Origin: Alphaproteobacteria bacterium
Lineage (GTDB): Bacteria; Pseudomonadota; Alphaproteobacteria; Acetobacterales; Acetobacteraceae
NCBI GenBank assembly: GCA_026400815.1
Contig: JAPLOI010000077.1
Location: 1-64,000 of the forward strand
DNA: 64,000 bases
Direction: 5' to 3'
The position numbers and the translations under genes were made by a program. Shown piece by piece: positions 1 through 64,000 of this stretch. Numbering within the stretch: position 1 is the stretch's first letter; each line of letters starts with the position of its first letter. The notes beneath the pieces are model-generated. The model saw nothing but the letters and a program-made list of their open reading frames with translations, was not told the DNA's origin and did no database searches.

Positions 1-133
1 ACTCGAGATGCCTTTGATGGCGAATCCTACAGAGATTGAGATCGCCTCCCGCGGCCAAGCAGGAAATTTTAGAGGGGATAGTTGAGGGGATTGGCCAAAC
101 CTGGCCTCCAAATCCTAACATTTACTGGAAAAT

Positions 134-225
134 TGGCGGAGGGGATGGGATTCGAACCCACGGTACGGTTTAACCCGTACAACGATTTAGCAAACCGTCG
201 CCTTCAGCCGCTCGGCCACCCCTCC
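134..225 (-). tRNA. tRNA-Ser (anticodon GCU)
   Basis: The reverse complement folds as a class II tRNA. A 7-bp acceptor stem (GGAGGGG pairs with CCCCTCC) is followed by discriminator G and an encoded CCA. The anticodon stem-loop carries GCT, the variable arm is long, and the T-arm has GGTTCGAATCC. A long variable arm with GCU decodes Ser AGC/AGU. A sigma-70-like promoter lies about 40-65 bp upstream. Confidence 0.96.
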
Positions 226-261
226 GCCTGGAGCAATGGTCACACGACGTTTGCTGCGATC

Positions 262-290
262 CTTCTAGGGGCTGGCGTGCGGAGCGTCAA
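262..290 (-). promoter_or_regulatory. sigma-70-type promoter of the tRNA-Ser gene
   Basis: On the minus strand TTGACG is followed, after exactly 17 bases, by TAGAAG. The predicted start lies about 30 bases before the mature tRNA 5' end, leaving a short 5' leader for RNase P to remove. The stretch between this promoter and the GST stop codon holds nothing else visible. Confidence 0.6.
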
Positions 291-320
291 ACCCCCCGCG
301 CGCCACCCAGAGTCTCCAAT

Positions 321-947
321 CTAGCTCAGCGCCACATCAAAGCCGCGCTTGGTGGCGGGGCGGGCCATCATCGTCTCGTACCAGCGCTTCACGTTGGGGA
401 AATCGGCGAGGTCCACCTGGTGGCGTTCGTGGCGCCAAGCCCAGCCGAGGATGGCGAAATCGGCGATCGAGATGTCGCCGGCGAAGAACTCCACCTCGGC
501 CAGGCGGCGGTCGGCCACGCCGTACAGGCGGCGGGTTTCCTTGCTGTAGCGCTCCAGCCCGTAGCGGCGGTCCTGCTCGTTCTCCACGGTCAGGAAGTGG
601 TGCACCTGCCCGGGCATGGGGCCGAAGCCAGCCATCTGCCACATCAGCCATTCCAGCACGGGCACCTGGGCGCGGATGTCGGAGGGCCAGAACTGGCCGG
701 TCTTGGCGCCCAGGTAGATCAGGATCGCGCCGCTCTCGAACACGGTGATCGGCTTGCCGCCTGGGCCGTCGGGGTCGACGATGGCCGGGATGCGGTTGTT
801 GGGCGAAAACTTCAGGAACTCGGGGTTGAACTGCTCGTTCTTGGAAATGTTCACCGGCTTCACGGCGTAGGCCAGCCCCATCTCCTCCAGCGCCACGCTG
901 ATCTTGCGGCCGTTCGGGGTGTTCCAGGTCCAGAACTCGATGCTCAT
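321..947 (-). CDS. Glutathione S-transferase, Nu class / YfcG-like disulfide-bond reductase
   Basis: This 208-residue protein has an N-terminal thioredoxin-fold GST domain and a C-terminal helical domain. Residues 10-13 (TPNG) and the cis-Pro loop NRIPAIVD (51-58), followed by FESGA (70-74), match the Nu-class pattern seen in E. coli YfcG and YghU. Such enzymes use a Thr/Asn pair to bind two glutathiones and reduce organic disulfides or peroxides in the cytosol. The ATG at 947 was chosen because AGGGAGA sits just upstream; longer open frame beyond it is unsupported. It diverges from the aminotransferase gene at 1086. The substrate cannot be read from sequence. Confidence 0.88.
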   Translation of the reverse strand: MSIEFWTWNTPNGRKISVALEEMGLAYAVKPVNISKNEQFNPEFLKFSPNNRIPAIVDPDGPGGKPITVFESGAILIYLGAKTGQFWPSDIRAQVPVLEWLMWQMAGFGPMPGQVHHFLTVENEQDRRYGLERYSKETRRLYGVADRRLAEVEFFAGDISIADFAILGWAWRHERHQVDLADFPNVKRWYETMMARPATKRGFDVALS

Positions 948-1085
948 GCGACGTCTCCCTGGCGGCCGGGAGTGGCGCGCCGTTTCAGCGAGTATCAGGC
1001 AGAGCAGCGGCCGCGCCAACCGCGTGATTGACGTGGCTGCCGCCGCTGGCCACGCTGGCCTGGCACGCAACAGGTGAGGCCCAGG

Positions 1086-2429
1086 ATGCGGATTTCCCGT
1101 GGCGACAACACGCCGGACAATGCGGCGCTGATCGGCTTCACCAATCTGCGCCGGGCCCGCACCACGCGGCCGATGGTGATCGAGCGTGGGCGCGGCATCT
1201 TCCTGATCGACGAGAACGGCCGCGAATACATGGAGGGCACGGCCAGCTTCTATTGCGCGGCGCTCGGGTTTTCCGACGAGGAACTGGTGGAGGCGGCGGT
1301 GCGGCAGATGCGGTCGCTGCCGGCCTATGCCTCTGGCGTGTATCGCACGGTGCCGGCGGCGTTGGCGCTGGGCGAGAAGCTGGCGGCTTTGGCGCCGATG
1401 AAGGATGCGCGGGTGGCGTTTGCCTCCACGGGGTCGGAGGCGAACGATTTCCTGATCAAGTTCATGCGCTTCCGCAACGCGTATCTGGGCCAGCCGAAGC
1501 GCACCAAGGTGATCGCGCGCACCGGCAGCTACCATGGCGGCACCATGGCCACGGCTGCGCTGGGCGGGTTTCCGGGCACGGCGGCGGCGTTCAACCTGCC
1601 GATGGACGATGTGCTGACGGTGGGGCAGCCGGACTTTGTGAACCGCGCGCTGGAAGGGGAGAGCGAGGCGGAGTTCACGGCGCGGATGCTGCTGGAAGTG
1701 GAGCAGACCATCGAGCAGGCGGGGCCGGAGACGGTGGGGGCGATGATCCTGGATCCCGTCTCCTACTCCGCCGGCTGTGTACTGCCGCCGGCGGGGTATC
1801 TGACGGGGCTGCAGGAGATCCTGGCGCGGTATGGGGTGCTGTTCTTTGATGACGAGGTGATCACCGGGTTCTGCCGCACCGGAAACATGTTCGCGGCCGA
1901 GACCTTCGGGTTCACGCCGGATTGCATGAGCCTGGCGAAGGCGTTGTCGGCGGCGTACATGCCGATCTCGGCGATCGTGATGTCGGGCGAATTCTACGAT
2001 GTGCTGGAGCAGGCGTCGGACGTGATCGGCACCATGCCGCATGCGGCGACCTATGCCGGGCATCCCGTGGCCGCGGCCGTGGCGCTGCGGATGCTGGAGA
2101 TCATCGAGGAGCGGGATTTGGTGGGGCATGTGCAGCGTGTGTCGCCGCGGTTGCATCGGTTGATCCATGGGCTTTCGGGGCATGAACTGGTGTTCAACAC
2201 GCGGGCGCTGGGGTTGGGGGGCGCGGTGCAGCTGCATCCGCTGAAGGGGCAGCCGGGGGTGCGCGGGCAGGCGATGATGCAGACGATGATGGACCAGGGG
2301 CTGCTGCTGCGGGTGGTGGGGGATACGATCAACTTCTCGCCGCCGTTGATCATCACGGAAGCCGAGATCGACGAGATGATGCGGCGCTTTACCGCGGCGC
2401 TGGAAACCTTGCCGCGCGAGGCCGCATGA
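1086..2429 (+). CDS. Class III (omega) aminotransferase, aspartate aminotransferase family
   Basis: This is a 447-residue PLP enzyme of fold type I. STGSEAN (114-120) is the phosphate-binding loop, DDEVITGFCRTG (255-266) carries the Asp that pairs with the pyridine nitrogen, and the Lys of SLAKA (about 285) is the expected Schiff-base lysine. The family moves amino groups from omega-amino acids or amines to a keto acid. The ATG at 1086 has GAGG about 7 bases upstream; an in-frame GTG at 1074 is a weaker alternative. The stop overlaps the next start as ATGA, so this gene and the dimethylformamidase-like gene are translationally coupled. An amine released by that amidase could be a substrate, but this is inference. 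Confidence 0.88.
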   Translation: MRISRGDNTPDNAALIGFTNLRRARTTRPMVIERGRGIFLIDENGREYMEGTASFYCAALGFSDEELVEAAVRQMRSLPAYASGVYRTVPAALALGEKLAALAPMKDARVAFASTGSEANDFLIKFMRFRNAYLGQPKRTKVIARTGSYHGGTMATAALGGFPGTAAAFNLPMDDVLTVGQPDFVNRALEGESEAEFTARMLLEVEQTIEQAGPETVGAMILDPVSYSAGCVLPPAGYLTGLQEILARYGVLFFDDEVITGFCRTGNMFAAETFGFTPDCMSLAKALSAAYMPISAIVMSGEFYDVLEQASDVIGTMPHAATYAGHPVAAAVALRMLEIIEERDLVGHVQRVSPRLHRLIHGLSGHELVFNTRALGLGGAVQLHPLKGQPGVRGQAMMQTMMDQGLLLRVVGDTINFSPPLIITEAEIDEMMRRFTAALETLPREAA

Positions 2430-4585
2430 TCCCGCTGATCGGGTATGCCGACCGGTTTTCGGTTCGTGCCGGTGGCAGCATTGCGCTGAAGGCTTCGACG
2501 ACGCATCCGGACTATCGCGCCGATCTTGTGCGCATCCGCAGTGCCGATCCGAATCCGGCGGGGCCCGGCATGCGCTTCGAGGATGTTCCCGCCGCCTTTG
2601 CCGGCACCTACACCGGCCGGTTCCAGCCGGCCTTGCGTGGGTCCCATGCGGAGATCGATTTGGCCGGGCTGCCGCTGGGGCGGCACTGGACATTGTGCCT
2701 GCGCGTTCAGCCCTGGCTGCTCGATGGGCGGCCGCAGGCGGTGTTGGGCTGGGAAGGCGTGTCGCTGCATATCGCGCGCGACGGGATTGTGCTGCGGTTC
2801 GGCGACCGGGAACTGCGGCAGGAATGCCCGTTCCTCGAACGCCGTTGGTATCAGCTTCGTCTGTCCGTCGGCCCTGCGGCCGTGGGCCTCACGGTCGACA
2901 AGCTGCACGAGGATTGGGGCCATGGCGGCATGGCCGGCCCTCTGCTCTATGTAACGGCGGATGGCTCGGTCTCGGCGCCGGGCCGGCTGCTGCTTGCCGC
3001 CGCGCCGGATGCGGACGGCACCCCCAAGGACCACTTCAACGGGCGGCTTGAGCACCCGCTGATTCTCGATGGCGACCGGGCGGGGGCGCCGGGGATCGTG
3101 GAGCCGGGGCAGATGCCTCGGACGCATCTTCATGCCTGGTGGAACTTTGCGCTGGGCCAGGATACGGCGGAGATTCTCGACCAGGGGCCGCATCGGCGGC
3201 ATGGGCGGTTGGTGAACATGCCGACGCGTGCCAGCCGTGGGGCGTTCTGGAGTGGGCGGGAGCTGAACTGGCGGCACGCGCCGGATGAGTATGCCGCGAT
3301 CCATTTCCATGAGGATGATCTGTACGATTGCGGGTGGGAGACGGATTTCTCCTTTGATGTGCCGGCGGACTTGCCGAGCGGCGTGTATGGCATTCGGCTG
3401 CTTTCGGGGACGGACGAAGATATCGTGCCGTTCTTCGTGCTGCCGCCTGCGGGGATGGCGACGGCGAAGGTGGCGTTGTTGTTCTCGACCTATACGTATC
3501 AGGTGTATGCCAATTACGACCGCGGCAATTTTGACGAGGCGTATCGGGAGCGGCGGGCGGCTTGGGCTGGGAGTTATCCGCATCATCCCGGGGACAATCC
3601 GCAGTTTGGGCTTTCGACCTATAACTGGCACGCGGATGGGTCCGGCGTGGCGCATTCTTCGCATCTGCGGCCGATCCTGACGTTTCGGCCGGGGTATCTG
3701 GCGTATCCGGACCAGCGTGGCTCCGGCCTTCGGCATTTTCCGGCGGATATGCATCTGGCGGCGTGGCTGGATGCGATGGGGATCGCGTGGGATGCGATCA
3801 CCGACCACGATGTGGAGGCGGAAGGGGCCGATCTGCTGGCGCGCTACAAGGTGGTGCTGACGCCGTCGCATCCCGAGTATCAAAGCCTCGGCACGCTGGA
3901 TGCGCTGCGGGACTACACGGCGGATGGTGGGCGGTTGGTGTATCTCGGCGGCAACGGGTTTTACTGGCGGGTGGCGGTGAGCGCCGCGGTGCCGGGAACG
4001 TTGGAGTTGCGGCGGACGGAGTCTGGCACGCGGGCCTGGGCGGCTGACCCGGGCGAGTACTACCACCAGTTCGATGGCGGGTATGGCGGGTTGTGGCGGC
4101 GGCAGGATCGGGCGCCGCAGAAGCTGGCCGGGGTGGGGTTCTCGGCGCAGGGGCGGTTTGAGGGCAGTTACTATCGGCGGTTGCCGGAGAGTTTCGCGCC
4201 GGAGGTGGCGTGGATATTTGATGGGGTGGACGGCGAGGTGATTGGCGATTTCGGGTTCTCGGGTGGGGGGGCGGCGGGGTTCGAACTGGACCGGGCCGAT
4301 CCGTTGCTGGGCTCGCCGCCCAATACCGTGGTGCTGTGCCGGTCGGAGGGGCATCAGGCGCATTTCGGGGTGACGCCGGAGGACGTGCTGCAGCCGCGCG
4401 AGAACAAGATGAGCAATGCGCCGGATCCGCTGATCCGCAGCGACATGGTGTATTTCGAGACGGTGCGCGGCGGGGCGGTGTTCTCGGTGGGCTCGATCAC
4501 CTTCTGCGGCAGCCTGCCGTGGAACAATTTCGACAACCAGGTGTCGCGGATGGTCCGCAACGTGGTTCTGCGCTTCAGCGAATAA
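2426..4585 (+). CDS. N,N-dimethylformamidase large-subunit-like protein
   Basis: This 719-residue protein begins MIPLIGYADR and continues with a lectin/concanavalin-like N-terminal half. The C-terminal half resembles the catalytic domain of the beta (large) subunit of N,N-dimethylformamidase, an iron-dependent amidase of about 760 residues. No small (alpha) subunit is seen nearby, and many relatives of this domain act on unknown amides, so DMF itself need not be the substrate. It overlaps the aminotransferase stop by 4 bases and is followed after one base by a GTG-started membrane protein gene, giving a three-gene operon. There is no signal peptide, so it is probably cytoplasmic. Confidence 0.8.
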   Translation: MIPLIGYADRFSVRAGGSIALKASTTHPDYRADLVRIRSADPNPAGPGMRFEDVPAAFAGTYTGRFQPALRGSHAEIDLAGLPLGRHWTLCLRVQPWLLDGRPQAVLGWEGVSLHIARDGIVLRFGDRELRQECPFLERRWYQLRLSVGPAAVGLTVDKLHEDWGHGGMAGPLLYVTADGSVSAPGRLLLAAAPDADGTPKDHFNGRLEHPLILDGDRAGAPGIVEPGQMPRTHLHAWWNFALGQDTAEILDQGPHRRHGRLVNMPTRASRGAFWSGRELNWRHAPDEYAAIHFHEDDLYDCGWETDFSFDVPADLPSGVYGIRLLSGTDEDIVPFFVLPPAGMATAKVALLFSTYTYQVYANYDRGNFDEAYRERRAAWAGSYPHHPGDNPQFGLSTYNWHADGSGVAHSSHLRPILTFRPGYLAYPDQRGSGLRHFPADMHLAAWLDAMGIAWDAITDHDVEAEGADLLARYKVVLTPSHPEYQSLGTLDALRDYTADGGRLVYLGGNGFYWRVAVSAAVPGTLELRRTESGTRAWAADPGEYYHQFDGGYGGLWRRQDRAPQKLAGVGFSAQGRFEGSYYRRLPESFAPEVAWIFDGVDGEVIGDFGFSGGGAAGFELDRADPLLGSPPNTVVLCRSEGHQAHFGVTPEDVLQPRENKMSNAPDPLIRSDMVYFETVRGGAVFSVGSITFCGSLPWNNFDNQVSRMVRNVVLRFSE

Positions 4586-4586
4586 C

Positions 4587-5027
4587 GTGCTGGCCGATGC
4601 CGCCGCCTATGGCGGCTTGTTCCTGTCGGCGCTGGTGGCCGCGACGATCCTGCCGATGCAATCGGAGGCGGTGCTGGTCGGGCTTGTTCTGGCGGGGCAG
4701 CAGCCGGTGGGGCTGCTGCTGGTGGCGGCGAGCCTGGGGAATGTGCTGGGCAGCGTGGTGAACTACGCGCTTGGGCGGGTTGTGGAGCGGTTCTCCGACA
4801 GGAAGTGGTTTCCGGCCTCGCCGGCGGCGCTGGCGCGGGCGCGCGGGCAGTATGAGCGCTGGGGGCGGTGGTCGTTGCTGTTGAGCTGGACGCCGGTGGT
4901 GGGCGACCCGCTGACGGTGATCGCGGGGATGCTGCGCGAGCCGTTGTGGCGGTTCCTGGTGCTGGTGACGATCGCGAAGGTGGGGCGGTATCTCGTGCTG
5001 GTGTGGGCGGTGCGGGAATTCGGCTGA
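4587..5027 (+). CDS. YqaA/SNARE-associated-type (DedA superfamily) small membrane protein
   Basis: This 146-residue integral membrane protein has an N-terminal amphipathic/re-entrant segment with P-M-Q-S-E-A, a glycine-rich LGNVLGSVVNYALGR helix, a central GDPLTVIAGMLR motif and a C-terminal helix. These are the hallmarks of the YqaA branch of the DedA superfamily, whose transport role is poorly defined. The start is GTG at 4587, one base after the preceding stop, implying coupled translation. Shorter than full DedA proteins (about 200 residues), it is normal for YqaA. Confidence 0.78.
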   Translation: MLADAAAYGGLFLSALVAATILPMQSEAVLVGLVLAGQQPVGLLLVAASLGNVLGSVVNYALGRVVERFSDRKWFPASPAALARARGQYERWGRWSLLLSWTPVVGDPLTVIAGMLREPLWRFLVLVTIAKVGRYLVLVWAVREFG

Positions 5028-5093
5028 GCGGCGGGCATGAGTCGTCGCCGCGCGAAGCGGGGCTGTTGCGACGGATTCGGGGTGCGTTGGGAT

Positions 5094-5513
5094 TCAGCCG
5101 GGGCACGGGGGTGCGCGGGGGCCGTTTGTCGGGCGGGGGTTGGACGCGGTTTTCCCACCGGTGCGGGCGTGCGGGCGCATGCCGCGATTGTGGTACCCGG
5201 CGACGGACCAGCCGATGATGGCGAGGAGGCGGCGCAGGGTGCGCTGGGCGCGGGGGGACAGGGCGTCGATATCGTCCTGGTCGGAGGGGGAGAGGTACCA
5301 CGGGGTGTGGGCGCGCGGGCGGCGTGTGGTGACGGCGGTGAGGAAGGATAGGAGGAGCGCGGGGAGGAGGGCGATGCCGGTGGACAGGCGCAGGAGGGTG
5401 AGCGCCAGGATTTGGACGCGGTTTTCCGACCCCCGGAGGAGGGGGGAAGCGGCGTCGGCCAGGGGCGCCCGAGCCGGGACGGCTTGGGGCGCTGCGGTGG
5501 CGGAGAGGGACAT
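5094..5513 (-). CDS. Small membrane-anchored hypothetical protein (copy 1 of a three-locus family)
   Basis: No named family is recognised. The 139-residue product has a polar N-terminus, one hydrophobic segment (about 38-60, LALTLLRLSTGIALLPALLL), a helical charged middle and a Pro/Arg-rich tail. GWSVAGYHNRGM near residue 105 resembles GWLLRGKPNRGM of the protein at 30542. An AT-rich block with two T-runs lies 37-65 bases upstream of the ATG. About 45 bases past the stop comes a stretch closely similar to one after the 30542 gene (see findings). A TATATC box 2 bases before the ATG would make the message leaderless. Whether it is expressed is unknown. Confidence 0.5.
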   Translation of the reverse strand: MSLSATAAPQAVPARAPLADAASPLLRGSENRVQILALTLLRLSTGIALLPALLLSFLTAVTTRRPRAHTPWYLSPSDQDDIDALSPRAQRTLRRLLAIIGWSVAGYHNRGMRPHARTGGKTASNPRPTNGPRAPPCPG

Positions 5514-5616
5514 CGGATATATTCTCTCACCAACACAAGCCGGTGGGTAGAAAAAAATCCCGATTTGATGAAAAAAATTCCTGACGTGGCGTGGCGATGC
5601 GCCGATGGAAGAAAGG

Positions 5617-5772
5617 TTCACCACGGAGACGCGGAGGGCACTGAGAAGGCGCGGAGGAGAAGGATGGTCAGCGTTCGACCGCGTCGCCCCGGGACATTGG
5701 CTTTGGGGGGACGGAAGCAACCTGGCGTGCTTCTCCGTGCCTTCTCCGTGCCCTCCGTGTCTCCGTGGTGAA
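5617..5772. repeat. Long imperfect inverted repeat (TTCACCACGGAG type)
   Basis: The left arm starts TTCACCACGGAGACGCGGAG (5617) and the right arm ends CCGTGTCTCCGTGGTGAA (5772). The arms are about 45 bases with internal GGAG periodicity and are separated by about 65 bases. Similar 'CACCACGGAGACACGGAG' palindromes occur between genes in many unrelated bacteria. Here it lies just past the stop of the importer operon, where it could form a hairpin that protects or ends the mRNA. Confidence 0.7.
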
Positions 5773-5784
5773 TCTGGCTTTCTT

Positions 5785-6561
5785 TCAGGCCATCGACAGG
5801 CGGGGGACGGCGGCCAGGAGGCGGCGCGTGGTGTCGGTGGCGGGGTGGGCGAAAACCTCGGCGACCGGGCCGTGTTCGACGATGCGGCCGGCTTCCATGA
5901 TGGCGACAGTGCGGGCGATGGCGCGGACGACGGCGAGGTCGTGGGAGATCAGCAGGTAGGCGACGCCGGTGCGGTCCTGCAGATCCTGCAGCAGGTTGAG
6001 GACGGCGTTGCGGACGGAGACATCGAGCGCGGAGACAGGTTCGTCCAGCACGACGAGCCGGGGGTTGGTGGCCAGGGCGCGGGCGATGGCGACGCGTTGG
6101 CGCTGACCGCCGGAGAGTTCGTGCGGGCGGCGGTCGATGAGGTCGGGGGGGAGGCGGACCATCTGCAGCAGGGCGAGGGCGCGGTCTCGCCATTCGTGGC
6201 GTGGGGCGAGGTTGTGCAGGCGCAGCGGGTCGGAAAGGGCGCGCAGCACGGTGGCGCGGGGGTTGAAGGCGGCGGATGGGTCCTGGAAGACCATCTGGAA
6301 GCGGGGGCGGAGGGCACGCAGGGCGGGCTCGGGGAGGGCGAGGAGTTCCGTGCCGGCGAGGTGGATGGTGCCGGCGTCCGGCGCGGTGAGGCGCATGACG
6401 CAGCGGGCGAGGGTGGATTTGCCGGAGCCTGAGGCGCCGGCGAGGGCGACGGTGGTGCCGGGGGGGACATCGAGGTCCACGCCATCGAGGGCGGCGACGG
6501 TGTGGCCGGCGCGGGTGAAGGTCTTGCGCAGGCCGCGGATTTTCAGGAGCGGGTCAGCCAT
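5785..6561 (-). CDS. Oligopeptide/dipeptide ABC importer ATPase (DppF/OppF type)
   Basis: This 258-residue nucleotide-binding protein has Walker A GASGSGKST (42-50), a Q-loop (VFQDP, 91-95), signature LSGGQ (149-153), Walker B VVLDEP (170-175) and H-loop His207. It works with the partner ATPase encoded just upstream to energise peptide or nickel/opine uptake at the inner membrane. The ATG at 6561 lies inside the last codons of the partner gene (8-base overlap). It lacks the long C-terminal oligopeptide-binding cap common in DppF. It is the last gene of a five-gene operon (SBP, two permeases, two ATPases). Confidence 0.93.
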   Translation of the reverse strand: MADPLLKIRGLRKTFTRAGHTVAALDGVDLDVPPGTTVALAGASGSGKSTLARCVMRLTAPDAGTIHLAGTELLALPEPALRALRPRFQMVFQDPSAAFNPRATVLRALSDPLRLHNLAPRHEWRDRALALLQMVRLPPDLIDRRPHELSGGQRQRVAIARALATNPRLVVLDEPVSALDVSVRNAVLNLLQDLQDRTGVAYLLISHDLAVVRAIARTVAIMEAGRIVEHGPVAEVFAHPATDTTRRLLAAVPRLSMA

Positions 6562-7354
6562 GGGGGGTGACCACGGTGAAGTTGGCGCCGATTTCCGGCA
6601 GGCGGTGCTGGAGCGGCGTGTCGAGGTCCAGGCGCGCGGCGAGCAGGGCGCGTGTGTAGGCATGGGCGGGGGTGCGGAAGACCTGGGCGACCGGGCCGGA
6701 TTCCATCAGGCGGCCGGCGTGGAGGATGGCGACCTCGTCGGCCAGCATCGAGGCGAGCGCGATGTCGTGGGTGACGAAGAGGAGGGTGAGGCCGCGTTCT
6801 CGGACCAGGCTGTCGAGCAGTTCGACCATGGCGTGCTGGACGACGGTGTCGAGCGCGCTGGTGGGTTCGTCGGCGATCAGCAGCACGGGGTCGGCGGCCA
6901 GTGCGGCGGCGAGGGCGATGCGTTGGCGTTGGCCGCCGCTGAATTCGTGGGGGTGGCGGCGCAGGGCTTCGGTGGGGCGGGGGATGCCCATGCGGTCCAG
7001 CAGGCGGGCGGCGTGGGCTTCGGCTTCGCGCCAGGTGTGGCCGCGATGGACGACGGCGACCTCGGCGATCTGCTCGCCGATGGTCAGCACGGGATTGAGG
7101 CTGCCGGCGGGGTCCTGGAAGACGACGCCGATGTCTCGGCCCAGGACGGGGGCGTTGAGGGTGGGGAACCCGATGCGGCCGGTGGTGCGCGCGCCGGTGG
7201 GGAGCAGGCCGCAGATGGCCATGGCGAGGGTGGATTTGCCGGAGCCGCTTTCGCCCAGCACGGCGAGGCGGCGGCCTTGGGCTAGGGTGAGGGAGATGGC
7301 GTCCAGCGCCTGTGCGGTGCCATAGGCGACGGAGAGGTTTTGCACCGCGATCAT
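6554..7354 (-). CDS. Oligopeptide/dipeptide ABC importer ATPase (DppD/OppD type)
   Basis: This 266-residue ATPase has Walker A GESGSGKST (34-42), Q-loop VFQDP, signature FSGGQ (138-142) and Walker B LLIADEP (158-164), then the His of FVTHD. It pairs with the ATPase of the next gene to form the asymmetric motor typical of this family. Its ATG overlaps the permease stop (ATGA at 7354-7351), so expression is coupled. The transported solute cannot be fixed from the ATPase. Confidence 0.93.
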   Translation of the reverse strand: MIAVQNLSVAYGTAQALDAISLTLAQGRRLAVLGESGSGKSTLAMAICGLLPTGARTTGRIGFPTLNAPVLGRDIGVVFQDPAGSLNPVLTIGEQIAEVAVVHRGHTWREAEAHAARLLDRMGIPRPTEALRRHPHEFSGGQRQRIALAAALAADPVLLIADEPTSALDTVVQHAMVELLDSLVRERGLTLLFVTHDIALASMLADEVAILHAGRLMESGPVAQVFRTPAHAYTRALLAARLDLDTPLQHRLPEIGANFTVVTPHG

Positions 7355-8304
7355 GCCGCGATCCGCCGCGTGCGCAGCGCCTTGGCAACGCCCTGGCCGG
7401 TGAGGTGGACGGCGAGCACGGTGAGGACCAGGCCGATGCCGGGGATGATCGAGAGGAACGGGGCGCGGCGCAGCACGGTGCGGCCCTCGGCGATCATGCT
7501 GCCCCAGGTGACGCGGTTGGGGTCGCCGAAGCCGAGGAAGGACAGCGCCGCCTCGATCAGCACCGCCGCGGCGACGATGACGGCGGCGAGCGAGACGACG
7601 GGGGTGAGCGCGTTGGGCAGCACCTCGCGGAAGGCGATTTCCAAGGGGCGCATGCCGATGACGCGGGCGGCGGCGACGAAATCGCGCTCGCGCAGGGAAA
7701 GGATCTCGGCGCGGGTGATGCGGGCGGGCTGCATCCAGGCGCCGATGGCGATGCCGAGCACGATGGTGGGCACGCGCGGGCCGGTGACGGAGATGAGCGC
7801 CAAAGTGAGCAGGAAGGCCGGCACGGTCTGGAACGCTTCGGCGACGCGCATCAGCGCCTCATCCACCCAGCCGCCGAGGAAGCCTGCGATGGTGCCCACG
7901 GTGATGCCGATGCCCAGCGCCGCGGCGGCGGCGGCGGTGGCGACCAGCAGGGTGGTGCGGGTGCCGTGGATGAGGGCGGAGAGCACGTCCCGCCCCAGGC
8001 GATCCGTGCCCAGGGGGTGGGCCATGGTCTGCCAGGGCGGCAGGAGGGGATCGCCCTTGATGGCCAGCGGGTCGCCGGGGGCCAGCCAGGGAGCGGTGAG
8101 TGCCACGGCGAGCAGGATTGCCAGCATGGTGAGGCCGGCGAGGCCTTCGCCGGTGGCGAGGAGGCGAAAAAGCAAGGATGTTCTTTTTTGAAAAAAAGAA
8201 CCAAAAAACTTTTCCGACCTGGCGCCGAGTGGCATCTCATCAAGTAGAAAAAGTCTTTTTGCTTCTTTTTCTTCAGAAAAAAAAGAGTCTTTCTTCCTTG
8301 TCAT
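7351..8304 (-). CDS. Oligopeptide/dipeptide ABC importer permease (DppC type) with repeat-encoded N-terminus
   Basis: This 317-residue inner-membrane permease shows the DppC pattern: a first membrane helix (about 55-75), an LGTDRLGRDVLS motif, four further helices and the EAA-type cytoplasmic loop (ARVIGMRPLEIAFREVLPN). The ATG at 8304 overlaps the upstream permease stop as ATGA with a G-rich site before it, so it looks like the true start. Residues 4-43 are Lys/Phe/Ser/Glu-rich and encoded entirely by a palindromic AT-rich repeat pair (8181-8290). Without them the protein would have the usual family length. The repeat has kept the frame open. If translation really starts later, codons near 8180 would be needed. 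Confidence 0.88.
   Translation of the reverse strand: MTRKKDSFFSEEKEAKRLFLLDEMPLGARSEKFFGSFFQKRTSLLFRLLATGEGLAGLTMLAILLAVALTAPWLAPGDPLAIKGDPLLPPWQTMAHPLGTDRLGRDVLSALIHGTRTTLLVATAAAAAALGIGITVGTIAGFLGGWVDEALMRVAEAFQTVPAFLLTLALISVTGPRVPTIVLGIAIGAWMQPARITRAEILSLRERDFVAAARVIGMRPLEIAFREVLPNALTPVVSLAAVIVAAAVLIEAALSFLGFGDPNRVTWGSMIAEGRTVLRRAPFLSIIPGIGLVLTVLAVHLTGQGVAKALRTRRIAA
8181..8290. repeat. AT-rich inverted-repeat element inside dppC-like gene
   Basis: Two copies of one short palindromic sequence face each other. Copy A is 8181-8213 (TTCTTTTTTGAAAAAAAGAA then CCAAAAAACTTTT). Copy B, on the opposite strand, is 8249-8288 (AAAAGTCTTTTTGCTTC then a T-run and CAGAAAAAA). Between them lie 35 GC-rich bases. 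A third copy is at 30311-30345. The A/T-rich composition is in sharp contrast to the flanks. The size and layout recall a small non-autonomous inserted element. Confidence 0.75.
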
Positions 8305-9293
8305 CCCCCGGTCCCACTGCCAACACGGGGATCGAGCAGGGCGTAGGCGAGATCCACCAGCAGGTTGACCAGCATCACCACCATGGCGCTGAGCAGCATG
8401 ACGCCGAGGAGCAGAGGCGTGTCTCGCCGGGCGACGGCTTCGCTGGCCAGGCGGCCGAGGCCGGGGATGGCGAAGACAGATTCGATCACCACGCTGCCGC
8501 CGAGCATGGCGGCGGATTGCAGGCCGAGCATGGTGACGACCGGTAGGAGCGCGTTGCGGACGACGTGGCGCAGGACGAGGCGGGCGCCGTGCATGCCGCG
8601 GGCGCGGGCGGCGCGGACGAAATCCTGCGCCCAGAGCTCGGCCATGCCGTCGCGCATCAGGCGGAGGTAGAGCGCCATGTAGACGAGGCCGAGGGAGAGG
8701 ACGGGCAAGACGAGGTGGCGCCCTATGTCGGCCGCGCGGTCCCATCCCGTGAGGCCGGAGGCGACGGTTTCGATGCCGCCGCTGGGCAGCCAGCGGCGCT
8801 CCACCGAGAAGGCGACGATGAGGACGAGGCCGAGCCAGAAGCCGGGCATGGCGTAGAGGGCGATGGCGGCGAGCGACAGCGTGCGGTCCTGCAGGGAGCC
8901 CGGGCGGGCGCCGCAGAGGATGCCGAGCAGGGAGCCGAGGGAGAGGGCGAGCAAGGTGGCCAGGCCCATCAGCAGCAGGGTGTTGGGCAGGCGGGCCAGA
9001 ACCACATCCAGCACCGGGCGGCCGAAGGCGGTGGACCAGCCGAGATCGAGCCGCGCCAGGGCCGAGATATAGGCGAGGAAGCGGGGCAGGGGGCCCTGGT
9101 CCAGCCCCCATTCGGCGCGCAGGGCGGCCATCTGGGCGGCATCCCCGCCGCCGATGCCGGCCAGGTAGGCGTCCACCGCGTCGCCGGGAGCGGATTCCAG
9201 CAGCGCGAAGGCGCCGAGCACGACGAGGGCGAAGACCGGCACCACGCCGATGAGGCGGCGGCGCATGAGGGCCAGGGGGCGGCGGCCGGCCAT
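8301..9293 (-). CDS. Oligopeptide/dipeptide ABC importer permease (DppB type)
   Basis: This 330-residue permease has an N-terminal helix right after a basic stretch (RRRLIGVVPVFALVV), the DLGWS motif, a large periplasmic loop and the EAA loop (ARARGMHGARLVLRHVVRNALLPV) that docks the ATPase. A TM helix then ends at LLVDLAYALLDPR, the DppB C-terminal signature. It forms the translocation pore with the adjacent DppC-type permease. It starts 4 bases after the solute-binding protein stop and ends overlapping the next start. Confidence 0.94.
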   Translation of the reverse strand: MAGRRPLALMRRRLIGVVPVFALVVLGAFALLESAPGDAVDAYLAGIGGGDAAQMAALRAEWGLDQGPLPRFLAYISALARLDLGWSTAFGRPVLDVVLARLPNTLLLMGLATLLALSLGSLLGILCGARPGSLQDRTLSLAAIALYAMPGFWLGLVLIVAFSVERRWLPSGGIETVASGLTGWDRAADIGRHLVLPVLSLGLVYMALYLRLMRDGMAELWAQDFVRAARARGMHGARLVLRHVVRNALLPVVTMLGLQSAAMLGGSVVIESVFAIPGLGRLASEAVARRDTPLLLGVMLLSAMVVMLVNLLVDLAYALLDPRVGSGTGG

Positions 9294-9297
9294 GGGG

Positions 9298-10887
9298 TCA
9301 GTCCGCGAAGCCCGTATCGGCCCAGTTCGAGACCGCCCAGCGCGGGTTGTTGGAGACGTTCAGCAGGTTGTCTCGCGCCACCGTGATGAAGCTGAATTCG
9401 GCGACGTTCACCAGGGCGACGTCGTCGGTCACCTGCTTCTGGAAGGCGTTGTAGAGGCGCACGCGCTCGGCATCGTCGATGGTGGCGGCGGCCTGCTTGA
9501 TGAGGGCATCGACCTCCGGGTTTTCGTAGCCGTACTGGTTGGCGAAGGGCACGCCGGCGGGCAGGCCGCTTTGGAACAGGATGGTGGTGGAGATGGCGGG
9601 GTCGCCGCGATAGACCGGGGTGGCCACGGTGATGTCGAAGGCGCGGTCGGTGTAGACGGCGCGCAGATGGGCCGGCGTGTCGTTGGAGACGATGGTGGCG
9701 TCGATGCCAACGGCGGCGAGGGCCTGGCGCAGGTAGTCGCCGAACTGGCGGGTTTCGTTGAAGAACGGCGCGGGCAGCAGGCGCAGGCGGAAGCGGATGC
9801 CGCCTTCGCCGCGGGGGTAGCCGGCTTCGTCCAGCAGCTGGTTGGCGCGCTGGGGGTTGAAGCCGTAGCCGGCGACGTCGGTGGCGTGGAAGACGCGGTC
9901 GTTCTTGGGGACGGGGCCCTGGCTGGTGGCCGCGAAGCCGCGGAAGATGGCGCGGACGACGAAATCGCGGTCGATGGCGTGGGCGATGGCGCGGCGGACG
10001 CGGACGTCGGACAGTTCCTTGCGGCGGTGGTTGATTTCCACGACGAGCTGGTAGGTGAGGCCCTCGTAGCCGTTGGAATAGACCTTGAGGCCTGGGACTT
10101 TTGCGATGCGATCGAGGTCCGCCAGCGGGACGGCGGAGAAGGCGGCGAGCTGGATTTCCTCCGCCTCCAGCGCGTTGGCGGCGGCGGCGCGATCGGGCAG
10201 GACGCGGTAGACGATCTCGTTGAGGAAGGGGCGTGCCTGGTCCCAGTAGGCGGGGTTGCGGACGAGGCGGGTGTATTCGCCCGGGCGCCATTCGGCGAAG
10301 CGGAACGGGCCGGTGCCGACCAGCTTCTGGTTGGCGGGGTTCCGCATGATGTCGGTGCCCTCGTAGAGGTGCTTCGGCACCACGGCGGTCAGCGCCGGCA
10401 GGGCGTTGCGGATGAGCTGGGCCGGGGTGGGGACGGCGAAGCGGAAGATGGCGGTGTTGGCGTCCGGCGTTTCCACCGCTTCCAGCTCGCGGAACACGGC
10501 GCGGCCGAGATTGCCGTGCTTCTTCCAGACCTCCAGCGCGGAGAAGGCCACGTCGGCGGAGGAGAACGGCTTGCCGTCGTGCCAGGTAACGCCTTGGCGC
10601 AGGGTGAAGGTGAGGGAGCGGCCGTCTGCGGCACCTTCCCAGGATGTGGCGAGGCGGGGGGCGAGGCCGTCCTTGGCCCGGTAGTCGGCTTCGGCCAGGG
10701 GTTCGATGACCTTGCTGGCGACGAAGAACACGCCATTGCTGGCGATGATGGCGGGGTTGAGGTTGGGGGGCTCGGAATCGGCGGCGACGGTGAGGCGGCC
10801 GCCGCGCTTCTGGGCGAGGGCGGGGCGGGGCAGGAAGGGCAGGGCGGCGGCGCCGGCGAGGAGGCGGCGGCGGGTGGGTGCGTTCAT
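9298..10887 (-). CDS. ABC importer extracytoplasmic solute-binding protein, family 5
   Basis: This 529-residue precursor has an N-terminus with a run of three arginines and LLAGAAALPFLPRPALAQ, a Tat- or Sec-type signal peptide cleaved near residue 26. The mature part has family-5 motifs (PPNLNPA near the start; a YEGTDIMRNPANQKLVGTGPF region; RAIAHAIDRDFV). It would capture peptides or similar solutes in the periplasm. The start at 10887 was preferred because GAGGG lies 4-8 bases upstream; an ATG 24 bases earlier is poorly placed. It is the first gene of the importer operon. Confidence 0.92.
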   Translation of the reverse strand: MNAPTRRRLLAGAAALPFLPRPALAQKRGGRLTVAADSEPPNLNPAIIASNGVFFVASKVIEPLAEADYRAKDGLAPRLATSWEGAADGRSLTFTLRQGVTWHDGKPFSSADVAFSALEVWKKHGNLGRAVFRELEAVETPDANTAIFRFAVPTPAQLIRNALPALTAVVPKHLYEGTDIMRNPANQKLVGTGPFRFAEWRPGEYTRLVRNPAYWDQARPFLNEIVYRVLPDRAAAANALEAEEIQLAAFSAVPLADLDRIAKVPGLKVYSNGYEGLTYQLVVEINHRRKELSDVRVRRAIAHAIDRDFVVRAIFRGFAATSQGPVPKNDRVFHATDVAGYGFNPQRANQLLDEAGYPRGEGGIRFRLRLLPAPFFNETRQFGDYLRQALAAVGIDATIVSNDTPAHLRAVYTDRAFDITVATPVYRGDPAISTTILFQSGLPAGVPFANQYGYENPEVDALIKQAAATIDDAERVRLYNAFQKQVTDDVALVNVAEFSFITVARDNLLNVSNNPRWAVSNWADTGFAD

Positions 10888-10920
10888 CGGGCCCTCGGGC
10901 ATCTGGGTCACGGGAGCATC

Positions 10921-11943
10921 CTAGGCCGGGGCGGCGGCGCGTTCGAAGGCCAGGAGGCCCTGTTCGATGGTTTCGCGCGACAGGTCCTTCGTGATGAACA
11001 CGATGCGGCTGGTGCGCGGGTCGTCGGGCGGCCAGGCAGGGAGCAGCACGGGTTCGTGGAACATGTGCTGCACGCCGTGGATGGCCACGGGGCGGTCCTG
11101 GCCGACGAGGTTCAGGATGCCTTTCACGCGCAGCAGGTTCTCGCCCCGGGTGCCGATCAGCATTTCCAGGCACATGCCGATGCCGGACCAGTGCAGGGGC
11201 TGTTCGAAGGTGAGGCAGAAGGAGTGGATGCTGCCATCGTGCGCGCCGCCCTTGCCCCAGGCGGCGTCGTTCAGCCAGGTCTTCACCTCGGCGATCTTGC
11301 CCTCGGCGTCGAACAGGCCGCATTCGAGGATGGCGTTGGGGTCGATCTCGCCGCGCTGGGTGGCAATGATGGGGGCGCCGGGGTTCAGGGCCGTGATGCG
11401 GGCGTAGAGGGCTTCCGGTGCGGTGGCGAGGTCGGTCTTTGAGAGGATGATGCGGTCGGCCATGGCGAGCTGGCGCACCGCTTCCTCGTGGGCGTTCAGG
11501 GTCGCCAGGCCGTGCACGGCATCGATCACGGTGATGATGCCGTCCATGCGGTAGTGGCGGGCCAGGGCGACATCGGCCAGCAGGCTTTGCACCACCGGGG
11601 CGGGGTCGGCCAGGCCGGTGGTTTCGACCACCACGCGCTTCACCTCGCCGGTGCGCACCCGCGGCACGAGGTCGGCCAGGGCGCGGGCGAGGTCGCCGCC
11701 GACGGAGCAGCACAGGCAGCCGGAGGGGAGCAGGACGGTGGTGTCGTCCAGCTTCTGCACCAGCAGATGGTCGATGCCGATTTCGCCGAATTCGTTCACC
11801 AGCACCGCGGTGCCGGCCATTTCAGGCTTGGGCAGCAGGCGGTTGAGCAGGGTGGTCTTGCCGGCGCCGAGGAAGCCGGTGAGGACCGTGAGGGGAACTG
11901 GGCTCCGTGGGCCGCTTTGCGGCACGCTAATGGCTGTGGCCAT
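10921..11943 (-). CDS. COG0523 (CobW/ZNG-type) zinc chaperone GTPase
   Basis: This 340-residue G3E GTPase has Walker [10 protein letters not shown] (23-31), the metal-binding GCLCC motif (75-79) and SKTD (168-171) in place of the usual NKxD guanine-specificity motif. A CobW C-terminal domain follows. Family members pass Zn or Co to client proteins, and many are zinc-starvation genes. The ATG at 11943 lies inside the end of hisI (17-base overlap), and both are divergent from a Zur-type regulator. That context favours a zinc role over cobalamin synthesis, with no cob genes nearby. Confidence 0.88.
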
Positions 11944-12328
11944 GGCCGTAGAGCTGTTCGGGTGAGACCTGGGGATCGGCGATTTCCACCAGCGTGCCGT
12001 CGCGTGCGGCGCGGTAGAAGCAGTCTCGCCTGCCGGTGTGGCAGGCCACGCCCTGCTGGTCGACCAGGAGGAGGATGGTGTCGCCATCGCAATCCAGGCG
12101 CAGTTCCACCAGCCGCTGCTGCTGGCCGGAGCTTTCGCCCTTGCGCCACAGCTTGCCGCGGCTGCGGCTGAAGTAGCAGACCCGGCCGGTGGCCAGGGTT
12201 TCGGCGATCGACTCGCGGTTCATCCAGGCCATCATCAGCACCTCGCCGGTGTCGTGCTGCTGGGCGATGGCCGGAACGAGGCCGTTGGCGTCGAAGCTGA
12301 TGGCAGACAGTATGTGCGTGCTCTCCAT
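11927..12328 (-). CDS. hisI: Phosphoribosyl-AMP cyclohydrolase
   Basis: This 133-residue enzyme opens the purine ring of PR-AMP in histidine synthesis. The Mg site DCDGDT and the zinc cysteines (Cys of DCDGD, and both Cys of [12 protein letters not shown]) are present, so it looks catalytically intact. It has no fused HisE and no other his genes beside it. Together with a COG0523 GTPase and Zur this resembles the zinc-stress 'hisI2' arrangement described for COG0523 neighbourhoods, but it could equally be the only hisI in the genome. The start is 18 bp from the divergent zur start. Confidence 0.9.
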
Positions 12329-12330
12329 GA

Positions 12331-12344
12331 GTGCTACATTGCAC
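12331..12344. promoter_or_regulatory. Candidate Zur operator between hisI and zur
   Basis: The 18 bp between the two divergent start codons contain GTGC-TACATT-GCAC, a dyad with 4-base arms. A regulator bound here would cover both translation starts. It only partly resembles known alphaproteobacterial Zur boxes, so the call rests on position and symmetry. Confidence 0.35.
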
Positions 12345-12346
12345 GG

Positions 12347-12820
12347 ATGCCGCCGGAATTCACCCCCGTTACCATCGCCAAGCTCGATCACGCCGCCGCG
12401 TTGTGCGACCGGCGCGGCACCAAGCTGACCGAGCTGCGCCGCATCGTGCTTGGGCTGATCCTGGATGCGGAGGCGCCGACCGGGGCCTATGACCTGCTGG
12501 AAAAGCTGCGCAGCCATCGCGGGGCGAGCGCGCCGCCCACCGTGTATCGTGCGCTGGATTTCCTGCAGGAGCAGGGCTTCGTGCACCGGATCGAGCGGCT
12601 TTCGGCCTTCGTGGGCTGCATCGATGCACACAGCCATGACGGGGACCACCATCACGCCGCGCAGTTCCTGATCTGCCGCACGTGTGGGCAGGCGACGGAG
12701 ATCGACGACCATCACCTGGCGCATGCGTTGGTGCATGCCGCGGAGGCGGTGGGGTTCAAGGTGAGTGGGGCGACGATCGAGGCCGAGGGGACCTGCGCGA
12801 AGTGCCGGGCGGCGGCTTGA
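12347..12820 (+). CDS. zur: Fur-family zinc uptake regulator
   Basis: This 157-residue regulator has a winged helix with [20 protein letters not shown] (63-82). A His-rich metal region (HSHDGDHHH, 95-103) follows, with two CxxC structural-zinc pairs (110/113 and 150/153). Fur-family proteins with this C-terminal CxxC pair and this neighbourhood are usually Zur. It represses zinc-acquisition and zinc-sparing genes when zinc is bound. It is divergent from hisI and the COG0523 gene, its probable targets. It ends one base before the convergent purC stop. Confidence 0.85.
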
Positions 12821-12821
12821 A

Positions 12822-13787
12822 CTAGAAGTAGCGCGCGAGGTTGGTTCGCACGCGGTCCAACACCGGCACGGCGGGGTCGGGCAGGGGCAGGGGCTGGCCG
12901 GTGATCGCGGCGAAGACGTTCACGTAGATATCGGCGGCCTGGAGGACGATCTCCTGGGGGATTTCGGGGATGTCGTCCTTGTAGGGGTCGCAGCGCGCCA
13001 CCACCCAGGACCGCACGAAGTCCTTGTCGAAGCTTTGCGGGGCGGTGCCGGCTTCGAAGCGCTGGGGGTAGGTTTCGGCGAACCAGTAGCGGCTGGAATC
13101 CGGGGTGTGGATTTCGTCGGCCAGCACGATGCTGCCATCGGGCGCGAAGCCGAATTCGTATTTGGTGTCCACCAGGATCAGGCCGCGCGCGGCGGCCATC
13201 TCGCGGCCATGGGCGAAGAGGGCCAGCGCCTTGGCGCAGACTTCATCCCACTGCGCCTGGGTGAGCAGGCCGGTGGCGACGATCTCGGCCGGGGTGAGTT
13301 CCTCGTCGTGGCCGGCGTCGAAGGCCTTGCTGGTGGGGGTGATGATGGTGGCCGGCAGCTTCTGGTTCGGGCGCATGCCGTCCGGGAAGCGGTGGCCGTA
13401 CATCTCGCGGCGGCCGGCCTTGTACATCGACAGGATCGAGGTGGAGGTGGTGCCGGCCAGGTAATCCCGCACCACCACTTCCACCGGCATGATGGTGAGG
13501 CTGCGGCAGAGCAGCACGTTGGGGTCGGGGTATTCCAGCACGTGGTTGGGGCAGAGATCGGCAGTATGGTCGAACCAGAACCTGGCGATCTGGGTCAGCA
13601 CCTGGCCCTTCAGCGGCACGGCGGTGAGGATGCGGTCGAAGGCGGAGAGACGATCGGTGGCGACGATCAGCCGCCGGCCGTCGCCGAGGTCGTAATTCTC
13701 CCGCACCTTGCCCCGGTAATGGCCGGGCAACTCCGGGATGGCGGCATCGCGGAGGGCGTAGTGGGCATACGGGGCAAGGTCGGGCAT
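12822..13787 (-). CDS. purC: Phosphoribosylaminoimidazole-succinocarboxamide (SAICAR) synthase
   Basis: This 321-residue enzyme has the ATP-grasp-like SAICAR fold: [14 protein letters not shown] with the family glycine-rich loop (about 24-37), [10 protein letters not shown] (43-52), VVRDYLAGT, and LVDTKYEFG with [10 protein letters not shown] towards the C-terminus. It joins aspartate to CAIR in purine synthesis. The length is that of the longer ADE1-like form rather than the roughly 240-residue E. coli form. It sits 4 bases after the upstream lyase gene and faces zur tail to tail. Confidence 0.95.
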
Positions 13788-13791
13788 CTCG

Positions 13792-14985
13792 TCAGCGCCG
13801 CGCGTTCAGAACGGTGAGGCCCTGGGCAAGGTCCGCCTTGAGGTCGTCCGGGTCTTCCAGGCCGACATGCAGGCGCAGCATCTCGCCGCCGAACTGGCCG
13901 CTGCCCGCGGTGCGGGTGACGGTGCCGGTGGGCAGGGCCAGGCTCTCGAACCCGCCCCAGCTGGCGCCCTTGCCGAACAACTGCAGCGCCTCGGCCATGG
14001 CGTGCACGCTTTCGCGGGTGATGTCCTCGCGGAATACCACGCCGAACAGCGAGCAGGCGCCGGTGAAGTCGCGCTTCCAGATCTCGTGGCCCGGCGCGCC
14101 GGGCAGGGCGGGGTGCAGCACCTGCTTCACTTCCGGGCGGGTGCGCAGCCAGGCGGCGACTTCCACCGCCGACTTCTCCTGCCGGTCCATGCGCACGCCC
14201 ATGGTGCGGGCGCCGCGCAGGGCGAGCCAGCAATCATCGGGGCTGGCATACTGGCCGAGGATCACGGAGGTGCTGCGCACCCGCTCCCAATCCTCCTGCG
14301 AGTTCACGGTGATGGAGCCGAGCAGCACGTCGGAATGGCCGACGACATACTTCGTCAGCGCCTGGATCGACACGTCCACGCCATGCTGGAAGGGCTGGAA
14401 GTGGTGGATGCCCCAGGTGTTGTCCATCAGCACCTTGGCGCCACGCTTCTTGGCCACGGCGGCCAGCGCCGGCACGTCCTGCACCTCGAAGGTGTGGCTG
14501 CCAGGGCTTTCGAGATAGAGCACCGTGGTGTTGGGCTGGAACAACGCCTCGATGGCTTCCCCGCTGATGCTGGGGTCGTAGTAGGTGGTGGCGACGCCCA
14601 TCTTGCTGAGGAAATTGTCGCAGAAAGTGCGGGCGGGGCCGTAGCAGCTATCGGGCATCAGCACGTGCTCGCCGGCCTTCAGGTACGCCAGCAGCGGCAC
14701 GGTGACGGCGGCCAGCCCGGTGGAGACGATCTGGCAGCGCGTGCCGCCCTCGATTTCCGCCACCACGTTTTCCAGCGCCCAATGCGTGGCGCTGCCGCCG
14801 GTGCCGTAATGCGCCTTCTGCTCGAAGCGCTCATTGGCCGCATTGGTGCGCTCGCTCATGCTGCCATAGAGCATGGTGGAGCCGCGATGCACGGGCACGT
14901 TGACGAAGCCGCGCACATTGGTGCCGGCGCGCCCCGCGTGCGAAAGCCGGGTGAAGTAGCCCTGGCCTTCGGTTTTGTCGTTCAT
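13792..14985 (-). CDS. metC: Cystathionine beta-lyase / Cys-Met metabolism PLP enzyme
   Basis: This 397-residue gamma-family PLP enzyme has [14 protein letters not shown] at the N-terminus, SSG-like STGLAAV, MDNTWGI with the PLP-stacking region, and [17 protein letters not shown], whose Lys is the expected Schiff base. It would cleave cystathionine to homocysteine, pyruvate and ammonia, though specificity inside this family is hard to read. The start at 14985 is 1 base after the stop of the sulfurtransferase, so sulfur-amino-acid genes are paired here, with purC following 4 bases later. Confidence 0.87.
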
Positions 14986-14986
14986 C

Positions 14987-15847
14987 TCAGTTGGTCTCCA
15001 CAGGGGTATCGGGGCGGCCGCCCCATTCGGTCCAGGACCCGTCGTACACCGCACCGGCCGGCAGGCCGGCGAGGGTGAGGCCGAGGGTGAGGATGCAGGC
15101 CGTCACGCCGCTGCCGCAGGAGGTGACGAGCGGGCGGCTGCCATCGGCACCGGCGGCGAGGAAGCGCGCGCGCAGGCGCTCGGGCGGCAACAGCGTCTGG
15201 TCGCCAGCGAGCAGCTCCGTATAGGGCAGGTTGGCCGCACCAGGCATGTGGCCGGAGCGCATGCCGGGGCGGGGCTCCGGCACCGCGCCGGTGAAGCGGC
15301 CAGCGGCGCGGGCATCCAGCACCAGCTCCGCCTGCGTGGCCACGTTGCCCAGAATGTCGCCCACGCCGCGCAGGCGGGTGGCGCGGAAATCCGGGCGGAA
15401 GCTGCCGGGCGCGGCCAGGGAGGGGGCGCCTTCCTCGGTCTTGCGGCCTTCGGCGACCCATTTCGGCAGGCCGCCATCGAGCACGGCGGCGCGATCGTGG
15501 CCGAACAGGCCCATCATCCACCAGCCACGCGCGGCCGAGGCCAGGCCCTTCTGGTCGTAGAACACCACCATGCTGCTGTTGGAGATGCCCAGCGCGGCCA
15601 ACTTCGCGGCAAAGCGGCCGGCGGTGGGGACCATGTGCGGCAGGTCGGTATCTGCGTCCGCGATATCGTCGATGTCGAAGAACCGGGCGCCGGGGATGTG
15701 CGCCTTGGCGAATTCCGCCTTGCCGTCCTTCGGCTCGTTCGGGAGGTATTTCGTGGTGTCGAACACCACGAGATCGGCCTGGCCGAGGCGCTCGGCGAGC
15801 CAGTTGGTGGAGACCAGCGGATGCTGTGCCACGTGTGTTTCCTTCAT
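14987..15847 (-). CDS. sseA: 3-mercaptopyruvate / thiosulfate sulfurtransferase
   Basis: This 286-residue protein has two rhodanese domains. The N-terminal one is inactive and contains HIPGARFFDIDDIAD, and the C-terminal one has the active-site loop CGSGVTA. That loop fits 3-mercaptopyruvate sulfurtransferases (CG[S/T]GVT) better than thiosulfate-specific rhodaneses (CRxGxR). It moves sulfur from mercaptopyruvate to thiols or cyanide. It is 10 bases downstream of the AlaX gene and followed immediately by the cystathionine lyase gene. Confidence 0.92.
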   Translation of the reverse strand: MKETHVAQHPLVSTNWLAERLGQADLVVFDTTKYLPNEPKDGKAEFAKAHIPGARFFDIDDIADADTDLPHMVPTAGRFAAKLAALGISNSSMVVFYDQKGLASAARGWWMMGLFGHDRAAVLDGGLPKWVAEGRKTEEGAPSLAAPGSFRPDFRATRLRGVGDILGNVATQAELVLDARAAGRFTGAVPEPRPGMRSGHMPGAANLPYTELLAGDQTLLPPERLRARFLAAGADGSRPLVTSCGSGVTACILTLGLTLAGLPAGAVYDGSWTEWGGRPDTPVETN

Positions 15848-15857
15848 CTTCAGGGCT

Positions 15858-16571
15858 TCAGGCCGGCACGATCACGATGCGCCGGTTCTGCTTGCCCTTG
15901 TTCTCGATCTTCTGCACCGCCACGCGGCCGATTTCCCCGGTGCGGGCGACATGGGTGCCGCCGCAGGGCTGAAGATCGACCGGGGTTTCGCCGGCGCCGA
16001 TCCGCACCAGCCGCAGCCGGCCGGTGCCGCGCGGCGGCTGGACGGAGAGGGTGCGGACCAGGGTGGGGTTGGTATCCAGCACGCTTTCCTCCACCCATTC
16101 ATGCGCGATCGGGTGGTCCTCGGCGATCAGCGCGTTCAGCGCCGCCTCGATCGCGGCCTTGTCCGGCGCCTCCGGCAGGTTGAAATCGAGGCGCGAGCGG
16201 TCTCCGCCCACGGCGCCGCCGGTCACGGCGATGCCGGGCAGCACGGCGCACATCAGGTGCATGGCGGTATGCATGCGCATCAGGGCGAGGCGCGGTGCCC
16301 AGTCGATCTCACCGGTCACCTCCGCACCGGCCGGCGGCAGCGCGCTGCCCTCGGCCGGCACGTGCAGGATCGTCTCGCCTTCGCCCTTGATCGTCTCGGC
16401 CACGCGCATCTCGCCGCCATCCCAGCGCAGCATGCCGGTATCACCGGGCTGGCCGCCGGAGCGGGCGTAGAACACCGTGCGGTCCAGCACCACGCCCTCG
16501 GGCGCGGCCGAGACCACGCGCGCGGTGGTGCTGCGCTGATAGGAATCTTCCAGGAACAGGCGTTCGGTCAT
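15858..16571 (-). CDS. AlaX-type alanyl-tRNA editing protein
   Basis: This 237-residue stand-alone editing domain hydrolyses Ser- or Gly-mischarged tRNA-Ala. The zinc site is intact: H101 and H105 (MHTAMH) with C203 and H207 (PCGGTH). The N-terminal FYARSGGQPGDTG motif links it to the AlaRS editing fold (AlaX-M size class). It starts a leftward run alaX-sseA-metC-purC with short gaps; the functional link to sulfur genes is unclear. Confidence 0.92.
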   Translation of the reverse strand: MTERLFLEDSYQRSTTARVVSAAPEGVVLDRTVFYARSGGQPGDTGMLRWDGGEMRVAETIKGEGETILHVPAEGSALPPAGAEVTGEIDWAPRLALMRMHTAMHLMCAVLPGIAVTGGAVGGDRSRLDFNLPEAPDKAAIEAALNALIAEDHPIAHEWVEESVLDTNPTLVRTLSVQPPRGTGRLRLVRIGAGETPVDLQPCGGTHVARTGEIGRVAVQKIENKGKQNRRIVIVPA

Positions 16572-16663
16572 GCAATCCCCCGCAACAAGGCCGGGAGATT
16601 AGGCGCCCGCAGCCGCTTTGCACACCCGCAGAGGATGCGCGCCAGGGTTCACAGCGGGCGCGT

Positions 16664-17545
16664 TCAGCGGGCGCGGGCCGCCTCCACCATGCGCCGCACC
16701 TCGGCCGCCGCGGTGGCGCCCTTGGCGGCTTCGCGCCACTGCGTTTCGGCCACGCGCTGGTGGGCGGTGATGGCTTCATCCGCCGCGGTGATCATCGCCA
16801 CGCCGGGCGCGCCGAAGGGGCTGGCATCGGGGTGGAACGGGTTCATCGCCAGCGTGGCACGGTCGCGCGAGCGCAGGATCTCGAACCCGCCATTGAGGTC
16901 GGCGGCCTGCACCAGGCCGAACTGCAGGCCCATCGGCTCGGCTTCCATCAGCGAGGCGATGTTGTTCACCTCCGTGGCCGCCGCCTCTCGGCACATGCGA
17001 CGGGTGCGTTCCGAAACCTGCAGGCCCGGGGCCACGCCGTGTTCCAGCAGCTGGCGCACCCGCGTGGCCGGGACCATGGCGATGATGCCGGGCCGGCGCA
17101 TGTTGTACATCCGCTTGCGCGCGCCCAGGATGCCCAGCACCTGTTCGGCCGCGGCGCGGGCCGTGCTGCGGTCCACCCCCGCGGTTTCGGCGGCTTCCTC
17201 ATAGGCCGCGGCCAGCGCCTGGTCGTAGCCATCCGATGTCGTGAGATAGCAGAGCGGGCCGTTGACCATCAGGATCTGGTCGGCGGTTTCCTCCACCTGG
17301 CGGATGCGCTCCAGGTACCCCACCGGGCGATTATAATACTCCACCCCGATGCCCAGCAGCGACAGCGGCGAAATCTTAAGCAGTTCAGCAAGGCGCTTGA
17401 TGGTGTCGAGCTTGATCACCTCGCCCTTCTCGTAGCGGTAGAGCGCCGCGCGGGACACGCCGAGGCGCGCCGCGATCTCTTCCGCCCGCAGGCCGGATTC
17501 GAGCCGGTAGGCCCGCAATTGTTGGCCAATTTCCGTAAAGCGCAT
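16664..17545 (-). CDS. XRE/Cro-family transcriptional regulator with C-terminal sensor region
   Basis: This 293-residue protein has an N-terminal HTH (residues 5-60: LRAYRLESGLRAEEIAARLG, then SRAALYRYEKGEV) typical of the lambda-Cro/XRE fold. A largely helical domain of about 220 residues without a recognised name follows, probably for effector binding or oligomerisation. AGGAGG lies 10 bases before the ATG at 17545. It is next to garR and hyi on the same strand but separated by 216 bases with two strong palindromes, so it may have its own promoter and control these glyoxylate genes. Confidence 0.8.
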   Translation of the reverse strand: MRFTEIGQQLRAYRLESGLRAEEIAARLGVSRAALYRYEKGEVIKLDTIKRLAELLKISPLSLLGIGVEYYNRPVGYLERIRQVEETADQILMVNGPLCYLTTSDGYDQALAAAYEEAAETAGVDRSTARAAAEQVLGILGARKRMYNMRRPGIIAMVPATRVRQLLEHGVAPGLQVSERTRRMCREAAATEVNNIASLMEAEPMGLQFGLVQAADLNGGFEILRSRDRATLAMNPFHPDASPFGAPGVAMITAADEAITAHQRVAETQWREAAKGATAAAEVRRMVEAARAR

Positions 17546-17610
17546 CGGGGAAGGGCCTCCTGATCCAGGGTCGTGCCGTTCCCGGTGCGTGGCGCAGCGC
17601 ACGCGAAAAC

Positions 17611-17639
17611 GGCCGGCGTCTCAAGTTGAGGCGCCGGCC
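17611..17639 (-). terminator. Near-perfect 29-bp palindrome, probable terminator after garR
   Basis: GGCCGGCG and CGCCGGCC flank an inner CTCAA-G-TTGAG, so nearly the whole 29 bases are self-complementary. Read leftward (the garR direction) the stem is followed by GTTTTC, which suits an intrinsic terminator. The almost loopless centre is also what an operator for a dimeric regulator would look like. Confidence 0.45.
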
Positions 17640-17687
17640 ATTAATATTCTTGCGGATCGGTTAATTCAAGACCGGATCGCGCCGTAC

Positions 17688-17700
17688 GAGACAATGTCTC
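17688..17700. promoter_or_regulatory. 13-bp palindrome GAGACA-A-TGTCTC, candidate operator
   Basis: This is a perfect dyad with a single central base, 143 bp upstream of the XRE-family regulator start and just past the garR stop. It could be the binding site of that regulator. No further copy was noticed in the garR/hyi region. Confidence 0.3.
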
Positions 17701-17761
17701 CGTAAACGTTACGCAGCCATGGCTGCGCGCGTGACGGAAACGTTTGCCGCGCTGGCCCGGC

Positions 17762-18637
17762 TCAGACCTTCACGTTGCCCATCAGCTCGATCGCCTGGAT
17801 CAGCGCGGAGTGGTCCTGCTCCTCCCCGCCGGCGGCCGCGACCACGGAGAACATCTGCTGGGCGATCGCCGTGTTCGGCAGCGCCATGCCCATCTCCTTG
17901 GCGGAGGACAGCGCCAGGTTCAGGTCCTTTTGGTGCAGCTTGATGCGGAAGCCCGGCGCGAAGGTGCGGTTGATCATGCGCTCGGCATGCACTTCCAGGA
18001 TGCGCGAGGAGGCGAAGCCGCCCATCAGCGCCGTGCGCACCTTGGCGGGGTCGGCCCCGGCCTTGCGGGCGAAGGTGAGCGCTTCGCTGACGGCCTGGAT
18101 GTTCAGCGCCACGATGATCTGGTTGCAGACCTTGCAGGTTTGCCCCGCGCCGTTCTCCACGCCCACATGGGTGATGTTCTTGCCCATCGCCTGGAACAGC
18201 GGCAGCGCGCGCTCGAAGGCGCTCTCCGGCCCGCCGATCATGATGGTCAGCGCCGCGTTCTTGGCGCCGACCTCGCCGCCGGAGACCGGGGCATCGAGGT
18301 ATTCGCAGCCCAGCGCGTTGATGCGCGCGGCATAGTCCTTGGTGGCGATGGGCGAGATCGAGGACATGTCGATCACCAGCTTGCCCTTCGCCAGGCCCTC
18401 GGCCACGCCGTGGTGGCCGAACAGGGCGGCTTCCACGTCGGGGGTGTCGGGCACCATCAGGATGATCACGTCGGCCTGCTCGGCCACGTGCGCGGCATCG
18501 CCCACCACGGTGGCGGCGGCGCGGATTTCCTGCGTCAGGCTGCGGCGCTCCGGCACCACCAGCTCATGCCCGGCGGCACGCAGGTTGAGGGCCATCGGGC
18601 GGCCCATGATGCCCAGGCCGATGAAACCGATCTTCAT
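17762..18637 (-). CDS. garR: 2-hydroxy-3-oxopropionate (tartronate semialdehyde) reductase-type beta-hydroxyacid dehydrogenase
   Basis: This 291-residue NAD(P)-dependent enzyme has the Rossmann start GFIGLGIMGRPMALNL (4-19), substrate loop DAPVSGGEVGA (115-125) and catalytic Lys169 in GAGQTCKVCNQ. It would reduce tartronate semialdehyde to glycerate. The upstream hydroxypyruvate isomerase, which interconverts hydroxypyruvate and tartronate semialdehyde, supports this over 3-hydroxyisobutyrate dehydrogenase. The ATG at 18637 was chosen at the Rossmann motif; an upstream extension has no homology. Glyoxylate carboligase is not in the window. Confidence 0.88.
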   Translation of the reverse strand: MKIGFIGLGIMGRPMALNLRAAGHELVVPERRSLTQEIRAAATVVGDAAHVAEQADVIILMVPDTPDVEAALFGHHGVAEGLAKGKLVIDMSSISPIATKDYAARINALGCEYLDAPVSGGEVGAKNAALTIMIGGPESAFERALPLFQAMGKNITHVGVENGAGQTCKVCNQIIVALNIQAVSEALTFARKAGADPAKVRTALMGGFASSRILEVHAERMINRTFAPGFRIKLHQKDLNLALSSAKEMGMALPNTAIAQQMFSVVAAAGGEEQDHSALIQAIELMGNVKV

Positions 18638-18671
18638 GGGGTCACTCCCAACATGTTTGAACAGGAAGCGC

Positions 18672-19451
18672 TTAGACGCCGAAACGCTTGCGCCACGCAA
18701 GCCCGGCCACGGTATCGCCGGCGGGGCGGTATTCGCAGCCCACCCAGCCCTGGTAGCCCAGCTCGTCGATCCGGCGCAGCACGAACTCCCAGCCGATCTC
18801 GCCCGTGCCCGGCTCGTTGCGCGCCGGCACGTCGGCGATCTGCATGTGCACGATCCGGTCGAACAGCGCCTCCATGCGCTTGGTCACGTCGCCCTGGGTG
18901 ATCTGGCAGTGGTAGATGTCGAATTGCAGGCCAACCTTGTCGATGCCGATCGCATCCACCACCGCGGCCCCCTGTTCCACGGTGTTGAGGTGGAAGCCCG
19001 GCATGTCGCGATGGTTGATCGGCTCCAGCGCCAGGCGGCGGCCGGCCTTCTTCGCCTCCTCCCCGCCCCAGGCGAGGTTGCTGGCATAGAGCGCGGCGGC
19101 GGTGACCGGATTGGTGCCGGCGGGCGGGATTCCGGCCATGCAGTGGATCAACTTGCAGTCAAGGATTTCAGCGTATTCCAGCGCCTTGTTCACGCTGTCG
19201 CGAAATTCCTGCTGGCGCCCGGGCAGGGAGGCCATGCCGCGCTCGCCATTCGCCCAATCGCCGGGCGGCATGTTGAACAGCGCCTGGGTCAGGCCGTTGG
19301 CGTCCAGCCGCTTCTTCAGCTCCACGGCGGGAAAATCATAGGGGAACAGGAACTCCACCGCCTGGAAGCCTGCCTTGGCCGCGGCATCGAAGCGGTCCAG
19401 GAACGGGACCTCGTTGAACATCATCGAAAGATTGGCGGCCAGCTTCGGCAT
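18672..19451 (-). CDS. hyi: Hydroxypyruvate isomerase
   Basis: This 259-residue TIM barrel of the xylose-isomerase-like superfamily has ALEPINHRDMPGFHLN (metal-ligand Glu), QFDIYHCQITQGD and GCEYRP near the C-terminus, all typical of Hyi/OtnI. It interconverts hydroxypyruvate and tartronate semialdehyde, feeding the reductase gene 34 bases downstream. OtnI-type activity on 2-dehydrotetronate is a close alternative, notable because a four-carbon acid sugar kinase is encoded at 40 kb. Confidence 0.87.
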   Translation of the reverse strand: MPKLAANLSMMFNEVPFLDRFDAAAKAGFQAVEFLFPYDFPAVELKKRLDANGLTQALFNMPPGDWANGERGMASLPGRQQEFRDSVNKALEYAEILDCKLIHCMAGIPPAGTNPVTAAALYASNLAWGGEEAKKAGRRLALEPINHRDMPGFHLNTVEQGAAVVDAIGIDKVGLQFDIYHCQITQGDVTKRMEALFDRIVHMQIADVPARNEPGTGEIGWEFVLRRIDELGYQGWVGCEYRPAGDTVAGLAWRKRFGV

Positions 19452-19541
19452 GTCGGTTCCTCCCGGGGCGCGGGCAGGCTAGCTTCGCCGCATGCGGCGG
19501 TCCATACGGACCACCTGCCGCCACCGGAGCCGGGGGAGCCC

Positions 19542-20594
19542 ATGCTGGCCGAACGCATCCTGATGGGCCTGTTCCTCGGCGGTGTCGCGCTGGGGTCGTT
19601 CCTGGTGCTGGCCCCGTTCCTGTCGGCCATCCTCTGGGCCTCGATCCTCGCCTTCACCACTTGGCCGATCTACGCCACCCTGCGCGATCGGCTGCGGCTT
19701 GGACCCAGCACTGCCTCCGGCCTGATGGTGGTGGCCACCGCGGTGATCGTGGTGCTGCCGCTGGCGCTGGCAGCACCTGGCGGGGCGGGGGATGTGCAGC
19801 AGATCGAACGCTGGCTGACGGAAGCCACCAGCGCCGGCCTGCCGCCCGCGCCCAACTGGGTGCTGGACATCCCGTTGATCGGTCCCACCGTGAACGACCT
19901 GTGGACCCGCTGGGCGCAGGATCTGCAGGCCATGGTGGCCTTCTTCCGCCCCTATTTCGGCATTGGCGTGCAGTTCGGCCTGCGCCTGCTGCTGGGGCTG
20001 GCCAATGGCGTGCTGGAATTCCTGCTCGCCCTGTTCATTGCCTTTTTCCTGTATGTCTATGGCGATGCCCTGGCCGGGCGCCTGGTGGCCAGCCTGCGCC
20101 GCATTGCCGGGGACCGGGCAGACCCGCTGATCTCCGTGACCGGGGAGACGGTGCGCGGCGTGGTCTATGGCATCCTGGGCACCGCCATCGTGCAGGGCAT
20201 GCTGACCACGTTCGGGCTGTGGCTGGCGGGCGTGCCGAGCCCGGTGCTGCTCGGCGTGGTGGCCGGCGCGCTTTCGGTGCTGCCGATCGGCGCGCCGATG
20301 GTGTGGCTGCCGGCGGCCCTTTGGCTGTTCGCCACCGGGGAGACGGCCTGGGGCGTTTTCATGCTCGCCTGGGGCGCGGGCGTGATCAGCATGGCCGACA
20401 ACGTGGTGCGGCCCTACTTCATCGCCCGCGGTGCCAAGCTGCCCTTCCTGCTGACGATGCTGGGTGTGCTCGGCGGCGCGATCGCCTTCGGCCTGCTGGG
20501 CATCTTCGTCGGCCCCGTGCTGCTCGCCGTCGGCTACACGCTGGTGCTGGAATGGAGCGGCCGCCGCGATGCGGCCCCGGACGGGATGCCCTGA
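19542..20594 (+). CDS. AI-2E family transporter (UPF0118)
   Basis: This 350-residue inner-membrane protein has about seven to eight helices: paired helices at 10-65, a cytoplasmic/periplasmic segment with an amphipathic region at 85-130, and the conserved C-terminal block. That block includes GALSVLPIGAPMVWLPAALWLF and a final run ending GLLGIFVGPVLLAVGYTL. The family includes TqsA and Na+/H+ antiporters; substrate is unknown. It is divergent from hyi (90 bp) and followed 2 bases later by a DUF6614-like gene. Confidence 0.88.
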   Translation: MLAERILMGLFLGGVALGSFLVLAPFLSAILWASILAFTTWPIYATLRDRLRLGPSTASGLMVVATAVIVVLPLALAAPGGAGDVQQIERWLTEATSAGLPPAPNWVLDIPLIGPTVNDLWTRWAQDLQAMVAFFRPYFGIGVQFGLRLLLGLANGVLEFLLALFIAFFLYVYGDALAGRLVASLRRIAGDRADPLISVTGETVRGVVYGILGTAIVQGMLTTFGLWLAGVPSPVLLGVVAGALSVLPIGAPMVWLPAALWLFATGETAWGVFMLAWGAGVISMADNVVRPYFIARGAKLPFLLTMLGVLGGAIAFGLLGIFVGPVLLAVGYTLVLEWSGRRDAAPDGMP

Positions 20595-20596
20595 GC

Positions 20597-20947
20597 ATGG
20601 ATCTCTACCACATCCATTGCGACACCAAGCCCGGCGTCTCCGACATGGATTTCGCCGCCGCGGTGGAACGCTACATGGGCCATCTGCGCGACCAGGGCCT
20701 GATTGCCGGCTGGCGCCTCACCCGCGCCAAGCTGGGCTTCGGGCTCAAGGGGCTCGGCGATTGGCACCTGATGATCGAGGTGCAGGACCTCGCCCAGCTC
20801 GACGCCGCTTTCCGCCACGTCGCCACCCGCGCCGACCCGGTGGAGGGGCATCACCACGGACTCAATTCCCTCGTGGCCAACCCCACCTTCGCGCTCTACC
20901 GGGATTTTCCGGATGCGGTGCGCCAGACCGGGCAGGAGCGATTCTGA
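20597..20947 (+). CDS. DUF6614-like small conserved protein
   Basis: This 116-residue soluble protein begins MDLYHIHCDTKPG and looks like one ferredoxin-like alpha-beta domain (YxI-x-C-x-KPGVSD; GWRLTRAKLGFG; DWHLMIEVQDL). It matches my memory of DUF6614 in alphaproteobacteria, where function is unknown. It starts 2 bases after the transporter stop, so the two are probably co-expressed. Confidence 0.65.
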   Translation: MDLYHIHCDTKPGVSDMDFAAAVERYMGHLRDQGLIAGWRLTRAKLGFGLKGLGDWHLMIEVQDLAQLDAAFRHVATRADPVEGHHHGLNSLVANPTFALYRDFPDAVRQTGQERF

Positions 20948-21010
20948 TTCTTCTTGCGGCGGCGCCCGTTCTGCGCTGAAACCCGCGGCCCTCCGCACAG
21001 GATCCGCCGG

Positions 21011-22282
21011 ATGTCCCCCGCGCCCAAAGCCGTTCTGGGTATCGATTTCGGCACCACCAATACCGTTCTCGCCCTGCTGAACCCGGACGGCACCAGCAGC
21101 ACCGCGCGCTTCGGCACGCAGGATGTGTTCCGCTCCGTGCTGTGCTTCTGGGCCGAGGATTACGGGCGCGGCGTGGCCCAGGGCAGCCGGCTGCGCCATG
21201 AGGCCGGGCCGGCGGCGATCGACGCTTATCTGGATGATCCGCTCGACAGCCGGCTGATCATGTCGATGAAGACCTATCTCGCCCAGCGCAGCTTCAGCGA
21301 AACCACCATCTTCGGGCGGCGCTTCACGCTGGAGGCGCTGATCGCCACCTTCCTGCGCAGCTTCCTGGCCGCGGCGAAGGTGGATCCCGAGGGGCTGCGC
21401 ATCGTCGCCGGCCGCCCGGTGCGCTTCGCCGGCGAGCGCACGGATGACGATTTCGGCGAAACCCGGCTGCGCGCCGCCTTCGCCGAGGCGGGAATGGCCG
21501 GGGTGGACGTGGCCTATGAGCCGGAGGGCGCCGGCTATCGCTTCGCCCGCACGCTGAACGCGCCGGCCACGGTGCTGATCGGCGATTTCGGCGGCGGCAC
21601 CAGCGACTTCTCGCTGCTGCGCTTCGTGCCCGGTGAAGGCGTGGAACCGCTCGGCCATTCCGGCGTGGGCATCGCTGGCGACGTGTTCGACTACCGCATC
21701 ATCGACCACGTGATCGCGCCCCGGCTGGGCAAGGGCGGCACGTATCGCGTGATGGGCGGGTCGGAACTGCCGGTGCCGCCGGAATGGTATTCCTCCTTCG
21801 CGCGCTGGCACCGGCTATCGCTGATGAAGAACCCGCGCACCCTGCGGGACATGCGCGACGTGATGCGCAACGCGCGGGACCCGCACCGGCTGGCCAACCT
21901 GATCGCCCTGATCGAGGAGGAGATGGGCTACCGCCTCTACCAGACCGTCTCCGCCACCAAGGCGGCCCTTTCGGGGGCGGATTCGGTTCAGCTTTCCTTC
22001 CATCACAAGGAATTGGCGATCGATACCGAGATCACGCGCGAGCAGTTCGAAGGCTGGATCGCCGCCGATATCGCCCAGTTCGCCGGCGCCGTTGACCGTG
22101 TGCTGGAACAGGCCGGCCAGCCCGCGGTGGACCATGTGTTCCTCACCGGCGGCACCAGCTTCGTGCCCGCCGTGCGCCGGCTGTTCGATGAGCGCTTCGG
22201 CGCCGGGCGCGTGACCACCGGCGGCGAGTTCGTCTCGGTGGCGGAGGGCCTCGCCCTGATCGCGCGCGATCGCCATGGCTGA
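21011..22282 (+). CDS. Hsp70-family protein (YegD-like)
   Basis: This 423-residue actin-like ATPase carries only the nucleotide-binding part of Hsp70. GIDFGTTNTVLAL (10-22) is phosphate loop 1, VLIGDFGGGTSDFSLL is phosphate loop 2 and FLTGGTSFVPAVRRLF is the adenosine motif. There is no DnaK-like substrate-binding domain, so it is a YegD-type protein of unknown client. A start 57 bases upstream is possible but lacks homology. It overlaps the YraN gene by 8 bases. Confidence 0.88.
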   Translation: MSPAPKAVLGIDFGTTNTVLALLNPDGTSSTARFGTQDVFRSVLCFWAEDYGRGVAQGSRLRHEAGPAAIDAYLDDPLDSRLIMSMKTYLAQRSFSETTIFGRRFTLEALIATFLRSFLAAAKVDPEGLRIVAGRPVRFAGERTDDDFGETRLRAAFAEAGMAGVDVAYEPEGAGYRFARTLNAPATVLIGDFGGGTSDFSLLRFVPGEGVEPLGHSGVGIAGDVFDYRIIDHVIAPRLGKGGTYRVMGGSELPVPPEWYSSFARWHRLSLMKNPRTLRDMRDVMRNARDPHRLANLIALIEEEMGYRLYQTVSATKAALSGADSVQLSFHHKELAIDTEITREQFEGWIAADIAQFAGAVDRVLEQAGQPAVDHVFLTGGTSFVPAVRRLFDERFGAGRVTTGGEFVSVAEGLALIARDRHG

Positions 22283-22655
22283 AACCGGGCGCAGCCTGCG
22301 TGGCCGTGCCAACCAGGCCGGTGGGCTCGCCGCCGAAGCCGCCGCTGCCCGGGCGCTGGAGGCGGATGGCTGGACCGTGCTGGCCCGCCGCCTGCGCACC
22401 GCCGCCGGCGAGATCGACATGGTGGCGGAGCGCGAAGGGCTGCTGGCCATCATCGAGGTGAAGCAAAGGCCCAGCCTGGTGGAGGCCGCCTATGCGCTGG
22501 CCCCGCGCCAGCAGGCCCGCCTGCTCACGGCGGCGGAGATCCTGCTGGCCGAGCACCCGGAGTGGGGCCGCGAAGGGGTCCGCTTCGACCTGCTGCTGGT
22601 GGATGCCCACGGCGCCGTTCGCCGCATCACCGACGCCTTCAGGCGCGAGGCGTAA
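22275..22655 (+). CDS. YraN family (UPF0102) putative nuclease-fold protein
   Basis: This 126-residue protein has the restriction-endonuclease-like core G(x)AAEAAAARALEADGW, EIDMVAEREGLLAIIEVKQR and LLL-D. E51-I-D53 and E67-V-K69 correspond to the PD-(D/E)xK-like motif of the family. Usually it neighbours rsmI and gshB, but here it follows an Hsp70-like gene. Function is not settled (Holliday-junction-like resolvase fold). Confidence 0.88.
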   Translation: MAETGRSLRGRANQAGGLAAEAAAARALEADGWTVLARRLRTAAGEIDMVAEREGLLAIIEVKQRPSLVEAAYALAPRQQARLLTAAEILLAEHPEWGREGVRFDLLLVDAHGAVRRITDAFRREA

Positions 22656-22730
22656 CCAGGCATTGACCTGGCGCATGGCATTGCGGCCGCGCGCGCCCCA
22701 TCTCTGTCGTGCCGCAAGCGGAGCCTCGCC

Positions 22731-23135
22731 ATGCCCCATGCCCTGAAGATGCTGCCCTGCCTCCTGGCCCTTGGCCTGCTCGTCCTGCCCGCCGCGCACG
22801 CCCAGGTGCCGCCGCACCAGGATGGGGTTCCGCTGGTGCGCCTGCGAGACCCACCGGTGGACGACGACGCGCCCGTCAGCGCCTTCATCACCGCCGCCCG
22901 CACCGCGATTGCCGTCGGACGGGCAGGGGAGGCGATGGAGGCGATCGAGCGCGCCGAAAGCCGCCTGCTGATCCGCTCCGTGCGCCCCTCACGCGCCAAT
23001 ACCCCCAGCGACCAGGCCATGGTGCGCACCTTGGCCGAGGCCCGCGCCGCGCTGCGTGACGGCCAGCGCGCCGAAGCGCTGGACAAGCTGGCCGAGGTTG
23101 CCGCCAATCCGGCGCTGGATGCGCCGGTGGAGTAG
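22731..23135 (+). CDS. Secreted hypothetical protein
   Basis: This 134-residue precursor has a clear Sec signal (LPCLLALGLLVLPAAHAQ, cleavage near residue 25). The mature part is helical and Ala/Arg-rich, with FITAARTAIAVGRAGEAMEAIERAES and a matching AEARAALRDGQRAEAL repeat that suggests two TPR-like helical hairpins. It is conserved-looking but not recognised. It probably has its own promoter in the 75-base gap after yraN. Confidence 0.6.
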   Translation: MPHALKMLPCLLALGLLVLPAAHAQVPPHQDGVPLVRLRDPPVDDDAPVSAFITAARTAIAVGRAGEAMEAIERAESRLLIRSVRPSRANTPSDQAMVRTLAEARAALRDGQRAEALDKLAEVAANPALDAPVE

Positions 23136-23912
23136 CTACTCCCCGCCGCCGCCCCCATCGCTGCCACCGCTATCGGAGCCGCCGTCGGAGCTGTCGCTGC
23201 TGGCATCCGAAAGGGCGCTGTCCAGCGACGAGTCCATCTCTGCCATGGTGCTATCCAGCCAGGCGAAGCCACCGCCATCCTCGCCACTGCTGTCGGAGAC
23301 GAAGCTCTGCGTACCCGGGGCCATGGCATGGGCGAGCGGGCCCAGCACCGCCAGCAGGGCCGGCACCAGCACGATCAACGGGCCCAGCGCCGCAGCCATC
23401 GCCGCGGCGCGTGGAGGGTCACGATCCAGTTCGGCCGCGATGGCCGGGGCATTGTCCAGCATCGCCCGCAGCCGCGCCTGCTCGCGCGCGCCGGAGTCGG
23501 TCGGATGGGAGGTGGTGATGGTCACGCCGCGGCGGAAGACGAACAGCACCTTCCGCTCCTCCTGGTGCCGCCGCTCGGCCAGCAGGCCCCGCTGCACCAG
23601 GCGCGGTCGCACCAGCACCGGCACGAAGGTCGACAGTTGCTTGGTATCGCGCGCCAGCCGCCGCGTCACCTGATAGACGCTGCCAGTCTTGCTGTGGCGC
23701 ACCGCATCCAGCACCGCACCCACATGCGGCGGCGTCTCGGCCGGCTGGCGGGCGATGTGCAGCCGAGTCTCGCTGGTGATCCGCCCCTTCACCTGCTCCG
23801 CCCGCAGCACACCCTCCGCCAGCAGCCCGAGGAACGTCACCTTGGCCGCCTGCACCCCCTGCTCGGCATTCGGGTCCAGCAGAACCAGCGCCTCGGCAGG
23901 GGAAAGGGCCAT
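23136..23912 (-). CDS. Hypothetical protein with one membrane segment and Ser/Asp/Gly tail
   Basis: This 258-residue protein is not recognised. Residues 1-150 look like helical winged-helix modules (LGLLAEGVLRAEQV; LVQRGLLAERR). A single hydrophobic segment (about 172-195, GPLIVLVPALLAVLGPLAHAM) is followed by an acidic Ser/Asp tail ending in repeated GGSDSGGSDGGGGGE. The layout resembles bacterial 'TIGR04222-like' membrane proteins with glycine-rich tails, but that link is weak. It is 7 bases downstream of the DedA gene; its stop abuts the convergent secreted-protein stop. Confidence 0.55.
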   Translation of the reverse strand: MALSPAEALVLLDPNAEQGVQAAKVTFLGLLAEGVLRAEQVKGRITSETRLHIARQPAETPPHVGAVLDAVRHSKTGSVYQVTRRLARDTKQLSTFVPVLVRPRLVQRGLLAERRHQEERKVLFVFRRGVTITTSHPTDSGAREQARLRAMLDNAPAIAAELDRDPPRAAAMAAALGPLIVLVPALLAVLGPLAHAMAPGTQSFVSDSSGEDGGGFAWLDSTMAEMDSSLDSALSDASSDSSDGGSDSGGSDGGGGGE

Positions 23913-23919
23913 CGCGAAC

Positions 23920-24492
23920 CTAGGAGACGGGGGACTCGGCCCGTTTGCGGGAGGAGCGGGCCTTGTAGATAAGCCCGCCGATCACGAGCAATCCGATGCC
24001 GCCCAGCACCCAGCCCACCCGCTCCGGCCCGAAGGCGGCGGCGAGGAACCAGCCGGCGGCAACGAAGCTGGCCGCCCAGATGCCGGCGGCGATGAAGTTG
24101 AGGACCGCGAAGTAGCTGTATTTCATGGTGGTCATACCGCACGCCACAGACGCGACGTTACGGATGCCGTAGGCAAACCTGAAGCTGAGTATAAACGCGG
24201 CGCCGAACCTCTCCACGAAGTCGATCGCTTTGGCCACCTTTGCTTCCGCGCCCGGAATGCGCTTCACCACGCGCACGCCGTAGCGCCGGCCCAGGTAGAA
24301 CCAGCACTGGTCGCCCAGGAAGGAGCCGATCCACACCGTGAACATCAGGATCCACGGGTTCACCAACCCGGTGGCATGCCCGAGTGCGGAGGCCAGGAGA
24401 ACGAAGGTCTCGCCCTCGAAGAACGACCATATGAAGGCGCCGACATATGCCAGGTGCCCCCATTCAGTCCAGATTTCAGCGAGTTCGGACAA
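23920..24492 (-). CDS. DedA family membrane protein
   Basis: This 190-residue membrane protein has the DedA pattern: E-x-(ET)-F-V-L-L near residue 27, GSFLGDQCWFYLGRRYG (first conserved loop), and FILSFRFAYGIRN, whose Arg residues match the FxR(x)xPxxR-like motif. The motif is relaxed here, with no prolines. Three C-terminal helices follow. Relatives act in undecaprenyl-phosphate or phospholipid flipping and proton-dependent processes. It shares an operon with the Ser/Asp/Gly-tail protein. Confidence 0.83.
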   Translation of the reverse strand: MSELAEIWTEWGHLAYVGAFIWSFFEGETFVLLASALGHATGLVNPWILMFTVWIGSFLGDQCWFYLGRRYGVRVVKRIPGAEAKVAKAIDFVERFGAAFILSFRFAYGIRNVASVACGMTTMKYSYFAVLNFIAAGIWAASFVAAGWFLAAAFGPERVGWVLGGIGLLVIGGLIYKARSSRKRAESPVS

Positions 24493-24589
24493 AGGTGCAA
24501 CGCTCCGGGTTCAGGATCGTAGTTCCGACAATGGCCACCACGCGCCGCTGGCGGCAAGAGATGTTTTATGACACCTCCATAGTGGCGCT

Positions 24590-25696
<1,107 letters not shown>

Positions 25697-25722
25697 GGTC
25701 GAATCCTCGCAGGGCTCGCGCG

Positions 25723-26226
25723 TTACATCCGCTGGTGCAGCACGCATACCAGCGTGAAAAGGCGACGCGCGGTCGGAAAATCAATGGTGATCTTGCCGGC
25801 CAGCCGTTCCACCAGCAATTGCGCGCCTTCGTTGTGCAGGCCGCGCCGGCCCATGTCGATCGCCTGGATACGGGCCTCGCGCCCTTCCTGAACCGCCATG
25901 GCGTGGCTGTCCACCAGCATCCGGTAGTCCTTGATCAGCCGCCGGAACGGGCCCAGCGCCAATGCCACCAGGTGCAGCGGCGCCTCGTCGGCATCGCGGA
26001 TATCGAACGCCAGCCGCCCCTCGGTGATCGAAAGCCGCAGCACATAGGGGCCCGGAGTCTCCGCCCGCAGGGGCGCGAAGCGGTTCTCGTGCAGTAGGTC
26101 ATCCACCGCCTGGGCCCGGTCCGCCTCCAGCATGGCGTCGAGCCGGGTCAGTGCCTCGCCCTCCAGCACCAGCCGCACGAGCCGCGCCGAGTCGATGGCA
26201 GGATCGTGCGGGGCCTGGGCCATCAT
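25723..26226 (-). CDS. UPF0262 family protein
   Basis: This 167-residue soluble protein has the family's closing pattern ([15 protein letters not shown], then [17 protein letters not shown] and [17 protein letters not shown]). It is largely restricted to alphaproteobacteria; function unknown. Two ATGs (26226, 26223) are adjacent, and either may be used. It starts 5 bases after the DUF983 gene and is followed by mtnA after 26 bases. Confidence 0.85.
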
Positions 26227-26231
26227 GGGCG

Positions 26232-26672
26232 TCAGGTTTGCCCTGCGTCGCGCCCGAACCCCAGCTTCAGCATCAGCCCGATCGTGGCCCCCTTCACCGG
26301 GCGCATCATCGCCAGCGTCAGCCCCAGGGTCAGCGGCAGCCAGATCGCGGCATGGATCCACAGTTCCGGCGCATAGGCCTTCTCCAGCCACAGCATGCCA
26401 GGAACCACCACGTGCGCCACGGCGAAGATGGTGAAATAGGGCGGTGCATCATCGGCCCGGATCTGCCCAAGCTTCTCCCCGCACTGCGCGCAGGAATCAG
26501 AAACGGTCAGGAACCCGGCGAACAGCTTCCCTTGCCCACAGGCCGGGCACACCCCGCGCAGCCCGCGCAGCATCGCCGTCCTGGTCTCCAGCGCCGCCAG
26601 GGCCGGTTGCGGCTCCGGTGGGGCCACGGCTTCCGCGGAATGCCATCGCACGGGCGCAGCAGTTTCAGTCAA
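26232..26672 (-). CDS. DUF983 family zinc-ribbon membrane protein
   Basis: This 146-residue protein has a zinc-ribbon (GVCPACG and SCAQCGE, two CxxC pairs about 20 residues apart) followed by two transmembrane helices (about 77-95 and 104-122), the DUF983 layout. The best start is TTG at 26672, preceded by GGAGGG with 7-base spacing; no ATG exists until the zinc ribbon. DUF983 proteins often sit near cytochrome-oxidase genes; here the neighbours are UPF0262 and mtnA. Confidence 0.78.
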   Translation of the reverse strand: MTETAAPVRWHSAEAVAPPEPQPALAALETRTAMLRGLRGVCPACGQGKLFAGFLTVSDSCAQCGEKLGQIRADDAPPYFTIFAVAHVVVPGMLWLEKAYAPELWIHAAIWLPLTLGLTLAMMRPVKGATIGLMLKLGFGRDAGQT

Positions 26673-26787
26673 GGCTCTACCCTCCGACGGAGCGAGGTTG
26701 TAGGCCTCGGCTGATGCAGCCGGCCTCGCTCTGTTGTGCGCTGCAATATATAGGGACGGCAGCCCCAATGGCGAAGCGGAGTTTGAC

Positions 26788-27486
26788 ATGACTGCCATTG
26801 CCCGCGCACGCATCCTCCTGCTCAACCCCAACCGCAGCACCGCCTGCAGCGCCGGGATCGATGCCGCCATCGCCGGCTTCCGCAGCCCCGCCGGCCCCAC
26901 CATCGATGTCGCCACCGTCGCCGATGGCCCGCCAGGCATCTACTCGTGGCAAGACTGGCACGCGGCCGTGCCCCCGCTCTGCCGCGCCGTGGCCGCGCAA
27001 GCCGCCGACGCCTACCTCATCGCCTGCGCCTCCGACCCCGGCATTGAGGCGGTGCGAGAGGTCACGCCCCGCCCGGTGCTCGGCGTCTTCCGCTGCGCCG
27101 TCGCCACCGCTTTGCTGCGCGCCGAGCGCTTCGGCGTCATCGCCCTGGTGGATGCCTCCATCGCCCGCCACGCGCTCGCCTTGCGCGTCATCGGCGCCGA
27201 GCCCCGCCTGGCCGCCGAGATCGCCATGAACACCAGCATCGAGGCGCTGCTCGATCCCCTGGCCACCCGCGCCGCCCTGGTCGCCACCGGCCAGCGCCTG
27301 ATGGAACGCGGGGCAGGGGCGGTGATCCTGGGCTGCACCGGCATGGCCGGCCATCGCACGGCGCTGGAGGAGGCGCTGGGCGTTCCCGTCATCGAGCCAT
27401 GCCAGGCCGCCGTCGCCATGGCGCTCGGCATCGTCGTTCCCGCCACGCAGCAGCCTGGGCAACAAAGTTCCAGCCGCGCGGCATGA
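26788..27486 (+). CDS. Asp/Glu/hydantoin racemase family protein
   Basis: This 232-residue protein has the two-domain racemase fold: LLLNPNRSTACSAGI at the N-terminus, ACASDPGIEAVRE with the first catalytic Cys, and AVILGCTGMAG with the second. The NPN(T/R)S motif and size fit the hydantoin-racemase branch. A hydantoin-type substrate would suit the amidase/hydantoinase genes at 31-35 kb, but these are 4 kb away. It is divergent from the DUF983 gene across a 115-base promoter region. Confidence 0.8.
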   Translation: MTAIARARILLLNPNRSTACSAGIDAAIAGFRSPAGPTIDVATVADGPPGIYSWQDWHAAVPPLCRAVAAQAADAYLIACASDPGIEAVREVTPRPVLGVFRCAVATALLRAERFGVIALVDASIARHALALRVIGAEPRLAAEIAMNTSIEALLDPLATRAALVATGQRLMERGAGAVILGCTGMAGHRTALEEALGVPVIEPCQAAVAMALGIVVPATQQPGQQSSSRAA

Positions 27487-27709
27487 CCACGCGGCTGGCT
27501 GATTTCTTGGCAACGGTTGGTCCTCCGCTGGGGGACGGAAGCCGGGGCCACGACATTTTGCCGCGCGGGTGCCCACCGTTGCGAAGGATGATACAAAGCC
27601 ATTTGTTAACCAACGGTGAACATTCCGCCCAAACGGCCCGGCGCGGGCCGCATCTTAACGCGCCGCCGCGCCTGCCTGCGGCAAGACATCCCCACGTCAA
27701 GGTCCAGCC

Positions 27710-28771
27710 ATGATCCGCAGCCTCCTGCGCCGCCTGCTCACCCCCCCTTCGCCTGTGCCGCCGGCCGCCACCGCCGCCGCGCTGGCCGATCCCAACGCCG
27801 TGCCGGGGCCCGTCACCGGCGTGGAACTCAGCGCCTGCACCGTGTTCTACTCGCTGCTGCGCCTCAGCGGCGTGGCCACCATCGACCCCACGCGCTTCCG
27901 CGGCGAGGACTCAGCCCGCGCCCTGTTCGGCGCCCGTGTGCTCTACGACGGCGCCGCCCCGATGCAGAAGCTGGACGTGGTGCGCGTCTCCCCCGACGGC
28001 AGCGTGGCCTTCACGGTTGAGGCGCTGATCGACCGGGCGCGGGCCATCGACGGCGCCGTGCTGGAACTCTCCTACGAAGGCGCGGCCTCGCCCTGGTCCG
28101 TGTCCACACTGGCCAAGGTCGCCGGCGCCACCGACATGCGCTCCATCCTGCCGGATTTCCAGGCCGAGGTGGCCGCCGTCGTCGCCGCCGGCCGCCGCCC
28201 CACCATGCTGGATATCGGCGGCCGCGCCCGCAGCCACGTCCAGCGCAGCGAGATGTTCCCCGAATGCGACGTGACGGTGCTGGACATCGTGGCAGACCCC
28301 GGCGTGGACGTGGTCGGCGACGCCCATGAGCTCTCGCGCTACTTCCCCGCCGACAGCTTCGATTTCGCCATGAGCGTCTCGGTGTTCGAACACCTGCTGA
28401 TGCCCTGGCGCGCCGCCGTGGAACTCAACCGCGTGCTGCGCCCCGGCGGCGTGGTGCTGGTGCACACCCACCAGACCCTGGGCATGCACGACATGCCGTG
28501 GGATTTCTGGCGGTTCTCCGACAACGCCTGGTCCGGCCTGTTCAACCGCTACACCGGGTTCGAGGTGATGAAGACGGATCTCAGCCGCTTCCTCCACATC
28601 ATCCCCGCCGTGGTCGCTGAGCCCATCATCGCCTTCGAGAACGCCGGCGGCTTCGAATGCTCCACCGTGATGGTCCGCAAGACCGGGCCCGCCCTGGTGG
28701 ACTGGCCGGTGCCGCTGGCCGACGTGGTCAATACCTCCTATCCGCAGGGGCCGGATGCCGGCCCGGGTTGA
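27710..28771 (+). CDS. SAM-dependent class I methyltransferase domain protein
   Basis: The 353-residue protein has an N-terminal region of about 150 residues of unknown role and a C-terminal Rossmann methyltransferase. TMLDIGGRARSHVQ is motif I (unusual GGRAR rather than GxGxG), VVGDAHELSRYFP is motif II/III, and FDFAMSVSVFEHLLMPWRA with VLRPGGVVLVHTH is the usual EHL/LRPGG pattern. The family methylates small molecules or glycans; the target is unknown. The 223-base upstream gap contains three CAACGGT/ACCGTTG copies in inverted order (27510-27640) of unknown meaning. Confidence 0.77.
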   Translation: MIRSLLRRLLTPPSPVPPAATAAALADPNAVPGPVTGVELSACTVFYSLLRLSGVATIDPTRFRGEDSARALFGARVLYDGAAPMQKLDVVRVSPDGSVAFTVEALIDRARAIDGAVLELSYEGAASPWSVSTLAKVAGATDMRSILPDFQAEVAAVVAAGRRPTMLDIGGRARSHVQRSEMFPECDVTVLDIVADPGVDVVGDAHELSRYFPADSFDFAMSVSVFEHLLMPWRAAVELNRVLRPGGVVLVHTHQTLGMHDMPWDFWRFSDNAWSGLFNRYTGFEVMKTDLSRFLHIIPAVVAEPIIAFENAGGFECSTVMVRKTGPALVDWPVPLADVVNTSYPQGPDAGPG

Positions 28772-28824
28772 TGACACGCACGCCGTGCCGGCGTAGACCA
28801 CGCGCCTGAATTGAGGAGGTCGCC

Positions 28825-29055
28825 GTGAAGGAAACCGACATCGCCCGTGTGCAGGCCTATCTGCGTGCCACGCTGGGCAACACCCGCATCTTCATCGACC
28901 CGCCCACCCGCAAGGGCGGCGCCGTGGAGGTCCGGATCGGCGACGAGTTCGTCGGCACGCTCGACCGCGACGACGAGGATGGCGAAGTGAGCTTCATCTT
29001 CACCATGTCGATCCTGGACGAAGACCTGCCCAAGGTCGCCATCGCCCGGAAGTAG
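28825..29055 (+). CDS. DUF3126 family protein
   Basis: This 76-residue soluble protein carries the DUF3126 pattern (YLRATLGN, then PTRKGGAVEVRIGDEFVGTLDRDDEDGEVSF and ILDEDLP). The family is found almost only in alphaproteobacteria and has no known function. The GTG start at 28825 has a strong GAGGAGG site 8 bases upstream. The next gene starts 3 bases after its stop. Confidence 0.9.
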   Translation: MKETDIARVQAYLRATLGNTRIFIDPPTRKGGAVEVRIGDEFVGTLDRDDEDGEVSFIFTMSILDEDLPKVAIARK

Positions 29056-29058
29056 AAG

Positions 29059-30201
29059 ATGGACACCGCCCTCGAAGCCACATTGCGTGACTGGCGCCGC
29101 CACCTCCATCGCCATCCCGAGTTCGGCTTCGAGGAGCATGCCACGGCCGGCTTCGTGGCGGAGAAACTGCGCAGCTTCGGCATCACCGATGTGGCGGAGG
29201 GCGTCGGCGGCACCGGCGTGGTCGCCACGCTGCGCCTCGGCACCGGCCCGCGCAGCATCGCGCTGCGGGCAGACATGGATGCGCTGCGCATCCCGGAACA
29301 GACCAACCTTCCCTACGCCTCCGCCACCCCCGGCGTGATGCATGCCTGCGGGCATGACGGCCACACCACCATGCTGCTCGGTGCCGCGAAAATGCTGGCC
29401 GAGCAGGGCGGGTTCAACGGCACGGTGCGCTTCGTCTTCCAGCCCGCCGAGGAATGGGGCCAGGGCATGCGCGCCATGCTCCGGGATGGCCTGGCCGAGC
29501 GCTTCCCCTTCGACGAGATCTACGGCCTGCACAACGCGCCGGGCCTGCCGGTCGGCCAGTTCGCCACCCGCACCGGGCCCTTCATGGCCGCCGAGGACAA
29601 TTTCCTGATCCGCGTCCGTGGGGCAGGGGGCCATGCCTCCCGCCCGCATGAATGCCGTGATGCCCTCGTCGCCGCCTGCGCCATCGTGATGGAACTGCAA
29701 ACCATCGTCGCGCGCATCATCGACCCGTCAGAGCTGGCCGTCATCTCCGTCACCGAACTGCGCACCGATGGCACCCGCAACGCCATCGCCGGCACCGCCG
29801 AGATCGACGGCGATTGCCGCAACTTCTCGCCGGCGGTCAGCGCGGCGATCGAAACCGCCATGCGCCGCATCGCCACCTCGGTCGGCGCTGCCCATCGCTG
29901 CGAGACCGAGCTGGACTACACCCGCGTATTCACCCCGCTCATCAACGAACCCGCCGCCACCCAACACGCCCTCGCCGCCGCCCGCGCCACCTTCGGCGCC
30001 GATGCCGTGAACGGCGAAGCCGCCCGCGTCGGCGGCGCCGAGGATTTCGCCTGGGCCCTGTCCCACGCGGCCGGCAACTTCGCCTTCATCGGCAACGGCA
30101 ACACCGCCGTCTGCCACTCCCCGCACTACGACTTCAACGACGACGCCCTGATGCACGGCGTGCGCTACTTCACCACCCTGGTGCGGCAGCGCTTAGAGTA
30201 A
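29059..30201 (+). CDS. M20 family metallo-amidohydrolase (hippurate hydrolase / HipO-like)
   Basis: This 380-residue enzyme has the M20D metal-site motifs: RADMDALRI, MHACGHDGHTTMLLGAA (Cys-Gly-His ligand), and QPAEEWGQG with the catalytic Glu pair. A dimerisation domain with GAGGHASRPHE and a final YDFNDDAL follow. Such enzymes cleave N-acyl amino acids or indole-acetyl conjugates; specificity is unknown. It is co-transcribed with the DUF3126 gene. The following 340-base gap holds repeats. Confidence 0.9.
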   Translation: MDTALEATLRDWRRHLHRHPEFGFEEHATAGFVAEKLRSFGITDVAEGVGGTGVVATLRLGTGPRSIALRADMDALRIPEQTNLPYASATPGVMHACGHDGHTTMLLGAAKMLAEQGGFNGTVRFVFQPAEEWGQGMRAMLRDGLAERFPFDEIYGLHNAPGLPVGQFATRTGPFMAAEDNFLIRVRGAGGHASRPHECRDALVAACAIVMELQTIVARIIDPSELAVISVTELRTDGTRNAIAGTAEIDGDCRNFSPAVSAAIETAMRRIATSVGAAHRCETELDYTRVFTPLINEPAATQHALAAARATFGADAVNGEAARVGGAEDFAWALSHAAGNFAFIGNGNTAVCHSPHYDFNDDALMHGVRYFTTLVRQRLE

Positions 30202-30226
30202 TACACACCATCTACCAATCACGCTC

Positions 30227-30258
30227 CGTCATTGCGAGCGAAGCGAAGCAATCCAGCG
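30227..30258. repeat. GTCATTGCGAGCGAAGCGAAGCAATCC-type palindromic repeat
   Basis: CGTCATTGCGAGC and GAAGCGAAGCAATCCAGC form a small hairpin (ATTGC...GCAAT). This exact motif is scattered through many bacterial genomes as an intergenic repeat of unknown function. It follows the M20 hydrolase stop by 25 bases and may act as an mRNA 3' end. Confidence 0.7.
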
Positions 30259-30310
30259 CTTTCCTTCTGCCGTCGTGCCTGTCATCAGAAATCTAAGTGA
30301 GATAAGCACC

Positions 30311-30345
30311 TTCTTTTTCTGAAAAAAAGAAGCAAAAAGACTTTC
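30311..30345. repeat. AT-rich palindromic repeat, third copy
   Basis: TTCTTTTTCTGAAAAAAAGA followed by AGCAAAAAGACTTTC is nearly identical, in reverse complement, to copy B inside the dppC-like gene (8249-8288). Here it stands alone between genes, in a 340-base gap (30202-30541) that otherwise holds the palindrome at 30227 and an AT-rich leader before the small gene at 30542. Confidence 0.75.
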
Positions 30346-30541
30346 ATGAATCCGCACGTCAACGCCTCGCTTCTCCAAACGGACAGACGGGGCGTTCATA
30401 TATTCACGTCATCCCTGGCCGAAGGCGTAGGACCCACACTCTTCCGTGCCACCGACAAAGTGAGTAAAATTCCCACCATCCAAGTACGTACGTAAAAAAT
30501 TCCTTTTCTCTCCGGCCTTGCCTGTGGGATAGTTATCAGTG

Positions 30542-30907
30542 ATGCCAGACACTGCAGCCGCACCGAGCGAAGCCGACGCACCGCGCCCCTGGGCGCGGGC
30601 GATTCTGCACGCCCAGATTCCGGCCGCCCTCAAGCTCCTGCTGCTGGCCCTGCTTGGCGCCCTCTCGATGGCCCAAGCCCCGCGCAACCTGCGGCACCTG
30701 CCGCGCAAGGACTGGTTCCTCGCCGCGCACACCAACCCCAACGAAGAACCTGAGCCCGTCCAGCATTGGCGCGAACTCCGCGTGCTCCGCCGCGCCCGCG
30801 CCGAAATCGGCTGGCTGCTGCGCGGCAAGCCCAACCGGGGCATGCCGCTATTGGGCCACCGCGCGCCCGTATTCCCCCCGCCGCAAGCTGCCCGCGCCCC
30901 GCCATAG
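30542..30907 (+). CDS. Small membrane-anchored hypothetical protein (copy 2 of a three-locus family)
   Basis: This 121-residue product is not recognised. A hydrophobic segment (about 26-45, IPAALKLLLLALLGALSMA) is followed by charged helical sequence, GWLLRGKPNRGM, and a Pro/Arg tail. The NRGM segment matches the protein at 5094. About 50 bases past the stop the DNA reads CGAATCCGTCGCCAAAACCC and CCGCGGCGATGACTCACGCC, very like the downstream DNA of copy 1. GTG at 30539 is an alternative start. Confidence 0.5.
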   Translation: MPDTAAAPSEADAPRPWARAILHAQIPAALKLLLLALLGALSMAQAPRNLRHLPRKDWFLAAHTNPNEEPEPVQHWRELRVLRRARAEIGWLLRGKPNRGMPLLGHRAPVFPPPQAARAPP

Positions 30908-31043
30908 GCGCCATACGCCTAAAATCCCGCCGAATCCGTCGCCAAAACCCCGCGTCCCGCGGCGATGACTCACGCCCAAATGCAGGGACCCAACAAGCGA
31001 TAGGCCCCGGCCGGGCGTTGCCACCCGGCCGGGGCAGGGGGCA

Positions 31044-31292
31044 TCAGTCCGCCATCGCCTTCATCACCGCCTGCATCGCCTTCATCTTCGGATCGGCGAT
31101 GCACGTGGCGCGCACCTTCTTCTCCAGCGCCGCCACCTGCTTGTCCATGTCGGCATCGCCGGTCTTGGGCGTGGGCGTGCTGTCCAGCGCCTTGAGGTAG
31201 GTGGCGCAGCTCATATCGGGGTCGGTCACCTGCGCGAAGGCGGGCGTTGCCAGCGCCACGGCGAATGCGGCGGCGAGTGCAAGTTTCATCAT
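31044..31292 (-). CDS. Small secreted two-cysteine protein (HdeA/B-like)
   Basis: This 82-residue precursor has a Sec signal (KLALAAAFAVALATPAFAQ), then a mature part of about 60 residues with one Cys near each end (DMSCATYLKAL and VRATCIADPK). That disulfide spacing and all-helical character recall the periplasmic acid chaperones HdeA/HdeB, but similarity is loose. Adjacent ATGs at 31292 and 31289 are both possible. Its neighbours run on different strands and give no context. Confidence 0.65.
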   Translation of the reverse strand: MMKLALAAAFAVALATPAFAQVTDPDMSCATYLKALDSTPTPKTGDADMDKQVAALEKKVRATCIADPKMKAMQAVMKAMAD

Positions 31293-31384
31293 GGGGCAGG
31301 CTTCCAATACTCGGCAGGCGCCGCGACCGATTCGCGGCCCGCCACCCTTGGCCCCCGCCCGCTAATGCCCGATGAAAATCGCGC

Positions 31385-32347
31385 CTACGGCTTGCTCCAA
31401 ACCGGCGGATCAACGGCGCCCACCTGGTCCACGATCCGCCCATAGGCCTCCGGCCGCCGGTGCTTGTCGAAGGCGAAGATCGTGCTCCGCCCCAGCTCGC
31501 ACTGGCGCAGGTCCAGATCCGCCGTTACCAGCTCGTCGTCCCAGCTCGTCGCCATCGCCACGATCTCGCCCTGCGGGTTCACGATGATGGAATGCCCGAA
31601 CAGCTCGCACCCATCCTCCGTGCCCGCCTTGGCCGTGCCCACCGCGAAGGCCGCGTTCTGGTAGGCGCCGGCCTGAATGCTCAGGTGGGAGTGGAACACC
31701 CGCAGATGATGCGCCTCGAAGCCGGAGGCCGCCATGTTCAGGCTGGGCGTGTTGTAGCCGCACATCACCAGCTCAACCTTCTGCAGCCCCAGCACCCGCC
31801 AGGCTTCGGGCCAGCGCCGGTCGTTGCAGATCATCATGCCCATGTTCACGCCATCCAGCCCGCCCATCGGCGCCCGCACCACGGGAAAGCCAAGATCGCC
31901 CACCTCGAAATATCGCTTCTCCAGGTGCTGCACGCTGCGCTTGGGATCGAACTCCGCATGCCCCGGCAGATGCACCTTGCGGTATTTCAGCAGGATGTCG
32001 CCCTCGGGGCTCACCAGGATCGCGGTGTTGAAATGCCGCCCTTCCGGCGTGCGCTCGGCATAGCCCAGATGGAACCCGATCCCGAACTTCTTCGCCGCAG
32101 CGAACAGCGGCGCGGTCTCGTTCGAAGGCATCGAGGTCTCGAACCACTTATCCGCCTCAGCTCGGCTTTCGCTGTAGTGGCGCGGAAAGAACGTGGTCAG
32201 GGCGAGTTCCGGGAACACCACCAGCTCCACGCCCCGCGCATGCGCCCGCTCCATCAACCGCACCATGCGCGCCACCGCGACATCGCGCCCCTCGGCCAAC
32301 TGGATCGGCCCAAGCTGCGCCGCGCCGACGGTAAGGGTCCTGCTCAT
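31385..32347 (-). CDS. Carbon-nitrogen hydrolase (N-carbamoyl-D-amino-acid amidohydrolase-like), copy B
   Basis: This 320-residue nitrilase-superfamily enzyme has the Glu-Lys-Cys triad in VVFPELALT, KYRKVHLPG and MMICNDRRWPE, and the HxHR-like region typical of D-carbamoylases. It is about half identical by eye to the gene just upstream, so the pair arose by tandem duplication. The ATG at 32347 overlaps the upstream stop (ATGA). It would act in the cytosol on N-carbamoyl amino acids or similar ureides released by the nearby hydantoinase-like enzyme. Confidence 0.9.
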   Translation of the reverse strand: MSRTLTVGAAQLGPIQLAEGRDVAVARMVRLMERAHARGVELVVFPELALTTFFPRHYSESRAEADKWFETSMPSNETAPLFAAAKKFGIGFHLGYAERTPEGRHFNTAILVSPEGDILLKYRKVHLPGHAEFDPKRSVQHLEKRYFEVGDLGFPVVRAPMGGLDGVNMGMMICNDRRWPEAWRVLGLQKVELVMCGYNTPSLNMAASGFEAHHLRVFHSHLSIQAGAYQNAAFAVGTAKAGTEDGCELFGHSIIVNPQGEIVAMATSWDDELVTADLDLRQCELGRSTIFAFDKHRRPEAYGRIVDQVGAVDPPVWSKP

Positions 32348-33285
32348 TCCGGCATCTCCGCCCCGATCTGCGATGTGATGGGCCCATACCATTGCGGCCG
32401 GCGGTGCTGGGCAAAGTTGAACATCTTCTCCTTGCCCTGCCGGCACGCATCCAGGTCGCAATCGACCACGATCACCTCATCGCCCAAAGTCTTCGCCTCG
32501 GCCACGATCTTCCCGTTGGGATCGACTATGCACGAACCCCCGATCAGCCCGGACCCGTCCTCGTCCCCGGCCTTGGCGATTGTCACCGCCCAGGTGGCGT
32601 TCATGTAGGCGTTCGATTGCGCTGCCATCTGCGAATGGAAGGTCCGCACCGTGGAATCCTCGCCATCCCCGCCATTGGGGTCATAGGCCGCCGAGTTGTA
32701 GCCGATCACCACCAGCTCCGCCCCGCGCAACGCCAGCACCCGCCACGCCTCGGGCCAGCGCCGGTCATTGCAGATCAGCATCCCCAGCACCCCGCCGCCG
32801 AAGGCCGGCGCGCGGAAGGTGGGAAAGCCGAGATCGCCATACTCGAAATACCGCTTCTCCAACTGCTGGAACCGCGCCCCCTCGCGCGGCTCCACGGAGC
32901 CCGGCAGATGCACCTTGCGATACTTGCCCAGCAGCGACCCGTCGGGGTTCACGATGATGGAGGTATTGAACCGCCGCCCATCCTCCAGCAGTTCCGCGTA
33001 GCCCACGTTGAACCCCACCCCAAGCTCCCGCGCCCGGTCGAACAACGGCTGCACGTTCACGTTCGGCATCCCGCGCTCGAAGTAGGTGTCCAACTCCTGT
33101 GAGTTCTCAAAGAACCAACGCGGGAAGAACGTCGTGAAGGCCAGCTCCGGGAACACCACCAGCTTGGCCCCCTGCGCCGCGGAGTGCTCCAGCAGCGCGA
33201 TCAGCCGGTCCATGGTGTGCTTGCGGCTATCGGCCTTCTGGGTGCCGCCCATCTGGGCCCCGGCCACGCGAACGATACGAGACAT
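32344..33285 (-). CDS. Carbon-nitrogen hydrolase (N-carbamoyl-D-amino-acid amidohydrolase-like), copy A
   Basis: This 313-residue paralogue of the following gene has FPELAFT, KYRKVHLPG and LICNDRRWPE supplying Glu, Lys and Cys. GGAG lies 7 bases before the ATG at 33285. With the dihydropyrimidinase-like gene upstream it forms a hydantoinase/carbamoylase pair, a known route that turns 5-substituted hydantoins or dihydropyrimidines into amino acids. Two different carbamoylases may cover two substrates. Confidence 0.9.
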   Translation of the reverse strand: MSRIVRVAGAQMGGTQKADSRKHTMDRLIALLEHSAAQGAKLVVFPELAFTTFFPRWFFENSQELDTYFERGMPNVNVQPLFDRARELGVGFNVGYAELLEDGRRFNTSIIVNPDGSLLGKYRKVHLPGSVEPREGARFQQLEKRYFEYGDLGFPTFRAPAFGGGVLGMLICNDRRWPEAWRVLALRGAELVVIGYNSAAYDPNGGDGEDSTVRTFHSQMAAQSNAYMNATWAVTIAKAGDEDGSGLIGGSCIVDPNGKIVAEAKTLGDEVIVVDCDLDACRQGKEKMFNFAQHRRPQWYGPITSQIGAEMPE

Positions 33286-33294
33286 CAAAAACTC

Positions 33295-33492
33295 CTACGC
33301 CAGCCAGGCCCGCCAGGCCGGCCATTCCTCCACCAGCGCGGCCATCGCCGCATACCCCTTCGCCCCGGGATGCGCCCCATCCCCACGCCCCCAGGCCGAA
33401 GCGCAGACACGCCCGACCCAGCCGAGCATCGTCGGGTCGCCTGCGCCATTGGTCATCGAGTCGCCCAGGAAGGCGATCCGCAGCACCGCCAT
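33295..33492 (-). pseudogene. SGNH/GDSL hydrolase with large internal deletion
   Basis: The 65-residue frame starts like an SGNH esterase (LRIAFLGDSMTNGAGDP, then GWVGRVC: block I with the nucleophile Ser) and jumps at about residue 38 to DGAHPGAKGYAAMAALV (block V with catalytic Asp and His). Blocks II and III, which supply the oxyanion Gly and Asn, are missing. Intact relatives have about 200 residues, so some 130-140 codons were lost without breaking the frame. The ATG overlaps the upstream stop as TGATG, so it is still translated in the operon. An active miniature enzyme is unlikely. Confidence 0.8.
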
Positions 33493-34853
33493 CAGGCCGA
33501 TTGCCGCTTCACGAAGCTGCCGTCGCCGGGCTTGCCGATCACGTTCTTGCCGTCCCAGATCGTCCGCCCGCGCAGCACCGTCTCCACCACGCGCCCGCGC
33601 ATCCGCCGCCCATGATACGGCGACCACCGCGTCTCCGGCCGATCGACAATGATCGCCTCGTCGAAATCGTATTCGGCACGCTCCATCACCAGCAGGTCGG
33701 CATCGAAGCCCGGCTTGATCGCGCCCTTCTTCGGCCACAGCCCATGCAGCTTCGCCGAACGCTCGGCGCAATACGTCGCCATCAGCGTCGGCGACAGCCC
33801 GCGCTCATCCAGCAGCGTGAACATCAGCGGCGCGAAGCTCTGCATCCCCGTCAGCCCCGCCCCGCAGGCGAAGATGTCCGGCAGCAGCTTGCGGTCCAGC
33901 GGCCACGGCGCATGGTCGGTGGAGACATAGGCGATCTTGTCTGCCAGCAGCGCCTCCCACATCCGCTCCACCTCGGCGGCGATGCGGAACGGGGGGTTGC
34001 ACTTCCCCTTGCCCGCCAGGCGAATGATGTCCTCCTCGGTCATGCACAGGTACTGGATGCACGCCTCGCCGGTGGCCATGCCGCCCTGCGCCCGGAAGGT
34101 CTCGGCAATGGTGAAGCCGCGCGCCACGGAGGAATGGGCGATGTGCACATGCGCGCCGGTCTCAAGCCCGATCTCGAAGATCTCGAAATCCGCCATCGTC
34201 TCGGCCAGCGGCGGGCGGGTGCGGCAATGCCAGATCGGATCGGTGTTCCCCGCCGCCTTCGCCTCGGCGGTCAGCTTCTCCACCAGCTCCTGGTCCTCGT
34301 TATGGACAGACACCGGCAGCCCGGTCTTGGCGATCTCGCGGAAGGCGGCAACCATCGTCGGGTGGTCGATGCGCGGGAAGCGCACCGCGTCGTATTCGTA
34401 GGTGGAGAGCTTGAAGGCGGAAACGCCGGCCGCCGCCAGGCCGGCGATCTCATCCACGCCGCCATTCTTCTTGATCGTGCCGTACAGCGCCATGTCCACG
34501 TAGGAGGTGCGCTCCACCCAGCCGATCTTCTCCGCCAGCACCGCAGCCGAGGTCACCGCCTGCGGCACGTCGTAGGGCATGTCCACGCAGGTGGTCACGC
34601 CCCCCGCCGCCGCACTGCGCGAGGCCAGCTCGATCCCCGGCCAGCCCAGCGCGGAGGAAGTGTGCATGTGCCCATCCACCAGCCCCGGCATGATGATCTT
34701 GCCGCTGTGGTCGATGATCTCGCCCGCCGGCGGCGGCGCCCCGCGCCCGATGGCCGCGATCGTCTCGCCGCGCACGGCCACATAGCCGCCGCGGATCACC
34801 TCGCTGGAGGTCACGACATCGCCGAGAAAAACGCGGTCGAAGGGGGTCGCCAT
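33492..34853 (-). CDS. Dihydropyrimidinase / allantoinase-like cyclic amidohydrolase
   Basis: This 453-residue amidohydrolase has metal-site motifs DGHMHTS (HxH), an [10 protein letters not shown] segment with the lysine that is carboxylated in hydantoinases, SVHNED, HIAHSS and STDHAPW. It opens a cyclic amide such as hydantoin, dihydropyrimidine or allantoin. The two downstream carbamoylase-like genes favour hydantoin/dihydropyrimidine use. It is the first gene of a four-gene leftward operon, divergent from prpD with 218 bases between, where I see no clear operator. Confidence 0.88.
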
Positions 34854-35071
34854 GGCTCTCTGCCCGTTCCTGCTGTGGCCCGTCCGTCGCGCCGGAATAT
34901 CGGCACGTCTTGCCGCAGGCCGCGCGCGCTCCTACGAAGGCCGTTCAAGAGCCGACGCTAGCCCGCGCGCCGCCATCCGCCAATCCCGCGACCCCGCGGG
35001 TAACACACGCCGGAAGGTTGCCCAGAACAAAGGCCGGCTCAGGAACAGAGTCGCACGAAGGGAGACCCCTG

Positions 35072-36613
35072 ATGAAGCTGCACGACGTGAAGGTCTATCC
35101 GTCCAAGGTTCCGTTGGCCCGCGAGGACCAGCTGGCCTGGAAGATCGCCGGCGTCGCCACCGACAAGGTGGCGGTGCCCAAGGACACGGCGGAGATGATC
35201 ATCAACCGCGTGATCGACAACGCCTCGGTCGCCATCGCCGCCATCAACCGCCGCCCGGTGGTCTCCGCCCGCGGCATGGCGCTCGGCCACCCGCACCCCA
35301 AGCAGAGCGAGCGCGACGGCGCCACCGTGTTCGGCGTGCCCGCCGGCCGCCGCTACTCGCCGGAATGGGCCGCCTGGGCCAACGGCACCGCGGTGCGCGA
35401 GCTGGACATGCACGACACCTTCCTCGCCGCCGACTACTCCCACCCCGGCGACAACATCCCGCCCGTGCTCGCCGTCGCCCAGCACATGGGCCGCTCCGGC
35501 AAGGACCTCATCCGCGGCCTGGCCACCGGCTATGAGATCCATATCGACCTGGTGCGCGCCATCTGCCTGCACGAGCACAAGATCGATCACATCGCCCATC
35601 TCTGCCCCGCCTCCGCCGCAGGGATCGGCACGCTGCTCGGCCTGAAGCAGGAGGTCATCTACCAGGCCGTCCAGCAGGCCGTGCACACCAGCTTCTCCAC
35701 CCGCCAGTCGCGCAAGGGCGAGATCAGCTCCTGGAAGGCCTACGCCCCCGCCCATGCCGGCAAGCTGGCCGTGGAAGCGGTCGATCGCGTGATGCGCGGC
35801 GAAGGTGCGCCGAGCCCGATCTATGAAGGCGAGGACAGCGTGATGGCCTGGATGCTCTCCGGCCGCACCGCCCGCGACAAGGGCCTGCCGGAACACGTGT
35901 ACCATGTGCCGCTGCCGGAAACCGGCGAAGCCAAGCGCGGCATTATGGACAGCTATACCAAAGAGCATTCGGCCGAGTACCAGAGCCAGGCCCTGATCGA
36001 CCTCGCCTTCCGCATGCGCGAGAAGATCAGCAACTGGAGCGCGGTGGAGAAGATCATCCTCCACACCAGCCATCACACCCACTATGTAATCGGCACCGGC
36101 GCCAACGACCCGCAGAAGATGGACCCCAAGGCCAGCCGCGAAACGCTGGACCACTCCATCATGTACATCCTCGCCGTCGCCCTGCAGGACGGGAAGTGGC
36201 ACCACGTCGACAGCTACGCCCCCAAGCGCGCCCAGCGTAAGGACACGGTCGAGCTGTGGCACAAGATCGAAACCCGCGAGGACCCGGCCTGGACCAAGCG
36301 CTACCACGCCAAGGACCCCAACGAGCTGGCCTTCGGCGGGCGCCTGGAAGTGATCATGAAGGACGGCACCAAGCTGATCGACGAGATGGCCGTGGCCAAC
36401 GCCCATCCGCTCGGCGCCAAGCCCTTCGCGCGGGAGGACTACATCCGCAAGTTCCGCATCCTCACGGACGGCATCATCACCACCCGCGAGGCGAACCGCT
36501 TCATCGAGGCGGCGCAGAACATCGCCAGCCTGCCCGCGGGCGAACTGCATCAGCTCAACGTGGCCCTGCCGGCCGGCACGCTCGTCGAGAGCAAGCCTGG
36601 GATCTTCGGCTAG
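35072..36613 (+). CDS. prpD: MmgE/PrpD family 2-methylcitrate dehydratase
   Basis: This 513-residue protein shows PrpD-family features throughout: [19 protein letters not shown] near residue 110, a conserved histidine-rich [18 protein letters not shown] segment, [23 protein letters not shown], and a C-terminal [16 protein letters not shown]. With the synthase gene 25 bases downstream it belongs to propionyl-CoA use by the 2-methylcitrate cycle. A good site (GGGAG) precedes the ATG at 35072. prpB and prpR are not present here. Confidence 0.92.
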
Positions 36614-36638
36614 GGACCCCCACACAGGAATAACACCA

Positions 36639-37784
36639 ATGAGCGAAAGCAACTTCAAGCCGAAGAAGTCGGTCGCCCTTTCCGGGGTGACCGCCGGCAA
36701 CACCGCGCTCTGCACCGTGGGGCGCAGCGGCAACGACCTCAACTACCGCGGCTACGACATCCTCGACATCGCCGAGACCTGCGAGTTCGAGGAACTGGCC
36801 CATCTGCTGGTCCACGGCACGTTGCCGAACGTGGCGGAGCTCGCTGGCTACAAGGAGAAGCTCAAGGCCCTGCGCGGCCTTCCCGCTTCCGTGCGCACGA
36901 TGCTGGAAGCCATTCCCGCCGCCGCCCACCCGATGGACGTGATGCGCACCGGCGTCTCGGCCCTCGGCTGCGTGCTGCCGGAAAAGGACGACCACAACCA
37001 GCCTGGCGCGCGCGACATCGCGGATCGCCTGATGGCCTCGCTCGGCTCCATGCTGCTCTACTGGCACCACTACAGCCAGAACGGCCGCCGCATCGAGGTG
37101 GAGACGGACGACGACACCATCGCCGGCCATTTCCTCACGCTGCTGCACGGCAAGCCGGCGCGCGAAAGCTGGGTGCGCGCCATGCACACCTCGCTGAACC
37201 TCTACGCCGAGCATGAGTTCAACGCCTCCACCTTCGCCTGCCGCGTTGTGGCTGGCACGGGCTCGGACATGTACTCGGCGATCACCGGCGGCATCGGCGC
37301 GCTGCGCGGCCCGAAGCATGGCGGCGCCAACGAGGTCGCCTTCGAAATCCAGAAGCGCTACGCCGATCCGAACGAAGCGGAAGCCGACATCAAGGCGCGG
37401 ATGGAGCGGAAGGAAGTCATCATCGGCTTCGGCCACCCGGTCTATACGATCGCTGATCCGCGCAACAAGATCATCAAGGAGGTCTCGCGCCGCCTGTCAG
37501 CGGAAGCCGGCTCCATGAAGATGTTCGACATCGCGGACCGCATCGAATCGGTGATGATGGACGCCAAGCGCATGTTCGCGAACCTCGATTGGTTCAGCGC
37601 GGTTTCGTACCACATGATGGGTGTGCCCACGGCCATGTTCACGCCGCTGTTTGTCATCGCCCGCACCTCGGGCTGGAGCGCGCATGTGATGGAACAGCGA
37701 GTGGACAACAAGATCATTCGCCCGACCGCCAATTACGTGGGGCCGGACGACAAGCCGTTCGTGCCGCTCGCGCAACGCCCCTGA
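36639..37784 (+). CDS. prpC: 2-methylcitrate synthase
   Basis: This 381-residue citrate-synthase-fold enzyme has the active-site motifs [16 protein letters not shown] (first His replaced in sequence context by EHEFNAS, as in type II PrpC), GPKHGGANE with the central His, and GFGHPVY. The start [14 protein letters not shown] and YRGYDI match PrpC more than GltA. It condenses propionyl-CoA with oxaloacetate. Operon with prpD, ended by a very strong hairpin at 37809. Confidence 0.93.
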
Positions 37785-37808
37785 GGCACCTGCGCAGCAC
37801 CGGAACAG

Positions 37809-37842
37809 GGCGCCGCGGCCGCAAGGCCGCGGCGCCTTTTTT
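37809..37842 (+). terminator. Intrinsic terminator of prpDC
   Basis: A perfect 12-bp stem GGCGCCGCGGCC / GGCCGCGGCGCC with a GCAA tetraloop is followed by TTTTTT. It lies 25 bases after the prpC stop. The following 327 bases (37843-38169) hold a TTGACA at 37875 without a good -10 box and otherwise nothing I can name; they form the leader of the histone-like gene. Confidence 0.9.
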
Positions 37843-38169
37843 CATGCCATCCGCCAAGTAACGATTGCTTTTTGTTGACAGCGCCGCGGGCGAAGGCGGA
37901 TAGCGGAATCAAGCGTCCGCTCCGGTCGATTCGCAAAGGCATTGCGTTCGTTCTTGCGGAGGCAACAGGGAAGGTACGGTCGATGGACCGCTGTCTCGTC
38001 AACAGGCCCTGCAACCCGGCGCGGGCACGCAACGTTCACCGTCGTGGCCGCCAGGCAAGCAGGTCTTATCCGACGTCGCCCTTCGCTTTCGCCTTCCAGG
38101 CGGCGCTGCGCCGCTTCTCTGCATGACTGGCCTTGCCCACACAATCTGGCAGACAAGGAGTGCCATCCC

Positions 38170-38661
38170 ATGACCGAAGTGAAGAAGCCGGCCCAGGCGC
38201 TTGCCATGAAGGCCGCCACCAAGAAAGCCGCAGCCCCCGCCAAGCCCGCCGCTGCTCCGGCAAAGAAGGCCGCCGCCCCCAAGGCCGCCGCTGCTCCGGC
38301 AAAGAAGGCCGCCGCCCCGAAGGCCGCCGCCGCTCCGGCGAAGAAGGCCGCCGCCCCCAAGGCCGCCGCTGCCCCGGCGAAGAAGGCCGCTGCCCCCAAG
38401 GCTGCCGCCGCGCCGGCAAAGAAGGCCGCCGCCCCCAAGGCCGCCGCCGCTCCGGCAAAGAAGGCTGCCGCCCCGAAGGCTGCTGCTGCTCCGGCGAAGA
38501 AGGCCGCCACCCCGAAGGCCGCCGCTGCTCCGGCGAAAAAGGTCGCTGCCCCCAAGGCTGCTGCTGCCCCGGCGAAGAAGGCGGCTGCCTCCAAGGCCGC
38601 CGCCCCCGCCAAGGCTGCGGCTCCGAAGAAGGCCGCGCCCAAGAAGGCTGCCGCGAAGTAG
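38170..38661 (+). CDS. Histone H1-like Ala/Lys/Pro-repeat DNA-binding protein
   Basis: This 163-residue protein has almost no residues other than Ala, Lys and Pro after residue 15. Residues 29-145 are nine tandem copies of a 13-residue unit (APAKKAAAPKAAA, last three copies with one change each), then a PKKAAPKKAAAK end. This is the composition of bacterial H1-like proteins (HctB/AlgP type) that bind and compact DNA through a disordered basic tail. There is no globular domain. Copy number is likely to vary between strains. A bidirectional terminator follows. Confidence 0.87.
   Translation: MTEVKKPAQALAMKAATKKAAAPAKPAAAPAKKAAAPKAAAAPAKKAAAPKAAAAPAKKAAAPKAAAAPAKKAAAPKAAAAPAKKAAAPKAAAAPAKKAAAPKAAAAPAKKAATPKAAAAPAKKVAAPKAAAAPAKKAAASKAAAPAKAAAPKKAAPKKAAAK
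38254..38604 (+). repeat. Nine 39-bp tandem repeats inside the H1-like gene
   Basis: Nine in-frame units of 39 bases encode APAKKAAAPKAAA. Third-position differences (GCT/GCC, AAA/AAG, CCC/CCG) are scattered between units, so the array is not freshly amplified. Three units carry an amino-acid change (T, V, S). Confidence 0.9.
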
Positions 38662-38716
38662 CCTGCCGCACCATTTTCCCCGCAGGCCTACAGCCAGCGG
38701 GGCAGGGGCCGAATGA

Positions 38717-38752
38717 AAAGGGCGCCACCGAACCCCGGTGGCGCCCCTTTTT
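38717..38752. terminator. Bidirectional intrinsic terminator
   Basis: GGCGCCACCG / CGGTGGCGCC with an AACCC loop, preceded by AAAA and followed by CCTTTTT, so it can act on both strands. It ends the H1-like gene on the plus strand and the seven-gene pterin-type operon on the minus strand, whose last stop is at 38770. Confidence 0.85.
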
Positions 38753-38769
38753 GATTCCTATAGCTGTGT

Positions 38770-39402
38770 TCAGCCGAAAGTCGAAAGCAGGTCGTCCACT
38801 TGCCCCGGCGTCAGCAGCCGCATCTGCTGCCCGCGCAGCAGCAGGAACAGCTTCGCCGCCTCTTCCAACTCCTCCGCCGCGAACACCGCATCGCGCAGCG
38901 TGGCGCCCGAGACCACCGGCCCGTGGTTGCCCAGCAACACCGCCTTGGCCCCCTGCGCCGCCGCATGGATCGCCGGCTCCATCGCCCCGTCGCCCGGCCG
39001 GTAATACGGCACCACCGGCATGCGCCGCCCCACCCGCATCACGAAATACGGGGTCAGCGGAGGGATCGGGTTGTCCGCGTCCACATCCGGCAGGCACGCC
39101 ACCGCGGTGGCCATCGTGGAATGCAGATGCACCACCGCCCCGGCATCCGGCCGCGCCTGGTAGAAGGCCCGGTGCATGAACACCTCCTTCGACGGCTTGT
39201 CGCCCGAGACATGCGCGAAATCCGGCCCGAGCTTCGAAATCCGCCCGGCCTCCAGCGACCCCAGCGAGGAGTTCGTCGGCGTCATCAGATACCCGTCCGG
39301 CAGGCGCGCGCTGATGTTCCCGGCCGACCCCACGGAAAATCCACGCGCGAACAGAGAGGCCGACAGCGCCACCATCTCTGCCCGAAGCTGTTCCTCGCTC
39401 AC
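38770..39402 (-). CDS. otnC: Class II aldolase/adducin family protein, probable 3-oxo-tetronate 4-phosphate decarboxylase
   Basis: This 210-residue protein has the class II aldolase fold: SAGNISARLPDG near the start, the conserved Glu region, HLHSTMATA (two zinc His) and LLGNHGPVVSG with a further His. Together with the kinase just upstream it matches the OtnK-OtnC pair, which phosphorylates a 3-oxo four-carbon sugar acid and decarboxylates it to dihydroxyacetone phosphate. The start is GTG at 39402, overlapping the kinase stop as GTGA. It is the last gene of the pterin-type operon. Confidence 0.82.
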   Translation of the reverse strand: MSEEQLRAEMVALSASLFARGFSVGSAGNISARLPDGYLMTPTNSSLGSLEAGRISKLGPDFAHVSGDKPSKEVFMHRAFYQARPDAGAVVHLHSTMATAVACLPDVDADNPIPPLTPYFVMRVGRRMPVVPYYRPGDGAMEPAIHAAAQGAKAVLLGNHGPVVSGATLRDAVFAAEELEEAAKLFLLLRGQQMRLLTPGQVDDLLSTFG

Positions 39403-40673
39403 GCCGCCCCCGTGCTGGCAAACGCCTTCAGGAAGAAATCGGGCGCGCCGAAATTGCCGCTCTTCAGCGCCAGCTTCATCGCCGGCCCGCTGCCCTCTGC
39501 CAGCGTCCACGGCACGCCGGGGTCGATCTCGCCGCCGATCCGCAGGCTCCGAACCCCCAGCCGCGTCACCACCGCGCCGGAGGTCTCGCCGCCGGCGACA
39601 ACAAGGTTGCGCACCCCGCGCGCCACCAGCCCCTCGGCCACCTCGGCCAGCGCGTCCTCGATCAGCGCGCCCGCCGCTTCGCGCCCCAGCTTGGCCTGCA
39701 GCGCCGCCACCACTTCCGGCGGGGCAGAGGCGGCGATCAGCACCGGCACCGTGCCCAGCTTGCCGTCCACCCAGTCCAGCGCCTGCTTCGCCAGCGCCCG
39801 CGCATCCGGCGTGGCCAGCGCATCCAGTTGCAGCGTCGGAATCCGCTCCCGCGCCCGTCCGATCTGGAACAGCGTGGCGCGCGAGCAGGAGCCCGCCAGC
39901 ACCGCCGTGTGCCCCTCCACCTCCGGCAGCGCCCCGGGGTCGCCGCTCACCGCCAGCTTGCCCGCCCGGCGGAAATTCTCCGGCAGTCCGATCGCGATAC
40001 CGCTGCCGCCGGTGATCAGCGCATGGTTCTCCGCCGCCTCGCCGATCGCCTGCAGATGCGCGTCAGACACCGCATCCACGATGGCGTAGCGACGCCCCTG
40101 CTCCTTCAGCCCGGTCATCGCCTTGCGGATCGCCGCCGCGCCCTGGTCCACCGTGGCATAGGGCACCAGCCCTACCGTCCCCTCGGTCTGCCGGCCCAGC
40201 ACCCGCACCAGGTTCGCATCCGTCATCGGCGTCAGCGGGTGCTTCTCCATGCCGCTTTCGTTCAGCAGCACGCCGCCCACGAACAGATGGCCCATGTAGA
40301 CGCTGCGCCCGTTCACCGGGAAAGCCGGGCAGGCCAGCGCGAAGCCGCAGCCCAGCGCCTCCACCAGCGCATCGGCCACCGGCCCGATATTGCCTGCCTC
40401 CGTGCTGTCGAAGGTGGAGCAGTATTTGAAGAAGAACTGGCTGCACCCGGCCGATTTCAGCCACGCCAGCGCCGCCAGGCTCTCGCCCACCGCCTGCCGC
40501 ACCGGCGCGGTGCGTGATTTCAGCGCCACGATGATGGCATCGGCCTCCGGGATCGGCGCGCCCGCCTCCGGCACCCCGATCACCTGCACCGCCCGCATGC
40601 CGTTCTTCACCAGCATGGAGGCGAGGTCGGTCGCACCCGTGAAGTCGTCCGCAATGCACCCCAGCAACGCCAT
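39399..40673 (-). CDS. otnK: Four-carbon acid sugar kinase family protein (3-oxo-tetronate kinase)
   Basis: This 424-residue protein has the DUF1537 kinase N-domain (GCIADDFTGATDLASMLV at residues 5-22; FFKYCSTFDST) and nucleotide-binding C-domain (VVAGGETSGAVV near residue 365). It phosphorylates four-carbon sugar acids such as 3-oxo-tetronate. The ATG at 40673 has GAGGGAG about 10 bases upstream; an in-frame GTG at 40679 overlaps the methyltransferase stop. It usually lives in sugar-acid operons with a dehydrogenase; here it is tied to a pterin-like gene set. Confidence 0.87.
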   Translation of the reverse strand: MALLGCIADDFTGATDLASMLVKNGMRAVQVIGVPEAGAPIPEADAIIVALKSRTAPVRQAVGESLAALAWLKSAGCSQFFFKYCSTFDSTEAGNIGPVADALVEALGCGFALACPAFPVNGRSVYMGHLFVGGVLLNESGMEKHPLTPMTDANLVRVLGRQTEGTVGLVPYATVDQGAAAIRKAMTGLKEQGRRYAIVDAVSDAHLQAIGEAAENHALITGGSGIAIGLPENFRRAGKLAVSGDPGALPEVEGHTAVLAGSCSRATLFQIGRARERIPTLQLDALATPDARALAKQALDWVDGKLGTVPVLIAASAPPEVVAALQAKLGREAAGALIEDALAEVAEGLVARGVRNLVVAGGETSGAVVTRLGVRSLRIGGEIDPGVPWTLAEGSGPAMKLALKSGNFGAPDFFLKAFASTGAA

Positions 40674-40675
40674 GC

Positions 40676-41551
40676 TCACTCTCCCTCGATCACCAGGCCC
40701 GGCGGCAGCGCGAGACTGTCGCGATGCCCCACCCGCATGGCAAGCCGTCCGCGGTCCACCTGCTTGGCCCGCAGCCGCGCCCAGGCCCGAACCATCTCGC
40801 GCCGATCCCGCAGGCGCCGCGCCGCCACCTCGCCGTGGCTGGCCACCAGCATGTCCAGCATGTCCGCCGCATCGGCCGGAATGCGCCAATCGCTCGCGGC
40901 CTCCCGCACCGTCCAGCCGCGCGCCGCGAAGGCCGCCCGCAACGCCTCCGGCGATTTCGGCCCCAGCGCCACGCCCAGCCCCTTGTTCCGCTGCTGGTCA
41001 CGCCGGAAGCCGGAGAATACCATCCGGTCCACGGGATGCGCGGGATACAGCCGGTCGCGCCCATCCACCGAAAGGCAGGCCAGCAGCGGCTTCTTCAGCA
41101 CCGCGGCCATCTCGGTCATCCACTCGGCCGATACCAGGTCCAGCAGCGCCGAACACACCACCGCATCGCGCCGGTTGAGCCCCAACCCGGAGAGTGGTGC
41201 TGCAAGATCCACCACCTCCGCCTCCACCCGCCACGCCCCCTTCGGCGTGCGCACCACCATGGAGGACGCCGAAGCCGTCACCGGCAGCCCGCGCGAAGTT
41301 GCCCAGCGCGAGATCTCCGCAAACGCCCGCTCCAGCAGCGCCGCGTCGGCATCGGCCAGTGTCCATTCCTGCGGCCGGTCCAGGATCGGCGCCAGCCAGC
41401 GGAACAGGCTGCCGGTGCCCGCGCCGAGGTCGATCAGTCGCGCCCGCGCCGGCAATGCCGCGCCCAGGCGCTGCGCCAGCGCCACGCTGCGCGAAGCCGC
41501 ATCGAACGGTTCCCGCAGCGCCAGCCAATCGCCGTCGAAGGTCTCTGCCAT
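40676..41551 (-). CDS. SAM-dependent class I methyltransferase of the pterin-type operon
   Basis: This 291-residue protein has motif I as LIDLGAGTGSLFRWLAP (39-55), an acidic loop LADADAALL for adenosyl ribose binding, and VDLAAPLSGLGLNRRDAVVCSALLDLVSAEW for motifs III-IV. The substrate is unknown. It overlaps nothing but sits 1 base after the glycosyltransferase stop and 3 bases before the kinase start. Position inside a pterin-like cassette suggests it methylates the same small molecule, but that is inference. Confidence 0.83.
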   Translation of the reverse strand: MAETFDGDWLALREPFDAASRSVALAQRLGAALPARARLIDLGAGTGSLFRWLAPILDRPQEWTLADADAALLERAFAEISRWATSRGLPVTASASSMVVRTPKGAWRVEAEVVDLAAPLSGLGLNRRDAVVCSALLDLVSAEWMTEMAAVLKKPLLACLSVDGRDRLYPAHPVDRMVFSGFRRDQQRNKGLGVALGPKSPEALRAAFAARGWTVREAASDWRIPADAADMLDMLVASHGEVAARRLRDRREMVRAWARLRAKQVDRGRLAMRVGHRDSLALPPGLVIEGE

Positions 41552-42580
41552 CTACCCCAGCTTCGCCAGCGCGGCGGCGAACTCCCGCCCCTGCGTTGCC
41601 CAGTCCGGCAGGGTCTGCCCGGCCTCCCATGCCGCCTGCGCCATCTCCTTGCGCAGCTCGGTATCGAAGATCACCCTGCGGATCGACTTGGAGAATGTCA
41701 CCAGGTCGCCCACCTCGCACACCGCCCCGGCCTCCACCGGCACCAGCGCGCCAGCGGCGCCGCCCTTGGTGATCGCCACCGGCAAGCCGCGCTTCAGCGC
41801 CTCGGCGATCGCCATGCCGTAGCCCTCGTACTCCGTCGCCAGCGCGAACACGTCCGCGCTGTGCCACAGCCCCTCCAGCGCCTCGCCGGTGGCCACGCCC
41901 ACGAATTCCACCCGCTGCGCGATCTTCAGTTCCTCGGCCAGGTTGCGCAGCGTCGCCCCATACACCGGGTCGGGCGCCCCGCCGGCGATGGTCAGGTGCC
42001 AATCCAGGTCGAACAGCCGCGCCAGCGCCCGCAACAGCAGCTCATGCCCCTTGCGCGGGATCAGCGTGCCAATCGACAGGATGCGGCAGGTCGGTCCGCC
42101 GGAGCCCATGCTGCGCGGTGCCGCCTCGGTCCCTGGCACCACGCTCACGATCCGCTCTGCTGGCACGCCGAACTGCTTGGCCAGCGTCTCTGCCGTGGTC
42201 GGGCTGGTTACGATGCTGCCGGCCAGAGCCGGGAACATCCGCCCCTCCACCTCGCGCAGCCATGCCGTGTCATCGGCGGCGAACCCGGCCTCAAGGGAGG
42301 TTGGATGATGGATCAACCCCACCGCGGGCCGCTCCAGCCCCGCCCCGAAGGCCGGCAGGCCCAGCCCGTCGATCACCGGGATCGCATCCGGCGCCACCTG
42401 CGCCATCGCCGCCCGCGCGGATTCCAGCGCCGCGCCGTCAGAGACCGGATGCCGGCCCTCGATCTCGATCACATCCACCACGTGCCCGGCCGTGCGCAGC
42501 TCCGCCACGATCCGCCGATCGTATCCATATCCGCCGGAAATCGCCGAAATCGGCCCCGGCACCAGCAATGCGATGCGCAT
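41552..42580 (-). CDS. Glycosyltransferase family 4 of the pterin-type operon
   Basis: This 342-residue GT-B enzyme starts at the N-terminal glycine loop (PGPISAISGGYGYDRRI), with HHPTSLEAG mid-protein. The C-terminal domain has ILSIGTLIPRKGHELLLRAL and the EX7E motif (EYEGYGMAIAEAL) that contacts the nucleotide-sugar donor. There is no membrane segment. Cell-wall or polysaccharide genes are absent around it, so the acceptor may be a small molecule made by its neighbours. Its ATG overlaps the PTPS-like stop as TGATG. Confidence 0.88.
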   Translation of the reverse strand: MRIALLVPGPISAISGGYGYDRRIVAELRTAGHVVDVIEIEGRHPVSDGAALESARAAMAQVAPDAIPVIDGLGLPAFGAGLERPAVGLIHHPTSLEAGFAADDTAWLREVEGRMFPALAGSIVTSPTTAETLAKQFGVPAERIVSVVPGTEAAPRSMGSGGPTCRILSIGTLIPRKGHELLLRALARLFDLDWHLTIAGGAPDPVYGATLRNLAEELKIAQRVEFVGVATGEALEGLWHSADVFALATEYEGYGMAIAEALKRGLPVAITKGGAAGALVPVEAGAVCEVGDLVTFSKSIRRVIFDTELRKEMAQAAWEAGQTLPDWATQGREFAAALAKLG

Positions 42581-42981
42581 CAGTAGAGCGCGCCCTCATA
42601 GGCCGCCCAGGCGCCCGGCGCCTCGCGCAGCAGCACCTTCAGCCCCGTGGTCACGCGCCCGCCTTCGCCGAGCGTGCCGTCCTTCAGCGCCGCGGCCAGC
42701 AGGCCCCAGATGTGGAACGCCATGTATTCCGTGGTGGTGTTCTGGCCCGCGAACTGCGGCAGCGTGTCCAGGTTGTGGTAGTCCACCGTATCCAGGATGC
42801 GGCGCAGCTCCGTCTTGGCCAGGCCGATATCGATCAGCAAATTGTGCCCATCCAGCTTCGGCGCCCGGAACTCCGCCTCCACGGCATAGGTCGCGCCGTG
42901 CATGCGCTGTGCCGGGCCGAATTCCTCGCCCTGGAAGCTGTGCGCGATCATGATGTGATCGCAAACCGTCAGGCTGAACAT
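42580..42981 (-). CDS. Divergent 6-pyruvoyl-tetrahydropterin synthase / QueD family protein
   Basis: This 133-residue protein has the T-fold length and layout of PTPS/QueD: MIAHSF (His14), RMHGATY (His28), VDYHNLD for the LDHxxLN motif and NTTTEYMA for the PTxE pterin-anchoring Glu (Glu85). Two key features differ. The usual HGH is HGA, so the third zinc His is Ala30, and no Cys stands before it (FGPAQRMHG), so the catalytic Cys of QueD/PTPS is missing. Either zinc is bound differently or chemistry has changed. Start choice is between 42981 and an ATG 9 bases upstream. Confidence 0.8.
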   Translation of the reverse strand: MFSLTVCDHIMIAHSFQGEEFGPAQRMHGATYAVEAEFRAPKLDGHNLLIDIGLAKTELRRILDTVDYHNLDTLPQFAGQNTTTEYMAFHIWGLLAAALKDGTLGEGGRVTTGLKVLLREAPGAWAAYEGALY

Positions 42982-42982
42982 T

Positions 42983-43930
42983 CTACCCATCCCCATACGA
43001 AACGACGTGGCAAAGCCCACCGGCCAACAGGCGCGGCATGGCCGAAGGCAGGTCCTCGAACCGCGTCGGCGGTTCCAGCAAGGCGTCGTACGCCGCATCC
43101 GCCAGCAGGTCCAGCGCCAGGGCCAGGCGCTGGCCATAGCTCCGCCGCCCGCGCATCGCGGTGGCCACGCTGCCCACCTGGGTGGAGCTGATGCGCAGCC
43201 GCCGCACATGAAACGCCTCGCCCAGCGGCAGGGCAGGGGTCTTGTCCCCAAACCAGCTCGCCTCCACGATCCGCCCCTCGAACGCCGCGCACGAAAGCGC
43301 CGTCCGCAGGCCGGCCTCGCTGGCGGAGGCATGCACGATCAGCTCCTGCTCCAGGGGCGCATCCCCCGGCAGCGCGAAGTGGCACCCGAGTGCGGCGGCC
43401 AATGCCGCCCGTGCGGGATCGATATCCACCACCGTCACCACCGCCCCCGGACTGCGCGCCAGCAGGGAGGCTGTGACCAGCCCCACCACGCCGGCCCCCA
43501 CCACCATCATCCGCTCACCGGCCAGCGGCGCGGCGTCCCAGGCGATGTTCACCGCCGTTTCCATGTTCGCCGCCAGCACCGCGCGCGCCGAGGGCACCGC
43601 ATCGGGCACCGGAATGCACATCCCCGCCGGCGCGTCGAACACATCCTGGTGCGGATGCAGCACGAAGAAACGCTGGCCGGCGCCATCCACGCCAACCGCG
43701 CTGTAGCCGTATTTCACCGGGAACGGGAACGCGCCCCCCATCAACGGCGCCCCCATCACCGCGAACTGGCTCTCCGGCACCCTTCCTGCGAACACCAGCG
43801 ATTCCGTGCCGCGCGAAATCCCGCTGGCCACCGCCCGCAGGCGCACCATGCCCTCCGGCACCGCCCCCAGCGTCTCCGTGCGGATCTCCCCCCGCCCGGC
43901 CGCCACCGTCCAGAACGCGCGGGCTATCAT
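42983..43930 (-). CDS. MDR-family zinc-type dehydrogenase (BchC-like)
   Basis: This 315-residue medium-chain dehydrogenase has SGISRGTESLVFAGRVP and FPFPVKYGYSAVG, the pattern seen in BchC-type and related dehydrogenases. GYSAVG is followed by HPHQDVF and a Rossmann motif VVGAGVVGLVTASLLA (about 166-181). The classical catalytic-zinc Cys/His set is not obvious. It could oxidise or reduce a side-chain alcohol/ketone. It overlaps the upstream reductase stop (ATGA) and ends 1 base before the PTPS-like ATG. Confidence 0.82.
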   Translation of the reverse strand: MIARAFWTVAAGRGEIRTETLGAVPEGMVRLRAVASGISRGTESLVFAGRVPESQFAVMGAPLMGGAFPFPVKYGYSAVGVDGAGQRFFVLHPHQDVFDAPAGMCIPVPDAVPSARAVLAANMETAVNIAWDAAPLAGERMMVVGAGVVGLVTASLLARSPGAVVTVVDIDPARAALAAALGCHFALPGDAPLEQELIVHASASEAGLRTALSCAAFEGRIVEASWFGDKTPALPLGEAFHVRRLRISSTQVGSVATAMRGRRSYGQRLALALDLLADAAYDALLEPPTRFEDLPSAMPRLLAGGLCHVVSYGDG

Positions 43931-44721
43931 CGCCGCACCAGCGGCCCGCGCGCATCTGCGCGCTGAAGCGGAATGTCGAACAGCAGATCCGCCCCCAGCC
44001 GATACACCTCCCAGGTCAGCCGCAGCCCATCCTCCGGCTTCGGCACGCCCGCCAGGGTGAACGACGGAATGCCCGACCCGAGCAGCAGCGGCGCCACCGT
44101 CACATGCAGCCGGTCCAGCGCGCCGGCCGCCAGGAAGCGCGAGACCGTGATCCCGCCGCCCTCCACGAAAATCCGCTTCAACCCGCGCGACGCCAGCGCC
44201 GCCACCACGGCGGGCACCGAAAGCCCACCACCGGGCCCGCGCGGCAGCGCCACCACCTCGGCCTGCCCCAGCCGGCCCGGCCCCACGATATCGTCCGCCA
44301 CCATCAGCAGCGTTGCCGGCTCGCCCTGGAACAGCCGGTAGCCATCCGCCAGCCGCCGGTCGGTATCGATCACCACCCGCACCGGGGAGGGCCCCTCGCA
44401 CAGCCGCGTCGTCAGCAGCGGGTCATCGGCCTTCACCGTGCCGGCGCCGACCACGATGGCATCGCACACCGCCCGCAGCCGGTGGGTATGCAGGATGTCC
44501 TCGGGCCCGCTGATCCAGAACGACATGCCGCTTTCGGTGGCGATCCGCCCATCCAGCGTCTGCGCGATCCGCCCGAGCACGAAGCACCCGTCGGGCATCG
44601 CGGCCGGGCCCAGGAACGGCGCATAGAGCCGCGGATAGCCCCCGGCCCCCGGCGCCCGCGCCAGCACGCGCCGCCAGGCCGCCTCGTCGATATCATCCGA
44701 AGGAATGTCAGGGGGCGGCAT
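43927..44721 (-). CDS. RibD C-terminal / dihydrofolate-reductase-like reductase
   Basis: This 264-residue protein has an N-terminal extension of about 45 residues then the RibD_C domain. Its motifs are GRIAQTLDGRIA, SGPEDILHTHRLRAVCDAIVVGAGTVKADDPLLTTR, and near the C-terminus RIFVEGGGITVSRFL. This fold reduces the ribosyl side chain of pyrimidine or pterin intermediates with NADPH. No deaminase domain is fused, unlike true RibD. It is the first gene of the seven-gene operon, only 38 bases after the flgN-like gene, so read-through from the flagellar operon is possible. Confidence 0.85.
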   Translation of the reverse strand: MPPPDIPSDDIDEAAWRRVLARAPGAGGYPRLYAPFLGPAAMPDGCFVLGRIAQTLDGRIATESGMSFWISGPEDILHTHRLRAVCDAIVVGAGTVKADDPLLTTRLCEGPSPVRVVIDTDRRLADGYRLFQGEPATLLMVADDIVGPGRLGQAEVVALPRGPGGGLSVPAVVAALASRGLKRIFVEGGGITVSRFLAAGALDRLHVTVAPLLLGSGIPSFTLAGVPKPEDGLRLTWEVYRLGADLLFDIPLQRADARGPLVRR

Positions 44722-44759
44722 TGCGGCCCGGAGTATCACGGGCGCGCAGCCGCCGCCAA

Positions 44760-45158
44760 TCAGGCCGAGGCGGCGATCGCCACGGGAAGTGCCGTGCGCG
44801 CCCCAACCAGCCCGCCCGCGGCGCCATAGCGGGGTGCGACCATGCTCGCCCGCGGCGCCGCCTCGGCGATGATCGCCAGAACGCGCTGCTGCACCGCCAT
44901 CGCCCGTTCCAGCAGCAGCCGGTTCTCCGCCGCCAGCTCGCCCAGCCGCCGCACCACATCCGGCACCGCCACCGCACCCGAACTGGCCGCCCCCATGGTT
45001 GCTGCACGGGCATTCGCCGCCACGAAGGCATCGGTCGCCGCCCGCTTGGCCTCCAGCAGTGCGGTGGCTGTCGGCAGGTCCATCGCCACCAGCGCCGCGT
45101 TCTCGCGCGCCAAAAGCTCCACCAGCCCCTCGGCCGCCATCATCGCGTTCACGGTCAT
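44760..45158 (-). CDS. flgN: FlgN-like flagellar export chaperone
   Basis: This 132-residue, mostly helical protein has heptad-like stretches (ELLARENAALVAMDLPTA; LGELAAENRLLLERAMAV) and an Ala/Arg C-terminus. Sequence identity within FlgN is always low; the call rests on size, coiled-coil character and position right after flgI and the rod-binding protein. FlgN holds hook-filament junction proteins before export. The start overlaps the upstream stop as ATGA. Confidence 0.7.
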   Translation of the reverse strand: MTVNAMMAAEGLVELLARENAALVAMDLPTATALLEAKRAATDAFVAANARAATMGAASSGAVAVPDVVRRLGELAAENRLLLERAMAVQQRVLAIIAEAAPRASMVAPRYGAAGGLVGARTALPVAIAASA

Positions 45159-45493
45159 TCCTTCGCCTCCTGCAAAGCCGCCTTCTTCGCCGCATCGGCC
45201 GCTTCCTGCGCCCGCAGCATCTGGTGATAGACCGGCACCGCCAGCCCCAACCCGCCGCCTTTGGCCACGTGCTTGCCGATCTCCTGGGACATCATCGGCC
45301 GCCACTGCTCCTCTGCCGCCCCGCCGCCGAACATCCCCTTGGACGTCTCCACGGTCGCGAACATCGGCGCCACCAGCTGCCCCAGCACCATCGCCTCGAA
45401 ATCCCGGGCCGTTTTCCAAACCTTGGCCTTCGCGGGATCGGCCAACTCCGCCGGCCCCGGCTTGGCCCCCTGAACCACCACGCCCGAACTCAT
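45155..45493 (-). CDS. flgJ: Flagellar rod-binding protein (FlgJ N-domain only)
   Basis: This 112-residue protein contains the rod-binding domain (AKVWKTARDFEAMVLGQLVAPMF then MFGGGAAEEQWRPMMSQEIGKHVAKGGGLGLA). The muramidase domain found in enterobacterial FlgJ is absent, as usual in alphaproteobacteria. It caps the growing rod in the periplasm. It overlaps flgI by ATGA and the FlgN-like start by ATGA. Confidence 0.88.
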   Translation of the reverse strand: MSSGVVVQGAKPGPAELADPAKAKVWKTARDFEAMVLGQLVAPMFATVETSKGMFGGGAAEEQWRPMMSQEIGKHVAKGGGLGLAVPVYHQMLRAQEAADAAKKAALQEAKE

Positions 45494-46584
45494 CGCACCA
45501 CCAGCTCCGCCTGCAGCGCACCCGCCGCCTTGATCGACTGCAAGATCGTGATCATGTCCCGCGGCCCCACCCCCAGCGCATTCAGCCCCGCCACCAGGTC
45601 GCGCAGCGTCACGTTCTGCGGCAGGATCCCCAGGCGCCGATCACTCTGGTCGTCGATCTGCACCTGCGAGCGCGGCGTCACCACCGTCTGCCCCTGGGAG
45701 AGCGGGCCGGGCTGCGACACATCGGCACTCTCCGTCACCCGGATCGTCAGGTTCCCCTGCGCGATCGCCACGGTGCTGATCCGCACATTCGCCCCCATCA
45801 CGATGGTGCCAGAGGCCTCGTCGATCACCACCACCGCCGGGCTATCCGGCTCCACGCGCAGCACCTCGATCCGCGCCAGCGCATCCACCACATCCCGTCC
45901 GGCCAGGTTCAGCGCCACGGTGCGCGGATCCGTCGCCGTTGCCGTGCCGCCACCCAGCGCGCGATTGATCGCGTCCGCCATCCGCCGCGCCGTCGTCAGG
46001 TCCGGGTTGCGCAGCCCCAGCCGCGGCGCCTGCCGGCTCGCCAGCTGGAATGCCACCTCGCGCTCCACCGTCGCCCCGTTCGGAATCCGCCCCGCCGTCG
46101 GCACACCGCGCGTCACCGAAGCCGCAGCCCCCCCGGCCGCAATCGCCCCGGTCGCCAGCGCGCCCTGCGCCACCGCATACACCTCGCCATCGGCGGCCAG
46201 CAGCGGCGTTACCAGCAGCGTTCCACCCGTCAGGTTCGTCGCATCGCCCAGCGCCGAGACCGAAACATCGATCCGGCTGCCCGTCCGCCCGAACGGCGGC
46301 AGCTCCGCCGTTACCATCACGGCGGCCACGTTCTTGGTCTTGAGCTTGGCCTCCTGGTCGCGCGTGTTCACGCCCAGCCGCTCCAGCATGCCGATCAGTG
46401 ACTGCCGGGTGAACACCGCGGAATCCAGCTTGTCCCCGGTCCCGTTCAGCCCCACCACCAGCCCGTACCCCACCAGCTGGTTGCCGCGGATTCCCTCCAT
46501 GTCCGCGATGTCCTTGATCCGCACCTGCCCCATCACCGGGGAGGCGCCGAGCAGCACGAACAGCATGAAAACAAATCGGATCAC
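45490..46584 (-). CDS. flgI: Flagellar P-ring protein FlgI
   Basis: This 364-residue precursor of the P-ring, the periplasmic bushing of the flagellar rod, has a signal peptide (IRFVFMLFVLLGASPVMG), then RIKDIADMEGIRGNQLVGYGLVVGLNGTGD, the highly conserved FlgI start. SLIGMLERLGV and the C-terminal LVAGLNALGVGPRDMITILQSIKAAGALQAEL follow. The start is probably GTG at 46584 (GGAG 8 bases upstream, perfect signal peptide); ATG at 46629 is possible. A sigma-54 promoter lies at 46656-46670. Confidence 0.95.
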   Translation of the reverse strand: MIRFVFMLFVLLGASPVMGQVRIKDIADMEGIRGNQLVGYGLVVGLNGTGDKLDSAVFTRQSLIGMLERLGVNTRDQEAKLKTKNVAAVMVTAELPPFGRTGSRIDVSVSALGDATNLTGGTLLVTPLLAADGEVYAVAQGALATGAIAAGGAAASVTRGVPTAGRIPNGATVEREVAFQLASRQAPRLGLRNPDLTTARRMADAINRALGGGTATATDPRTVALNLAGRDVVDALARIEVLRVEPDSPAVVVIDEASGTIVMGANVRISTVAIAQGNLTIRVTESADVSQPGPLSQGQTVVTPRSQVQIDDQSDRRLGILPQNVTLRDLVAGLNALGVGPRDMITILQSIKAAGALQAELVVR

Positions 46585-46655
46585 GGCAGGCGCTCCAGGA
46601 TCACGGGAACGGTTCAGCAATCTTTGCATCGCAGTCTTTCCCTCACTCCCGCCTC

Positions 46656-46670
46656 GCAATCCCCGTGCCA
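46656..46670 (-). promoter_or_regulatory. Sigma-54 (RpoN) promoter of flgI operon
   Basis: The minus strand reads TGGCAC-GGGGA-TTGC, a perfect match to the -24/-12 consensus TGGCAC-N5-TTGC. Transcription would start about 12 bases further on (near 46645), ahead of both candidate flgI starts. In Caulobacter such class II/III promoters are driven by FlbD, whose partner FliX is encoded next door. Confidence 0.82.
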
Positions 46671-46801
46671 TCCGCAACGCCTTGATTTCCAAGGGCCTCA
46701 GCGGAAAGCCTCGGGGAGGGCAGGGCGCCCGCCACCCGGCAATCCCTGCCGGGAGGCACGCACTGCCGGCCGCGGGGGGCCGTTGAGAAGGAAATGCCCT
46801 C

Positions 46802-46930
46802 ATGCCGATGAACGATTCCTTGGCGTTCCCCCCGCCGCCGCCCGGCGGCGGCTCAGACCCGCCCCCGCCGGCAGGCGGCGGCTCAGGCCCGTCGCCACAG
46901 CCGGCCGCCGCCGGCCCGCACCCGCCATGA
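46802..46930 (+). CDS. 42-residue Pro/Gly-rich small ORF coupled to fliX
   Basis: The frame from ATG 46802 encodes MPMNDSLAFPPPPPGGGSDP, continuing with a second PPPPAGGGSG unit and ending AAAGPHPP. Its TGA overlaps the fliX ATG as ATGA. AAGGA lies about 10 bases before the ATG. Proline-rich runs slow ribosomes, so the ORF could tune fliX translation; it could also be fortuitous, since the region is very GC-rich. No family is known to me. Confidence 0.4.
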   Translation: MPMNDSLAFPPPPPGGGSDPPPPAGGGSGPSPQPAAAGPHPP

Positions 46931-47340
46931 TCCGCGGCGTCGGCGCCCCGCCGCCCGTCTCCGGCGGCACCCGCCAGGTGCGCGACACCGGCGGCTTCCG
47001 CATGCCCAAATCCGAATCCGCCCCCACCACCGGGGTCTCCGGCCCGGCCGCCGTCGGCACCCCCTCCATGCTCGCCCTGCAGGAAATGCCCGACCCGCAT
47101 CTGGCGGACCGCGAGGCCCGTCGCCGTGGGCAGGACATCCTGGCCGCCCTCGCCGCCCTCCAGCGCGCCCTGCTCGGCGCCGGCCCGATCGACGCCGAAG
47201 CCCTGGCCCGCCTCGCCCAGGATGTCCCGCAGGCCTCCGATCCCGCCCTGCGCGCCGCCATCTCTGCCCTGGTCCTGCGCGCCCGCATCGAGGCCGCGCG
47301 CCTCGAAACCACCCTCCCACCACCCCCCCAAGGCGCCTGA
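46927..47340 (+). CDS. fliX: Flagellar assembly regulator FliX
   Basis: This 137-residue protein starts MIRGVGAPPPVSGGTRQVRDTGGF, with ALQEMPDPHLADREARRRGQDILAAL mid-protein and a helical end. This is the FliX pattern known from Caulobacter, where FliX links early basal-body assembly to the sigma-54 activator FlbD. It is divergent from the flgI operon, which has a sigma-54 promoter. No sigma-54 site was found on the plus strand upstream. Confidence 0.88.
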   Translation: MIRGVGAPPPVSGGTRQVRDTGGFRMPKSESAPTTGVSGPAAVGTPSMLALQEMPDPHLADREARRRGQDILAALAALQRALLGAGPIDAEALARLAQDVPQASDPALRAAISALVLRARIEAARLETTLPPPPQGA

Positions 47341-47507
47341 CACCCAATCGTCATGGCCAGATGTCGACAACCCCTTGGCGCGGAAACATCGCCCCGTTAT
47401 AAGCCGCCCCGTCTGGAAGGCCCGGGGGGGCCCTGGATGGTACCCTGATCCTCGGGGGCCCATCGCGGCGACCCCTGCCGGCCGCAACGCCGCAGGAACG
47501 CCCCACA

Positions 47508-47924
47508 ATGATGGTCACGCTCCCGCCTGATTACGTGCCGTCCGATACCGAGGATTTCATGAATCCGCTTCAGGTGGAGTTCTTCCGCCAGAAGCTCCTC
47601 CGCTGGAGGGCCGACCTGCTGCGCGAGGCAGACGGCACGCTGGCAAGCCTCTCCCAGGGCGGGATCACCGAGGCCGACATCACCGACCGCGCCTCCGTCG
47701 AAACCGACCGGGCGCTGGAGCTGCGTACCCGCGACCGCGCCCGCAAGCTCATCAACAAGATCGACCAGGCGCTGCAGCGCATCGAGAACGGCACCTACGG
47801 CTACTGCGATGAAACCGGCGAGCCCATCGGCCTGCGCCGCCTCAACGCCCGCCCCATCGCCACGATGTCCATCGAAGCCCAGGAACGCCACGAGCGCATG
47901 GAGCGCGTCCACCGCGACGACTAG
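47508..47924 (+). CDS. dksA: DksA-family RNA polymerase-binding regulator, single-cysteine type
   Basis: This 138-residue protein has the coiled-coil hairpin with the conserved tip DITDRA (58-63) and the C-terminal globular motif GTYGYCDETGEPIGLRRLNARP. Of the four E. coli zinc cysteines only the first is kept (Cys100); the others are Thr103, Ser121 and Ala124. It therefore should fold without zinc, like P. aeruginosa DksA2 and other alphaproteobacterial forms. It acts with ppGpp on RNA polymerase. A second ATG at 47511 is equally possible. Confidence 0.92.
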   Translation: MMVTLPPDYVPSDTEDFMNPLQVEFFRQKLLRWRADLLREADGTLASLSQGGITEADITDRASVETDRALELRTRDRARKLINKIDQALQRIENGTYGYCDETGEPIGLRRLNARPIATMSIEAQERHERMERVHRDD

Positions 47925-48044
47925 CCTCCCGCGCGCTTACCGCGACGACTATCCCCCGCGCGCTTGCCGCGACGACTATCCCCCGCGCGCTTACCGCGAC
48001 GACTATCCCCCGCGCGCTTACCGCGACGACTATCCTCCCGCGCA
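47912..48044. repeat. 27-bp tandem repeat starting in the dksA 3' end
   Basis: The first unit (28 bases, 47912-47939) contains the last dksA codons (CGC GAC GAC TAG). Units 2-4 are 27 bases each (47940-48020) and nearly identical, and a fifth is partial. The unit is CCGCGACGACTATCCCCC followed by GCGCGCTTA. Because 27 is a multiple of three, a different frame reads YRDDYPPRA repeats, but it has no start of its own. It looks like local duplication of the gene end. Confidence 0.9.
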
Positions 48045-48133
48045 CCGTTTCCCCTTCCGCACGGCGCCGAAACTGATCTAGAACGCCCGTAACGGCACCC
48101 CACGCAAGGGGTGCGCCATACGGGAGATGCTCC

Positions 48134-49462
48134 ATGATCCGCCGCCGCCATTTGCTCGCCGCCACTGCCGGCGCCCTCGCCGCGCCCGCCATCGTGGAGA
48201 AGGTCGGCGCCCAGTCCGCCTTCGACTGGAAGCAGTTCAAGGGCACCCGCCTCGAGGTGAACTTCGGCAAGTCGCCGCGCCCCGACGTGCTGCAGGCCAA
48301 CCAGAAGGAGTTCGAGGAACAGGAACTCACCGGCATCCGCGTCGGCTTCGAACAGGTGCCGGAACAGCAGCAGCGCCCCAAGATCGCGCTCGAACTCGCC
48401 TCCGGCCGCCCCAGCTTCGATGTCGTCAACGTCTCCATGCACGTGCAGAAGAAGCTGGTCGAGAAGGGCAACTGGCTGGAGGATCTCCGCCCGCTCGTCG
48501 CCGACCCCAAGATGACCTCGCCCGATTTCGACCTCGGCGACTTCTCCGCCCCCGGCATGGCCGCCAACACCGCCGCCGATGGCCGCCTGATGGCGATCCC
48601 GATCAATCAGGACCTCTTCATCCTGTTCTACAACAAGGCCCTGTTCGCCGAGAAAGGCATCAAGCCGCCCGCCACCATGGATGAGATGATGGCCGCGGCG
48701 CTGGCCCTCACCGACAAGTCCAAGGGCATCGCCGGCTTCGTCGGCCGCGGCCTCAAGAACGCCAACCTGCCGCTCTACACCACCATCCTGCTCGGCCATG
48801 ACCAGGAGACGATCAGCGCCGACGGCACCACCCTGCTGATGGACACCCCCGCCGCCATCGAGGCCGCGACCTTCTACAGCAAGCTGCTGCGCGAGGCCGG
48901 GCCGCAGGGCGTTGTCGGCTTCAACTGGTCCGAAAGCCAGACCACCTTCGCCCAGGGCCGCGCCGCCATGTGGCTGGATGGCGTCGGCTTCTCCGCCCCG
49001 CTGATCGACAAGACCAAGTCCCGCGTGGCTGACACGGTCGGCTTCATGCCGATCCCGCGCGGCCCCAAGGCGCAGCATTCCGCCACCTTCATCGAAGGCG
49101 TCGGCGTGGCCCGCGGTGCCAAGAACCGCGGCGGCGCCTGGCTCTATGTCCAGTGGGCCACCAGCAAGGCGATGTGCGCGGAATACCTGCGCACCGGCTC
49201 CGGCACCCCGCCGCGCGCCAGCGCCTATAGCGACCCCAAGGTGCTGAACGGCTCGGTCTTCCCGAAGGAGTGGTTCGACACGGTGCAGACCTCGCTCAAG
49301 ATCGCCCGCTCCGGCCTGCCGGTCATCGTCGGCGTTACCGAGTTCCGTGATGTCTTCGGCGTGGCCCTCACCAACACCATCACCGGCGCTGATCCGAAGG
49401 CCGAGCTGGTCAAGGCCACCGAGATCTTCAAGCCGGTCCTGGCCAAGGAACTCGCGGGCTGA
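48134..49462 (+). CDS. ABC transporter extracellular solute-binding protein, family 1 (copy 1)
   Basis: This 442-residue precursor has a Tat-like leader (IRRRHLLAATAGALAAPAIV) and the bilobed sugar-type (family 1) binding fold. Motifs include EVNFGKSPRPDVLQANQKEF, FNWSESQTTFAQGRAAMWLDG and TEFRDVFGVALTN. It would bind a carbohydrate-like ligand in the periplasm. A paralogue follows after 67 bases and shares most motifs, and no permease or ATPase is next to either. Its transporter must be encoded elsewhere or has been lost. Confidence 0.88.
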   Translation: MIRRRHLLAATAGALAAPAIVEKVGAQSAFDWKQFKGTRLEVNFGKSPRPDVLQANQKEFEEQELTGIRVGFEQVPEQQQRPKIALELASGRPSFDVVNVSMHVQKKLVEKGNWLEDLRPLVADPKMTSPDFDLGDFSAPGMAANTAADGRLMAIPINQDLFILFYNKALFAEKGIKPPATMDEMMAAALALTDKSKGIAGFVGRGLKNANLPLYTTILLGHDQETISADGTTLLMDTPAAIEAATFYSKLLREAGPQGVVGFNWSESQTTFAQGRAAMWLDGVGFSAPLIDKTKSRVADTVGFMPIPRGPKAQHSATFIEGVGVARGAKNRGGAWLYVQWATSKAMCAEYLRTGSGTPPRASAYSDPKVLNGSVFPKEWFDTVQTSLKIARSGLPVIVGVTEFRDVFGVALTNTITGADPKAELVKATEIFKPVLAKELAG

Positions 49463-49529
49463 CCGTTCCGCACTGCGTCGCTGCCGGGGCCCCGTGCCCC
49501 GGCATCCCTTCCACGGAGGAGTACCTCGC

Positions 49530-50852
49530 ATGATCCGCCGCCGCAGCCTCTTGGCCGCATCCGCCGCCCTGCCGATCTTCAACATCGTCGAAACCGCCAA
49601 CGCCCAGTCCAAGTTCGACTGGAAGATGGCCCGTGGCGCCAAGATCGAGGTCAACTTCCAGAAGGGCCCGAACGCCGACGTCCTGGAACGCAACCACAAG
49701 AAGTTCGAGGAGCTTACCGGCATCAAGGTCGGTTCGGAGCAGATCCCCGAGCAGCAGCAGCGGCCCAAGGTGGCGCTGGAAATGTCCACCGGCCGCCCGA
49801 CCTTCGATGTGGTCGCCGTCGCCCTGCACGTGCAGAAGCGCCTGGTGGAGCGCGGCCGCTGGATGGAGGATCTGCGGACCTGGATCCGCAACCCGGACGT
49901 GACTTCCCCGGATTTCGACTTCGCCGATTTCGCCGCCCCCGCCCTGCGCTGGGGCACCGGCGCCGATGGCGCCATGCACACCCTGGCCAGCAACTACGAC
50001 GTGTGGCTGATGTTCTGGAACCAGGCGCTGTTCGCGGAAAAGGGCGTCACCTTCCCCAAGACCATGGATGAGATGCTGGCCGCCGCCCGCACCCTCACCG
50101 ACAAGTCCAAGGGCATCTACGGCATGGTTGGCCGTGGGCTGAAGAATGCCAACCTGCCGCTCTACACCTCCTTCCTGATGGGCATGGACCAGGACACCGT
50201 CTCGGCCGACGGCAAGTCCCTGCTGATGAACACCGACCAGGCGATCTGGGCCGGCGAGATGTACAAGCGCCTGCTCACCGAAACCGCCCCCCCGGGCGTG
50301 ATCGGCTTCAACTGGAGCGAGAGCCAGACCAGCTTCAGCCAGGGCAAGATCGCCATGTGGATCGACGGCATCGGCTTCTCCGCCCCGCTGATCGACCCGA
50401 ACAAAAGCCGCATCGCCAAGGACGTGCGCTTCTCCCCGGTCCCGCCGGGCCCGAAGTCGCACCACTCCGCCACCTTCTGCTCCGGCCTGTCGATCCCGGC
50501 CGCGTCGAAGAACAAGCTCGCCGCATGGCTCTACATCCAGTGGGCCGCCGGCAAGGAAATGGGCAAGGAGCAGGTCCGCCTCGGCGCCGGCACCCCGCCG
50601 CGCGCCTCCATCTGGCGCGACCAGTCGATCCAGCAGGGCTCGCCCTTCCCGAAGGAGTGGTTCGAAACCTCGGCGGAATGCCAGCGCATCGGCCGCCCGG
50701 GCCTGCCGGAAATCGTCAGCGTCACGGAATTCCGCGATGTTTATGGCGTGGCCCTCACCAACACCCTGGGCGGTGCCGACGTGAAGACCGAGCTGGCCAA
50801 GGCCACCGAAGCCTTCAAGCCGATCCTGGACAAGGAAAACGCCGCCGGCTAA
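49530..50852 (+). CDS. ABC transporter extracellular solute-binding protein, family 1 (copy 2)
   Basis: This 440-residue tandem paralogue of the preceding gene has the same leader type (IRRRSLLAASAALPIFNIV), the block EVNFQKGPNADVLERNHKKFEELTGIKVG, shared VGRGLKNANLPLYT and NWSESQT, and FRDVYGVALTNTLGGAD at the end. GAGGAG precedes the ATG by 10 bases. The two have diverged enough in the ligand region (AINQDL versus SNYDVW) to bind different solutes. A strong terminator follows. Confidence 0.88.
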   Translation: MIRRRSLLAASAALPIFNIVETANAQSKFDWKMARGAKIEVNFQKGPNADVLERNHKKFEELTGIKVGSEQIPEQQQRPKVALEMSTGRPTFDVVAVALHVQKRLVERGRWMEDLRTWIRNPDVTSPDFDFADFAAPALRWGTGADGAMHTLASNYDVWLMFWNQALFAEKGVTFPKTMDEMLAAARTLTDKSKGIYGMVGRGLKNANLPLYTSFLMGMDQDTVSADGKSLLMNTDQAIWAGEMYKRLLTETAPPGVIGFNWSESQTSFSQGKIAMWIDGIGFSAPLIDPNKSRIAKDVRFSPVPPGPKSHHSATFCSGLSIPAASKNKLAAWLYIQWAAGKEMGKEQVRLGAGTPPRASIWRDQSIQQGSPFPKEWFETSAECQRIGRPGLPEIVSVTEFRDVYGVALTNTLGGADVKTELAKATEAFKPILDKENAAG

Positions 50853-50930
50853 CGCAGGCCACCGAAAGCCCTCCTCCTACTAGCGGGGAGGGCAGGGGGC
50901 TGCACCACCAAGCATCGGATCTGGCTAAGG

Positions 50931-50963
50931 TTTCGGGCCTCTCACGAGGCCCGAAATTTTTTT
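50931..50963 (+). terminator. Intrinsic terminator after the solute-binding protein pair
   Basis: TTTCGGGCCT / AGGCCCGAAA, a perfect 10-bp stem with a CTCACG loop, is followed by seven T. The T-run also forms the upstream T-rich block of the small gene at 51010. Confidence 0.92.
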
Positions 50964-50974
50964 CCTACGCTCTC

Positions 50975-51003
50975 TTGTATCGAGTGTCGTGTTAGTGCAT
51001 ATT
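50975..51003 (+). promoter_or_regulatory. Sigma-70-type promoter giving a probable leaderless mRNA
   Basis: TTGTAT, 17 bases, then CATATT; the ATG at 51010 begins 7 bases after the -10 box, where transcription would start. The small gene would thus be read from a leaderless message. Confidence 0.5.
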
Positions 51004-51009
51004 CTAACC

Positions 51010-51465
51010 ATGCACACAGACGATACCATCAACCTGGGCCGCGCGCTCGCCGAAGTGATCTTCGGCCTGCTGATCGCGATCGCCCTCCATCTGGGGCTGC
51101 CGCAAGCGGCGGTCGCGCGCCTGCGCGCCCGGATGGCGGCTACGGCCGAGGAATGGGATGCGCTCTACACCGCCTGGCTCGCCGCCCGCCTCGCCCCGTC
51201 CCCCGTGCAGTCCCGTCGCACCTCCCGCCGCCACGCCACCCGGCAGGCATACTCCGCCCGCCGTCGGCGCCGTCGCCCCACCGCGCGCCCGGCCGCGTTT
51301 CGTCCTGCTGCCATTCCTGCCGCGCCGCCTCCGTGCGCCATCGCGCCGCAAGGGCAGCCGTCGATCCCTCCGCACACCCGCGCGCACGCGCCAACGGGCC
51401 AGCCGCGAAAATTTCGCGCCTGGCCCGCCGGGCCGACTCACGCCCTAATTGTTCCGTATTCGTAA
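51010..51465 (+). CDS. Small membrane-anchored hypothetical protein (copy 3 of a three-locus family)
   Basis: This 151-residue product has an N-terminal hydrophobic segment (LAEVIFGLLIAIALHLGL, about 13-30), a short helical part (ARMAATAEEWDALYTAWL) and a long Arg/Pro/Ala tail of low complexity ending HALIVPYS. It is not recognised. The architecture repeats that of copies 1 and 2, and the DNA near its 3' end reads GGGCCGACTCACGCCC, like the motif downstream of copy 2. The tail may not be under protein-level selection. Confidence 0.5.
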   Translation: MHTDDTINLGRALAEVIFGLLIAIALHLGLPQAAVARLRARMAATAEEWDALYTAWLAARLAPSPVQSRRTSRRHATRQAYSARRRRRRPTARPAAFRPAAIPAAPPPCAIAPQGQPSIPPHTRAHAPTGQPRKFRAWPAGPTHALIVPYS

Positions 51466-51478
51466 CTAAAACAGAACC

Positions 51479-52222
51479 TCAGAACGGCAGCACGATATCC
51501 AGCACCTGCTGGCCCCAGCGCGGCGCCTGCACATCGGTCAGCTGGCCACGTCCGCCATAGGCAATCCGCGCCTCGGCCATCCGCTCGTGCCGCACCGTGT
51601 TGTCGCTGCCGATATCCTGCGGCCGGATCACGCCCGCCACCGCCAGTTCGCGCAGTTCGGAGTTCACCCGCACCTCCTGCCGCGCGGCCACCACCAGGTT
51701 GCCGTTCGGCAGCACCTGGGTGATGACGCCGGCGAGCCGCAGGGTCACGGTCTCGTCGCGCTGCATCTCCGCCGTGCCGGTATTGCCGTTCGCGCTGGAA
51801 AGCCCGACCAGGTTGTTCATGTCCGCCCCGGTCAGCAGCCGCGGGATCGCCGTCGTCTCCAGCCCCAGCAGGTTCGGCAGCCCCAGGCTCTCATTGCCCT
51901 TGCGGCTCGCCGCCGTGTTGTTCTTCAGGCTCGCGGTATCGGCGATGTTCACCAGCACCGTCAGGATGTCGCCCACATGCGCCGCCCGCTGGTCCTTGAA
52001 GAAGGCCCGGCTGCCGCTGCGCCACAGCGAATTCGCCATCGGCACCGCCGTCTGCGGCGCCGGCATCGGCATCGTCATCGGCCGGTAGCTGGCCTCCTGC
52101 GTCGGATCGGTCGGCTGCGTCATCGAAGGCGGCCGGCCGACTTCCGAAAGCCGCTGCAGATTGCCGCATCCCCCCAGCAGAACCGGGGCAAAGATGGTGG
52201 CGAGAAGAAGCGTGTGTTTCAT
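51479..52222 (-). CDS. flgH: Flagellar L-ring lipoprotein FlgH
   Basis: This 247-residue precursor of the outer-membrane L-ring has a lipoprotein signal with lipobox LLGGC (Cys19). NSLWRSGSRAFFKDQRAAHVGDILTVLV and the C-terminal NGNLVVAARQEVRVNSELRELAVAGVIRPQDI are FlgH hallmarks. It starts inside flgA (ATGA) and is the last gene of flgF-flgG-flgA-flgH. Its stop is 14 bases from the convergent small gene. Confidence 0.95.
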   Translation of the reverse strand: MKHTLLLATIFAPVLLGGCGNLQRLSEVGRPPSMTQPTDPTQEASYRPMTMPMPAPQTAVPMANSLWRSGSRAFFKDQRAAHVGDILTVLVNIADTASLKNNTAASRKGNESLGLPNLLGLETTAIPRLLTGADMNNLVGLSSANGNTGTAEMQRDETVTLRLAGVITQVLPNGNLVVAARQEVRVNSELRELAVAGVIRPQDIGSDNTVRHERMAEARIAYGGRGQLTDVQAPRWGQQVLDIVLPF

Positions 52223-53184
52223 CGTGCAATCACCTGGCTGACCCGCTGCGGGCCGGTCAAAACAACGGGCGACGATCCGGAGGCCACCCGCACCCGGTCA
52301 GGCCCCACCACCTCCGCCTCCACCACGGCGCGCGAATTGGGGTTGAGCACCTGGATGCGCTCGCCCACCGTGCCCGCCTCCAACGCCTGGCCCTGCGCGG
52401 TGAGCGAAAGCCTGCCGGAGACCAGCTGCATCATCACGCGCGCACCCTTCTGCACCGCCAGCGGCCGCGACAGATCGGCCAATGTCAGCGCCTGGCCCGG
52501 CAGCATCACGCGGCGCACCGCCATGCCCACCGCCTGCTCCGGCATCCGCGCCACCTCGCCGCGCAGGGCCGCCACCCGCACCCGCTGGAACTGCAGGTCC
52601 GAAGGCAGCACCACCATCCCCGGTGTCAGCCGCCGCACCGGCACCGGCACCTCGGCCATCTCATGCAGCGTGCCAACCAGCCGCTGCCGCACCGTCAGCA
52701 TGCCCTCGCCGTTCACCGAGATGGTGGCGTTGAACCGGCCGGAGGCGCCGTCATATTCCATCTGCTCCACCTCGGCCCGCACCTGCGATTCCGCCGGCAC
52801 CAGCGGTGCGGCATAGCCCGGCAGATCCAGCTCGCCATCCGGCGGCGCACCCACGCCCGCCAGCGCCCCGCGCAGTGCGGCCAGCACGTCCTCGCGCGGC
52901 AGCAGCCGCCCGGGCCGCTCCAGCACCGAGCGCTCGCCACCATTCGGCCGCCACGAAACGCCAAACTGCCGCGCGATCGCCGCAAGCTGCGCGGACTCGA
53001 CGATGATGCGCCCGCCCGGCGCCGGGCCGGGCCCAAGCACCAGCTCGCCACCCGCGGGCAACCCGTCGAACAGATCCGCCAGCTTCACCACCGGCGCCGA
53101 CAGCGTCGTGATCGGCCGCACCGTGGCACCCCAGGCCGGGGTCGCCGTGATCATGGCCGCAAGAAAAGGGGTCAGGAGCTTCAT
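52219..53184 (-). CDS. flgA: Flagellar P-ring assembly chaperone FlgA
   Basis: This 321-residue periplasmic protein has a signal peptide (KLLTPFLAAMITATPAWGA) and a C-terminal SAF/FlgA domain with VPVRRLTPGMVVLPSDLQFQRV, RRVMLPGQALTLADLSRPLAV and GERIQVLNPNSRAVVEAEV. The length is above the E. coli form because of an extended N-domain, normal in alphaproteobacteria. It helps FlgI assemble into the P-ring. It lies 8 bases after flgG. Confidence 0.92.
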   Translation of the reverse strand: MKLLTPFLAAMITATPAWGATVRPITTLSAPVVKLADLFDGLPAGGELVLGPGPAPGGRIIVESAQLAAIARQFGVSWRPNGGERSVLERPGRLLPREDVLAALRGALAGVGAPPDGELDLPGYAAPLVPAESQVRAEVEQMEYDGASGRFNATISVNGEGMLTVRQRLVGTLHEMAEVPVPVRRLTPGMVVLPSDLQFQRVRVAALRGEVARMPEQAVGMAVRRVMLPGQALTLADLSRPLAVQKGARVMMQLVSGRLSLTAQGQALEAGTVGERIQVLNPNSRAVVEAEVVGPDRVRVASGSSPVVLTGPQRVSQVIAR

Positions 53185-53192
53185 GGCAAGCC

Positions 53193-53978
53193 TCAGCGCA
53201 GGTTGGTCAGCGTGGAAAGCATCTGGTCGGAGGTGGTGATCACCTTGCTGTTCATCTCGTACGCCCGCTGGGCGGTGATGAGGTTGGTGATCTCGCTCAC
53301 GACATTCACGTTGGAGGTCTCGACGAACCCCTGCAGCACGGAACCGAACCCCGGCGAGGCCGGCGTGCCCGTCACCGCCGCGCCGCTCGCGGTGGTGGCC
53401 AGGAACAGGTTGTCGCCCTGGGCATCCAGGCCGCCGGCGTTCGGGAACACGGCCAGCTGGATCTGCCCCACCAGCGCCGGCGCCTGCTGCCCATCCAGCG
53501 TCACCTGCACCTGGCCGGAGGCGTTGATCGTCACGTTGGTGGCATGCGCCGGCACCGTCACGCCCGGCTGCACCACGTAGCCATCCGCCGTCACGATCTG
53601 CCCCTCGGCCGACAGCGCGAAGGTGCCGTCGCGGGTATAGGCCGTCTCGCCGGAGGGCAGGGTGACCTGGAAGAACCCGTTGCCGCGGATCGCCATGTCG
53701 AACGCGTTGGAGGTCTGCTGCAGGTTGCCCTGCTCGTTGATGCGGTAGATCGCTGCCGTCTTCACGCCCAGGCCCACCTGCGCACCGGCCGGCACCACCG
53801 ATCCGGAGTCGGAGCTGTTGGAGCCCACGCGCCGCAGGTTCTGGTAGATCAGGTCCTGGAACTCGGCCCGCCGGCGCTTGAAGCCGGTGGTGGTCATGTT
53901 GGCGATGTTGTTGGAGATCACTTCAACATTCGTCGCCTGCGCCTGCATGCCGGTGCCGGCGATATCAAGGGACCGCAT
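53193..53978 (-). CDS. flgG: Flagellar distal rod protein FlgG
   Basis: This 261-residue rod protein has the N-terminal rod motif (IAGTGMQAQATNVEVISNNIANMTTTGFKRRRAEF). FlgG-specific QNLRRVGSNSSDSG and GNGFFQVTLPSGETAYTRDG segments and the C-terminal VSEITNLITAQRAYEMNSKVI coiled end follow. It is exported by the flagellar type III system. It is the second gene of the operon, 4 bases after flgF. Confidence 0.96.
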   Translation of the reverse strand: MRSLDIAGTGMQAQATNVEVISNNIANMTTTGFKRRRAEFQDLIYQNLRRVGSNSSDSGSVVPAGAQVGLGVKTAAIYRINEQGNLQQTSNAFDMAIRGNGFFQVTLPSGETAYTRDGTFALSAEGQIVTADGYVVQPGVTVPAHATNVTINASGQVQVTLDGQQAPALVGQIQLAVFPNAGGLDAQGDNLFLATTASGAAVTGTPASPGFGSVLQGFVETSNVNVVSEITNLITAQRAYEMNSKVITTSDQMLSTLTNLR

Positions 53979-53982
53979 GGGT

Positions 53983-54723
53983 TCAGCTCCGCTTCTGGGT
54001 CAGCTTGTCGATGGCGGTCTGCTGCCGTTCGCCTTCGGCCTGCACCAACTTGCTGGTGAATTCGAACTCGCGGAGTTCGCGCATCATGCGCGTCAGCTCC
54101 ACCACGGGGGCAACATTGCTCTGCTCGATGGCGCCCTGGATCATCTTGGGCTTCTCCACCGGCGTGGTCTGGCCCTCGGCAGCGAACAGCCGCCCGCCTT
54201 CCGGCTTCATGCGGAAGGGATCGGCGGGCTTCACCACGCCGATCCGCCCGATGCGCCCGTTCTCGCTGCTGATCGCGCCGTCGCTGCTGATGGTGATGTG
54301 CGTGTCGGTGGTGGAGAGCTGCAGCTTCTGCCCGTTGGAATCCAACAGCGCATGGCCGTCGCTGTTCACCACGTTGCCGGTGGCTGAAAGCTCGAAATGC
54401 CCCGCCCGCGTCAGCCGCGGGCCGCGCGGCGTTTCCACCTGGAAGTAGCCGTCGCCCACCAGCGCGATGTCGAAGGCGTTCGAGGTATGGGTGATCGGCC
54501 CGGTTTGCTGGTCGCGCCAGCTGGCACGGTCCTGGGTGAAGGTGATCGTCTCCGCGCCCGACGGCACATCGCGGCCCCGATTCTTCACCAGGAAGTCGCT
54601 GAACACCAGCCGCTCGGCGCGGTAGCCCATGGTGTTGGCGTTGGCGATGTTGGCGGCGGTCACGTCCAGTGCTCGCTGCTGGGCGGTCAGGCGCGACAAT
54701 GCCACGGAGGTGGTGTTCTGCAT
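53983..54723 (-). CDS. flgF: Flagellar proximal rod protein FlgF
   Basis: This 246-residue protein has the rod-protein N-terminus (LDVTAANIANANTMGYRAERLVF), the central VGDGYFQVETPRGPRLTRAGHF and a C-terminus with NVAPVVELTRMMRELREFEFTSKLVQ. Shorter and more divergent than FlgG, as expected for FlgF. The start at 54723 lies 40 bases after a perfect sigma-54 promoter. It heads the flgF-G-A-H operon. Confidence 0.93.
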   Translation of the reverse strand: MQNTTSVALSRLTAQQRALDVTAANIANANTMGYRAERLVFSDFLVKNRGRDVPSGAETITFTQDRASWRDQQTGPITHTSNAFDIALVGDGYFQVETPRGPRLTRAGHFELSATGNVVNSDGHALLDSNGQKLQLSTTDTHITISSDGAISSENGRIGRIGVVKPADPFRMKPEGGRLFAAEGQTTPVEKPKMIQGAIEQSNVAPVVELTRMMRELREFEFTSKLVQAEGERQQTAIDKLTQKRS

Positions 54724-54762
54724 CGGGATCCTCGGCAGGGCGAATAAGTTGGGATGCCCTAC

Positions 54763-54777
54763 GCAACCGCCGTGCCA
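54763..54777 (-). promoter_or_regulatory. Sigma-54 (RpoN) promoter of flgF-flgG-flgA-flgH
   Basis: The minus strand reads TGGCAC-GGCGG-TTGC, matching the -24/-12 consensus perfectly. The start site would fall near 54752, leaving a leader of about 28 bases. On the other strand of this 255-base divergent region no sigma-54 site was found for fliL. Confidence 0.85.
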
Positions 54778-54978
54778 GACCCGCCGGGCCCCAAAACCCG
54801 AGTCGCAGCCCCTTTTCGGCCCCTGGACCGGCAGGACCTGCCCGGGCGAACCCGGCACCCGGCAGTTTCCGCCGGGCACGATCGGCCAGAGGAAAAGGCT
54901 TCGTTAACCGTCCCTCGCCAATGTGCCGCTGCGGCCAATGTGGCTGCATACGCGGCATCAATCGCACGCGAGGGAATC

Positions 54979-55554
54979 ATGGCGGCAGCGGCAGAAGCGG
55001 CGGCCGGCGACGACGCCGAGTCCCAGCCCGCCAAGAAGGGCGGAAAGAAGAAGCTGATCGTGCTGGTGGCGCTTGTGCTGCTGCTGGCCGGCGCAGGTGC
55101 GGGCCTGTGGTTCGGCGGCATCCTGCCGCCGCTGCTCGGCATGGGCAAGAAAGCAGACCCGCACGCCGCGGAGGATGCCGGGCACGGCGATGGCAAGGGC
55201 GATGCGAAGGCCGACGGCAAGGCCGTTCCCAAGCCGGACGCCAAGCCGGCGCCGGTGTTCATGGACCTGCCGGAGATCATCGCCAACCTCAACGCCGGCC
55301 CGCGCCGCAACAGCTTCATCAAGCTGCGCCCCAAGCTGGAACTGGCCAAGGCGGAGGACGAAGCCGCGATCAAGGCGGCGATGCCGCGCCTGATGGACCT
55401 GTTCCAGACCTATCTGCGCGAGATGCGCCCGGAGGAGCTGCGCGGCAGCGCCGGCACCTATCGCCTGCGGGAGGAGCTGCTGGCCCGCGCCAACATCGCC
55501 GTGGCACCCGCCCGCATCGTGGACGTGCTGTTCCCGGAGATCATCGTGCAATGA
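54979..55554 (+). CDS. fliL: Flagellar basal-body-associated protein FliL
   Basis: This 191-residue protein has a cytoplasmic Lys-rich start, one membrane helix (about 26-46, LIVLVALVLLLAGAGAGLWF), an Asp/Lys/Gly linker and the FliL periplasmic domain (FMDLPEIIANLNAGPRRNSFIKLRPKLEL; DLFQTYLREMRPEELRGSAG). It rings the stator units and modulates torque. Its stop overlaps the fliM start as ATGA. Confidence 0.93.
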   Translation: MAAAAEAAAGDDAESQPAKKGGKKKLIVLVALVLLLAGAGAGLWFGGILPPLLGMGKKADPHAAEDAGHGDGKGDAKADGKAVPKPDAKPAPVFMDLPEIIANLNAGPRRNSFIKLRPKLELAKAEDEAAIKAAMPRLMDLFQTYLREMRPEELRGSAGTYRLREELLARANIAVAPARIVDVLFPEIIVQ

Positions 55555-56633
55555 GCGGCACCCAGTCCGAGGAGGAACTCGCCGCCGCCTGGGGGGCGGA
55601 GCTGGAGGACGAGAGCCCGCCCGCCGGTGGCGACGCGGGGGGCGATGCCCCGTCGGCGCCGCCGCAGCGGGTGCTGAACCAGGCCGAGATCGACAGCCTG
55701 CTGGGCTTCGATGCCGGCCCGTCGGATGGCGAAAACCGCACCGGCATGCAGCGGATCATCAGCTCCGGCCTCGTCTCGTACGAGCGCCTGCCGATGCTGG
55801 AGATCGTGTTCGATCGCCTGGTGCGCATCATGTCCACGTCCTTGCGCAACTTCACCAGCGACAACGTGGAAGTCGGCATCGACAACATCCTGTCGCTGCG
55901 CTTTGGCGACTACCTGAACTCCATCCCGCTGCCGGCCATGCTCGCCGTGTTCAAGGCGGAGGAATGGGACAATTACGGCCTGATGGTAGTCGACAGCGCC
56001 ATGATCTACTCGATCGTGGACGTGCTGCTGGGCGGCCGCCGCGGCACGGCGGCGATGCGCATCGAGGGCCGGCCCTACACCACCATCGAACGCACCCTGG
56101 TGGAACGGCTGATCCAGGTGGTGCTGGCCGACCTGTCGCAAAGCTTCGATCCGCTCTGCCCCGTGACGTTCCGGTTCGAGCGGCTGGAGGTGAACCCGCG
56201 CTTCGCCACCATCTCCCGCCTGTCCAACGCCGCCGTGCTCGCCCGCCTGCGGGTGGACATGGAGGATCGCGGCGGGCGGGTGGAGCTGCTGCTGCCCTAC
56301 GCCACGCTGGAGCCGGTGCGCGAGCTGCTGCTGCAGCAGTTCATGGGCGAGAAGTTCGGCCGCGATTCCATCTGGGAGACGCACTTGGCCGAAGAGCTGT
56401 GGAGCACCGACATCGACCTGGAAGTGGTGCTGGACGAGCAGGTGATGCGCCTGTCGGACGTGATGGACCTCAAGCCCGGCAGCCGCATCGTGCTGAACAC
56501 CTCCCCCGGCGGGACCGTGCAGCTGCGCTGCGGCACGGTCACGTTGTTTGAGGGCCAGGTGGGCCGGCGCAAGAGCAAGTTGGCGGTGCGTATCGAGCGC
56601 GAGGTGCCGCGTACACCTCTGGCCGAACGATGA
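55551..56633 (+). CDS. fliM: Flagellar motor switch protein FliM
   Basis: This 360-residue C-ring protein carries near residue 43 the LNQAEIDSLLGFD motif that binds phosphorylated CheY, here after a 40-residue acidic extension. Then come the CheC-like middle domain (SYERLPMLEIVFDRLVRIMSTSLRNFTS) and the C-terminal SpoA domain (LKPGSRIVLNTSPGGTVQLRCG). It sets rotation direction. cheY and cheZ follow in the same run of genes. Confidence 0.95.
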   Translation: MSGTQSEEELAAAWGAELEDESPPAGGDAGGDAPSAPPQRVLNQAEIDSLLGFDAGPSDGENRTGMQRIISSGLVSYERLPMLEIVFDRLVRIMSTSLRNFTSDNVEVGIDNILSLRFGDYLNSIPLPAMLAVFKAEEWDNYGLMVVDSAMIYSIVDVLLGGRRGTAAMRIEGRPYTTIERTLVERLIQVVLADLSQSFDPLCPVTFRFERLEVNPRFATISRLSNAAVLARLRVDMEDRGGRVELLLPYATLEPVRELLLQQFMGEKFGRDSIWETHLAEELWSTDIDLEVVLDEQVMRLSDVMDLKPGSRIVLNTSPGGTVQLRCGTVTLFEGQVGRRKSKLAVRIEREVPRTPLAER

Positions 56634-56693
56634 GTGCGGCGCGGTGCCGTCTCAAGGAATCCTTCACCCAATCGCGCCCAAAATGTGGACGGG

Positions 56694-57206
56694 ATGGCAG
56701 GCATGGAATGGCTTCTCGAAATCGCCCTGATCGGCCTGCTGCTGGCCACGATGTTCCACGCAGTGCGCCTCGAACGCGCACTCGGCGTGCTGAAGCGCGA
56801 CCGCGCGGCGCTGGAGGAGCTGGTGGCCGGCTTCAACGATTCCACCCGTGCCGCGGAGCAAGGCATCGAGCGGCTGAAGCAGGCGGCGGATGGTGCCGGG
56901 CGGCAGATTGCCCGGCAGGTGGAGGCGGCGAACCGGTTGAAGGACGATCTGGTGTTCCTGAACGAGCGCGGCACGACGGTGGCAGACCGGCTGGATCATC
57001 TGGTCCGCGCCGGGCGCAGCCTGGACCTCGCCACCGGGCGTCCGGCCACGCCCTCTGCACCCGCACCCATGTCGGAACCTGCGCCCGAGCCGGCGCCGCA
57101 CGAGATGCCGCTGCCGGAAGTGCCGCCGCTCGATCCCACCGGCACTCCGCGGCTGCGCAGCCAGGCGGAGCGCGACCTGATGCGCGCGCTGCGCATCGCG
57201 CGATAG
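56694..57206 (+). CDS. DUF6468-like flagellar-locus membrane protein
   Basis: This 170-residue protein has an N-terminal membrane helix (EWLLEIALIGLLLATMFHAVRL), a predicted coiled coil (RALGVLKRDRAALEELVAGF onward to about 85) and a Pro-rich tail. It resembles the DUF6468 proteins that sit between fliM and motE-like genes in alphaproteobacteria; function is unknown. A second ATG at 56703 (before EWLLE) may be the true start. Confidence 0.7.
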   Translation: MAGMEWLLEIALIGLLLATMFHAVRLERALGVLKRDRAALEELVAGFNDSTRAAEQGIERLKQAADGAGRQIARQVEAANRLKDDLVFLNERGTTVADRLDHLVRAGRSLDLATGRPATPSAPAPMSEPAPEPAPHEMPLPEVPPLDPTGTPRLRSQAERDLMRALRIAR

Positions 57207-57216
57207 GACATACGTA

Positions 57217-57924
57217 GTGCGCCGGCTTCCCTTCGTGCCGCGGCTGCTGCCCGTGGTGATCGTGGCCCTGGTGGCGCTGGCCGGCGTGAAGTCGGCCGGG
57301 CTGGTGCGCCAGGCGATAGCCGGCTCCACCCCTCCGGCGGCCACCACGCCCGCCGCCAAGCCCCCTTCGCCGCGCCCGCCGCCCGGGGCTGCCACCGCGC
57401 CCGCGCCCGTGCCGACGAACGAGCCGCCGCCCGAGGTGATCGCGCCCCCCACGCCCGCCGTTCCCGGTGAGCCGCCGGTGAGTGCCGCCGAGCGCGCCCT
57501 GCTGCTGGACCTGCGCAAGCGCCGCACCGAACTCGAGTCGCGCGAGGCTGCCCTCACCTCCCGCGAGGGGATCCTGGCCGCCGCGGAAAAGCGCCTGACC
57601 GACCGCGCCGGCGAGCTTTCAGACCTGCAGAAGCGCCTGGAAGCGCTGGAAACCGCACGGCGTGAGCGCGACGAGGAGAATTGGAAAGGTCTCGTAAAGC
57701 TCTACGAGACCATGAAGCCTCGCGATGCCGCCGCCATCTTCAACGACCTCGACCGGCCGGTGCTGCTTGCGGTGCTGGACCGCATGAAGGAAGCCAAGGC
57801 CGCCCCCGTGCTGGCGGCGATGCAGCCGGAGCGGGCGCGGCAGATCACCGCCGACCTGGCCCAGCGCCGGACCCAGTCCAACCGCCCCGCCGATCCCGCC
57901 CCGCCGCGCGCACCGGGCGGGTGA
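57217..57924 (+). CDS. MotE-like periplasmic motor chaperone protein
   Basis: This 235-residue protein has a signal anchor (LLPVVIVALVALAGVKSAGLV), a Pro/Ala linker (40-95), a long coiled coil (LLDLRKRRTELESREAALTS and on) and a C-terminal MgtE-N-like domain (YETMKPRDAAAIFNDLDRPVLLAVLDRMKEAKAAPVLAAM). This is the MotE pattern known from rhizobia, where MotE chaperones MotC and supports stator function. The start is GTG at 57217, 10 bases after the previous stop. Confidence 0.82.
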   Translation: MRRLPFVPRLLPVVIVALVALAGVKSAGLVRQAIAGSTPPAATTPAAKPPSPRPPPGAATAPAPVPTNEPPPEVIAPPTPAVPGEPPVSAAERALLLDLRKRRTELESREAALTSREGILAAAEKRLTDRAGELSDLQKRLEALETARRERDEENWKGLVKLYETMKPRDAAAIFNDLDRPVLLAVLDRMKEAKAAPVLAAMQPERARQITADLAQRRTQSNRPADPAPPRAPGG

Positions 57925-57988
57925 GGCACCCGATCTTCCCATCCGCACGGCCTATTCCGGCCGCCGCGTTCGCCACCAGGAGCCAGAT

Positions 57989-58375
57989 ATGTCGATCGAC
58001 AAGTCGATGAAGGTGCTGATCGTCGATGACTATAAGACGATGCTGAGGATCATCCGCAACCTTCTGAAGCAGATCGATTTCAACAACGTCGACGAAGCCA
58101 CCGACGGTGCCGAGGCGCTCTCCAAGATGCGTGCCGGCAACTATGGCCTGGTGATCAGCGACTGGAACATGCAGCCGATGACGGGCCTGCAGCTGTTGCA
58201 GGAAGTGCGCGCGGATGCACGGCTGAAGACCACGCCGTTCATCATGATCACCGCCGAGAGCAAGGTGGAGAACGTGGTGGCCGCCAAGGCGGCTGGCGTT
58301 TCCAACTACATCGTGAAGCCGTTCAACGCCGAGACGCTGCGCGAGAAGATCGAAAAAGTGCTGGGACATGCCTGA
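57989..58375 (+). CDS. cheY: Chemotaxis response regulator CheY
   Basis: This 128-residue single receiver domain has Asp13-Asp14 for Mg, Asp58 as phosphorylation site (ISDWNM), Thr88 and Lys110 (IVKPFN). The WNMQPMTGL stretch is the typical CheY form. Phospho-CheY binds FliM encoded 2 kb upstream. AGGAG lies 12 bases before the ATG. Overlaps cheZ by 8 bases. Confidence 0.94.
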   Translation: MSIDKSMKVLIVDDYKTMLRIIRNLLKQIDFNNVDEATDGAEALSKMRAGNYGLVISDWNMQPMTGLQLLQEVRADARLKTTPFIMITAESKVENVVAAKAAGVSNYIVKPFNAETLREKIEKVLGHA

Positions 58376-59018
58376 CGCCCCGACCCGCCTGGCGGACGGA
58401 TCCTCCGCCAAAGCGCTATCCGCGGACCTCGCGCGCATCTCCTCGCGCTGGCCGGCCTGCGACCCGGAGATGGTGGCCGAGGTGGTGCAGTCTGTGCTGG
58501 CCAGCATGCGCGGCGACCTCACCCGCGTGGAATCCTTGCTGCTGAACGAGGTGGCTGAGCTGGGCCGCACCATCGCCAGTGCGCGCGCGGAAATCGCGGC
58601 GCTGCAGGTGGACGACATCACCGCCAGCCACATCCCGTCGGCGACCGACGAGCTGGATGCGATCGTGAGCCACACCGCGGCGGCGACCGATTCGATCCTG
58701 GAAGTGTGCGAGACGCTGGATGGCGTGGCCGGCACGCTGGACACCGATGCGGCGGCGGTGCTGCAGGATGCGACGACGCGCATCTATGAGGCGTGCAGCT
58801 TCCAGGACATCACCGGCCAGCGCATCACCAAGGTGGTGGCCACGCTGAAGGCGATCGACAGCAAGGTGGGCCACATCATCGCCACCTTCGACAATCGCGA
58901 GGGCCGCCCGACGCCGAAGCCGCTGCCGGCGGAGGAATCGCTGCTGAACGGGCCGCAGCTGCCCGCCAGCGCGATGGACCAGAGCGACATCGACAAGCTG
59001 CTCGCCAGCTTCGACTGA
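58368..59018 (+). CDS. cheZ: CheY-P phosphatase CheZ
   Basis: This 216-residue protein is a long helical hairpin with the catalytic motif FQDITGQR (Asp147 and Gln151, equivalent to E. coli Asp143/Gln147). A flexible linker and C-terminal DQSDIDKLLASFD, the CheY-docking helix, follow. Overlap with cheY makes a coupled signal-on/off pair. CheZ is unevenly distributed among alphaproteobacteria; here it looks complete. Confidence 0.92.
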   Translation: MPDAPTRLADGSSAKALSADLARISSRWPACDPEMVAEVVQSVLASMRGDLTRVESLLLNEVAELGRTIASARAEIAALQVDDITASHIPSATDELDAIVSHTAAATDSILEVCETLDGVAGTLDTDAAAVLQDATTRIYEACSFQDITGQRITKVVATLKAIDSKVGHIIATFDNREGRPTPKPLPAEESLLNGPQLPASAMDQSDIDKLLASFD

Positions 59019-59071
59019 CCCACGGCGCACCGACAATCGGAACGCTGCCAACACGGATGGGGAGGCACAGA

Positions 59072-62000
59072 ATGCGCCGCACCACGCCATGGCTGATCGC
59101 CGCCTTGATGGCGCAGCCTTTGCCTGCCTGGGCCCAGGCGCCCGGGTCGGCAGCTGCGCCGACCGTTGCGGTGCGCACAGGCGACCATGCCGGCTTCGGC
59201 CGCGTGGTGCTGGATCTCGTGCCCGGCGTGCGCCAGAGCGTGGCGACCGATGGGCGCACGCTGACGGTGAAGCTGGAAGCCAATGCCGGCCCGGTCGGCC
59301 TCGCCGGCCCTGGGCGCATGCCGCGCAACGTGGTCGGGATCGTGGCTCGCGACGGCACGGTGGAACTCACGCTCGCCCCCGGCGCGCGCCCGCGCAGCTA
59401 TCGCATGGGCGAGCGGCTGGTAGTGGACGTGGCAGACCCGGTGGCCGGCGAGCAGGCCGCATCGCCGCCCGCGGCCGCACCGGCGCCAGCACGTGCGGCG
59501 CCCGTTTCCCCGCCCGCTTCCCCGCCCGTTTCCCCACCCGCGGCTTCCGCCCCGGCGGCTGCCCCCACGCCCGCCCCGGCCCAGGCAGCAGCGCGCGCCG
59601 CTGCCCCACCTGCCGCGCCCGCAGCGACCGCGCCTGTTGCCACCGCACCGGCCGTGGCCGAGGCGCCGCGGGTGGAACTCGCGCGCGGCCAGTCCCCGGA
59701 TGCGCGTTATCGTGCGCGCGAGGACGTGCCCGCGCCGCCCCTTGCCGAAGCGCCGATCGAGACGGTGCGCGCCGCGCCGCTGGGCTTGGCGGCCACGCTC
59801 TCCCCGGGGGAGGCGGCTGGTCCGCATGGCGCCGTGGATGCCGCGTTGCCGGCCGTGACCCTGCCGTTCTCCAGCAGCACCGGCGCCGCGGCGCTGCGCC
59901 GGGGCGATGCCGCGCTGGTGGTGTTCGATGAGCGCCGGCCGGTGGATCTCTCCCCGCTGCGCGGCGACCCGGTGTTCGGGGGCGCGACCGTGAGCCTGCT
60001 GCCCGGCGCCACCGTGCTGCGCGTGCCGCTGCCGGATGGGCACGCACTGCGCCTGACCAAGGCCGATGCCGGCTGGACCGTGACCGCCGTGCCCAGCCAT
60101 TCCGGTGGCCGGCCGATCCGTGCCGAAACCGTGGAGGGCCGTCTGCGCCTGCCGGCCGATGCGCCGGGCCAGGTGGTGGCGGTGCCCGATCCGCTGACCG
60201 GAGGCACCATGCTGGTCGGCACGCAGCGCAGCGCCGGGCAATGGGTGCCGGTGGACCGGCGCACCCCGGAATTCGCGCTGCTCTCCACCTGGCAGGGCGT
60301 GGCCGTTCTGCCGCTGACCGATGCGCTGGCCCTGCGTCCGCATCCCGAAGGCTTCCGCCTTGCCGCCGCGGCGGATGGCGCGCTGACCCTTTCGGCCGCC
60401 GAAAGCCAGACCCAGGCGATGACCGAGGCCGCCAGCGCCAGCCGGCGCTACGACCTGCCGGCTCAGCCGCTGGAGGCACTGCACCGCCGCCTGCAATCCG
60501 CCCGCCTCTCCTCCGCCGCCGCCCAGCCGCAGGCCCGTGCCGCGCGGCGCCGCGACGTGGCCGAGGCGATGCTGGCGCTGGGCATGGGCCCCGAGATGCA
60601 GGCCGTGCTCGCCGCCACGGTGGCCGAGGATGCCCGCGCCGCCGAAGACCCCGACCTCGCTGGCCTCTCGGCGATCGCCGCGCTGCTGTCCGGCCGCACC
60701 GACCAGGCCGCGGCAATCGACGACGAGCGGCTGACCGGCACCGACGAGATTGCCGTGTGGCGCGCCGTGCGGCTGGCGCAACAGGACCCGAACTCGGCGC
60801 GGGCGGCGGCGATCTTCGCGTCTGGCGTGCCGCTGCTGCTGTCTTATCCCGCGCCGCTGCGCGAACGGCTGCTGCCGATGGCGCTTGAGACGATGGCCCG
60901 CGGTGGCGAGGCGGGGGCGGCACGCACCGTGCTGGAACGGCTGCCGGGAATGGGCGCGCTCGATCTCGCCCGCGGGCTGGTGGCACAGCGCGCAGGCGAT
61001 ACGGCGGGTGCCCTGGCGCATTTCGACCGCGTCGCCTCCGGCACCGATCGCCGTGCCCGGGCCGTGGCGGCGCGTGAGGCGGTGGAGCTGCGCCTCGCCT
61101 CCGGCGCCATCACGGCCGCGAAGGCGGCGGATGCGTTGGAGAAGCTGGTGTTTGCCTGGCGTGGTGACCAGACGGAAATTGCCACCCGCCTGCGCGTGGC
61201 GGAACTGCGCGCCCAGTCTGGCGCGTGGCGCACCGCGCTGGCGCTGCTGCGCGAACTGCGCCAGCTCTTCCCCGAACAGGGCGAAGCGGCCGGCCGCGCG
61301 CTGGCCGATGTGCTCGCCCGCAGCCTCGCCCCGGGCGCGCAGGACGGTATCGCGCCGCTGGACCTGGTGGCGCTGGCCGAGGAGAACGCCGACCTGCTGC
61401 CCGCCGGCCCGGCCGGCCACGCGCTGGCGACTCGGCTGGCGGAGAAGCTGTTGGCGCTCGATTTGCCGGAGCGCGCGCGCCCGGTGCTGGAAAAGCTGGT
61501 GGACCAGGCGCCCCCGGGCGTGGCGCGTGCCACGCTGGGCGGCACGCTGGCGGCGCTGCGCCTCGAATCCGGTGCCCCGGAGCAGGCGCTGGCCGCGTTG
61601 CAGGACAGTGTCGCCGAAGGCCCGTTGCCGCCCGAGGTGCTGGAGCGCCGCACCCTGACGTTCGGGCGCGCCGCCGCCGCCACCGGGGATCTGCGCACCG
61701 GCGTGGCCGCGCTGTCGGAACTCGGCACGCCGCCGGCGCTGCGCCTGCGTGCGCGTCTTCTCGAGGAGGCGAAGGACTGGTCGGCCGCGAGTGCCGCGCT
61801 GTCCGCCCTCGCGCGCACCGAATTGCCGGCCACGGGCCCGCTGGATGCGGACCAGTCGCGCCTGGTGTTGCGCATCGCGGCCGCGGCGGGGCAGGCGGGG
61901 GATGAGCGCACGCTCTCCTGGCTGCGTAGCACGCTGGCGCCGCGCCTGGCGCAGGAGCAGCTGCGCGACCTCGCCACCCTGCTGGCCTCCGCCCCGGTGC

Positions 62001-62098
62001 AGGGCGTGGCCGACCTGCCGCGCGCCGCGCAGGAGGCCAAGCTGGCCCGTGCGGCGGCCAACTCCGTGCGCGCACTGGCGGCCCCCACCACGCCCTGA
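59072..62098 (+). CDS. Large secreted/periplasmic TPR-type protein at the flagellar locus
   Basis: This 1008-residue precursor has a signal peptide (TTPWLIAALMAQPLPAWAQA). Residues 30-120 form a beta-rich AMIN-like domain (VRTGDHAGFGRVVLDLVPG; YRMGERLVVDVADP), followed by a Pro/Ala linker to about 200, a second beta-rich part to about 470 and a helical TPR-like C-terminal half with repeated ALALLRELRQLFPEQGEA-type hairpins. It is not a named family. It follows cheZ by 53 bases, so a periplasmic role in motility or the envelope is plausible. No motif for an enzyme is visible. Confidence 0.72.
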   Translation: MRRTTPWLIAALMAQPLPAWAQAPGSAAAPTVAVRTGDHAGFGRVVLDLVPGVRQSVATDGRTLTVKLEANAGPVGLAGPGRMPRNVVGIVARDGTVELTLAPGARPRSYRMGERLVVDVADPVAGEQAASPPAAAPAPARAAPVSPPASPPVSPPAASAPAAAPTPAPAQAAARAAAPPAAPAATAPVATAPAVAEAPRVELARGQSPDARYRAREDVPAPPLAEAPIETVRAAPLGLAATLSPGEAAGPHGAVDAALPAVTLPFSSSTGAAALRRGDAALVVFDERRPVDLSPLRGDPVFGGATVSLLPGATVLRVPLPDGHALRLTKADAGWTVTAVPSHSGGRPIRAETVEGRLRLPADAPGQVVAVPDPLTGGTMLVGTQRSAGQWVPVDRRTPEFALLSTWQGVAVLPLTDALALRPHPEGFRLAAAADGALTLSAAESQTQAMTEAASASRRYDLPAQPLEALHRRLQSARLSSAAAQPQARAARRRDVAEAMLALGMGPEMQAVLAATVAEDARAAEDPDLAGLSAIAALLSGRTDQAAAIDDERLTGTDEIAVWRAVRLAQQDPNSARAAAIFASGVPLLLSYPAPLRERLLPMALETMARGGEAGAARTVLERLPGMGALDLARGLVAQRAGDTAGALAHFDRVASGTDRRARAVAAREAVELRLASGAITAAKAADALEKLVFAWRGDQTEIATRLRVAELRAQSGAWRTALALLRELRQLFPEQGEAAGRALADVLARSLAPGAQDGIAPLDLVALAEENADLLPAGPAGHALATRLAEKLLALDLPERARPVLEKLVDQAPPGVARATLGGTLAALRLESGAPEQALAALQDSVAEGPLPPEVLERRTLTFGRAAAATGDLRTGVAALSELGTPPALRLRARLLEEAKDWSAASAALSALARTELPATGPLDADQSRLVLRIAAAAGQAGDERTLSWLRSTLAPRLAQEQLRDLATLLASAPVQGVADLPRAAQEAKLARAAANSVRALAAPTTP

Positions 62099-62272
62099 GC
62101 GCACCCCTGTTCCCACCGGACCTCCGGCATGCAAGCACGGGGTTCGTGGGGGGCGTTTTCCCCTTGCATCCCCCCCCCGATTTCCTCATGTTCCGCCGCC
62201 TTGGCCCCAGGGGGCGCGTGCATCCGGCACGCTGCCCAACAGGCCGTCTACTGGTTGACAGAGGGTCGCGGA

Positions 62273-62737
62273 ATGAACGCACTCATGCCACTGGGGATGG
62301 TCTCGGAATTCCCGAGCGAGAACCAGACGACGACGATTTCCTCCGCCGGGGCTGAGGAACAGCAGAAAGACTATTTTGTCGAACGCGACGGTATGAAGTT
62401 CGCCGGCACGCATCTGCTGATCGACATCTGGGGCGCCACGCGCCTCGATGACCCCACGCATATCGACGAGAAGCTGCGCGAGGCCGCGATCGCCACCGGG
62501 GCGACGATCCTGCACAGCCATTTCCATCACTTCTCGCCCAATGGCGGCGTGTCTGGCGTGGTGGTGCTGGCCGAGAGCCATATCTCGATCCACACGTGGC
62601 CGGAGCGGAATTTCGCCGCGCTGGATATCTTCGTGTGCGGTGACTGCGATCCGCACCGGGCCATCCCGGTGGTGCAGGAGGCCTTCAGCCCTTCGCGCAT
62701 CGACCTCGACGAGCAGCGCCGCGGCCGAGTCGGCTAA
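62273..62737 (+). CDS. speD: S-adenosylmethionine decarboxylase proenzyme
   Basis: This 154-residue class 1B AdoMetDC is made as a proenzyme and cuts itself between Glu101 and Ser102 (AESHISIHTWPE), turning Ser102 into the pyruvoyl cofactor. His107 and Cys122 (VCGDC) are the processing/catalytic partners. It gives decarboxylated SAM for spermidine synthesis. It carries an N-terminal extension of about 35 residues; an in-frame ATG at residue 41 (MKFAGTHL) would give the short form. speE follows. Confidence 0.93.
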   Translation: MNALMPLGMVSEFPSENQTTTISSAGAEEQQKDYFVERDGMKFAGTHLLIDIWGATRLDDPTHIDEKLREAAIATGATILHSHFHHFSPNGGVSGVVVLAESHISIHTWPERNFAALDIFVCGDCDPHRAIPVVQEAFSPSRIDLDEQRRGRVG

Positions 62738-62759
62738 CGCTTTCCGGCTGAACCTGTGC

Positions 62760-62789
62760 AACGGCCCGGGGTGCGATCCCCGGGCCGTT
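62760..62789 (+). promoter_or_regulatory. Perfect 12-bp hairpin between speD and speE
   Basis: AACGGCCCGGGG and CCCCGGGCCGTT flank a TGCGAT loop, 23 bases after the speD stop. No T-run follows (CTGCTG), so it is a poor terminator; it may be an mRNA processing or stability element setting the speD:speE ratio. Confidence 0.5.
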
Positions 62790-62824
62790 CTGCTGACCAC
62801 CGCCGCAATTCACGGAGAACCGCG

Positions 62825-63685
62825 ATGGCAACCGATTCGTGGGTGAACGAGACGCTCTATGCCGAATGGGGCCAGCGCTTCCTGGTGAAGCGGGAACTGG
62901 CACGGGTGCAAAGCGCCTTCCAGGACATCATGGTGTTCGAAAGCCACCTGCATGGCCGCGTGATGCTGCTGGACGGCGTGGTGCAGATCACCGAGGCGGA
63001 TGAGTTCGTCTACCAGGAGATGCTAACCCACGTGCCGCTGCTGGCGCATGGCGACGCGAAGCGCGTGCTGATCATCGGCGCCGGTGATGGCGGCGTGCTG
63101 CGGCGGGTGCTGATGCACAACAACGTTGAGCGCGCGGTGATGGTGGAGATCGATGGCGAGGTGATCCGCCTGGCCAAGGAGCACATGCCGAACATCGCAG
63201 GCGACGCCTGGACCAACCCGCGGGCCCAGGTGATCGTGGGCGACGGCATCGATTATGTGCGCACCGCGCCGGATGCCAGCTTCGATGCCATCATCGTGGA
63301 CAGCACGGACCCGATCGGCGTGGGCGAGGTGCTGTTCACCGACGAGTTCTACATGAATGCCGCCCGCGTGCTCTCGGCCGGCGGGCTGATCGTGAACCAG
63401 TGCGGCGTGCCGTTCATGCAGGCGGATGAGCTGCGCGACACCAGCGCACGCCGGCGTGCCTTCTTCGGCCATGTCGGCGCCTATGTGGCCGCCGTACCCA
63501 CCTATGTCGGCGGCTTCATGACGCTGGGCTTCGCCGCCAAGCAGGCGGGGCTCGACCAGGTGCCGGTGGAGACGATCCGGGCGCGCGCCGCGGCGGCGGG
63601 GATCACCGGGCGCTACTGGACGCCGGAGGTGCACCACGCCGCCTTCCAGCTGCCGCCCTATATCGGGATGCACCTGCCGAAATAG
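62825..63685 (+). CDS. speE: Spermidine synthase (polyamine aminopropyltransferase)
   Basis: This 286-residue enzyme has VMLLDGVVQITEADEFVYQEMLTHVPL (the putrescine/dcSAM entry region), the Rossmann motif VLIIGAGDGGVLRRVL (near 80-95), and the conserved DSTDPIGVGEVLFT loop with the catalytic Asp. It moves an aminopropyl group from decarboxylated SAM to putrescine and releases methylthioadenosine. It is downstream of speD with 87 bases between that contain a strong hairpin. Confidence 0.95.
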   Translation: MATDSWVNETLYAEWGQRFLVKRELARVQSAFQDIMVFESHLHGRVMLLDGVVQITEADEFVYQEMLTHVPLLAHGDAKRVLIIGAGDGGVLRRVLMHNNVERAVMVEIDGEVIRLAKEHMPNIAGDAWTNPRAQVIVGDGIDYVRTAPDASFDAIIVDSTDPIGVGEVLFTDEFYMNAARVLSAGGLIVNQCGVPFMQADELRDTSARRRAFFGHVGAYVAAVPTYVGGFMTLGFAAKQAGLDQVPVETIRARAAAAGITGRYWTPEVHHAAFQLPPYIGMHLPK

Positions 63686-63697
63686 GCAGGTACCGCC

Positions 63698-64000
63698 TCA
63701 GCCCGCGGCGAGCGGGCCGGAGAAGAGCAGCTCCAGCGGCGCGGTGCGGATCAGCTCCACATGCGACACCGTAGCCGTGAAGGGCGCGAAGGCGGCGCTG
63801 GCGGTGGCCGTGGCGGTCGCCAGCATGGCCCCGTCGGCCAGATCGGCGCCCAGCATCAGATGCGGCACCCATGCGCCACTCGCCCAGGGGCCGCCCGCGG
63901 GATGGCGCGCCAGCAGCTGCGCGTGCCGCACCAGCAGGGCGGAGTTTGTCACCGGCGCGAGCCACAGAGCTGCCGGTGCGCCGGGGGAGATGCCCAGGTG
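63698..64000 (-). CDS. 2'-5' RNA ligase / HxTx phosphoesterase-like protein (5' end beyond window)
   Basis: Only the last 100 residues are present; the frame is open to the right edge. WVPHLMLGADLADG looks like the second HxT/HxL motif of the LigT/2H phosphoesterase family, and VSHVELIRTAPLELLF is the typical closing strand. The first motif should lie outside. It converges on speE with 12 bases between stops. An internal GTG at 63952 is not the likely start because the upstream frame continues in the same style. Confidence 0.5.
   Translation of the reverse strand, partial: HLGISPGAPAALWLAPVTNSALLVRHAQLLARHPAGGPWASGAWVPHLMLGADLADGAMLATATATASAAFAPFTATVSHVELIRTAPLELLFSGPLAAG

Follow-up and report, generated by a model that had tools for sequence, protein, structure and literature searches.

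The early archaeal route to riboflavin and F420 uses a GTP cyclohydrolase, an ArfB-type formamidase and an ArfC-type reductase for ring opening, deformylation and reduction before deamination, and the bacteriochlorophyll dehydrogenase BchC oxidises a secondary alcohol to a ketone. In riboflavin synthesis of Sinorhizobium, the creatininase-family protein BrbF has been demonstrated experimentally to be the formamidase for the GTP cyclohydrolase product (PMC9478397). Among proteins of the PTPS fold (COG0720), the PTPS-IV subfamily, for which a structure was solved in 2008, has already been reported with PF00925 and PF01872 neighbours (PMC5445326), and the available excerpt of that account names no medium-chain dehydrogenase, glycosyltransferase, methyltransferase or envelope-type neighbours. 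As to its function, the literature accessible in excerpt offers only a role in coenzyme F420 synthesis, suggested in a review, under the heading 'The COG0720 Case Study', with reference to unpublished work (PMC5041015). An identified product would give this subfamily a function, and the cluster described here could turn out to make a previously unrecognised cofactor or envelope component derived from GTP.

The window (the whole analysed stretch of 64,000 nucleotides from an Acetobacteraceae genome) contained seven uninterrupted ORFs on the minus strand between positions 38770 and 44721:

44721-43927, minus strand: RED, stand-alone RibD_C reductase, 264 aa (Pfam RibD_C)
43930-42983, minus strand: MDR, BchC-like medium-chain dehydrogenase, 315 aa (ADH_zinc_N sub-threshold; TIGR01202 best NCBIfam match)
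42981-42580, minus strand: PTPS-IV, PTPS-fold protein, 133 aa (Pfam PTPS; 3d7j)
42580-41552, minus strand: GT, GT4-type glycosyltransferase, 342 aa (Pfam Glycos_transf_1)
41551-40676, minus strand: MT, SAM-dependent methyltransferase, 291 aa (sub-threshold Methyltransf_23/25 and structural model)
40679-39399, minus strand: OtnK-type 3-oxo-tetronate kinase, 426 aa (NF043035; GTG start)
39402-38770, minus strand: OtnC-type 3-oxo-tetronate 4-phosphate decarboxylase (class II aldolase), 210 aa (NF043034; GTG start)

Overlaps of 4 bases joined RED to MDR, MT to the kinase and the kinase to the aldolase, while the PTPS and GT frames overlapped by 1 base, MDR and PTPS were separated by 1 base, and GT and MT abutted with a gap of 0. 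The tight same-strand packing described in the initial annotation was thus confirmed from frames, starts and stops. On the same strand, 38 bases upstream of the seven-gene unit, lies the end of a frame interpreted as flgN. Taken together, the seven genes probably represent more than one pathway, with a five-gene core (RED, MDR, PTPS-IV, GT and MT) and two sugar-acid genes.

The core is conserved beyond the Acetobacteraceae. When 398 Pseudomonadota genomes were sampled evenly, 26 genomes from outside this family carried the PTPS-IV type, and neighbours were counted within 9 kb of the PTPS-IV gene. These 26 unbiased loci harboured MDR in all cases (26/26), GT in 25, MT in 24 (6 of them fused to GT in one frame) and RED in 22; one of the four loci lacking a nearby RED was ended by a contig edge. 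None of the 14 control loci with weaker PTPS matches had core neighbours at 50 bits, so the arrangement goes beyond chance. Copies of the cluster occurred in Alpha-, Beta- and Gammaproteobacteria as well as in actinobacteria, some of them plasmid-borne: a Microbacterium plasmid possessed all five core genes, a Streptomyces plasmid four (without RED), and a Haloarcula plasmid a divergent form, also without RED. The initial annotation had stated that such a core recurs in actinobacteria, as these plasmids bear out, and had made its proposal depend on the core genes being neighbours elsewhere, which they are in many genomes.

The PTPS protein matched Pfam PTPS with 80.7 bits (cut-off 22.4) and Streptomyces coelicolor SCO6650 (PDB 3d7j) with 55% identity (E 2.8e-41), and its predicted structure (pLDDT 95.8) aligned to 3d7j with a TM of 0.94. 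It carries FGPAQRMHGATY, including the FGPAQ signature of PTPS-IV (COG0720), and FGPAQ..HGAT was present in 114 of 121 locus sequences (the window's own locus being counted more than once in the 121). By sequence it is a member of the published subfamily, and nothing in the comparison with SCO6650 speaks against membership. The reported PF00925/PF01872 neighbourhood was recovered as well, with RED in 22/26 and RibA in 11/26 unbiased loci, the window itself holding PF01872 only. Compared with QueD/PTPS-I, the fold, H14 and H28 are shared, but alanine replaces the QueD cysteine (Ala24) and the second histidine of HGH (Ala30), each in 98% of the 121 sequences, whereas the control PTPS sequences possessed HGH in 14/14 and a cysteine in the corresponding column in 7/14. 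The protein thus shows AxxxHGA instead of the QueD/PTPS-I motif CxxxHGH, and HGA in place of HGH also sets it apart from the PTPS-II and PTPS-III motifs (CxxxxxHGH and ExxHGH). E85 and E120, presumably the ring-anchoring glutamate pair of this fold, are retained along with H14 and H28.

RED had RibD_C as its sole Pfam match (132.6 bits, cut-off 24.1), the same search revealing no deaminase domain, and shared 39% identity over 177 residues with the genome's own RibD (contig C42), beside which it is, on sequence grounds, an extra copy. Its best solved relative was 6p8c, named 2,5-diamino-6-ribosylamino-4(3H)-pyrimidinone 5'-phosphate reductase, followed by 2azn, named putative 5-amino-6-(5-phosphoribosylamino)uracil reductase. 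RED carries a DAIVVGAGTV stretch and EGG; among the 56 relatives listed in the alignment, EGG occurred in all 56 and the DA..G pattern in 35. The bacterial RibD model TIGR00326 scored higher (119.5 bits) than the archaeal TIGR01508 (109 bits), below whose cut-off of 186.45 bits for archaeal-type diaminopyrimidine ribotide reductases RED falls. Together with the aminouracil reductase name of 2azn, this makes an order in which reduction precedes deamination less than certain.

For MDR, ADH_zinc_N scored 30.3 bits, slightly below its cut-off of 31.8, and the best NCBIfam match was TIGR01202 (BchC) with 33.8 bits, far under the family cut-off of 291.25; the 'BchC-like' label of the initial annotation therefore holds as a resemblance but not as an assignment to BchC. 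The MDR alignment kept an SRGTE stretch, and the GHE motif was missing from 53/53 rows, so the enzyme is apparently zinc-free as judged from its sequence. Position 169 was acidic in all 53 rows (D in 52, E in 1), which fits NAD(H) use, as an acidic residue at such a position in dehydrogenases goes with this cofactor. GT matched Glycos_transf_1 with 87.1 bits (cut-off 26.4), its solved relatives 3c48 and 3c4q being named 'Predicted glycosyltransferases'. MT scored slightly below the Methyltransf_23 cut-off (23.3 against 27 bits) and was also sub-threshold for Methyltransf_25, and its predicted structure (mean pLDDT 95.1) matched solved SAM methyltransferases, best 3mgg.

Recurrent neighbour families were identified by profile for the larger ones and judged from sequence for the rest. 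The GTP cyclohydrolase link put forward initially is upheld by RibA-type GTP cyclohydrolase II, encoded near the core in 11/26 unbiased loci; RibA or a creatininase-family gene lay within 9 kb in 13/26 loci and in 0/14 controls. No GTP cyclohydrolase I was noticed in the families that recur in at least 4 neighbourhoods, as judged without a FolE profile. The creatininase neighbours (6/26 loci) scored 82-106 bits, against 462 and 490 for the two seeds of the profile, and no higher than the four unlinked creatininases elsewhere in the window's genome (68-124 bits), so the creatininase link is weak; they are likened to BrbF by family, and BrbF feeds riboflavin. Both RibA and creatininase lie outside the window's operon, with an intact-looking GTP cyclohydrolase II on contig C21. 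The archaeal steps offer possible roles for RibA, creatininase and RED, but the cyclohydrolase here is of the RibA type, RED is nearer to bacterial RibD, and the cluster's pathway would go on with MDR, PTPS-IV, GT and MT.

The core probably converts a product of GTP breakdown into a small molecule that is both glycosylated and methylated, and we propose, with somewhat less than even confidence, that the five genes make up, in its Acetobacteraceae version, a conserved PTPS-IV-marked pathway fed by GTP cyclohydrolase II and not by GTP cyclohydrolase I, with OtnK and OtnC outside it. The anatomy of the genes, their families, the conservation of the neighbourhood, the fusion of GT with MT and the active-site losses are observations, and every substrate, every step and the product are inferences. 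RibA, encoded elsewhere in the genome, would open the GTP ring and so give a formylamino- or diaminopyrimidine ribotide, which a creatininase-family formamidase, likewise encoded elsewhere, would deformylate where needed. By reduction, RED would convert the ribosyl group into a ribityl chain, with deamination probably not coming first, and MDR would oxidise a secondary alcohol of this chain, plausibly at C2', yielding a ketone whose condensation with the 5-amino group could produce a dihydropterin; these two redox steps would replace the Amadori rearrangement inside GTP cyclohydrolase I. The T-fold pocket of PTPS-IV may hold the pyrimidine or pterin ring and catalyse ring closure or tautomerisation, making use of neither the QueD cysteine nor a complete zinc site, after which GT would attach a sugar to the product and MT a methyl group. 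OtnK and OtnC would share the transcription unit but serve as a pair in the breakdown of sugar acids, with no step in the core pathway.

Envelope-type genes accompanied the PTPS-IV cluster in 21/26 unbiased loci. A wider reading, quite unlikely as it stands, is that RED, MDR and PTPS-IV form a second, GTP-cyclohydrolase-I-independent route to a pterin-like ring, and that in most lineages the product, once glycosylated and methylated, becomes attached to the envelope. A CDP-alcohol phosphatidyltransferase would link the product to lipid and a flippase-like protein would move it across, so as to decorate lipids or periplasmic glucans, the Acetobacteraceae keeping only the core of the system.

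Rather unlikely is that the Acetobacteraceae GT works for the sugar-acid genes or in a glycosylation linked to the flagellum, the RED-MDR-PTPS (with MT) product being GTP-derived and unglycosylated here. Among the 42 informative Acetobacteraceae-type loci, 11 had PTPS and MDR but no GT in the operon, and 23/65 Acetobacteraceae genomes without PTPS-IV retained a GT match (E 1e-25), so GT and core are separable. Core-less GT-kinase units followed flagellar genes in genomes lacking PTPS-IV (L162, L164, L165, L167 and L170; in L165 with a cytochrome-b-like frame in between), and flgI- or flgJ-like frames lay upstream in 27/42 Acetobacteraceae-type loci with enough upstream sequence. Against this, GT adjoined PTPS in 52/55 PTPS-IV-bearing Acetobacteraceae genomes, and in a midpoint-rooted tree the Acetobacteraceae-type GTs formed one group within the GTs of PTPS-IV clusters, so GT probably came with the cluster.

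Alternatively, the cluster might modify a pterin supplied by GTP cyclohydrolase I, in which case RED would be a dihydropterin reductase instead of a ribotide reductase. Reductases of its fold can act on pterins. PTPS relatives use dihydroneopterin triphosphate, according to the excerpted review (PMC5041015). This is unlikely given the recurrence of RibA but not, as far as noticed, of GTP cyclohydrolase I by the cluster, the DAIVVGAGTV and EGG motifs of RED, and its best solved relatives, which are ribotide reductases by name.

The initial annotation had assigned all seven genes to one product, to which OtnK and OtnC might supply, or from which they might remove, a three- or four-carbon piece. 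The single strand with overlapping frames would suit this, as would the association of the kinase with GT (present in 31/31 Acetobacteraceae-type loci with GT, missing in 11/11 without). It is nevertheless very unlikely, and the families and separate distribution of the two genes speak against it. SBD_N/NBD_C in the kinase and Aldolase_II in the aldolase were far above the Pfam cut-offs, and both proteins exceeded the curated cut-offs of catabolic families (OtnK, NF043035, 627.6 bits against 350; OtnC, NF043034, 291.2 against 250), the likeness to sugar-acid catabolism resting on these two genes. Among the loci examined, the pair occurred only at Acetobacteraceae-type loci, with no match at loci L061-L081 or L097-L144, and thus far none in the 26 unbiased loci from other families. 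GT and kinase also occur behind flagellar genes without PTPS-IV, as described above, and in genome G014 the core (L177) and GT-kinase-aldolase (L171) lie at different places. By sequence, OtnK and OtnC are probably an ordinary sugar-acid breakdown pair outside the core pathway.

Service of PTPS-IV in F420 synthesis is highly improbable. An FbiC-like protein is present in the window's genome, and CofH was over cut-off in 23/55 Acetobacteraceae genomes with PTPS-IV against 7/65 without (Fisher p = 1e-4), yet 32 of these 55 had no CofH over cut-off, and the F420 route is not known to need a PTPS step. A general F420 role was rejected, CofH being found (E 1e-80) in 0/26 PTPS-IV genomes of other families.

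That PTPS-IV takes the place of QueD in queuosine synthesis or of FolB in folate synthesis is scarcely credible: it is the sole PTPS-family protein found in the window's assembly, which also encodes a homologue of QueC at the edge of a contig, but it has alanine for the QueD cysteine and one histidine, no queuosine or folate genes were recognised among the recurrent neighbours (judged without a QueC or FolB profile), and 4/26 PTPS-IV genomes (G213, G309, G318 and G335) have a second, weak PTPS-like match. The PTPS gene of the cluster was annotated as 6-carboxytetrahydropterin synthase (queuosine biosynthesis) in 8/8 annotated records, an assignment against which the altered motif speaks.

The seven genes are seven uninterrupted frames on the minus strand, running from 44721 to 38770 with joints between a 4-base overlap and a 1-base gap, in agreement with the tightly packed, one-strand operon described in the initial annotation. 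The window opens contig C18 in a draft genome of 5.1 Mb (G000). Based on Pfam and NCBIfam matches, the genes were assigned as follows:

RED, minus strand: RibD_C reductase, for which Pfam shows no deaminase domain
MDR, minus strand: BchC-like dehydrogenase, scores under the cut-offs
PTPS, minus strand: PTPS-fold protein
GT, minus strand: GT4 glycosyltransferase
MT, minus strand: SAM methyltransferase, weak match
Kinase, minus strand: 3-oxo-tetronate kinase, 627.6 bits against a cut-off of 350
Aldolase, minus strand: 3-oxo-tetronate 4-phosphate decarboxylase, 291.2 bits against a cut-off of 250

The predicted model of MT (pLDDT 95.1) resembles solved methyltransferases, with 3mgg as the best match. 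Frames read as flgI, flgJ and flgN occupy 44760-47508 on the same minus strand, 38 bases upstream of the operon, and a plus-strand frame rich in repeated Ala-Ala-Pro-Ala-Lys-Lys units (37942-38661) lies just downstream. Frames resembling flgI or flgJ were also found upstream in 27 of the 42 Acetobacteraceae-type loci with sufficient upstream sequence (17 of the 59 loci L002-L060 were dropped as too short), and in none of L061-L081 or L097-L130. The family assignment to Acetobacteraceae is deduced from the titles of similar contigs: those with near-identical PTPS are designated Acetobacteraceae, Rhodospirillales or Asaia, so that not all bear the family name.

The conservation of the five-gene core (RED, MDR, PTPS, GT, MT) was assessed in 398 evenly sampled Pseudomonadota genomes, 124 of which, G000 included, gave a PTPS match. 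All matches of at least 43% identity outside Acetobacteraceae provided 26 unbiased loci of the PTPS-IV subfamily, which come from 19 genera and hence are not fully independent; another 97 genomes matched weakly, and 14 of these, including G120 at 38% identity, served as controls. Around each of the 26 loci and 14 controls, about 18 kb of sequence (less where a contig ended) was searched at a 50-bit threshold. The window and seven plasmid loci supplied the profile seeds, except for the sulfatase, OpgH and YceI profiles added later, whose seeds were taken from L074, L075, L099, L102 and L117. At this threshold, PTPS-IV was accompanied by MDR in 26/26 unbiased loci, GT in 25/26, MT in 24/26 (18 separate frames and 6 fused to GT) and RED in 22/26. 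Other neighbours included CDP-alcohol phosphatidyltransferase (12 loci), GTP cyclohydrolase II (RibA; 11), flippase-like LPG_synthase_TM (11), FkbM methyltransferase (8), cytochrome b561 (7) and creatininase (6). None of these partners reached 50 bits in the 14 control loci, three of which gave GT-profile matches of 30-47 bits. The expectation that the core genes would be neighbours in other genomes was thus borne out by the comparison of unbiased loci with controls. As GT and MT form a single frame in 6 of the 26 loci (L110, L112, L113, L114, L115, L116), their activities appear to be linked.

Among plasmids, 21 records contained a PTPS match and eight were analysed. The complete core was present on Microbacterium, Peteryoungia, Thiodictyon and Methylosinus plasmids, and all five genes were found on a Palleronia plasmid, with GT a few genes off. 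The Streptomyces fungicidicus plasmid carried MDR, PTPS, GT and MT, with RED not nearby, and the Haloarcula plasmid (L103) carried divergent forms of the same four genes, again with RED not nearby. The recurrence in actinobacteria stated in the initial annotation holds for Microbacterium with five genes and for S. fungicidicus with four. On the Streptomyces anthocyanicus plasmid (L104), PTPS-IV had no core partner, and MEKHLA-domain and cupin genes adjoined it. L103 also encoded a creatininase, a CDP-alcohol phosphatidyltransferase and a 656-residue protein with two parts matching dehydrogenase and aldo/keto reductase families. No MDR copies were detected in phages at E 1e-5 among 50,697 records.

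The window PTPS possessed the FGPAQ signature of PTPS-IV, and its closest solved relative was SCO6650 (3d7j). Over 121 locus PTPS sequences (repeats of the same locus included), H14, H28, E85 and E120 were kept, and alanine occurred at position 24 and at position 30 in 98% each. The controls carried an HGH motif (14/14) where PTPS-IV has alanine at position 30 instead, and 7/14 had cysteine at the column of position 24; E120 was comparable in 2 of the 14 controls only. The plasmid PTPS genes are annotated in their records as queuosine biosynthesis, which fits poorly because alanine replaces the residues at positions 24 and 30, and the chemistry of PTPS-IV, judged from these residues, probably differs from that of QueD. 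The two conserved glutamates presumably anchor the ring, as is usual for this fold.

The kinase and aldolase had no match at any of the 26 unbiased loci. Among the 42 Acetobacteraceae-type loci with sufficient downstream sequence (17 of the 59 loci L002-L060 were dropped as too short), the kinase was present in 31/31 loci with GT and in 0/11 without it, and MT was missing in 10 of the 31 loci with GT. At the genome level, where the counts for PTPS-IV, CofH and GT were taken as one and the same draw (the genome handles agree), PTPS-IV of at least 44% identity occurred in 55 of 120 Acetobacteraceae genomes, with GT adjoining in 52. A GT match at E 1e-25 was found in all 55 and in 23 further genomes of the family, ten of which entered the locus comparison; the 13 with weaker matches were left out of it, three of them (G006, G007, G023) being read as loci. 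Five loci of genomes lacking PTPS-IV (L162, L164, L165, L167, L170) carried GT and kinase after flagellar genes, with no core; in L165, a cytochrome-b-like frame intervened. In G014, the core and GT-kinase halves lay apart (L177 and L171, respectively). In a midpoint-rooted tree, all Acetobacteraceae-type GTs formed one group inside the cluster GTs, members with and without the core being mixed. The simplest reading is that GT and kinase arrived with the cluster and that either half was lost later; as their joint loss may be one deletion, it is no proof of joint function. Of the original proposal that seven genes make one product, the recurring five-gene core stood; the kinase and aldolase probably do not belong to it, given their absence from the 26 loci and the occurrence of kinase and GT elsewhere without the core.

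RED is additional to the genome's own RibD, with 39% identity over 177 residues. Its best solved relative, 6p8c, is named 2,5-diamino-6-ribosylamino-4(3H)-pyrimidinone 5'-phosphate reductase, and a second, 2azn, aminouracil reductase. The bacterial RibD model gave RED a score of 119.5, the archaeal reductase model one of 109, both under cut-off, a ranking that counts against reduction before deamination. RibA or creatininase was close by in 13/26 unbiased loci, RibA by itself in 11, which points to GTP cyclohydrolase II as the pathway entry. In PMC9478397, the creatininase-family formamidase BrbF is shown by experiment to remove the formyl group from the corresponding product of GTP cyclohydrolase, and by analogy a creatininase is suggested as the deformylase of the pathway. 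The six creatininase neighbours scored 82-106 bits, and unlinked creatininases of G000 68-124 bits with the same profile. This weak link, together with the RED ranking in favour of bacterial RibD, slightly lowered our confidence in a pathway fed by GTP cyclohydrolase II and in an envelope-bound product.

Neither RibA nor creatininase is part of the window operon. On contig C21, G000 has a GTP cyclohydrolase II that looks intact and bears an N-terminal extension, and there are four creatininases, all outside the operon; the usual RibA motifs were not found in the RibBA on contig C42 (L083, L091). At L084 (C42:91034-91663), the sequence matching the reductase domain of the genome's own RibD contains one in-frame TAG.

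Overall, the cluster appears to encode a pathway that combines enzymes of the riboflavin and pterin types, and we tentatively take the core, with slightly less than even confidence, as a pyrimidine/pterin pathway fed by GTP cyclohydrolase II. RED would reduce C1' of the ribose, and MDR would then oxidise C2' of the ribityl chain. MDR lacked a GHE motif in 53/53 rows and has an acidic residue of the kind usual in NAD(H) enzymes, and the enzyme it resembles converts a secondary alcohol to a ketone. The product of such an oxidation would equal the intermediate that GTP cyclohydrolase I forms by Amadori rearrangement, which could close to a dihydropterin, PTPS-IV possibly binding and steering the closure step, before GT and MT would decorate the product. 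This specific order of RED, MDR and closure is rather unlikely to be correct in its particulars.

A more extended reading, quite improbable as a whole, is that this pterin-like route bypasses GTP cyclohydrolase I, that its product is joined to the cell envelope in most lineages, and that Acetobacteraceae kept the core alone. At least one CDP-alcohol phosphatidyltransferase, LPG_synthase_TM, OpgH-profile match or sulfatase-type membrane protein was near the cluster in 21/26 unbiased loci, compared with 0/14 controls and none of L002-L060 at 50 bits. OpgH-profile matches reached at least 650 bits in 8/26, one of them (L117) a seed of that profile, and two cluster-adjacent proteins (L102, L117) exceeded the NCBIfam MdoH cut-offs. 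An MdoH/OpgH-type periplasmic glucan synthase was read near the PTPS-IV cluster at L102, L117, L122, L124, L125, L126, L128, L129 and L130; matches of 93-396 bits (L114, L110, L118), which may be other family-2 glycosyltransferases, were set aside. The phosphatidyltransferases examined retain a motif of the DG.DG..AR...G...D...D type. An envelope destination is therefore plausible in other lineages, with no sign of such a link in G000. There, the CDP-alcohol phosphatidyltransferase model A1 gave two matches only, both weak (29-30 bits); the one on contig C35 adjoins a frame read as phosphatidylserine decarboxylase and is probably an ordinary phospholipid gene. RibA, creatininase and envelope-type partners were all below 50 bits at L002-L060, many of which are short.

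In the literature searched, mostly by listings, no paper assigns a product to this cluster. The PTPS-IV motif and subfamily and two of its neighbours, PF00925 and PF01872, are already in print in the available part of PMC5445326. Relative to the parts of papers available, the present analysis adds the wider neighbourhood (MDR, GT, MT and envelope-type genes) and the fusion of GT with MT; it also tests a role in F420 synthesis and sets the OtnK-type kinase and OtnC-type aldolase apart from the core.

The F420 test concerned a statement in a review (PMC5041015), which refers to unpublished work for a role of PTPS-IV in the synthesis of F420. G000 encodes an FbiC-like F420 synthase as an 819-codon frame outside the window (C18:168389-170614; L153), whose neighbours were read as LLM-class oxidoreductases. 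CofH was associated with PTPS-IV in the Acetobacteraceae sample (23/55 genomes with PTPS-IV against 7/65 without). Despite this association, its absence from all 26 PTPS-IV genomes outside Acetobacteraceae led us to reject a general F420 role. A queuosine or folate role was judged unlikely from the PTPS-IV motif and neighbours. No PTPS-family protein besides PTPS-IV was found in the G000 assembly, although a QueC homologue lies at the edge of contig C44 (C44:131-799; L148, L150).
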